Source: an uncultured Neomegalonema sp. (GTDB lineage: Bacteria > Pseudomonadota > Alphaproteobacteria > Rhodobacterales > Rhodobacteraceae). Taken from it: a DNA stretch of 32,961 nucleotides. The position numbers and the translations under genes are program-made. How positions within the stretch are numbered: position 1 is the stretch's first letter; each line of letters begins with the position of its first letter. The notes beneath the pieces are model-generated. The model was not told the DNA's origin, searched no databases, and worked only from the letters and a program-made list of their open reading frames with translations. The DNA is taken from contig CALFFK010000094.1 of NCBI GenBank assembly GCA_937957975.1, positions 1-32,961 of the forward strand, given 5' to 3'. Positions 1 to 32,961 of this stretch are shown piece by piece.

Positions 1-144
1 GGCCTTGGGCTAATTCTTGCGTTGCTGCTGTTCTCGTTCGGTGAAAATATGGAGGTGCAGATATACATCCTCTGGCCTGCATTCGTTCTGATTGGAAGTC
101 TTTCACAGCGCGCCATGCGCCGGATGCCTTCACCGGAGCCATAG
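1..144 (+). CDS. C-terminal fragment of a membrane protein
   Basis: An open frame runs from the window edge to a TAG at 142-144, giving 47 residues; the start lies outside the window. The fragment has a hydrophobic stretch (LGLILALLLFSF), a short polar turn (GENMEV), a second hydrophobic stretch (IYILWPAFVLIG) and a basic tail, which is the look of the last two membrane segments of an inner-membrane protein. The ending loosely resembles O-antigen ligase/polymerase family C-termini, but that is only an impression. It lies about 90 bases before leuC on the same strand. The function is not assigned. Confidence 0.5.
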   Translation, partial: GLGLILALLLFSFGENMEVQIYILWPAFVLIGSLSQRAMRRMPSPEP

Positions 145-234
145 AAGGTTGCGCCGCGCAAGCGCATTGTACGGGGCGAATGATGTTGTTAAGACAGCAT
201 GAACCCTGACACGACCAGCCGAAAGACCCGACTC

Positions 235-1638
235 ATGGCCGCACCGAAGACCCTCTATGACAAGATCTGGGACGCCCATGTCGTCCACGAAGCCGATGAT
301 GGCACCTGTCTCCTCTATATTGATGCGCATCTGGTGCATGAGGTTACGTCGCCACAGGCATTTGAGGGTCTTCGTATGACGGGCCGCAAGGTGCGCCACC
401 CGGAGGCAACGCTGGCCACCCCTGATCACAATGTCCCCACCTCTGACCGTGCGTCGGGCATCGAAGATGAGATGTCCCGCATTCAGGTTGAAGCGCTGCG
501 CACCAACGCCGCTGAATTTGGCATTGAGCTTTATGATGTGATGGATATTCGGCAGGGCATCGTCCACATCATCGGGCCGGAGCAAGGCTTGACCCAGCCC
601 GGTATGACCATCGTTTGCGGTGACAGCCACACGGCCACACACGGTGCCTTTGGCGCGTTGGCCCATGGTATTGGTACGTCCGAGGTTGAGCATGTGCTGG
701 CCACCCAGACGCTGATCCAGAAAAAATCTAAGAACATGAAAGTCGAGATCACCGGCACATTGCCCATTGGTGTGACGGCGAAGGACATTACGCTCACGGT
801 TATCGGTCAAACCGGCACGGCGGGCGGCAATGGACATGTCATCGAATATTGCGGCGAAGCCATTGAGGCACTGTCTATCGAGGGCCGCATGACTGTCTGC
901 AACATGGCCATCGAGGGCGGCGCGCGCGCTGGCCTTATTGCGCCAGACCAGAAGACATTCGACTATGTGATGGGCCGCCCAAAAGCACCCAAAGGCGATG
1001 ATTGGGATGCGGCTATCGCTTACTGGCAGACGCTGAAATCCGACGAGGGCGCGCATTACGACAAGGTTATCACCATCCGCGCTGAAGACATCGCGCCGGT
1101 CGTTACCTGGGGCACTTCGCCCGAAGACGTGCTGCCCATCAACGCCATGGTCCCCGCGCCGGAGGATTTCGAGGGTGGCAAGGTCGATGCCGTGAAACGC
1201 TCGCTCGATTACATGGGCCTGACCCCCGGCACGAAGTTTTCCGATATTGAGGTGGACACCATCTTCATCGGCTCCTGTACCAATGGACGCATCGAAGACA
1301 TGCGTGAAGTCGCCAAGGTGATGGAAGGCCGCAAGGTCAAGTCGGGCCTGCGCGCGATGATCGTTCCCGGCTCTGGCCTCGTGAAAGCACAGATGGAGCA
1401 GGAAGGTATTTCAGCCAAACTCGCCGAAGCAGGTTTTGACATCCGTGAGCCGGGTTGCTCCATGTGCCTTGGCATGAACCCCGACCAACTCGCCCCCGGC
1501 GAACGCTGTGCCTCTACGTCGAACCGCAACTTCGAGGGCCGTCAGGGTAGGGGAGGACGCACACACCTGCTGTCACCCGCCATGGCGGCGGCGGCGGCGG
1601 TGACGGGTAAGTTGACAGATGTGCGGGAGTTGGGGTGA
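235..1638 (+). CDS. leuC: 3-isopropylmalate dehydratase large subunit
   Basis: LeuC with LeuD isomerises 2-isopropylmalate to 3-isopropylmalate in leucine synthesis in the cytoplasm. The ATG at 235 begins [17 protein letters not shown], the usual LeuC N-terminus, and gives 467 residues, the normal family length; an upstream in-frame ATG at 199 would add 12 atypical residues. The three [4Fe-4S] ligands expected in aconitase-type enzymes are visible: Cys348 in GSCTNGR, and Cys408 and Cys411 in GCSMCLGMN. The C-terminal [19 protein letters not shown] is typical. leuD does not follow directly: the next gene is convergent and the gap holds two stem-loops. Identification is secure. Confidence 0.97.
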
Positions 1639-1650
1639 GCAATTGCACCT

Positions 1651-1684
1651 TGAAGCACCAACGACTTTAGCCATTGGTGCTTCA
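1651..1684. terminator. Stem-loop after leuC (possible terminator)
   Basis: A perfect 11-bp inverted repeat, TGAAGCACCAA (1651-1661) and TTGGTGCTTCA (1674-1684), encloses a 12-base loop 12 bases after the leuC stop. There is no clear T-run, so rho-independent termination is plausible but unproven. It may serve both convergent genes. Confidence 0.5.
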
Positions 1685-1695
1685 GAACACCTCCA

Positions 1696-1726
1696 TGCTT
1701 CCAACCTTGCCATTGGTCGGGAAGCA
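1696..1726. other. Second stem-loop in the leuC-prenyltransferase gap
   Basis: TGCTTCC (1696-1702) pairs with GGAAGCA (1720-1726), with an inner CC/GG. The octamer CCATTGGT lies in the 3' half of this hairpin (1710-1717) and of the previous one (1671-1678), so the two structures share sequence as well as position. It may be part of a bidirectional terminator or a small repeat unit. Confidence 0.35.
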
Positions 1727-1792
1727 AGATCATGCGTTGGTCGGGTTCGGTTTTGAGTGATAGTATGAATTGCTATCGTATTTCGGCATCTT

Positions 1793-2803
1793 TCACCGAT
1801 CCCGCTCGACCACATAATCCACCAATCCTTGTAGATCATCTCGCAACGCCGAGGCTGGAAATACCGCCAGTGCCGCTTTCGCCTGCACGCCGTACCGCCT
1901 CGCGTCGTCGAGGGTTTGCTCAACTGCCCGGTCGCGGCGCATTAACTTGACGGCGCGTTCCAGATCACCGTTTTGCTGGTCGTTTTTCTCGATTACCCGT
2001 TTCCAGAACGCCCGTTCTTCGTCGTCGCGTGCGGCGGCGTAGGCGTTCAGGATCGGGGCCGTCACCTTGCCCTCGCGGAAATCATCGCCCAGTTCCTTGC
2101 CCGTCGCCCCGGCATCTCCGGCATAATCCAGCGCATCGTCGGCAAGCTGGAACGCGATACCAAGGCAGTCGCCATAGATGCGCAGGGCTTCCGTCCGTTC
2201 GGCCCCGGCCTCCGACAACGCGCCGGACACTTCAGTTGCGGCGGCGAACAGCGCCGCCGTTTTCGCCCGGATCACGGCCAGATGGTCGGCTTCTGTCGTG
2301 GCGAGGTTGTTTGCCGTGGCAAGCTGCATCACTTCGCCCTCCGCGATCACCGCTGAGGCCGTCGAGAGAATTCGCAACACCTCCACCGATCCCGTTTCAA
2401 CCATCAATTGAAATGCACGGCTGAACAGGAAATCGCCCACCAGAATTGTCGGCTTGTTTCCCCACAATCGGTTCGCAGCGGGCCTGCCACGGCGGGTCGT
2501 GCTACCATCGACCACATCATCATGCAGCAGCGTGGCCGTATGGATAAACTCCACTGCCGCCGCCAACCGCACGGCATCCGGTCCCTCATAGCCACAGAGC
2601 CGCGCGCTCGCCAGTGTCAGCACAGGTCGCACCCGCTTGCCTCCGGCGGCGATCAGATGCGCGGCGACCTTTGGAATCAGGTCGGTCGAGGAATTGAGTT
2701 GCTGCGTCAGGATCATATCGACGCGATTCATATCATCACGCACCAGATCAGTGATCCGATCAAACGGCTTGCCTACTGGTTTCGTCACAGCCGCACCATC
2801 CAT
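1793..2803 (-). CDS. Polyprenyl (octa/decaprenyl-type) diphosphate synthase
   Basis: A trans-prenyltransferase that lengthens farnesyl or geranylgeranyl diphosphate with isopentenyl diphosphate to make the ubiquinone side chain; the chain length cannot be read from sequence. Both Mg-binding Asp-rich motifs are present: DDVVD at residues 95-99 and DDALD at 222-226, with the GGKRVRP substrate motif near 54-60. I chose the ATG at 2803 (MDGAAVTK, 336 residues), which has a GGGGGCG run upstream; a TTG at 2839 would add 12 residues with a poorly placed ribosome site. It is divergent from the DUF2007 and methyltransferase genes, an arrangement common in Rhodobacterales-like genomes. Confidence 0.93.
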   Translation of the reverse strand: MDGAAVTKPVGKPFDRITDLVRDDMNRVDMILTQQLNSSTDLIPKVAAHLIAAGGKRVRPVLTLASARLCGYEGPDAVRLAAAVEFIHTATLLHDDVVDGSTTRRGRPAANRLWGNKPTILVGDFLFSRAFQLMVETGSVEVLRILSTASAVIAEGEVMQLATANNLATTEADHLAVIRAKTAALFAAATEVSGALSEAGAERTEALRIYGDCLGIAFQLADDALDYAGDAGATGKELGDDFREGKVTAPILNAYAAARDDEERAFWKRVIEKNDQQNGDLERAVKLMRRDRAVEQTLDDARRYGVQAKAALAVFPASALRDDLQGLVDYVVERDR

Positions 2804-2891
2804 TATCGCCGCCCCCAAATGTGACACATCCTTTGACAAGCCCTGTAGGGAAGCCGAAAGTGCGGGTCTTAATCAAGCGCCGGGGACAATC

Positions 2892-3113
2892 ATGCACGTC
2901 TTGCTGAAAACAACTGACCCCACGGTCGTCAGCGCCGCCACGGCGTATCTCAAGGCCGAAGGTATAGAGGCCTTCGTTTTCGACGTCCATATGAGCATTC
3001 TGGAGGGCAGCATCGGCATCTTTCCGCGCCGTGTGATGATCCACGAGGACGATGCGGTCAAAGCGCGCGCCTTAATGCGGGCACTCGACATCGAAACTGT
3101 TGAGGAAGAGTGA
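2892..3113 (+). CDS. DUF2007 small protein
   Basis: A 73-residue protein starting MHVLLKTTDP, with the family pattern of a short beta-alpha-beta fold: 'AYLKAEGIEAFVFD', then 'FPRRVMIHEDDAVKARALM'. DUF2007 members are small soluble proteins sometimes described as putative signal-transducing (PII-like fold) proteins; no biochemical role is established. Its GTGA junction with the next gene (stop 3111-3113, GTG start 3110) implies translational coupling. The ATG at 2892 was chosen because the longer upstream frame runs antisense through the prenyl synthase gene. Confidence 0.85.
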   Translation: MHVLLKTTDPTVVSAATAYLKAEGIEAFVFDVHMSILEGSIGIFPRRVMIHEDDAVKARALMRALDIETVEEE

Positions 3114-3880
3114 GCCGCACAGATCCATTCTGCCCGGAAGAGCTTGATCAACATGGCTTTCTCGACCAGCGGGTGATGGTGCGACAGCCGCGCACAGGGT
3201 ATCGTTCGGGGGCCGATACCGTCTTGCTCGCCGCTGCCTGTCCGGCCAAACCCGGGCAACGTATTCTTGATCTGGGCTGTGGAGCGGGGGTCGCGACATT
3301 CTGTCTCGCCACGCGGGTGGAGGGTCTTACGCTGCACGGTTTGGAGGTGCAACCCGCCTATGCCGATCTGGCGCGTCGTAATGCTGCCGATCTTGGTCTG
3401 GCAATGACGGTCCATGAGGGCGATGTGGCCAGCCCCCCGGCCCGCTTGCGTGAAACGCAAGTCGATCACGTCATCGTCAATCCGCCCTATTATGATGCAA
3501 CCGCCAGTACCCCGACAAATGACCCCGGTAAGGACTGCGCCTTTCGCACCACTGCGCCCCTCGCCGTCTGGATTGATGCCGCGTTGCGTCGCCTAGTTCC
3601 TGGTGGTTGGCTGACCCTCGTTCACCGCACTGAATGTTTGCCCACATTACTCGCGGCATTGGAGGACAGGGCAGGGGCCATCGCGATTCTGCCACTGGCA
3701 TCGCGCGCCGCCAAAACCGCCGACCGCCTTATCCTGCGCGCCCGCAAGGGAGCCGCTACGCCACTGATATTACACGCACCATTTGTCATGCATGAGGGGG
3801 AACGCCACAAAGGCGACAGTGATCCCCTTTCAAAGGCCGCCACGCGTGTTCTCAGGGATTGTGCTGCGCTTGTGTTTTGA
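3110..3880 (+). CDS. TrmN6/YfiC-type SAM-dependent methyltransferase
   Basis: A class I methyltransferase of the family that includes tRNA1(Val) A37 N6-methyltransferase. The SAM-binding motif LDLGCGAGVATF lies at about residues 53-64 and the NPPY catalytic motif, typical of N6-adenine and related amino methyltransferases, at 124-127. The early GYRSGADTVLLAAA segment is typical of YfiC-like proteins. At 256 residues the length is normal. It starts with GTG at 3110, overlapping the DUF2007 stop, so the two are probably co-translated. The substrate (tRNA) is inferred from the family and was not shown here. Confidence 0.85.
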   Translation: MSRTDPFCPEELDQHGFLDQRVMVRQPRTGYRSGADTVLLAAACPAKPGQRILDLGCGAGVATFCLATRVEGLTLHGLEVQPAYADLARRNAADLGLAMTVHEGDVASPPARLRETQVDHVIVNPPYYDATASTPTNDPGKDCAFRTTAPLAVWIDAALRRLVPGGWLTLVHRTECLPTLLAALEDRAGAIAILPLASRAAKTADRLILRARKGAATPLILHAPFVMHEGERHKGDSDPLSKAATRVLRDCAALVF

Positions 3881-4074
3881 AGGCGGAGGAGTGGCGTAAC
3901 GCGCGGCAATGATGTCTGCATGTGGTGTGGTTCCGGTATTGCTATGAAAGAAGTTTGCAATCTGGTGGACCAGGATTTTGTACGGTGTCGTCATGCAAAG
4001 TAAGCTGTTCGATTATCGGATTATCTTTCTTGTATAATCTATATGTAACATCGTTTCGGGGGGGCGGCTTTAAA

Positions 4075-4335
4075 TCAAGTGAAATTAAAAATAATATTCG
4101 CATGTCGTGCGTATTCAACGATATTATCATCTGCGGCAGTTACACGCCCTATTGCAGAACATTTATGATATTCACGGAAATTGCAACATAAAACATCGCC
4201 CTGTTCGAAGGTAACTTCTTGTGCCGAGGCATATTCGGCGTTTGTGAGAAAGAGGGCAATGAATAGTGTTTTGCATAAGGTCTTTGATATCGGAAAATAC
4301 TTTAATTTATTGGTTGAATTGAAAAATTGAGTCAT
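4075..4335 (-). CDS. Small putative exported protein in an AT-rich gap
   Basis: An 86-residue ORF beginning MTQFFNSTNK. It has a credible signal peptide: basic residues, then the hydrophobic core TLFIALFL, then an ASAQ-type cleavage site, with EVTFEQGDVLCCNF as the start of the mature part. The mature protein has three cysteines, two of them adjacent. AGGGA stands 7 bases before the ATG. It begins 31 bases after the end of the DUF3228 gene on the same strand, so it could share its transcript. The base composition is clearly more AT-rich than the neighbours. No family was recognised; it may be a recent or transferred gene, or a chance ORF. Confidence 0.4.
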   Translation of the reverse strand: MTQFFNSTNKLKYFPISKTLCKTLFIALFLTNAEYASAQEVTFEQGDVLCCNFREYHKCSAIGRVTAADDNIVEYARHANIIFNFT

Positions 4336-4366
4336 TCTATCGTCCCTATATCCGAAAAACACCACT

Positions 4367-4954
4367 TTAGATATGCTTCCGCACCGCCGCATGGCTATCC
4401 CAGAACGCCACTGCCTTTGCGTAGGCCACCGGGTCGATGGCGACGCCTGATCCCCCTTCGGAAGGGCCGAGCGCATTGCGAAGTTGGGTGATTGGCGGCA
4501 TGGGCGGTTCTTCAGGGGTCAACGTACCAAGAATACTGACGATCCCCCAATCGCAATCGGGTACGTCGTCGGGGAAGTCATCTGCCTCCCGCATCATCTG
4601 TTCATGGCTGTAGAGGATCACGTCCAGCCATTTGGCGACTGGTGCTTCCACATCCTCGAACCATCGCCCCAACACAGCCAGTTCCCCTTCACGCCGAGCC
4701 TCATATCCTGAGCATAGCAGCGGGCGGTTATCGTCGGTTATTGGTGCAAAGCCACAGCGGGTTGGTGTGTCGTTCTTCAGGAACAGATGTTTACAAAATG
4801 GCGCATAGCCCGCCACCAGCGCGGCCCCATCTTTCAGTGCATGGTTGCACCGCGCCACCAGTTCTTCCGGCGATATTCCATCGATTCGCGTGCCGCTCGC
4901 TCCTGGTTCCCAGTTGCGGCGGGCAAAGGATGTCATGGCGATGGAAGCGGTCAT
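4367..4954 (-). CDS. DUF3228 family protein
   Basis: A 195-residue protein matching the DUF3228 pattern from memory: 'GYAPFCKHLF', then 'LLCSGYEARREGELAVLGRWFE', then 'EAPVAKWLDVILYSHEQM'. The family is widespread in proteobacteria and uncharacterised; no catalytic motif can be named. The strongly conserved Cys-Lys-His and Glu-Ala-Arg-Arg segments suggest a binding site, but that is inference. It is divergent from the M20 amidohydrolase gene with about 74 bases between starts, so promoters for both probably lie at 4955-5028. An internal ATG at 4936 is an alternative start. Confidence 0.8.
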   Translation of the reverse strand: MTASIAMTSFARRNWEPGASGTRIDGISPEELVARCNHALKDGAALVAGYAPFCKHLFLKNDTPTRCGFAPITDDNRPLLCSGYEARREGELAVLGRWFEDVEAPVAKWLDVILYSHEQMMREADDFPDDVPDCDWGIVSILGTLTPEEPPMPPITQLRNALGPSEGGSGVAIDPVAYAKAVAFWDSHAAVRKHI

Positions 4955-5028
4955 GGAAGATTCCTCTGGCCAGCGGCGGAGTGTCGGTATTTCATGACCA
5001 TGAATATCGTGCAGAATCCGAGGATGCC

Positions 5029-6207
5029 ATGCCTGTTGTCAATTCCATCGCCGATGCCGCCGATCAACTCAGGGAATGGCGACAGGATTTCCACCGCCAT
5101 CCCGAACTTGGCTATGAGGAGCACCGCACCGCTGAAATCATCGCTAATCGCTTGCGGGAAATGGGCTTTGACGGGGTGGAGACAGGCATTGGCGGTACAG
5201 GCGTGGTCGGTACGTTGCATGGCCGCTCCGGCCCCGGCGACGAAGCCCGCTCGATCATGTTGCGCGCGGATATGGATGCCCTGCCGATCCATGAGCTGAA
5301 TGACGGCCCGTATAAATCCACGACCGATGGCAAGATGCACGCGTGCGGCCATGACGGCCACGTCACCATGCTGCTGGGGGCTGCGCAGCACATGGCCCGA
5401 ACCCGAACCTTTGATGGTACGGTGCATTTCTGCTTTCAGCCCGCCGAGGAAGGTGGGGCAGGGGCCAAGGCGATGATTGATGATGGTCTTTTCGACCGTT
5501 TTCCCTGCCGTTCCGTCTATGGAATGCACAACTGGCCGGGGCAACCTGTGGGCAGTTTTCATTGCCGAAGCGGCCCGATCATGGCCGCTTCTGATGAGTT
5601 CAGGATCAACCTCAAGGGCAGGGGAGGACACGCGGCAAAGCCCGATGCCTGTCTCGATCCGGTTCCTTGCGGTGCAGCAATTGTGCAGGCCTTGCAAACT
5701 GTTGTGGCACGGCGCACTAACCCTCTCTCACCGGCGGTGGTTACGGTTACGACCTTTCAGGCCGGGGATGCCTATAACGTCATTCCTGAAACTGCGCATC
5801 TTGGCGGAACGGTTCGCAGTTTCAATTCCGCGCTCCATAACGACATTTATGACCAGATAGAGCGTCTTGTTCGGCAGATTGCGGCGGCCCATGAGATTGA
5901 AGCGGAATTCGAGCGATCCGCGAAATTTTACCCCGAAACTGTCAATGATGAGGATGCAACGGCCTTCTGCCTTGATGTTGCACGCGATCTGGCCGGGGCG
6001 GATAACGTGCATGATGACGTGGAGCCGACCATGGGCAGCGAAGATTTTTCGTTCTATGCGTTGGAAAAGCCCTGTTGCTTTATATTGATAGGCAATGGTG
6101 ACACGGCGGGTTTGCATCATCCCCGCTATGATTTTGATGACCGGAATAACGTCTGGGGCGCCAGTTATTGGTCAGCCCTTGCCGAGCGCGCGTTGCCATC
6201 ACAATAG
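5029..6207 (+). CDS. M20 family metallo-amidohydrolase (hippurate/N-acyl-amino-acid hydrolase type)
   Basis: A cytosolic M20D peptidase-family enzyme, expected to cleave N-acyl amino acids with a di-metal centre. Visible motifs are HRHPELGYEE (22-31), RADMDALPI (79-87), MHACGHDGH (103-111), QPAEEGGAGA (from 137), GMHNWPG, the dimerisation-domain GGHAAKP, and MGSEDFSFY near the C-terminus. Cys106, His108 and the Glu pair at 140-141 are expected catalytic or metal residues. The ATG at 5029 (MPVVNSIADA, 392 residues) has GAGG upstream; the open frame extends back to 4642, but that part lies antisense over the DUF3228 gene. The exact substrate is unknown. The gene ends 96 bases before pqqB. Confidence 0.9.
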   Translation: MPVVNSIADAADQLREWRQDFHRHPELGYEEHRTAEIIANRLREMGFDGVETGIGGTGVVGTLHGRSGPGDEARSIMLRADMDALPIHELNDGPYKSTTDGKMHACGHDGHVTMLLGAAQHMARTRTFDGTVHFCFQPAEEGGAGAKAMIDDGLFDRFPCRSVYGMHNWPGQPVGSFHCRSGPIMAASDEFRINLKGRGGHAAKPDACLDPVPCGAAIVQALQTVVARRTNPLSPAVVTVTTFQAGDAYNVIPETAHLGGTVRSFNSALHNDIYDQIERLVRQIAAAHEIEAEFERSAKFYPETVNDEDATAFCLDVARDLAGADNVHDDVEPTMGSEDFSFYALEKPCCFILIGNGDTAGLHHPRYDFDDRNNVWGASYWSALAERALPSQ

Positions 6208-6303
6208 CGGTCACGTGCCAGCGACGATGATACGATGGGCGTTCTGGTGGGGTAACGACAGATGTGATAGACGGTTTTCCATGAACAAACGGGGGCGTTA
6301 ACG

Positions 6304-7209
6304 ATGCATATCCTCATTCTTGGGGCCGCTGCGGGAGGGGGCTTTCCGCAATGGAATTGTGCGTGCTCCACTTGTGCCGCGTTCTGGCGTGGCGAGCCGG
6401 GCGTTACGGCGCGCACGCAATCCTCAATCGCGGTCAGCGCAGATGGTGTACAATGGGCGGTCTTTAATGCCTCACCTGACTTGCGAGAACAGATTATTGC
6501 CCGCAAACAGATGCATCCCCGCCCTGAACGTGGGTTGCGGGACAGTCCAATTTCGTCGGTGATTCTCACGAATGGTGATCTCGACCATGTGGCGGGGCTG
6601 CTGTCGCTGCGCGAAAAACATCCGCTTGGCCTTTATATGACGGGCGAGATTGCGAATGTGCTTGATGCGAACCCGGTTTTTTCTGCCCTTGATCCGGCCT
6701 TCGTGGTGCGCGAACGGATTGCCCTTGATGCGCCGTTTGAGCCGGTTTCGGGTATTACCGTGCGGCTGTTTGCAGTGCCAGGGAAGGTGCCGCTCTATAT
6801 GGAAGGGGATACTGTCGATACGCAGCTTGTGGGTGAACAGACTGTTGGGGCGGAGATCATGGGCGGCGGCAAGCGGGCGATGTATATTCCAGGCTGTGCC
6901 GCTGTACCGGATGATCTGAAAGCCCGGATTGGTGGCGCGGATTTGCTGATGTTTGATGGCACGCTCTGGACTGATGATGAGATGCAGCGCGAAGGCGTGG
7001 GCCAGAAAACCGGCGCGCGGATGGGGCATATGTCTGTTTCGGGCGCAAACGGCACGATGGCGACTTTCGCGCAGACGGACATAGCGCGCCGCGTTCTCGT
7101 GCATCTGAACAATACCAACCCGTTGTTGCTACCTGATAGTGCAGAGCGCGCCGGGGCGGAAAGCGCCAGATGGGAAGTGGCGTACGACGGGATGGAGATT
7201 TTCGTCTGA
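6304..7209 (+). CDS. pqqB: PqqB, pyrroloquinoline quinone biosynthesis protein B (orphan)
   Basis: A 301-residue protein of the metallo-beta-lactamase fold that matches PqqB from end to end. It opens MHILILGAAAGGGFPQWNC and has the family CxCxxC zinc knuckle (Cys19, Cys21, Cys24). The usual HxHxDH motif is replaced by the PqqB form NGDLDHVAGLL (90-100). PqqB is reported to act on the PqqA precursor peptide as an iron-dependent hydroxylase. No pqqA, C, D or E is present. It lies 19 bases before cbiD on the same strand, so it is probably co-transcribed with cobalamin genes. A run of G's precedes the ATG as a ribosome site. The identity is firm; its role in this location is open. Confidence 0.92.
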   Translation: MHILILGAAAGGGFPQWNCACSTCAAFWRGEPGVTARTQSSIAVSADGVQWAVFNASPDLREQIIARKQMHPRPERGLRDSPISSVILTNGDLDHVAGLLSLREKHPLGLYMTGEIANVLDANPVFSALDPAFVVRERIALDAPFEPVSGITVRLFAVPGKVPLYMEGDTVDTQLVGEQTVGAEIMGGGKRAMYIPGCAAVPDDLKARIGGADLLMFDGTLWTDDEMQREGVGQKTGARMGHMSVSGANGTMATFAQTDIARRVLVHLNNTNPLLLPDSAERAGAESARWEVAYDGMEIFV

Positions 7210-7228
7210 TACCGGGTATGATCGCGCG

Positions 7229-8278
7229 ATGACCGACACCCCGCTCCGTTCCGGCTGGACCACTGGCTCTTGCGCCACTGCCGCCGCCAAAGCGGCGTGG
7301 ATAGGCTTGTGCACCGGCACGATCCCGGATGAGGTGGCGATTATCCTGCCCAAGGGTCAGCGCCCGGTTTTTACCATTCGGGAAGGGCGTATCGGCGATA
7401 GCTGGGCGGAGGCGACGGTCGAGAAGGATGCGGGGGACGACCCGGATGTGACCCATGGCGCGCTCATCACCACGCGCATCGACCGTGCTGCTTCCAACCA
7501 TGGTCTTTCTTTTCATGCGGGAGAGGGGGTTGGAATCGTCACCAAGCCCGGTCTGCCTATCCCGGTTGGCGAACCGGCAATCAATCCTGTCCCTCGTCGT
7601 ATGATTGATGAAAACCTTGCTGATGTCGGCGCGGAATACGGCATTGCGCCCAACCTGCGGGTCACGATCTCTGTTGAAAGGGGTGCGGCCCTCGCCCTCA
7701 AGACATGGAACCCACGCCTTGGGATCGAAGGGGGAATCAGTATTCTCGGCACGACCGGAATTGTTCGACCCTTTTCCTGCTCGGCGTGGATCGCCTCGAT
7801 CCATCGCGGGATTGATGTGGCTGTGGCGACGGAGACGCAGCATGTGGTCGGCGCAACCGGCTCGACTTCGGAAGGATATGTGAAGACGCTCTACGATCTG
7901 CCCGACAGTGCATATCTTGATATGGGAGATTTTGTGGGGGGGCTGCTAAAATACCTGCGCCGCCACCCTGTTCCCCGCATTACGATTGCGGGGGGACCGG
8001 GCAAAATGACGAAGTTGGCGCAAGGGGCGCTCGATTTGCACTCCAAACGCAGTCAGGTCGATCTTGATGCACTTGCAGTACGGGGCGAGATGCCGAAAAT
8101 TGCGGCTGCCAATACGGCACTGGAAGCTTTTGGCTTGGGGGGAGAGAAACTTGCCGCCGCCATCTGCGAAGACGCCCGGCAAAGCATACGTGAAACATTG
8201 CGCGGCGCAGAAATTGACGTCGAAACCATAATTGTCGGGCGTGCAGGGGAGTTGCTGGCGCGTTGTCCGTTTAAATGA
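7229..8278 (+). CDS. cbiD: Cobalt-precorrin-5B (C1)-methyltransferase
   Basis: CbiD methylates C1 of the corrin ring during cobalamin synthesis. The N-terminal LRSGWTTGSCATAAAKAAW is the family hallmark, and 'ITIAGGPGKMTKLAQG' and the internal 'GTTGIVRPFS' also fit. The ATG at 7229 (MTDTPLRSGW) gives 349 residues, normal for CbiD; the frame extends upstream into pqqB. It overlaps cobK by ATGA, implying coupling. CbiD belongs to the early-cobalt (anaerobic) route, whereas cobN at the end of this block belongs to the late-cobalt route; such mixtures occur in some alphaproteobacteria where CbiD replaces CobF. Confidence 0.95.
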   Translation: MTDTPLRSGWTTGSCATAAAKAAWIGLCTGTIPDEVAIILPKGQRPVFTIREGRIGDSWAEATVEKDAGDDPDVTHGALITTRIDRAASNHGLSFHAGEGVGIVTKPGLPIPVGEPAINPVPRRMIDENLADVGAEYGIAPNLRVTISVERGAALALKTWNPRLGIEGGISILGTTGIVRPFSCSAWIASIHRGIDVAVATETQHVVGATGSTSEGYVKTLYDLPDSAYLDMGDFVGGLLKYLRRHPVPRITIAGGPGKMTKLAQGALDLHSKRSQVDLDALAVRGEMPKIAAANTALEAFGLGGEKLAAAICEDARQSIRETLRGAEIDVETIIVGRAGELLARCPFK

Positions 8279-9051
8279 AGACTGTCCTTCTTCTTGCGGG
8301 AACTGCCGAAGCGAGGCAATTAGCGACAGCGTATTGCGCCCTTGCATCCCATGAGGTTGCCACGTCAGGAACGATATTTCAGCAAGATGCGCCGCCCGTT
8401 CGTTTGATTGCTTCGCTTGCAGGTGTTACGGCCAAGCCGCTGGCGTATTCTTGCGAGACGCGCAAGGGTGGATTCGACGGGGTAGGGGGGCTGCACGCTT
8501 ATCTCAAACGGGAGCGTATTGCAGCGGTCATTGATGCCACGCATCCCTTTGCGGTGGGTATGAGTCGGAATGCAATGGATGCCTGTGATGCGTTGGGCGT
8601 CCCCCTTTTGACGTTGATGCGTCAGGCTTGGGAGCCGATTGGCGACTGGCACAGTTTCGCGACGTTGGAGAAAGCGATTGCCGCTTTGCCGTTGGGCGCG
8701 CGGGTGCTGGCAACCACGGGGCGAAAGCATATCGATCCTTATATAGCGCGCGATGATCTGTATGTTTTCCTGCGAAGTGTTGATGGGCCTGACGTATTGC
8801 CCGCGCATATTGTGCCGATTGCTGTGCGGGGTCCCTTTACTGTTCATGCCGAAACCGCGCTGATGAAAGAGCATCACATCACGCATCTTCTGACCCGGAA
8901 TGCCGGGGGCGAATCGCGGGCGCGACTGGATGCAGCAGCATCCTTCGGATTGCCGATTCATGTTGTCGAGCGACCACCTCAACTTGCCGCAACCGTTGTC
9001 CATACCGTCGCGGATGCGCTTCATTGGCTGGATGATGTGCTTCGTGATTGA
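8275..9051 (+). CDS. cobK: Precorrin-6A reductase
   Basis: CobK/CbiJ reduces precorrin-6A (or the cobalt form) with NADPH. The 258-residue protein has the expected LLLAGTAEARQLA N-terminus, SLAGVT, the GGFDGVGGL segment, the DATHPFA motif and the C-terminal 'LLTRNAGGES'. The start ATG at 8275 overlaps the cbiD stop. Thirty-two bases after its stop the cobalamin riboswitch begins, so cobK is the last gene before the regulated part of the block. Confidence 0.95.
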   Translation: MKTVLLLAGTAEARQLATAYCALASHEVATSGTIFQQDAPPVRLIASLAGVTAKPLAYSCETRKGGFDGVGGLHAYLKRERIAAVIDATHPFAVGMSRNAMDACDALGVPLLTLMRQAWEPIGDWHSFATLEKAIAALPLGARVLATTGRKHIDPYIARDDLYVFLRSVDGPDVLPAHIVPIAVRGPFTVHAETALMKEHHITHLLTRNAGGESRARLDAAASFGLPIHVVERPPQLAATVVHTVADALHWLDDVLRD

Positions 9052-9083
9052 CACCTGCGGCGTCTTGTCAGACATCTGGTGAA

Positions 9084-9274
9084 CACGGTTCCGAAGCTTT
9101 CGCCCGCAAGCGACAGCGATGGATTGAAAGGGAACGCGGAACGGGCCGATCCATGTCGGAGGCCTGAAACCGTGACCGCCCCCGCGACTGTGAGCGGCGC
9201 GCATATTCCAGATGCCACTGGGAAACCGGGAAGGCGGGATGTGCCATGCGCCGCGAGTCAGGAGACCTGCCGTG
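9084..9274 (+). ncRNA. Cobalamin (B12) riboswitch
   Basis: The aptamer is recognised by its conserved blocks: the AAAGGGAACGCGG segment at about 9126-9138, CCCCGCGACTGTGA (the B12-box core) near 9182-9195, GCCACTGGGAAACCGGGAAGGCGG near 9214-9237 given here only as landmarks, and GAGTCAGGAGACCTGCC at 9255-9271. A closing helix P1 can be drawn between CACGG (9084-9088) and CCGTG (9270-9274). The length of 191 is normal. It lies directly ahead of the hupE-type gene, so coenzyme B12 is expected to repress that gene and those downstream. I could not resolve the L5 kissing partner by eye. Confidence 0.93.
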
Positions 9275-9291
9275 GAGACGACCCTCGCAAC

Positions 9292-9308
9292 CCCGTCGGA
9301 GGGACGGG
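9292..9308 (+). promoter_or_regulatory. Hairpin presenting the Shine-Dalgarno in its loop (riboswitch expression platform)
   Basis: CCCGTC (9292-9297) and GACGGG (9303-9308) form a perfect 6-bp stem whose five-base loop is GGAGG, an ideal Shine-Dalgarno 7 bases before the ATG at 9310. In cobalamin riboswitches a loop of the expression platform pairs with aptamer loop L5 when ligand is bound. A loop that is itself the ribosome site would give direct translational control. The geometry is seen directly; the mechanism is inferred. Confidence 0.6.
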
Positions 9309-9309
9309 C

Positions 9310-9954
9310 ATGGAGACTGATATGAAAAAAATTACTGGCCTTTCGGCCTTCGCTGCCCTGATCGCAACGCCTGCTCTGGCGCACCACCCGCTTGCGGGCG
9401 CGCCGATGGAGACGTTCAGCCATGGCGTGCTTTCCGGTATCGGACACCCGCTGCTTGGGTTCGATCATTTCTTCTTTGTCGTCGCTGTTGGCCTTGCTGC
9501 CGCGATGATCGGTCGGCTTTCGACTGCGCCCTTCGGCTATATCGCCGGAATGGTGGGCGGTATCGCCCTCGTCATGAGCGGTATTGCGTTGCCAGCGGTT
9601 GAGTTGGTGATTGCGGCTTCGCTGATCGTTCTCGGTGGCCTTGTTGCCTCTGGTACGCGCCTGACTACACCTGTCATTTTGACATTGTTCGCGGCGGCTG
9701 GACTGTTCCACGGTTGGGCGTTCGGTGGTGTTCTGGCGGCTCAGGAGGGCGGTGCGGCCAGCATGGTCTTTGTTGGGTATCTGCTCGGTCTGGCGATCAC
9801 GCAATATGCCATCGCGTATCTTGCGGGGCGGATGCTTGCATCCACTGACAACCTGCGCCCGCGTCTGGCCGGTGCTGTTGTCGCCGGTGTTGGTGCAGCC
9901 TTTATGCTAGAGAACATTGAGGGCATAGCATTTGCTGCGCTCGGCCTCGGCTGA
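9310..9954 (+). CDS. HupE/UreJ-family membrane protein, probable cobalt importer
   Basis: A 214-residue inner-membrane protein with an N-terminal signal-like segment (MKKITGLSAFAALIATPALA), then HHP and a conserved HPLLGFDHFFFVVAVGLAAA block, typical of HupE/UreJ nickel/cobalt permeases. About six hydrophobic segments follow, one carrying GLFHGWAFG with a further His. The ATG at 9310 has GGAGG 7 bases upstream; a second ATG at 9322 lacks one. B12-riboswitch-controlled HupE-type genes are accepted as candidate cobalt transporters, which fits the cobN, cobW and bluB neighbours. The metal is inferred from context. Confidence 0.85.
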   Translation: METDMKKITGLSAFAALIATPALAHHPLAGAPMETFSHGVLSGIGHPLLGFDHFFFVVAVGLAAAMIGRLSTAPFGYIAGMVGGIALVMSGIALPAVELVIAASLIVLGGLVASGTRLTTPVILTLFAAAGLFHGWAFGGVLAAQEGGAASMVFVGYLLGLAITQYAIAYLAGRMLASTDNLRPRLAGAVVAGVGAAFMLENIEGIAFAALGLG

Positions 9955-10627
9955 TCCGGTGATTGCGAGCGCCCTAGCTCACATCAACGCGGAACCGCCT
10001 GTTTTTTCACCTGCGTTCCGGCGTGAATTGGAAGTCCTGTTCCAGTGGCGCCGGGATGTACGGCGCTTCGAGACGACAGCAATTCCCGAACGTCTTGTCG
10101 CACAGGTGCTTCGTGCCGCTGCGTCTGCGCCGTCGGTGGGGTTGTCCGAACCATGGCGGTTCGTTCGTGTTGGGTCAGTGGCCGCCCGCAAGGCGGTCAT
10201 TAAAAATTTTGAAGAGTCGAATGCTCTGGCATTGGCCGCACAACGCCGTGCAAGGCGCGAACATTATGCGAGCCTCAAACTGGCCGGTCTGAATGAAGCG
10301 CCGGTCCAGTTTGCAGTCTTTTGTGATGAGGGAACTACACAGGGCAGCGGCCTTGGTGTTGGCACGATGCCGGAGATGCGTCGTTATTCTGTCGTTTGTG
10401 CGGTGATGCAAATGTGGCTGGCGGCGCGGGCGCGGGGACTGGGCATGGGGTGGGTTTCCATACTGGACCCAAATCGCCTCTCCCGCGATCTTGCTGTACC
10501 GGAAGATTGGTCGCTGGTGGCCTATCTTTGCCTCGGCTATCCGGTCGAAGAACATACCGATCCTGAACTTTCGCGCGCCGGATGGCAGGAACGCCAGAGC
10601 CTGCCTGACCGCGTGCTGCACAGATAG
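9932..10627 (+). CDS. bluB: 5,6-dimethylbenzimidazole synthase
   Basis: BluB breaks down reduced FMN with oxygen to make 5,6-dimethylbenzimidazole, the lower ligand of B12. The flavin-destructase signature is clear: RRDVRRF near residue 40, 'SAPSVGLSEPWRF', and 'GLGMGWVSILDPNRL'. Starts possible are TTG at 9932, with GAGGG 8 bases upstream and 23 bases of overlap with the hupE-type gene, or GTG at 9959 without a clear ribosome site; the TTG is preferred weakly. It is followed 7 bases later by cobW. An oxygen-requiring BluB agrees with the aerobic CobN route. Confidence 0.93.
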   Translation: MLRSASADPVIASALAHINAEPPVFSPAFRRELEVLFQWRRDVRRFETTAIPERLVAQVLRAAASAPSVGLSEPWRFVRVGSVAARKAVIKNFEESNALALAAQRRARREHYASLKLAGLNEAPVQFAVFCDEGTTQGSGLGVGTMPEMRRYSVVCAVMQMWLAARARGLGMGWVSILDPNRLSRDLAVPEDWSLVAYLCLGYPVEEHTDPELSRAGWQERQSLPDRVLHR

Positions 10628-10634
10628 TGAGCCA

Positions 10635-11702
10635 ATGGCCCAGAAAATCCCTGCTACCGTCATCACTGGCTTCCTTGGAGCCGGAAAGACAACCCTCATC
10701 CGCAACCTGCTACAACAGGCAAACGGCAAGCGTATCGCGCTCGTTATCAACGAATTCGGCGATATAGGTGTCGATGGTGATTTGCTGAAAGGGTGCGGTA
10801 TTGAAAACTGCACAGAAGATGATGTGATCGAATTATCGAACGGGTGCATTTGCTGCACTGTCGCCGATGATTTTATCCCGACTATCGAAACGTTGCTGGG
10901 CCGTGCCGATCCGCCAGATCATATTGTGATTGAAACCAGTGGTCTTGCGCTGCCCCAGCCTTTGGTACGCGCTTTCAATTGGCCTGAGATCAGAACCAGA
11001 ACAACCATAGACGGTGTTGTAACGGTCGTGGATGGCCCTGCATTGGCCGAAGGTCGCTTTGCCCATGATGAAGCAAGGGTCACGGCGCAGCGGGAAGCTG
11101 ATGAGAGCATCGACCACGAAACGCCGCTATCCGAGTTGTTCGAAGATCAACTCGCCTGCGCCGATATTGTCGTGATGTCGAAGAGCGATACAATGGAAGC
11201 GGGTCAGGCGGACGACACCGTCAACGCCCTTGAAGCGCGTACCCGTGATGGTGTGCGGTTGGTGCGTTCTGGAATCGATGGCCTTGCCCCTGCCGTTCTG
11301 TTGGGTCTTGATGCCGGAGCGGAGAACGATGTGGCTGCGCGTCACGAAATCCACCATCATCACCACGACCACGACGATGAAGACGATCATCACCATGATG
11401 ACGAGCATCAGCATGGCCATGACGAATTTGACAGTTTTGCCATGACCTTCGGCGAGCTCACGGATGTCGAAGCCTTTCGCGCAAAGGTCGAAGCCACAAT
11501 TCGCAAGCATGATGTTCTGCGCGTAAAAGGCTTTCTCGCAATTGAGGGCAAGCCAATGCGTATGGTGCTTCAGGCCGTTGGCCCCCGTATCGAAACCTAT
11601 TTTGATCGACCTTTTGGAAGCGATTCCAGGCAAAGTGCATTGGTCGTTATCGGCCTGCACGGCCTTGATGAAGCGGCTATTCGCGGGGAGTTGTTGACAT
11701 GA
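10635..11702 (+). CDS. cobW: CobW GTPase metallochaperone
   Basis: A 355-residue G3E-family GTPase thought to deliver cobalt to the CobNST chelatase. The Walker A motif GFLGAGKTT is at 12-20, INEFGDIGVD at about 39-48, and the CxCC metal motif CICC at 71-74. A His/Asp-rich stretch at about residues 236-262 probably buffers metal, and a CobW C-terminal domain follows. The ATG at 10635 was chosen because it precedes MAQKIPATVITGF; the longer frame lies inside bluB. It overlaps the next gene by ATGA. Confidence 0.95.
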   Translation: MAQKIPATVITGFLGAGKTTLIRNLLQQANGKRIALVINEFGDIGVDGDLLKGCGIENCTEDDVIELSNGCICCTVADDFIPTIETLLGRADPPDHIVIETSGLALPQPLVRAFNWPEIRTRTTIDGVVTVVDGPALAEGRFAHDEARVTAQREADESIDHETPLSELFEDQLACADIVVMSKSDTMEAGQADDTVNALEARTRDGVRLVRSGIDGLAPAVLLGLDAGAENDVAARHEIHHHHHDHDDEDDHHHDDEHQHGHDEFDSFAMTFGELTDVEAFRAKVEATIRKHDVLRVKGFLAIEGKPMRMVLQAVGPRIETYFDRPFGSDSRQSALVVIGLHGLDEAAIRGELLT

Positions 11703-12124
11703 TCCGTTTGGCCCTTCTTTTTGCTGTGATGGCCACAGTGCCCGCCTTTGCCGATGAAGAAAAAGCCCCGGAATCCGAGGCAGGAACTGCCTTCATACAA
11801 CATTGCCTCGCTGATGTTACCGAATCGCGCGTGGCACAGTTGAAGGAGAGAGTTCCCGACTTTACAGCCACGATGACCGATGAACAGCTTGCTGAAGGTG
11901 CACGGCAAAAGGCGATCCGCGTGTGCCCGTGCTTTCTGCACATTATTGCCGTTTCACCTGTGAGCGAGGGGGACACGCCTGAGGAAAAGGTGGCAAATGT
12001 CGTCGCATATCTTGATGCAATCCATGCGGATGAAAAGGCGACGATGCCCCTCATTCTTGGGACCGTGACGAAAAATTGTGGCGAGCGGTCGAGTGTGATG
12101 CCGGTGCGCTGGCTTGGACAATGA
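11699..12124 (+). CDS. Exported four-cysteine protein of unknown function
   Basis: A 141-residue protein with a clear signal peptide (MIRLALLFAVMATVPAFA, cleavage expected after residue 18). The mature part is acidic with four cysteines: Cys36, the pair Cys76 and Cys78 in RVCPCFL, and Cys127. I recognise no family. It overlaps cobW by ATGA and precedes cobN by 88 bases, so it is translated with B12 genes and lies under the riboswitch. A periplasmic metal-binding or disulfide role in cobalt acquisition is possible but is only inference from position. Confidence 0.75.
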   Translation: MIRLALLFAVMATVPAFADEEKAPESEAGTAFIQHCLADVTESRVAQLKERVPDFTATMTDEQLAEGARQKAIRVCPCFLHIIAVSPVSEGDTPEEKVANVVAYLDAIHADEKATMPLILGTVTKNCGERSSVMPVRWLGQ

Positions 12125-12212
12125 TGTGAAATGCAATAAAGGCGGGCATGGGATTGTCCCGGAAATGGGCATCGCCATGCAGATCTTCCACCTCAGTTAC
12201 GGTTCACATTAA

Positions 12213-15200
12213 ATGCATCTTCTCCTCGCGCAACCGGGGGAGGTTTCCGACGGTTCCGAAGCCGTCGATCTCGGCCAAACCCCTGCCGATGTTATTATTA
12301 TCTCTGCCGCCGATACCGATCTGGCGGCCTTGTCAGAAGCGCGGGGGGCGATGGCCGGGAAAGCACCATCCCTACGTCTGGCGTCGTTGCTGCACCTCGC
12401 GCATCCCATGTCGGTTGATCTGTATCTCGATCAGACGGCGACGAAGGCAAAGCTGGTCATCGCGCGGGTGTTGGGGGGGGAGGGATATTGGTCCTATGGT
12501 CTTGAACAGTTTGCCGCGCGCCTGAATGAGGCCGGGGTCGCGTTTGCGGCTCTGCCCGGTGACGATAAGCCGGATGAAGCGTTGCGCCGCGCTTCCACGG
12601 TTTCCGAAAACGATTGGCACGCGCTCTGGGCTTATTTCGTTGAAGGTGGGCCGGAAAATACCACGAATCTTTTGCGAATGGCTGATGCAATGGCGCGTGG
12701 AGTGGACACGCGCCCTGATCCGGCGCGACCTCTGTTGCGGGCCGGGGTGTATTGGCCGGGAGCGGGGATTGCCTCGCTTGATGCGGCGCGAACCGCATGG
12801 ACTGAAGGAGCGCCGGTCGTGCCGGTGGTTTTTTATCGGGCGTTGTTACAGGGCGCGGGATTGAATCCGGTGAATCGGCTGGTTCGGGCTTTGATGCAGG
12901 AGGGGGTGAATCCGTTGCCCGTTTTTGTGGCTTCGCTGAAAGACCCCGTTTCGGCGGCAACTCTTGCGGCCTTGTTTGAGCAAGCTCCGCCAGCGGCGGT
13001 ACTTAACGCCACTGGCTTCGCCGTTTCTTCGCCCCAAAATGCGACCCACACACCGACACCGCTGGATGCCCCGGGAGTGCCGGTGTTGCAGGCAATATTT
13101 TCAGGCGGCACAGAGGAAGCGTGGGCGAACGGGCTGAATGGGCTTGGTGCGCGGGATATTGCGATGAATGTCGCGTTGCCAGAAGTGGATGGGCGGGTAT
13201 TGACGCGCGCCGTCAGCTTCAAGGGAGAGGCGTATTTCGATGAAGCAACCGAATGCCGGATTGCGGCCTATCGGGCGGTCGGGGACCGGATTGCCTTTAC
13301 CGCAAAGCTGGCGGCGAATTGGGCGCGGTTGGGCAGAAAGGCGAATGCGGAAAAGCGGGTTGGAATCATCCTCGCGAATTATCCAAACAAGGATGGGCGG
13401 CTGGCCAATGGCGTGGGGCTGGATACGCCGCAAAGCTGCGTGGATATGCTCGGCGCTTTGGCAAGGGCGGGATATGCGGTCGATGGTGCGCCCGGTGATC
13501 CGGCGGCGCTGATGGCCACGATTCAGGCGGGGCCGACGAATTGGCTGACCGACCGCGCAACGAGGAAAGGTGGCGAGCGGCTGTCGTTGGATGCGTATCG
13601 CGAATTTTACGCTGCATTGCCATGGGATATGCGCCTGAAAATCGAGGAACGATGGGGTGTGCCGGAAGCTGATCCTTTTATCGATGAAGGTGGCTTTGCC
13701 CTTTCTATCCTGCGCTATGGGGGCGTGTGCGTCGGTATTCAGCCTGCGCGCGGTTACAATATCGATCCAAAGGAAACCTACCACGCGCCGGATTTAGTGC
13801 CGCCCCATAATTACCTCGCGTTTTATGCATGGTTGCGTGGAGAATTCGGAGCGGATGCCCTGATCCATCTGGGCAAGCATGGTAATGCTGAGTGGTTGCC
13901 AGGAAAAGCGCTTGCCTTGTCGGAAGAATGTTTCCCGGAGGCAGTGATTGGGCCGACCCCGCATCTTTATCCGTTTATTGTCAATGATCCCGGAGAGGGA
14001 ACGCAGGCAAAGCGACGGACTGCGGCGGTGATTGTGGATCATTTGACACCTCCCCTGACCCGTGCGGAGACCTATGGCCCACTGAAGGATTTGGAGGCGC
14101 TGGTCGATGAATATTACGAGGCCAGCGGGGTTGATCCGCGCCGTCTGATCCATCTGCGGGGTGAAATCCGTGCGTTAACAGCGTCTGCGGGGATTGATGC
14201 AGATGCAGGGATGGTTGCGGCGGATGATGAGGATGCGGCGTTCGCCAAGCTTGATGAGTATCTTTGCGAATTGAAAGAAGCGCAAATTCGCGATGGATTG
14301 CATGTCTTTGGCACGGCGCCGGAAGGGCGATTGGCAACTGATTTGCTGGTGGCGCTGGCCCGTGTGCCGCGTGGCAAGGATAAGGGTGGGGATGCCTCGT
14401 TGATCCGGGCGTTGGCCGTTGATTTCGGGATGGACTTTGATCCACTGGATTGTGCGATGGCGGAAGGATGGGGCGGTTCGCGTCCCGATGTTCTGGCGGG
14501 GCTGTCGGATGATGTCTGGCGCACGAACGGGGATACGGTTGAGCGGTTGGAGTTATTGGCGACAAAGCTTGTCGAGGAAGGGGCATCAGCTCCCGGTGAT
14601 GCCTCTGCCGCCGTTCTTGATTGGATCGGGACGGTGGCCCGACCTGCTCTCGTGTCCTGTGGCCCTGCGGAGGAACAGGCGGTTTTAAGCGGGCTTGATG
14701 CGCGCTTTATTGTTCCCGGTCCTTCCGGCGCACCGACACGCGGGCGGCCTGATGTCTTGCCGACGGGACGCAATTTCTTTTCGGTGGATAGCCGTGCTGT
14801 GCCAACCCCTGCCGCATATACGCTGGGGTGGCAATCGGCGGCGTTGCTGGTTGAGCGGTATTTGCAGGATCATGGTGACTGGCCCAGGGCGATGGTGCTG
14901 ACCGCGTGGGGCACGGCGAATATGCGCACAGGTGGCGACGATATTGCGCAAGGTCTTGCACTGATAGGGGTGCGCCCACAATGGGACGGCGCGAGCCGCC
15001 GGGTTACAGGGTTTGAGGTTATTCCGGCAGATATGTTGGGGCGTCCACGCGTGGATGTGACATTGCGCGTTTCAGGGTTCTTTCGTGATGCGTTTCCGGC
15101 GCAGATGGATTTGTTTGATAGCGCGGCGCGGGCCGTGATGGCGCTGGACGAACCGGAAGACCAAAATCCTGCGGCTGCCCGCTGGCGCTCGGAAGGGTCC

Positions 15201-15908
15201 GGGCGCGAGGCGGGGTATCGCGTCTTTGGCTCGAAACCGGGTGCTTATGGTGCGGGGTTGCAAGCCCTCATAGACGAGCGCCTCTGGTCAGATCGTAAGG
15301 ATTTCGCAGAAAGCTACCTTGAATGGGGCAGTTACGCCTATGGCGGCGGTGCGGCAGGCGAGGGCGCGCGAGGTGCGCTGGAGACGCGGCTGTCGCAGAC
15401 AGAGGCCGTTGTGCAAAATCAGGATAATCGCGAGCATGACCTGCTCGATTCGGATGATTATTATCAGTTCGAGGGGGGTGCGACGGCTGCGGTGGCGGCG
15501 TTATCGGGCCGTGAACCGACTGTCTATCACAACGATCATTCCCGCCCGGAACGCCCCGTCATTCGCACGCTGGAAGATGAGATTGGGCGTGTGATTCATA
15601 GCCGTGTGGTTAATCCGAAATGGATCAATGGCGTGAAGCGCCATGGTTACAAGGGTGCGTTCGAGATTGCGGCCACGGTGGATTATCTGTTCGCCTTTGC
15701 CGCCACGACCAAAGCCGTACGTTCCCGGCATTTTGATTTGGTCTACGAAGCGTTTCTGGACGACGACGACACGCGCGCCTTCATCGAAGAGGCCAACCCC
15801 GCCGCATTACGCGAGATCGCGGATCGTTTCGCCGAGGCGATGGAACGGGGTCTTTGGACCCCGCGCAGCAATTCAGCAACAGATCGGTTGGCGGCGCTAA
15901 AAACCTAG
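12213..15908 (+). CDS. cobN: Aerobic cobaltochelatase subunit CobN
   Basis: CobN is the large subunit that, with CobS and CobT, inserts Co2+ into hydrogenobyrinic acid a,c-diamide using ATP. The 1231-residue protein starts MHLLLAQPGEVSDGSEAVDL, the usual CobN N-terminus, and contains 'LIHLGKHGNAEWLPGKALALS', a family signature, plus 'SKPGAYGAGLQALIDER' and 'NPKWINGVKRHGYKGAFEIA' near the C-terminus. No frameshift is seen. cobS and cobT are absent here, as is common. The stop codon lies inside a strong inverted repeat that probably ends the operon. There is no obvious ribosome site before the ATG. Confidence 0.97.
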   Translation: MHLLLAQPGEVSDGSEAVDLGQTPADVIIISAADTDLAALSEARGAMAGKAPSLRLASLLHLAHPMSVDLYLDQTATKAKLVIARVLGGEGYWSYGLEQFAARLNEAGVAFAALPGDDKPDEALRRASTVSENDWHALWAYFVEGGPENTTNLLRMADAMARGVDTRPDPARPLLRAGVYWPGAGIASLDAARTAWTEGAPVVPVVFYRALLQGAGLNPVNRLVRALMQEGVNPLPVFVASLKDPVSAATLAALFEQAPPAAVLNATGFAVSSPQNATHTPTPLDAPGVPVLQAIFSGGTEEAWANGLNGLGARDIAMNVALPEVDGRVLTRAVSFKGEAYFDEATECRIAAYRAVGDRIAFTAKLAANWARLGRKANAEKRVGIILANYPNKDGRLANGVGLDTPQSCVDMLGALARAGYAVDGAPGDPAALMATIQAGPTNWLTDRATRKGGERLSLDAYREFYAALPWDMRLKIEERWGVPEADPFIDEGGFALSILRYGGVCVGIQPARGYNIDPKETYHAPDLVPPHNYLAFYAWLRGEFGADALIHLGKHGNAEWLPGKALALSEECFPEAVIGPTPHLYPFIVNDPGEGTQAKRRTAAVIVDHLTPPLTRAETYGPLKDLEALVDEYYEASGVDPRRLIHLRGEIRALTASAGIDADAGMVAADDEDAAFAKLDEYLCELKEAQIRDGLHVFGTAPEGRLATDLLVALARVPRGKDKGGDASLIRALAVDFGMDFDPLDCAMAEGWGGSRPDVLAGLSDDVWRTNGDTVERLELLATKLVEEGASAPGDASAAVLDWIGTVARPALVSCGPAEEQAVLSGLDARFIVPGPSGAPTRGRPDVLPTGRNFFSVDSRAVPTPAAYTLGWQSAALLVERYLQDHGDWPRAMVLTAWGTANMRTGGDDIAQGLALIGVRPQWDGASRRVTGFEVIPADMLGRPRVDVTLRVSGFFRDAFPAQMDLFDSAARAVMALDEPEDQNPAAARWRSEGSGREAGYRVFGSKPGAYGAGLQALIDERLWSDRKDFAESYLEWGSYAYGGGAAGEGARGALETRLSQTEAVVQNQDNREHDLLDSDDYYQFEGGATAAVAALSGREPTVYHNDHSRPERPVIRTLEDEIGRVIHSRVVNPKWINGVKRHGYKGAFEIAATVDYLFAFAATTKAVRSRHFDLVYEAFLDDDDTRAFIEEANPAALREIADRFAEAMERGLWTPRSNSATDRLAALKT

Positions 15909-15917
15909 CGCCGCCAA
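15888..15917. terminator. Bidirectional terminator spanning the cobN stop
   Basis: TTGGCGGCGCTA (15888-15899) and TAGCGCCGCCAA (15906-15917) form a perfect 12-bp GC-rich stem with the loop AAAACC. The cobN stop TAG is 15906-15908, so the hairpin includes the last codons of cobN and its stop. secDF ends at 15924 on the other strand, so one structure can end both convergent transcripts. There is no long T-tract on either side. Confidence 0.75.
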
Positions 15918-15923
15918 TGGACT

Positions 15924-18497
15924 TCAGGTGTTCTCGGCGCCACCGAACTGGACGCCCATCGCAGTGGTGTCGTCTTCGGGCTTCGACCAGTCACGCTTCA
16001 CGTCGAGCATCTGAAGGATCGGGGAGGCGATGAAGACGGAGGAATATGTTCCCACAAGCACGCCCCAGATCATCGCAAACGTGAAGCCCTGCAACACGGC
16101 CCCGCCAAGGAAGTAAAGCGCGAGCAGCGCCAGCAGGGTGGTGATCGAGGTCATCAAGGTACGCGACAGCGTTTCATTGAGCGAGAGGTTCAAAAGATCT
16201 TCCAGAACCATCTTTTTGTACCGGCGCAAATTCTCCCTCACGCGGTCGAACACGACCACGGTATCGTTGAGCGAATAGCCCACGATGGTCAGGATCGCCG
16301 CGATGATCGACAGGTTGAACTCCAGCCCGATTAGCGAGAACACCCCGATAGTCAGGATCACGTCATGGGCCAGCGCTGCCACGGCCCCGACCGAGAACTG
16401 CCACTCGAAGCGCAGCCAGATATAGACGAGCACCGAACCAATCGCGAGCAGGATTGCCATGATCCCCGCCGTGACCAACTCGCCAGAGACTTTTGGACCA
16501 ACGCTTTCAACCCGGCGTACTTCAAAGGACGGGATGGCCTCGGTCACTGCGCCACTGATGCGACTAACGAGGGTTTTGCGTGCTTCTTCGCCGCCCTTGA
16601 CGTCTTCCACCCGGATCAGGACATCGCTGGCCTCACCAAAGCTTTGCACCTGAACATCGCCCAGATCGAGATCATCAAGGACGCCCCGGATTGCGCCTAG
16701 ATCAGCCTGCCCCTGGGTACGGCCTTCGACCATCGTTCCACCTTTGAAATCGATGCCGTAGTTCAGGCCGTTGATTGCGAACAGGCCGAGCGAGGCAACC
16801 ATGCCGATGGTTGAAGCGATCAGCGCGATCTTGCGACCACCCAGGAAGTTGATCTTTGTGCCGTTACGGATAAGTTCGAGCAAGGTGATCTTGAACGTCT
16901 TCGGGCGCTTCATCTCGAACCATTGCACGACCATCAGGCGCGTAACGAAGAAGGCGGTGAAGACCGAGGTGACGATACCGATGCCGAGCGTGACCGCAAA
17001 TCCCTTCACCGGGCCGGAACCCATGGCGTAGAGGATAAGCGCCGCGATCAGCGTTGTGATGTTGGCGTCGATAATGGCGGTCAGGGCCTTCTCATAGCCC
17101 GTTTCGATGGATCGCGCCGCGCCCTTGGATGCTTCAAGTTCCTCGCGTATTCGTTCAAAAATCAGAACATTCGCATCCACCGCCATTCCGATGGTCAGTA
17201 CAATCCCTGCGATGCCTGGCAATGTAAGGGTCGCCCCCAATGCCGAAAGAATGCCGAGGATAAGCGCAAGGTTCACGATCAGGGCGACGTTCGCATAGAC
17301 ACCGAACTTGCCATAGACGACGATCATAAAGATGATGACGAGCAACAGACCGATGAGGCAAGCGATCTTGCCCGCCGCGATGGAGTCTGCACCAAGTTCC
17401 GGGCCGACCGTTCGTTGTTCCAGCGGAACAAGTTTTGCCGGCAATGCACCCGATGCAATTTGCACGGCGAGAATGGTTGAGGATTCAACTGTAAAGCTGC
17501 CACTGATCTGACCCGAACCACCGAGAATTGGTTCCCGGATCGACGGTGCGGAGATGACCTTGTTGTCAACGACGATAGCGAAAAGTTCGCCAACATTGTT
17601 TAACGACCAATTGCCAAATGCCTTGCCCGCCCGACTGTTGAAGCGGAACGTAACGATGGGTTCGCCTGTCTGGTGATCGAAACCCGGTCCCGCATCGACA
17701 ACATCTTCGCCGGAAATCAGGGGCAGACGGGATATGGCCCATTTCTGTCCTTCGAGTTCAGCGTCATCAGCGATCTTGAACCCTGCTTTTACGCGGCCAC
17801 GGGTCAGATCGTCCTGACCATAATCGCGGTTGACCGTATGGAACCCCAATACAGCAGGATCTTCGAGGATTTTAACGATCTCTTCTGCGCTGCCGGCACC
17901 GGGCACCTGAATAAGAATACGGTCCACACCCTGCCGCGTGACGGACGCTTCCTTGATACCATCAGGGTCGATACGGCGACGCACGACTTCCAGTGAACGC
18001 AGAATCGTTTGCTCAGTGATTTCGTCCCGTGCGCCCTCGGTCAATGTCAGTGTGAAAGCACGGGTTTCCGGGTTTTCGGTAATCTGAATATCGGTCGTGC
18101 CGATGCCGGTCAGTGCAGCGCTCTGAAGGAGCGTCGGAATTTCACCGAACGCTTCTCGTGCGGATGCCATATCCTCCGGGTTTGTGACCCGCATCGTGAC
18201 GGCGTAACCATCAATGACCGGGCGTGAACGCCTGATGTTACCCGCATCACGCAGCTTTTCACGCATTTCCTGCGCGAGAAGCTCTATACGCGCATCAAAG
18301 ACCGGGTCCATTTCGGCCTCAACAAGGACATGCGCGCCCCCCTGAAGGTCCAGCCCCAAATTGACCGTATCACTTGGCAGTTGAGACGGTAGTGCGTTGC
18401 GCTGGCCATCGTTCAGGGCGTTGGGCAAGGCGAAGAGGATACCGACGATCATCATAAAGATGATCGTGATCTTCTTCCATGTCGCAATATAGAGCAT
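15924..18497 (-). CDS. secDF: Fused protein translocase subunit SecDF
   Basis: An 857-residue inner-membrane protein joining SecD and SecF, which use the proton gradient to pull exported proteins through SecYEG. The SecD half has the N-terminal membrane segment, the VNLGLDLQGGAHVLVE motif at about 46-61, the large periplasmic region and five further membrane segments. The SecF half begins around residue 555 with its own 'LNYGIDFKGGTMVE' motif and conserved 'GYSLNDTVVVFDRVREN'. Many relatives keep SecD and SecF separate. It lies 27 bases downstream of yajC, so the two are an operon. Confidence 0.96.
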   Translation of the reverse strand: MLYIATWKKITIIFMMIVGILFALPNALNDGQRNALPSQLPSDTVNLGLDLQGGAHVLVEAEMDPVFDARIELLAQEMREKLRDAGNIRRSRPVIDGYAVTMRVTNPEDMASAREAFGEIPTLLQSAALTGIGTTDIQITENPETRAFTLTLTEGARDEITEQTILRSLEVVRRRIDPDGIKEASVTRQGVDRILIQVPGAGSAEEIVKILEDPAVLGFHTVNRDYGQDDLTRGRVKAGFKIADDAELEGQKWAISRLPLISGEDVVDAGPGFDHQTGEPIVTFRFNSRAGKAFGNWSLNNVGELFAIVVDNKVISAPSIREPILGGSGQISGSFTVESSTILAVQIASGALPAKLVPLEQRTVGPELGADSIAAGKIACLIGLLLVIIFMIVVYGKFGVYANVALIVNLALILGILSALGATLTLPGIAGIVLTIGMAVDANVLIFERIREELEASKGAARSIETGYEKALTAIIDANITTLIAALILYAMGSGPVKGFAVTLGIGIVTSVFTAFFVTRLMVVQWFEMKRPKTFKITLLELIRNGTKINFLGGRKIALIASTIGMVASLGLFAINGLNYGIDFKGGTMVEGRTQGQADLGAIRGVLDDLDLGDVQVQSFGEASDVLIRVEDVKGGEEARKTLVSRISGAVTEAIPSFEVRRVESVGPKVSGELVTAGIMAILLAIGSVLVYIWLRFEWQFSVGAVAALAHDVILTIGVFSLIGLEFNLSIIAAILTIVGYSLNDTVVVFDRVRENLRRYKKMVLEDLLNLSLNETLSRTLMTSITTLLALLALYFLGGAVLQGFTFAMIWGVLVGTYSSVFIASPILQMLDVKRDWSKPEDDTTAMGVQFGGAENT

Positions 18498-18524
18498 GGG
18501 ATTCCCCGATGGCCGCTTGGCGAC

Positions 18525-18860
18525 CTATTTTGTGGTGGCGGGTTCCGGCTTGGACAGGACTGCCGTGATGGTGGATTTTACCGCATCCACCTTGACGCCC
18601 TGTGCAAGCTCCAGTGTGACTTCGTCGGCATCGTCCGCTGCGACGGCGGTGATCTTTCCGATCAATCCTCCGGCAGTCACAACCTTGTCCCCGCGTTTGA
18701 GCGCGGCAATCATCTGGCGATGTTCATCCAGCCGCTTTTTTTGAGGGCGGATGATCAGGAACCACATGATGATAAAAATCAGGATGAAGGGCAGCAAGCT
18801 GGTTATGGCGCTGGGGCCAGCAGCAGTACCAGCCTGTGCATAGGCGGGAGTGATGAACAT
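18525..18860 (-). CDS. yajC: Preprotein translocase accessory subunit YajC
   Basis: A small single-membrane-segment partner of SecDF. The start is set at the ATG at 18860 (MFITPAYAQAG, 111 residues), with CAGGGA about 8 bases upstream; an earlier ATG at 18869 and a longer frame to 18914 lack a good site. The membrane segment 'SLLPFILIFIIMWFLIIRPQKK' with the RPQ-KK ending is the family hallmark, followed by 'LKRGDKVVTAGGLIGKI'. The 184-base gap upstream (18861-19044) shows no gene and probably carries the yajC-secDF promoter. Confidence 0.95.
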   Translation of the reverse strand: MFITPAYAQAGTAAGPSAITSLLPFILIFIIMWFLIIRPQKKRLDEHRQMIAALKRGDKVVTAGGLIGKITAVAADDADEVTLELAQGVKVDAVKSTITAVLSKPEPATTK

Positions 18861-19044
18861 GGTTGTCATCCCTGTCAGGTGTTGCCCCGCAAAAAGTGTA
18901 CGGGTGCGTCTCATTGATGCCTATATCGTTTCTATCGCGAGCGGTCACAAGGATAAAAGGACCGGAAATGGCAGTTCTATCCGAGATGTCGCACTTGTTA
19001 CGTTTACCAGCGATGTCCCGGAGAGAGGCGGAGGCAGGCAATCG

Positions 19045-19512
19045 TTAGAGCCAGCGGCGGGTGCGTGCCTTATACGCGCGCCACTCATCGCCCAATGCGC
19101 GGTCGATGTGGAATTCCTCACCCGCGATAAACCGTTGCTGAATCACGAACATAAAGACCGGAACCATGAATATAGCGGATAGCGTACCGAGGCGGATTGC
19201 CCATCCGGTAGCGATCAAGGCCATGCCGAGATAGATCGGGTTGCGTGAAAACGCGAAAGGGCCGTTTGTGATGAGGGTCGTTGGCTTGCGCCGTGGATGG
19301 ATCGGCGTTTGCGCACGACGAAAATGGATTGCGCTCCACAGGATCAATGCGAATCCGATGAAGATGAGAATCGCTCCAAAGGGGATGTTGAAGCCCATAA
19401 TCGGGAATGCGCGGGATACAAGATATTGTACCGCAAGTGTCATCAACAACCAGAGTGGCGGAATATCAATCCGCTTCCACAGTGGAACGGAATTGCCGTT
19501 TCGGTCCTTCAT
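19045..19512 (-). CDS. Isoprenylcysteine carboxyl methyltransferase-like membrane protein
   Basis: A 155-residue multi-pass protein with about four hydrophobic segments and the family signature 'NGPFAFSRNPIYLGMALIATGW' (split here as GPFAFSRNPIYLG), then 'QQRFIAGEEFHIDRALGDEWRAYKARTRRWL', the SAM-binding C-terminal part of ICMT/phospholipid methyltransferase-type proteins. The bacterial substrates are mostly unknown, so no reaction is assigned. It starts 3 bases after the lipoprotein gene stop, so the two are probably one operon. Confidence 0.8.
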   Translation of the reverse strand: MKDRNGNSVPLWKRIDIPPLWLLMTLAVQYLVSRAFPIMGFNIPFGAILIFIGFALILWSAIHFRRAQTPIHPRRKPTTLITNGPFAFSRNPIYLGMALIATGWAIRLGTLSAIFMVPVFMFVIQQRFIAGEEFHIDRALGDEWRAYKARTRRWL

Positions 19513-19515
19513 AGC

Positions 19516-20052
19516 TCAGAAAAATCCTGTGGTTTGGGGAGGTTGGACTTGCTGCGGGATTCCCGTTACCGGTAGGATGCGATTATTTCCATACGGATCG
19601 GTCTGGATACGACAGGTCTCCCCAGCATTGATAACACGGTCGCCAGGGCTGATCTCCTGCGCAAATGTTATCTCGCGCCCACCCGTGCTGAGGATTGAGT
19701 ATTCAAGACCGGCCCTACGGTCGGCTTGCGCGCCAGCACGATCACCGGCGATGCCACCCAGAAAACTGCCAGCCACTCCGCCCAGAACGGTGGCGATATA
19801 TTGCCCGCTACCATTCCCAACCTCATTTCCAAGCGCACCGCCCCCGAATCCGCCTGCAACCGCACCAAGAATCTGTCCAATCTGACTGCCAGCGCCACCC
19901 TGGATCGTAATATTACGAACCGCTAGAACGCGGCATCGTTCAACGTTCTTGGCCACACCAACCTCATGCGATGCATAAACGTTTTGGCTGACCTTCGGTG
20001 CGCACGCAGTCAGGGCGAGAAGAAGAACGGGGAGGGTGAACGCCTTGGTCAT
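19516..20052 (-). CDS. Glycine-zipper outer-membrane lipoprotein
   Basis: A 178-residue protein from the ATG at 20052 (MTKAFTLPVLLLALTAC) with a lipobox ending at Cys17. The middle is a repeated glycine-zipper region ('GQILGAVAGGFGGGALGNEVG' and 'LGGVAGSFLGGIAGDRAG') like SlyB/Pcp-type envelope lipoproteins, which form a membrane hairpin. The C-terminal part is polar and ends in a Gln/Pro-rich tail. The role is likely in envelope integrity; the precise function is unknown. The frame extends to 20094, but that part is atypical. Confidence 0.85.
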   Translation of the reverse strand: MTKAFTLPVLLLALTACAPKVSQNVYASHEVGVAKNVERCRVLAVRNITIQGGAGSQIGQILGAVAGGFGGGALGNEVGNGSGQYIATVLGGVAGSFLGGIAGDRAGAQADRRAGLEYSILSTGGREITFAQEISPGDRVINAGETCRIQTDPYGNNRILPVTGIPQQVQPPQTTGFF

Positions 20053-20126
20053 GCTATCTCTCCAGAGTTGGACGGGTACGATAATAACACCCAATCAGGC
20101 GAAAAAGCGGCTTACACCCTCACGCA

Positions 20127-22274
20127 TTATTCCGCTGCTTCCACTGTTCTTTGTTGACGGATAAGATTCAGCACGTTGCGGGCAGCATCCGGGATATTAG
20201 TACCAGGGCCAAAGATGGCGGCAACACCCGCCGATTTAAGGAAATCATAATCCTGGGCAGGGATCACGCCACCACAAATCACCATAATATCATCTGCACC
20301 CGCTTCACGCAGGGCATTGATGAGGGCCGGAGCGAGGGTTTTATGGCCCGCTGCCTGAGAGGATACACCAATTATGTGGACGTCGTTGTCGATGGCGTCT
20401 TGCGCAACCTCTTCGGGGGTTTGGAACAAAGGGCCGACATCGACGTCAAAGCCCATATCCGCAAAAGCCGTAGCGATGACTTTTGCGCCCCGATCATGGC
20501 CATCCTGCCCCATCTTCACAACCAGCATACGGGGACGACGGCCTTCCTCGGTGGCAAAATCCTCTACATCTTTCTGGATGGCGGCAAAGCCTTCATCGCC
20601 CTCATAAGCCGAGGAATAGACTCCGGCGAGGGTTTTTACTTCGGCGCGGTGTCGTCCAAAAACCACTTCCATCGCATCGGAGATTTCGCCTACCGTGGCG
20701 CGGGCGCGGGCGGCTTCGATAGCGGCGGCCAGAAGGTTGCCATCGCCTTTTGCCGTCTCGGTCAATGCGGCAAGGGCAGCATTGCAAGCGGTCTGATCCC
20801 GGTTTGTACGGATTGTCGCAAGGCGCGCGACCTGACTCTCGCGAACAGCAACATTATCAATGTCGAGAATTTCAACGGGATCGGCTTTTGAGGGACGGAA
20901 CCTGTTTACGCCGACGATTACTTCATCGCCCTTGTCGATGGCCGCTTGACGACGGGCTGCGGCCTCTTCGATTCGTAGTTTTGGCATCCCGGAAGCGACG
21001 GCTTTGGTCATGCCGCCAAGGTCTTCCACTTCCTGCATCAGCTCCCACGCCTCGTTGATGAGGTTCTGCGTCAGGCTCTCGACATAGTAACTGCCCGCCA
21101 ATGGGTCGATGACGTTGGCTACGCCTGTTTCATGCTGAAGAATAAGTTGTGTATTGCGGGCGATGCGGGAGGAAAATTCAGTCGGCAAGGCCATGGCTTC
21201 ATCAAAGCTGTTGGTATGCAACGATTGTGTGCCACCCAGAACCGCCGCCATAGCTTCGTATGCTGTACGAACAATATTATTGTACGGGTCTTGTTCCTGC
21301 AGCGAAACACCGCTCGTTTGGCAATGGGTACGCAGCATCGACGATTGCGCTTTTTTGGGCTGGAATTCATCCATGACCATTGACCACAGAACGCGGGCCG
21401 CGCGAAGTTTTGCGGCCTCCATGAAGAAATTCATGCCAATGGCAAAAAAGAAGGAGAGGCGAGGGGCAAAGGCGTCTACGTCCATGCCTTTTGCAATAGC
21501 CGCGCGCACGTATTCGCGACCATCCGCAATGGTGAAGGCAAGTTCCTGCACAAGTGTCGATCCGGCCTCCTGCATATGGTAGCCGGAGATTGAGATGGAG
21601 TTGAATTTAGGCATGTTTTCAGCGGTATAGCCGATGATGTCCGAAACTATCCGCATTGATGCCTCTGGCGGATAGATGTAAGTGTTGCGGACCATGAACT
21701 CCTTGAGAATATCGTTCTGAATCGTGCCAGACAGCTTTTCGACCGGCACACCCTGTTCCTCACCCGCGACGATGAAACTGGCCAGCACCGGGATGACGGC
21801 CCCGTTCATGGTCATCGAAACGGACATTTCATCAAGCGGGATACCGTCGAACAGGATTTTCATATCCTCGACCGAGTCAATGGCAACGCCGGCCTTGCCT
21901 ACATCACCGATCACGCGGGGATGGTCACTGTCATAACCGCGATGGGTTGCCAGATCGAAGGCAACCGACAGGCCGCGCTGACCACTGGCAAGACCCTTGC
22001 GGTAGAATTCATTTGATTTTTCGGCGGTCGAGAATCCGGCGTATTGGCGGATGGTCCATGGTCTCCCGGCATACATGGTTGCCTTGGGGCCGCGCAGATA
22101 CGGTGGCTGACCCGGAAAGGAAGCAGCTTCATCGCCTCGCATGTCATCCGCTGTGTAGAGTGGCTTGATCGCGATGCCTTCGGGAGTGTGCCACGTCAGA
22201 TCGTCGAGCGGACGGTCCTTCAGTTCTTTCTGCGCCTGTGCCTTCCAGCTTTCGGAATCAACCTTGTCGTTCAT
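20127..22274 (-). CDS. Methylmalonyl-CoA mutase, single-chain form
   Basis: The B12-dependent enzyme interconverting (R)-methylmalonyl-CoA and succinyl-CoA, used for propionate and odd-chain catabolism or the ethylmalonyl-CoA route. The 715-residue protein carries the catalytic TIM-barrel ('[19 protein letters not shown]' and '[20 protein letters not shown]') and the B12-binding domain with DGHDRG at 591-596, where His593 is the expected cobalt ligand. The start ATG at 22274 has a strong GGAGGTG upstream. No mutase-chaperone gene (meaB) is adjacent. It links functionally to the B12 block 4 kb away, but no riboswitch was seen upstream. Confidence 0.96.
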
Positions 22275-22345
22275 CGTGCACACCTCCGTGATTGCAGTGC
22301 AACAATACGGGGTCACGACAAGAGCGGCAAGCAGGTGTGTTCAGA

Positions 22346-24697
22346 TTATTCCTGAAATGCTTTCTTAACCTTCACTGCCAAATCCTTGAGTGAAAATGGT
22401 TTTGCGAGGAAGTGGAATTTTTCATGTCCCATCATCTCTTCACGAAGGGCATCTTCGGCATAGCCGGAAATAAAGATAAACCGGATTTCCGGGCGCATCT
22501 TCAGCACTTCACGCATCATTTCCGGCCCGGTCATCTCAGGCATAACGACATCTGACACGATCAGGTCGATTGCGCCGGGATTTTCTTCAACAATTTCTAT
22601 GGCTTCCTGCCCACTGGCGGCTGCGGTGACGGTGTAACCGCGCAATTCCAGCGCACGCACGGCAAAGCTGCGCACGGAATCCTCATCTTCGACCAACAAA
22701 ACGCGCCCTGTGCCGCTGAGATCACGGGGGGTCAGAGCGTCTTTTTTCGTCGTGTCAGCCTCTACCTCGATTGATCCAAAGTAACGGGGAAGGAAGATGC
22801 GGAAGGTCGTACCCTTGCCGACTTCGCTCTCGCAATAAATGAAGCCTTCCATCTGCTTGATGATGCCGTAGACAGTAGAAAGGCCCAGCCCTGTGCCTTT
22901 TCCCGTAGGTTTTGTTGTGAAGAATGGTTCGAAAATACTGGCTAGATCGGCTTTGGAAATCCCCGTGCCGCTGTCGGTAATTTCGATCAGCACCCAATCT
23001 GTTTCAGGAATGGGGTCATAACCGAATCCGGCCACGTCTTTTGGCGCGAGATTGCGAGTCATCATGGTCAATGTGCCGCCATTCTGCATCGCATCGCAGG
23101 CATTGACGGCGAGGTTCATAATAACGCGCTGGAATTCGCCCCGGTCGATACGAACCAGTCCGAGGTCGCGGGCATGATGGGAACGGAAAGTGATGCGTTC
23201 GGTGATGAACGGGTTCAGCATGAATCGCATCTCATCGAGCGTTTCAGCGAGTTGCGTTACTTGTCGCTGCATGATCTGGCGACGGGAGAATGCGAGAAGG
23301 TGTTTGATGGTCGAGGCCGCACGTTCTGTCTGGCCTCTGATCTGGTAGAGGCTGTCAAAATCAGGATCGCCCTCGTGATGACGCAGCATCAACAGGTCGC
23401 AATGGCCCCGAATTGCCGTCAGGACGTTGTTTACGTCATGGGCAATGCCCCCGGCGAGCTGGCCCACCGACTGCATTTTATCAGCTTGGATCAGTTTGCG
23501 TTCGATGACTTTTTCAGCACTGACGTCCATGACATAGGTAAGCAGCATCTCACCCTTGTCAGTGGCTATGCGGTGGGCATGGAATTGCGCTTCATGCTCC
23601 TTGCCCGCTTCGCCGGTGAGTTTGATGTCGAGAGGGCTGCTCGGTGCAGCGCCACTGGCAATGGCCTTGAGGCGTTCCGCCACGTCCGGACGATCTTCGA
23701 GGCGTACGGCAAGCGTAATTTCTGCGCCTACGCGGGCCGCCCCCCCTGACATGCTGGCGAGGCGGTCATTTGCCTCCATCACGAGACCGTCGAGGTCAGT
23801 GACAGCAACGGCAACCGGTGCATCGTCGAGCAGGCGCACGAGACGGCGAACCTCACCGTCTGTTTCATTGATCGGCATCATGCGCGTCGGCACGACAAAA
23901 GCTTGCATCCCGCCCGTGTCGTCATCGAAAAGACGTTTTTTTTCTATGAGGCGAACAGCTTTGCGCTCCCCACCCCGGACCATCAGCATCATCCGCTTTT
24001 CGGAGATTTCCCCCTCTTTCATCCGGGAGGAAACAGGTGCTTTTTCTCCATCTCCGAACAGGTCGCTAACCGTCAAGCGTTCATCCGATGGAGCCTCCGC
24101 CCGTAATCCTGCAAGACGTCGCATCACAGGATTCATCTCAGTGATATATCCGTCCTCGCCAGCGGTGAAATAGGCGATGGGGGCGTCTGACATATCGAAG
24201 CCCAGCGTGGCAGGTTCCGTAATAACGGGCGCTTTGGGAATGACCGAGATTGACCAGAGAAAATGGCGTGAATTGCGCTGACGCGTAATCTCGACCTGAG
24301 CGTCTGCTGCTTCTCCTGCGTGCAAGACGCCAAAGGTTTCCAGGGTCGCCCCATCATTGGCTGCACGGCGCATTGCACGGTAAATCGCGGAATCGGCCTC
24401 GGCGTCATTGCCAAGCAGTGTCCGCATTTTCGATCCACCCGAAAGACGTACCCCAAGGCTTATTGCAAGGACGCGGGCGGCTTCGTTATGCTCGATCACG
24501 ACCCCAAGGGCGTCGGATACAAAGAATGCGGTCGGTGTATTTTCGAGAATTGTGAAGTCTGGCACTTCCGATGATTGCTTGTCGCGACCAGGCCGGGTGA
24601 ATAATGCCAATGCAGCCATGGCGACCCCATCGAATGCAAACCCATCCGATGCCAGAGCGACCTGCCCCGCAGCAATTAAGGCGTCCGTTTCGATCAT
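22346..24697 (-). CDS. cckA: CckA-type hybrid sensor histidine kinase
   Basis: A 783-residue hybrid kinase matching CckA, which phosphorylates CtrA and CpdR through ChpT to control cell cycle or motility. Three PAS-like regions lie at about 45-150, 168-270 and 285-390. The phospho-acceptor His420 is in [23 protein letters not shown], a strong CckA signature. The ATPase domain shows N532 in [14 protein letters not shown] (575-579) and GKGTGLGL (599-606). The receiver spans 664-783 with phospho-Asp716 in [10 protein letters not shown]. No clear membrane segment is seen in the first 45 residues, unlike Caulobacter CckA. Confidence 0.9.
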
Positions 24698-24743
24698 GTG
24701 GAATCCCCGACACTGTACTGTATTATTGCATAGGTAATCTGGC

Positions 24744-25958
24744 TTAACAGCCCGTTAAATTCAGCTTGGCGTAGAAGAATCCATCGCACTCGTCGCGGGC
24801 GGGATGAAAACGGCGGTTTTCTTCCAGGGAAAACGAAGGATGGTGGTCGAGAAATGCGGCGATACGATCTTCGTTTTCGGCCCGCAAGACCGAGCATGTC
24901 GCATATAGCAAAGTACCACCGGAGCGCAGATAACGCGCCGCCGTCCTGAGCGCATCGTCCTGCAAGCGCCTGAAAGTATCCAGTGCCGCCGATGTCAATC
25001 GCCATTTTCCGGCAGGATCACGTCGCCACGAACCAGAGCCGGAACAGGGCGCATCCACCAGAACCCGGTCGCAGGTGCCAATCAACGTTTTAAGATCATC
25101 GCCCTTCAACAGGGTAATGCATGTGATCCCGGCCCTTGCCGCCCGTTGTGGCAAGTCTGTCATGCGCCTCGTTTCAACATCAAAGGCGAGGAGATGCCCG
25201 GTGTCTTCCATCGCGGCACCAAGGGCCAGGGTCTTGCCGCCACCGCCCGCACAGTAATCGAGGATGGTCTCGCCCGGTCTGGCATCCAGCATCGCCGCGA
25301 CTGCCTGGGATCCGGCATCCTGCAATTCCACCATGCCATCGCTCCATGCGCGGCTGGCTAATACTGGCGACCCAGAGGGAAGGCGGAGAGCGAGGGGAAA
25401 GCCCGGTACATACGCGATAGCATCCCGTGATATGGGTGTGCCGTCCTGTAATGCAGTGATGGCGTCTTCTACTGTCGCCTTTAGCGTATTGACCCGCACA
25501 TCGACGGGGGCGCGTTGGCGCAACGCGTTGAGTTCACGCTCTGCATCGTCTCCGAAGGCCTGCTTTGCTTCATCCCAAAGCCAATCGGGCCAATCCAGAC
25601 GTGCCGCGTCGTTTGGCCAATCAGGGATGCGGGCAAGTGCTGTACGCTCCGCTTCGTCAAGCGAGGCAAGTCCGTATCCGCCATTGCACAGGGCGGCAAT
25701 GTCATCGATTGACTGTCCGTCCACTATGGCCAGCGTTCCCAACACGAGCGCGCGCCCGGTCTCTCCGCCTGCTTGCAGGGCTGCACTGCGCCGGTATCGG
25801 AGCGCCATGTAGACGCGATCCGCAATCGTACGGCGATCCTTCGACCCCGCATAACGATTGCCGCGTCCCCATGCCTTTAGCTGCGCTTCAATCGGACGGT
25901 CGAAATCGAGCGTGTTGAGGATTTCAGCGGCGGCAGCGAGGCGTGCGGCAGGGGTCAC
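24744..25958 (-). CDS. rsmB: RsmB-family rRNA (cytosine-5) methyltransferase
   Basis: A 404-residue RNA m5C methyltransferase, probably acting on 16S rRNA. An N-terminal NusB-like helical region is followed by the catalytic domain: SAM-binding LDYCAGGGGKTLAL (233-246), the PC motif DAPCSGSG with Cys305, and the TC motif LYATCSVLRAENE with the expected nucleophile Cys355. It starts with GTG at 25958. It lies 67 bases after guaB on the same strand, an order frequent in Rhodobacterales-like genomes. The exact rRNA position is inferred from family members. Confidence 0.9.
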   Translation of the reverse strand: MTPAARLAAAAEILNTLDFDRPIEAQLKAWGRGNRYAGSKDRRTIADRVYMALRYRRSAALQAGGETGRALVLGTLAIVDGQSIDDIAALCNGGYGLASLDEAERTALARIPDWPNDAARLDWPDWLWDEAKQAFGDDAERELNALRQRAPVDVRVNTLKATVEDAITALQDGTPISRDAIAYVPGFPLALRLPSGSPVLASRAWSDGMVELQDAGSQAVAAMLDARPGETILDYCAGGGGKTLALGAAMEDTGHLLAFDVETRRMTDLPQRAARAGITCITLLKGDDLKTLIGTCDRVLVDAPCSGSGSWRRDPAGKWRLTSAALDTFRRLQDDALRTAARYLRSGGTLLYATCSVLRAENEDRIAAFLDHHPSFSLEENRRFHPARDECDGFFYAKLNLTGC

Positions 25959-26025
25959 GGGAGGAAAACATGGCGTAACACCTGCGTGGAAATCACAAAC
26001 AGGCAGAAGCTTGCAGACAGGATCA

Positions 26026-27819
<1,794 letters not shown>

Positions 27820-28584
27820 TCACCACTGAATAATCTGGTGTTTTTCGTGTGAGATGACGCGGAAATTGTCGGTGACGGTATCGTGGAAATCGCGCCATTT
27901 ACGGGGATGGTTTCGCGGAAGAAGCCAAGGACGGCGTCGAGGAATCTGCCGAAATCCGGATAATGGGCGTTGTGGGTCACGTACCTGTGCATGACGCCCA
28001 TAATCGCTCTATGGGGTTGAGATGGGGCGCATATTTGGGCAGAAAATGCAGCCTCACGCGCCTGGCTGGATATGCTGTCTCGATCTTCGTCAGCAGTTGT
28101 CGGGTCGTTTGGGCATTGTTCTTCTCGCCCTGAACGAACCTGAAATCGAAGGTTTCCAGATTGAGCGCACCCTGGATATTGACCCGCTTACGCCCCGATG
28201 TGGTCTTGACCGCCGGTTTGCCGCCTTTGGGAAACCAGCCATAAGCAGGGCGTGACTGGTATTCGGGATGCACCGCATCGCTGAAGAGCACCGCCTCGTC
28301 ATCGGGCAAGCTGTTCAGCCTGCGTCAGATGGCCTTCGCGCTGACGGTAGCTTCATCTCCAGAGATGCACGGCCTTCTGACACGAAGCGGCTCCGCCAGA
28401 GCCGGATCGTTTCCACATCCAGATAAAGCACCCTGCCCACATCGCTTGCGCTCATCCCGTCATCAAGCAACAGCAGCGCATTCGCACGACGAACAACCAG
28501 ACCATTCGCCTTGCGCTGGCGAACCAGACCTTCCAGAATCTGACGTTCATCAGACGCCTCGCTGAATTGTGAAATCCTGCTCAT
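27820..28584 (-). pseudogene. Decayed IS630-family transposase
   Basis: Pieces of one IS630-type transposase lie in order on the minus strand. The N-terminal HTH part starts MSRISQFSEASDERQ at 28584 (with 'RQRKANGLVVRRANALLLLDDGMS'). The DDE part has LPDDEAVLFSDAVHPEYQSRP and, after a gap, KYAPHLNPIERLW. The C-terminus reads MHRYVTHNAHYPDF to a stop at 27820. Three frame breaks separate them (near 28350/28310, 27995 and 27880). Two internal segments are missing relative to the family: the linker between HTH and DDE, and the stretch holding the second catalytic Asp. The element cannot be active. No convincing full terminal repeats were found. Confidence 0.85.
28305..28318 (-). other. Deletion junction with 14-nt microhomology in the IS630 remnant
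   Basis: On the minus strand CTGAACAGCTTGCC reads as Ala-Glu-Gln-Leu-Ala in the frame continuing the HTH part and as Leu-Asn-Ser-Leu-Pro in the frame entering the DDE part. Both readings match what the family has at those separate places, so the missing linker was probably lost by recombination between short direct repeats. This is inferred from remembered family sequence. Confidence 0.45.
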
Positions 28585-28721
28585 CGGAAAATCATGAAAC
28601 AAAAATCGAGTCTTTTCAAAGGCTGGGATATTCGAGAGTCCGAGTATATCAAAGATGTCCGGTCACTCTCTTCGGTATGGAGGGCCTGGTCAAACCGATC
28701 CATGCGTCCTATCGACGGCGC

Positions 28722-31700
28722 ATGAGCGATGATCACTCCAACCATGTACCTCCAGATTGTACGATCTGTTCGGCCGTCGACGAAGTTTCTGGAATCGTCG
28801 ATCTGTCGATGGACGGGTACCGAACCATCGCCCCTGCCCGGCATGTGGCGACCTTTGCGGAGATGAATTACGCAGAAGCGGCGGACCTTATGGCCCGTAT
28901 CGCGGGGGTATTGGCACAGGCGGGGCCGGGGGGTGTTCGGTTCGTCGCTAGGGGAATGGAGCACTTCCATGTCGTCATCGAGAAGGCTGCGCCCGCTATC
29001 CCAAGTCGGTCTGCGCCGCCTCTGCTGACCACCGGCGGCGATGTCGCCATGCTCGACCGCCTGATCGCGCATATCGATGGGGCCGACCATGTCGATCTCG
29101 CGGTCGCCTTTGTCCTGAGGAGTGGCATCGCGTTGCTGCGCCCTTACCTGCAGGATCTACTCGACCGGGGCGGGCGGCTGCGGATGGTCGTCGGCGATTA
29201 CATGGATGTCACCGAACCCGCCGCCCTGCGCGTGTTGCTCGATTTCGAGGGGGATCGAGAGGTTTACGTCTTCGAGGCACGGGCAGACTCGTTCCACCCC
29301 AAGGCCTGGGTCTTCATGGCCAAGGGCGGGGGCGAGGCGATCGTCGGATCGTCCAACCTGTCGCGCACGGCCCTGACCGATGGGGTCGAGTGGAACCTGT
29401 CGACCGGACCCGATGCAAACCGGTGGCGTGAGGTGGCGGAGGCGTTCGACACGCTGCTCGGGCATCCCTCGGTCCGGCCGTTGGACCCTGCCTGGATCGA
29501 CGCCTATGAGGCGCGTCGACAGGCGCATGCCTTGCCCGATTTTGCGAAGGGGATCGTTGAGGAAAGCCCCGCCGACCCGGTCCCGACGCCCCACCTCATC
29601 CAACAGCGCGCGCTTGCGGCTCTGCAACGCGCACGGGACGACGGGGCGCGGGCGGGGTTGGTCGTGCTGGCCACGGGGCTGGGCAAAACATGGCTGGCCG
29701 CCTTCGACAGCCTGCCCTTCGGGCGTGTCCTGTTCGTCGCGCACCGTGAGGAAATCCTGAATCAAGCGATGGCGACCTTCCGGCGCATCCGCCCGGAAGG
29801 CCGCTTCGGGCGGTATGACGGGACCGAGAAGGACGGGGGGGCCGATATCCTGTTCGCGTCGATCCAGACGCTGGGGCGGGCGGCGCATCTCAACGCCTTT
29901 GCGCCCGACCGCTTCGATTATATCGTCGTCGACGAGTTCCACCACGCCGCCGCCGCCACCTATCGCCGCCTGATCGAGCATTTTACGCCCCGCTTCCTGC
30001 TCGGCCTGACGGCGACGCCGGAGCGGACGGATGGGGGCGACCTGCTGCACCTGTGCGACGACACGCTCGTTTTCCGCTGCGACCTGTTCGAGGGAATCGA
30101 GGAGGGGTTGCTCTGTCCCTTCCGCTACTGGGGCGTGCCCGACCCGGTCGACTACGCGCAGATTCCGTGGCGCGGGAACCGGTTCGACGAGGAGGACCTG
30201 ACCCGCGCCCTGGCCACCCGCACCCGGGCGCAGAACGCGCTGGAACAGTACCGCCTGCGCGGGGCTGGAGCGGCGCTGGGGTTCTGTGTCTCGATCGCCC
30301 ATGCGCGGTTCATGGCCGGGTTCTTCGTCGAGGCGGGCCTGCGCGCCGTTGCCGTTCATTCGGGGGACGACAGCGCGCCGCGCACCTCGTCGCTCGACGC
30401 CCTCGCCCGGGGTGATCTCGATATCGTTTTTGCCGTTGACATGTTCAACGAGGGGGTCGACGTCCCCGCCATCCGCACGGTCCTGATGCTGCGCCCAACC
30501 GAAAGCGCAATCGTCTGGTTGCAGCAATTGGGCAGGGGCCTGCGCCGGGCAGAGGGCAAGGAGGCGCTGGCCGTCGTCGACTACATCGGCAACCATCGCG
30601 TCTTCCTGACTAAGGCCCGCGCGCTGCTCTCGGCTCCCGAAGGCGACCGGGCGCTGGCCCTGCGCCTCAATGCCGTGCTGCGCGGGGAGGGGGGATTGCC
30701 GCCAGGATGTGAAGTCACTTACGATTTGGAGGTCGTCGACATCCTGCGCGGACTGCTGCGCACCCGCGATATTGATGATGATATGGAGGCGTTCTACACC
30801 GATTTCACCTTGCGCCACGGACGCCGCCCCACCGCGCTGGAAACCGCGATGTCCGATTTCGACCCACGCGCGCCCAACCATGGCGGATGGATCGAGTTCC
30901 TGCGCCACATGGGAGAGCCGATCCCTGATACAGTCACACAGGGGGGCCGGGGCCTGTTCGCGGATATCATGCGCCGAGCCGACCGCGATGCCCTTGACTG
31001 GCTATCTTGTGCCGTCGAGGCAGGGCTGGCGCGCGGCGTGGCCGAGCCGTTCACCTTGTCCCTCAGTCTCGCCGCATCGCCAGAGCGGACGACAGCGGCC
31101 CGTTCATACTGGGCCATGAGCCACCTGACCGAAAAGGGCGGCCTGCTGAGGCCGGCCCGCCTCCCTGATGATGCACCCCACACCGTCGCCGCCCTCCTGC
31201 GCGAACTGCTGGAATGGCGGCTTGCAATCACAGGTGAGGAAACCCCCGCACCGGATACGGGAATGCAGGAACCAGAGCGCGTGGCCTACGACCCGCATCC
31301 AGCATCCGGCCCCATCCTGTGGCACAGCTACGACCGACCCGATATCGCACCCTTGTTCGATGCACCCTTCAGCCGCGGTTCCTGGAATGCGGGTATCGTG
31401 CGCGTCGACAATCGCCTGATCCTGCTGACGACCCTAAAAAAGGTTAGCCTCGCAGCCGGTAATCATTATGAAGACAAATTTCTCGACCCCCATACACTCC
31501 AATGGCAATCCCAGACCAGCACCCGCAGGGAGTCGCGCCACGGGGCCATCCTTTCGGGGCAGGAAGATGGATCGGAGGTGCATCTGTTCATCCGCGCTAC
31601 GAAACTGCGTAACAGCAAGGCTGCGCCCTTCACCTATTGCGGCCGCGTCCACTTCATCGACTGGGAAGGCGAGCGCCCGATCACCATCCGCTTCGCCCTA

Positions 31701-31760
31701 TCCGAAGCGGTGCCCCGGCACCTGTGGACCGTGTTCGGAGTCAAAGACGGCAGAGAGTAG
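28722..31760 (+). CDS. HIT-like / PLD nuclease / SF2 helicase / DUF3427 fusion protein
   Basis: A 1012-residue multidomain protein, starting at the ATG at 28722 (MSDDHSNHVP); an earlier in-frame ATG at 28677 adds 15 residues. Domains in order: HIT-like (1-90) with CTIC (13-16), APARHVATF (38-45) and a degenerate histidine triad HFHVV (81-85); a phospholipase-D-type nuclease (about 105-255) with His192-Pro-Lys194 and GSSNLS (209-214); an SF2 helicase with Walker A ATGLGKT (317-323), DEFH (404-407), TATPERT (430-436), NEGVDVP (576-582) and QQLGRGLRR (601-609); and a DUF3427-like C-terminus ending near 1012. It is GC-richer than the flanks and lies between IS remnants. A role in nucleic-acid defence is inferred from architecture and setting; no partner gene is present. 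Confidence 0.88.
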   Translation: MSDDHSNHVPPDCTICSAVDEVSGIVDLSMDGYRTIAPARHVATFAEMNYAEAADLMARIAGVLAQAGPGGVRFVARGMEHFHVVIEKAAPAIPSRSAPPLLTTGGDVAMLDRLIAHIDGADHVDLAVAFVLRSGIALLRPYLQDLLDRGGRLRMVVGDYMDVTEPAALRVLLDFEGDREVYVFEARADSFHPKAWVFMAKGGGEAIVGSSNLSRTALTDGVEWNLSTGPDANRWREVAEAFDTLLGHPSVRPLDPAWIDAYEARRQAHALPDFAKGIVEESPADPVPTPHLIQQRALAALQRARDDGARAGLVVLATGLGKTWLAAFDSLPFGRVLFVAHREEILNQAMATFRRIRPEGRFGRYDGTEKDGGADILFASIQTLGRAAHLNAFAPDRFDYIVVDEFHHAAAATYRRLIEHFTPRFLLGLTATPERTDGGDLLHLCDDTLVFRCDLFEGIEEGLLCPFRYWGVPDPVDYAQIPWRGNRFDEEDLTRALATRTRAQNALEQYRLRGAGAALGFCVSIAHARFMAGFFVEAGLRAVAVHSGDDSAPRTSSLDALARGDLDIVFAVDMFNEGVDVPAIRTVLMLRPTESAIVWLQQLGRGLRRAEGKEALAVVDYIGNHRVFLTKARALLSAPEGDRALALRLNAVLRGEGGLPPGCEVTYDLEVVDILRGLLRTRDIDDDMEAFYTDFTLRHGRRPTALETAMSDFDPRAPNHGGWIEFLRHMGEPIPDTVTQGGRGLFADIMRRADRDALDWLSCAVEAGLARGVAEPFTLSLSLAASPERTTAARSYWAMSHLTEKGGLLRPARLPDDAPHTVAALLRELLEWRLAITGEETPAPDTGMQEPERVAYDPHPASGPILWHSYDRPDIAPLFDAPFSRGSWNAGIVRVDNRLILLTTLKKVSLAAGNHYEDKFLDPHTLQWQSQTSTRRESRHGAILSGQEDGSEVHLFIRATKLRNSKAAPFTYCGRVHFIDWEGERPITIRFALSEAVPRHLWTVFGVKDGRE

Positions 31761-31774
31761 AGACGCCACGAAAC

Positions 31775-31790
31775 CTAGCCCGGATTATTC
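31775..31790 (+). repeat. Left terminal inverted repeat of the IS1380-type element
   Basis: CTAGCCCGGATTATTC, facing its partner at 32464-32479. The two mismatches are at the fourth and eighth bases. Confidence 0.75.
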
Positions 31791-31920
31791 ATGGGCGTTC
31801 TCTGATTGGGTGATGGCATGCGTGTTTGCCCGGCCGTTTGGCGGTCATCGACGTTTGGATTTTCAGGTATTGAGGGGTTGCTGATATCGGTTTTGGTCTG
31901 TGGCCTGGTCGCTGCGCCGG

Positions 31921-32367
31921 TCACGGCGCGCGGGCGGCGATGGTGGTGAGCATGTGCGCGATGACGGGCGTGTTGGGCGTGGCGGTCGGGAAAGAGACGC
32001 GAATGCGGGTTTTCATCGTCTCGATGCGGGCGACGATTTTCAGGAAGGTCGTGCGGATTGTCTCGAAGGTAGCGGTGCGCCATCGGGATTTTCGGGGCGC
32101 GGCATTGCGCATGTCGAGCATCAGCCAGTAGGCGGCGGTGTGCAGGAGCAGCCGGAACTGGTTGGCCTCCCAGCGATGGCAGGAGGTGCGGTCGGATGCG
32201 AGGTAGGTTTTGTGTTGCTTGATCCACCTCAACGCATTGCCGCGTCCGACCTCGTGCAGCAGCAGCGTACCGCCGTTGGACGACATCGCACCAACGTCGA
32301 ATTTTGCGTGGATCGGAAAATTATCAACCGGTGACAGGCTGGGCAGGATCGGGGTATCGTCGGACAT
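31921..32367 (-). pseudogene. IS1380 transposase remnant with the catalytic core deleted
   Basis: A 148-residue open frame from the ATG at 32367 (MSDDTPILPSL). The first part, HAKFDVGAMSSNGGTLLLHEVG, is the IS1380 N-terminus. It runs straight into HKTYLASDRTSCHRWEANQF and RLLLHTAAYWLMLDMR, which is the IS1380 C-terminus. About 300 residues with the DDE catalytic core are missing between them (the family is usually around 430-460 residues). The join stays in frame. It is probably inert, though a DNA-binding fragment cannot be excluded. Confidence 0.8.
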
Positions 32368-32463
32368 GGTCGGCGGGAAACTCGATTGGCTTCGTCGTGG
32401 ATGGGTGTGCAAGCGGATTCAGCCGCTTATACCACGCTCGCCAGCCTGAAAAAGACCGCCGGC

Positions 32464-32479
32464 GAATAATCTGGGGTAG
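32464..32479 (-). repeat. Right terminal inverted repeat of the IS1380-type element
   Basis: GAATAATCTGGGGTAG, the inverted partner of 31775-31790. Confidence 0.75.
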
Positions 32480-32605
32480 AGTATTGTTTCTGACGAAACG
32501 AACCCACTGGATTTTATTTGGTGGATCAACTTACCCCGATATTTGAACAAGATAGCTGATACGCCAACGCAAGAGTATGGGGTTCAAATGTCTCGGTCGA
32601 TCCAC

Positions 32606-32635
32606 CGGGACGACGCCTGAATCGGCGTCGTCCCG
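32606..32635 (-). terminator. Strong hairpin after the minus-strand Tyr/Gln/Pro-rich gene
   Basis: CGGGACGACGCC and GGCGTCGTCCCG form a perfect 12-bp stem with the loop TGAATC, 12 bases beyond the stop codon at 32648-32650. The stem strength and position fit a transcription terminator; no T-run follows on the minus strand. Confidence 0.7.
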
Positions 32636-32647
32636 ATCGTGCTTGAA

Positions 32648-32961
32648 CTATTTCCAGGAGCTGTCGTCTTCTGCCCCGGCGGGGGGTTGCTGGTAGATTG
32701 GCTGGGCTGGCTGATAGCTCGGCTGCGCTTGCTGGAAGCTTGGTTGCGTCGGCTGATAGGTCGGCTGGGCGTTCTGATAGACCGTCTCGGTGGCCTGATA
32801 TGAAGGCTGATAGTTCACGGTATCCGTTGCGCCGGTATAGGGCTGGGTGGCGAACGTATCAGTCGTAAAGGATTGGCTGGTGTCGGTGGTGTAGCTTTCC
32901 GTGCTGCCAGTATTGCCGTTCGGGAAATAGGGCTGCGCGTCATAGACGAGTTCACCGAACT
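32648..32961 (-). CDS. C-terminal part of a Tyr/Gln/Pro-rich protein
   Basis: An open frame enters from the right window edge and ends at a TAG (CTA at 32648-32650), giving 104 residues. It begins FGELVYDAQPYFPNGNTG, then a Thr/Ser-rich stretch, then a repeated YQP-x-QP-type region (NYQPSYQATETVYQNAQP, then TYQPTQPSFQQAQP, then SYQPAQPIYQQPP), and ends GAEDDSSWK. The tail is low-complexity and probably disordered. No family was recognised, and the start is outside the window. The strong hairpin just downstream supports it being a real gene. Confidence 0.7.
   Translation of the reverse strand, partial: FGELVYDAQPYFPNGNTGSTESYTTDTSQSFTTDTFATQPYTGATDTVNYQPSYQATETVYQNAQPTYQPTQPSFQQAQPSYQPAQPIYQQPPAGAEDDSSWK

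Follow-up and report, generated by a model that had tools for sequence, protein, structure and literature searches.

A candidate SauUSI-like type IV restriction endonuclease with a predicted, degenerate HIT domain at its N terminus

According to its published description (PMC7913695), SauUSI of Staphylococcus aureus is a type IV endonuclease that joins a PLD nuclease (residues 1-191), an SF2 translocase, a coupler (residues 618-805) and an SRA-like reader of modified cytosine. In the same description, the residues of the reader include D858, W868 and M829, and Y831 is said to contact the methyl group. Here, we describe a SauUSI-like gene from an uncultured Neomegalonema sp. that encodes an additional, predicted HIT domain ahead of the nuclease. 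The gene lies in a window of 32,961 nucleotides, by which we mean the whole stretch of DNA that was analysed. Counts out of 58 refer to alignment A2, which holds 58 rows, window included, out of 77 usable rows. The features of the locus are as follows:

27980..28602, minus strand: transposase fragments (HTH_23, DDE_3), from domain matches
28722..31760, plus strand: SauUSI-like HIT-PLD-helicase-DUF3427 gene, 1012 aa, open frame, with PADLOC, phmmer and profile matches
28749..28991, plus strand: predicted degenerate HIT domain, residues about 10-90, collinear with Pfam-recognised HIT in relatives and supported by AF2 and Foldseek
28758..28769, plus strand: C13xxC16, putative zinc ligands, in 58/58 rows
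28842..28844, plus strand: H41, putative zinc ligand, in 57/58 rows
28962..28976, plus strand: H81-F-H83-V-V85, HIT triad remnant with the third His lost (H81 in 58/58 rows, H83 in 52/58, His at position 85 in 16/58)
29025..29486, plus strand: PLD-type nuclease domain, residues about 102-255, with H192xK194 and G209-S-S-N212 (sub-threshold PLDc_2; collinear with the SauUSI nuclease)
29589..30641, plus strand: SF2 helicase-like ATPase, residues about 290-640 (ResIII, Helicase_C; invariant motif residues)
30642..31316, plus strand: helical coupler, residues about 641-865 (AF2 helices; aligns to the SauUSI coupler)
31317..31733, plus strand: DUF3427, SRA-like target recognition domain (TRD), residues 866-1004 (Pfam DUF3427; aligned to the SauUSI TRD)
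31924..32412, minus strand: transposase fragment (DDE_Tnp_1_4, C-terminal part), from a domain match

A SauUSI-like chassis

The frame at 28722-31760 on the plus strand encodes 1012 residues with zero internal stops. Its start at 28722 fits the relatives: when start codons are chosen by our own rule, most of them can begin 2-16 residues ahead of the CxxC motif. A preliminary description of this DNA had proposed a one-chain fusion of HIT-like, nuclease, helicase and DUF3427-like parts, and C13xxC16, H81-F-H83-V-V85, H192xK194, K322, D404-E-F-H407 and R608 were all confirmed where it had placed them.

Pfam recognised ResIII (E = 4.9e-34), Helicase_C (4.2e-9) and DUF3427 (2.5e-18) in the window protein, together with PLDc_2 at 1.8e-4, below the cut-off of that model. 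PADLOC mREase_IV matched at 3e-112 and 3.9e-84, and a search of NCBIfam returned zero models above cut-off. Comparison with SauUSI (PDB 7clg) by phmmer gave an E-value of 1.1e-89, and a profile match (E = 5.1e-146) placed positions 99-1015 of 1044 collinear with residues 23-918 of 7clg. Foldseek ranked 7clg first (E = 1.4e-47); global superposition on 7clg was poor (TM 0.30/0.35, rmsd 26.8). Both proteins carry a PLD nuclease, an SF2 motor, a helical coupler and an SRA-like C-terminal reader in identical order within a single chain, the arrangement that defines the SauUSI type. Judging from the sequence, the chassis is of a known kind, as residues from about 100 to 1012 match SauUSI end to end. 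Because this remainder is SauUSI-like over its full length, the earlier suggestion of an undescribed system does not hold apart from the HIT domain. SauUSI begins with its PLD domain and lacks a HIT domain, whereas the window protein carries one at residues of about 10-90; given that the nuclease occupies residues 1-191 of SauUSI, we regard the window protein as a variant of the SauUSI type.

C13, C16, H81, H192, K194, S210, N212 and E223 are invariant (58/58), as are the SF2 residues K322 (Walker A), T323, D404, E405, H407 and R608. The acid of the H(X)K(X)4E PLD motif aligns with M199, at a position that varies among the 58 rows, while H192 and K194 do not. Counting by hand from the printed alignment, we paired SauUSI D858 with D918 (D in 42/58 rows, N in 13/58) and W868 with W928 (W in 56/58, a gap in two). 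I892 stands opposite Y831, and A890 opposite M829. Since Y831, M829 and the motif acid (E126 in SauUSI) are not retained, the specificity and other details of the window protein may differ from those of SauUSI.

We propose that the gene probably encodes a type IV restriction endonuclease of the SauUSI type, dependent on ATP and on DNA modification, with an N-terminal HIT domain. By analogy with SauUSI, from which modification dependence, a modified-base target and translocation are all carried over, the C-terminal SRA-like domain would flip and read a modified cytosine. The SF2 motor, once switched on, would translocate along the DNA, and a pair of PLD domains, brought together in a dimer, would cut near the site and shred the DNA. 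The HIT domain, its catalytic triad lost and its likely zinc-held fold kept, may serve next to the PLD dimer as a structural element or a docking site. Enzymes that degrade DNA with modified bases are a known obstacle to phages and other foreign DNA, and a role in defence, as the preliminary description had supposed, is likely.

Identity and fate of the HIT domain

Searches of the window protein with Pfam, NCBIfam and PADLOC gave zero HIT matches, but Pfam HIT matched 29 of the 77 N-termini at an E-value of 0.01 or better (best 1.1e-24), in the same place of the chain. The HIT-like N terminus described earlier is thereby recovered by profile in relatives and missed in the window protein itself. 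A profile built from all 77 N-termini reached PDB HIT proteins at 3.6e-11. With the 48 degenerate N-termini alone, PDB HIT chains were reached only at 0.05, with an unrelated chain scoring better (0.015), and hhalign against the single free HIT protein of the genome returned a probability of 2.2%. As these last two comparisons are too weak, the case for HIT rests on the relatives and on the fold.

The AF2 model of the N-terminal domain (pLDDT 80.9) has a predicted beta-beta-alpha-beta-beta core. Of 50 listed Foldseek matches, 49 are titled or otherwise known as members of the HIT superfamily, the exception being 3ksv, whose title calls it hypothetical; the HIT matches listed have probabilities of 0.96-1.00 and E-values of 0.008-0.07, none at or below 0.001. 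The structural match claimed for residues 1-90 was thus found, with modest E-values. The domain shares with HIT proteins such as PDB 2oik, 3imi and 3r6f the predicted core and the positions of CxxC, H41 and H81. It differs from them by its fusion to a nuclease and motor, by the absence of the third His (in six relatives also of the second) and by the lack of an AAGQTV-type segment. With textbook HIT domains in relatives and this predicted fold, we conclude that the N-terminal domain is a HIT domain.

The triad is degenerate, as had been noted: H81 and H83 are kept, and V85 stands in place of the third His. A full catalytic triad (H-x-H-x-H-x-x) is present in 29 of the 77 rows; the 48 rows lacking it, the window among them, are all alphaproteobacterial. 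Triad state changes once on the 77-row tree, window included, presumably in the direction of loss. The third His is gone from all 48 degenerate rows and the second also from six, while the four putative zinc ligands, which we assign from the alignment rather than from a solved site, are kept in 46. The degenerate domain is under purifying selection, with dN/dS of 0.00-0.41 (18 of 20 pairs computable). The fusion also offers a case in which to test the single loss of catalysis by an enzyme domain that has nevertheless been retained. We read the HIT domain of the window's clade as a pseudo-enzyme, a putatively zinc-bound accessory module, rather than a demonstrated nucleotide sensor.

A role in sensing or processing a nucleotide, put forward in the preliminary description, found no direct support for this protein, given the lost histidines and the likely zinc ligands. 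A related possibility is that the domain continues to bind, without hydrolysing, a nucleotide (AMP, ApnA, or one derived from phage or damage) and thereby gates the nuclease. The HIT fold, the selection on the domain and the persistence of both H81 and H83 in 42 of the 48 degenerate rows, window included, fit such binding, but H83 is lost from the other six rows, and in the printed alignment the AAGQTV-type segment, which precedes the triad in full-triad relatives, is missing from the window protein; we consider gating by a nucleotide unlikely. Also unlikely is the view that the domain is the leftover of a formerly catalytic one, no longer needed and on its way to being lost. It is shorter than the domain of full-triad relatives, it evolves faster than the rest of the chain and its triad is incomplete. 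Yet dN/dS is well under 1 in the 18 computed pairs and similar to that of eight full-triad pairs (0.09-0.33), and the retained zinc candidates likewise speak against decay.

Relatives and neighbouring genes

The HIT-SauUSI fusion is not unique to the window gene and occurs in other relatives. Carriers make up 13 of the 198 genomes sampled from the family, counting the window's own; the sample includes one further genome of the genus, which lacks the fusion. HIT was detected in 6 of 49 surveyed DUF3427-helicase loci. Helicases with other N-termini in this survey share the PLD-helicase-DUF3427 chassis with the window protein, but many have a different N-terminal region, and one, L110, carries a methyltransferase-like domain. 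The fusion suggests that both the front module and the operon partners of the SauUSI chassis can be exchanged. Three complete relatives, all on plasmids, bear no annotation beyond "DUF3427 domain-containing protein", so probable type IV enzymes are hidden under this uninformative name. In our literature searches, we found no description of the HIT-SauUSI fusion or of its pairings with SprT or methyltransferase genes.

These pairings were unexpected. Neighbouring genes were predicted with a simple longest-ORF rule at 60 of 81 loci, leaving aside the window and 20 close copies, so some of the predicted ORFs are spurious; 134 of the 198 entered the scan. Of the 26 full-triad rows whose upstream sequence spans 600 bases or more, 10 adjoin a gene for an SprT-like metalloprotease (one such neighbour matches Pfam SprT-like at 1.5e-15), and a methyltransferase gene adjoins 15 of 46 degenerate rows. 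No partner of either kind was detected in the window at an E-value of 1e-4, nor an SprT partner in its degenerate-triad clade. The survey of homologues suggested earlier thus recovered the fused HIT domain in relatives, and restriction genes near some loci, the latter as a raw observation given without a baseline of defence-gene density.

HIT (aprataxin-like), PLD (TDP1-like), helicase and SprT protease modules are all known from DNA-adduct repair. The protein could then be a repair or end-processing machine instead of a restriction enzyme, and the SprT-like partners fit this reading. The homology to SauUSI over the whole length, SRA-like reader included, the patchy, accessory distribution, the restriction genes close by and the lack of a detected SprT partner in the window or its clade all argue against repair, which we regard as very unlikely.

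Within the preferred reading as a restriction endonuclease, we offer a speculative extension, which on balance we rather doubt. HIT-SauUSI would form a distinct branch of modification-dependent enzymes in which accessory modules can be exchanged at the N terminus. Where the triad is full, the HIT domain would be catalytic and would work with the nuclease alongside a co-translated SprT protease: SprT would strip from invading DNA the bound or linked proteins that block the motor, and HIT would remove nucleotide adducts, such as 5'-AMP left by ligase, so that cuts could not be resealed. In the window's clade, the HIT fold would have persisted as a zinc scaffold with no protease as partner, and some members of that clade are paired with a methyltransferase instead. 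Should the SprT-HIT operon prove to be a defence unit, it would point to restriction enzymes enlisting proteases against phage DNA that is shielded by proteins.

A survey of 41 of 42 carrier genomes (the window's own included, L053 set aside) did not support avoidance of cytosine-5 methyltransferases by carriers: 24 of the 41 have them, as do 112 of the 198 family genomes. None was found in the incomplete assembly of the window's own genome.

Genomic setting

The gene had been described as accessory and lying between transposon remnants, and transposase fragments were indeed found on both sides. Those at 27980..28602 are presumably of IS630 type, and the DDE_Tnp_1_4 fragment covers only positions 329-431 of the 435 in its profile. 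A phage gene was rejected as an explanation, with 0 phage records covering 80% of the protein. The patchy distribution also led us to reject a housekeeping gene, and homologues are not always found in housekeeping contexts. That the gene is a decaying remnant stranded between two insertion sequences, as the fragmentary transposases on both flanks might suggest, is hardly credible given its intact frame, the invariant motor and nuclease residues and a dN/dS of 0.12-0.39 against its nearest relative, L004 (three of four domains computable). In 500-base windows, the GC content is 0.61-0.69 across 28750-31749, compared with 0.54-0.64 in the flanks.

A SauUSI-like enzyme between transposase fragments

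We conclude that the window gene encodes an enzyme of the SauUSI type whose HIT domain is genuine but degenerate in its catalytic triad. Its frame (28722-31760, plus strand) translates into 1012 residues with zero internal stops, and the CxxC and HIT-like N-terminus, PLD nuclease motif, SF2 helicase motifs and DUF3427-like tail listed in the preliminary description were confirmed at the residues it assigned to them. The gene had also been called GC-rich and transposon-bounded, and both hold: G+C in 500-base windows is 0.61-0.69 vs 0.54-0.64 in the flanks, and transposase fragments lie on both sides.

Transposase fragments flanking the gene
Within 27980-28602, minus strand: transposase fragments HTH_23 and DDE_3
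31924-32412, minus strand: DDE_Tnp_1_4 fragment, C-terminal piece

An IMP dehydrogenase gene lies on the far side of the HTH_23/DDE_3 fragments. The frame extends upstream to a GTG at 28569, but translation from there appears unlikely because in most relatives a start codon that could serve lies 2-16 residues ahead of the CxxC, with relatives' starts chosen by our own rule.

Relatives were collected by scanning genome_contigs, which is described as covering 84,980 species, and the best 80 of 139 were kept. Together with the window this gave 81 frames, of which 77 had enough N-terminus (loci L026, L069, L075 and L080 were dropped).

PADLOC assigns the window protein to mREase_IV (3e-112 and 3.9e-84); an NCBIfam scan returned zero models above cut-off. 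The best solved-structure match of the single protein is 7clg_A (1.1e-89), and a profile of 58 of the 77 rows matches the same chain at 5.1e-146 over profile positions 99-1015 of 1044. A full-length AlphaFold2 model (mean pLDDT 87.4, pTM 0.81) retrieved 7clg at rank 1 in Foldseek (E 1.4e-47, 949 columns). Global superposition of the model on 7clg was poor (TM 0.30/0.35, rmsd 26.8), and therefore the domain arrangement is either different or not predicted.

7clg is SauUSI, described as an N-terminal PLD nuclease (1-191) followed by an SF2 ATPase, a helical coupler and a target recognition domain of SRA fold (806-953), which binds 5-methylcytosine specifically, with translocation and cleavage reported (PMC7913695). 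Two further sources state that SauUSI cuts DNA containing 5mC or 5hmC and ends in Pfam DUF3427 (PMC3874153), and give modified-DNA binding by DUF3427 as a prediction (PMC7159879).

The key nuclease and motor residues are invariant across the 58 rows, window included. As read from the printed alignment, SauUSI D858 and W868 correspond to window D918 and W928, and nearly all rows have the same residue or a conservative substitution at these positions, whereas the aligned window positions differ from SauUSI at Y831, M829 and the acid E126. Judging from the comparison with SauUSI, including kept and lost residues, the window enzyme is probably modification-dependent, and its exact target may differ. 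A requirement for modified bases is predicted but not supported by a survey of cytosine-5 methyltransferases: carrier genomes are not short of them (24 of 41, own genome included, vs 112 of 198 in the family sample), and none was detected in the window's own genome, which is 93.6% complete.

The N-terminal HIT domain and its triad

A Pfam scan of window residues 1-98 gave no match. In the alignment, distant relatives carry a textbook HIT sequence at the collinear N-terminus (CPFC...GHLLIVP.RH...AAGQTV.HLHVHVIPR). Of the 77 N-termini, 29 score against Pfam HIT (best 1.1e-24), the window's not among them; the fused domain recurs among homologues. The 77-row N-terminal profile matched PDB HIT proteins at 3.6e-11. 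Modelled from the same alignment (pLDDT 80.9), the window N-terminus retrieved, among the best 50 of 699 Foldseek matches, 49 structures that we assign to the HIT superfamily, in part by their PDB titles, and one with the title hypothetical (probability 0.96-1.00; E-values no better than 0.008 among the matches listed). The HIT-like N-terminus of the preliminary description is upheld by this predicted fold and by the Pfam matches of the relatives. When only the 48 degenerate rows were used, the profile found HIT structures no better than at E 0.05, after an unrelated chain at 0.015, and hhalign against the genome's own free HIT protein gave no support (probability 2.2%).

The full triad is present in 29 of the 77 rows and degenerate in 48. 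On a quick, unrooted IQ-TREE tree (residues 105-735, 77 rows) the triad state changes once, with the 48 degenerate rows forming one clade (SH-aLRT 96). The window's own subclade comprises 27 of these (SH-aLRT 99); the sister is L004, a locus of Rhodovulum sp. 12E13. We infer that the single change was a loss of the catalytic triad, because HIT domains of other proteins are intact; the tree itself gives no direction. Among the degenerate rows, position 85 is Arg in 38 and H83 is also gone in six, while C13, C16, H41 and H81 are retained in 46. These four residues are putative zinc ligands, at the positions that bind zinc in HIT proteins of the CxxC type; zinc is mentioned in the PDB titles of the Foldseek matches 3r6f and 1kpc.

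Of 20 close pairs chosen for the degenerate HIT region, 18 allowed Nei-Gojobori dN/dS to be computed, with values of 0.00-0.41 (the 0.00 pair is near-identical there). The helicase gave 0.02-0.12 (19 of the 20 pairs), and the HIT region of eight full-triad pairs 0.09-0.33. Single values are rough, with synonymous sites near saturation in some pairs; L038/L042 gave 0.39 vs 0.19 in two runs differing in alignments and column limits. The SRA part of L013/L031 gave 0.62. Together with the retained residues, these values indicate that the degenerate domain is maintained without its triad, which would fit a structural or docking role.

Upstream partners and other neighbours

In many relatives a small gene directly upstream overlaps or abuts the start. 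Where the upstream sequence extends for 600 bases or more (three full-triad and two degenerate rows fall short of this), an SprT-like metalloprotease gene precedes 10 of 26 full-triad vs 0 of 46 degenerate members, and a class I methyltransferase gene 15 of 46 degenerate vs 0 of 26 full-triad members; the rows are related and the counts not independent. The ten SprT rows span five phyla.

Neighbouring genes in relatives (coordinates within each fetched locus)
L060, 5345-5899; L074, 5369-5896; L076, 3499-4020; L082, 5387-5911; six further loci: SprT-like gene overlapping or abutting the full-triad gene start
L032, 5381-5968; L037, 5402-5989; 13 further loci: class I methyltransferase gene ahead of degenerate members
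L019, 8924-12370; L023, 8863-12300; L027, 8923-12408; L055, 8848-12303; plus strand: downstream ORF of about 1150 residues

A methyltransferase also lies upstream in L069, which is not one of the 77. Eight of the ten SprT matches had themselves served to build the local SprT model, and three sequences the methyltransferase model; independently, Pfam found SprT-like in 10 of 134 neighbour ORFs and in both proteins scanned singly (1.5e-15, 2.3e-12). With starts set by our own rule, the stop of the partner gene and the start of the next share 4 bases at SprT loci L060, L063, L074, L076 and L082 and at methyltransferase loci L032, L034, L035 and L037. At E 1e-4 neither partner was detected in the window or in the other rows of its 27-row subclade.

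The preliminary description had put the gene forward as a candidate for an undescribed system. The chassis does not bear this out, being SauUSI-like; for the HIT fusion, as for the SprT and methyltransferase operons, we found no description among the papers listed for SauUSI, DUF3427, HIT, type IV restriction and SprT, most subscription papers lying outside the search. The SprT-HIT-SauUSI operon, found in relatives and not in the window, is the most interesting lead. Other neighbours in the relatives include proteins resembling HsdR and HsdM, an enzyme like NaeI and further PADLOC matches, with no baseline for comparison.

PADLOC mad2 matches four of the 134 neighbour ORFs (best 1.6e-41), and the L037 methyltransferase at 4.8e-9. 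The ORF directly downstream in four window-subclade relatives showed, in L019, weak matches to AAA_30 (0.00068) and DpdK (3.4e-6).

Distribution and the variable front

Three plasmid records reach at least 80% coverage of the window protein, all annotated as DUF3427 domain-containing protein; no phage record does. In overlapping genome samples, DUF3427 occurred in 16 of 249 Pseudomonadota, 4 of 289 Alphaproteobacteria, 13 of 198 genomes of the window's family (its own included), 24 of 199 from the phylum of L050's genome (labelled Planctomycetaceae) and 21 of 198 from that of L080's (labelled Microbacteriaceae). N-termini were surveyed at 53 places from the four samples other than the family one, leaving out loci already collected and some short frames.

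Of the 53 places, 49 gave a match to the PLD part, and six of these showed a HIT N-terminus (L109, L115, L126, L132, L151, L152); in L126, L132, L151 and L152 it has an intact-looking triad without CxxC. Many other proteins have a different N-terminal region, the front of L110 is a methyltransferase-like domain, and L101, L108 and L116 have little or nothing there. The front of the PLD-helicase-DUF3427 chassis is therefore variable. The methyltransferase, fused in L110, is an adjoining gene in L108, neither with a detected HIT domain.

In L102-L106, L112 and L113, for example, the other region spans roughly 70-150 residues ahead of the PLD domain. L115 (minus strand, about 2.0-4.8 kb) resembles the window clade and is split into frames of 320 and 738 residues, probably reflecting an inactive gene or a sequencing error; L069 is split similarly. 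L132 holds two oppositely oriented PLD-helicase frames; a HIT N-terminus shows in only one of them, a frame truncated where the retrieved sequence ends.
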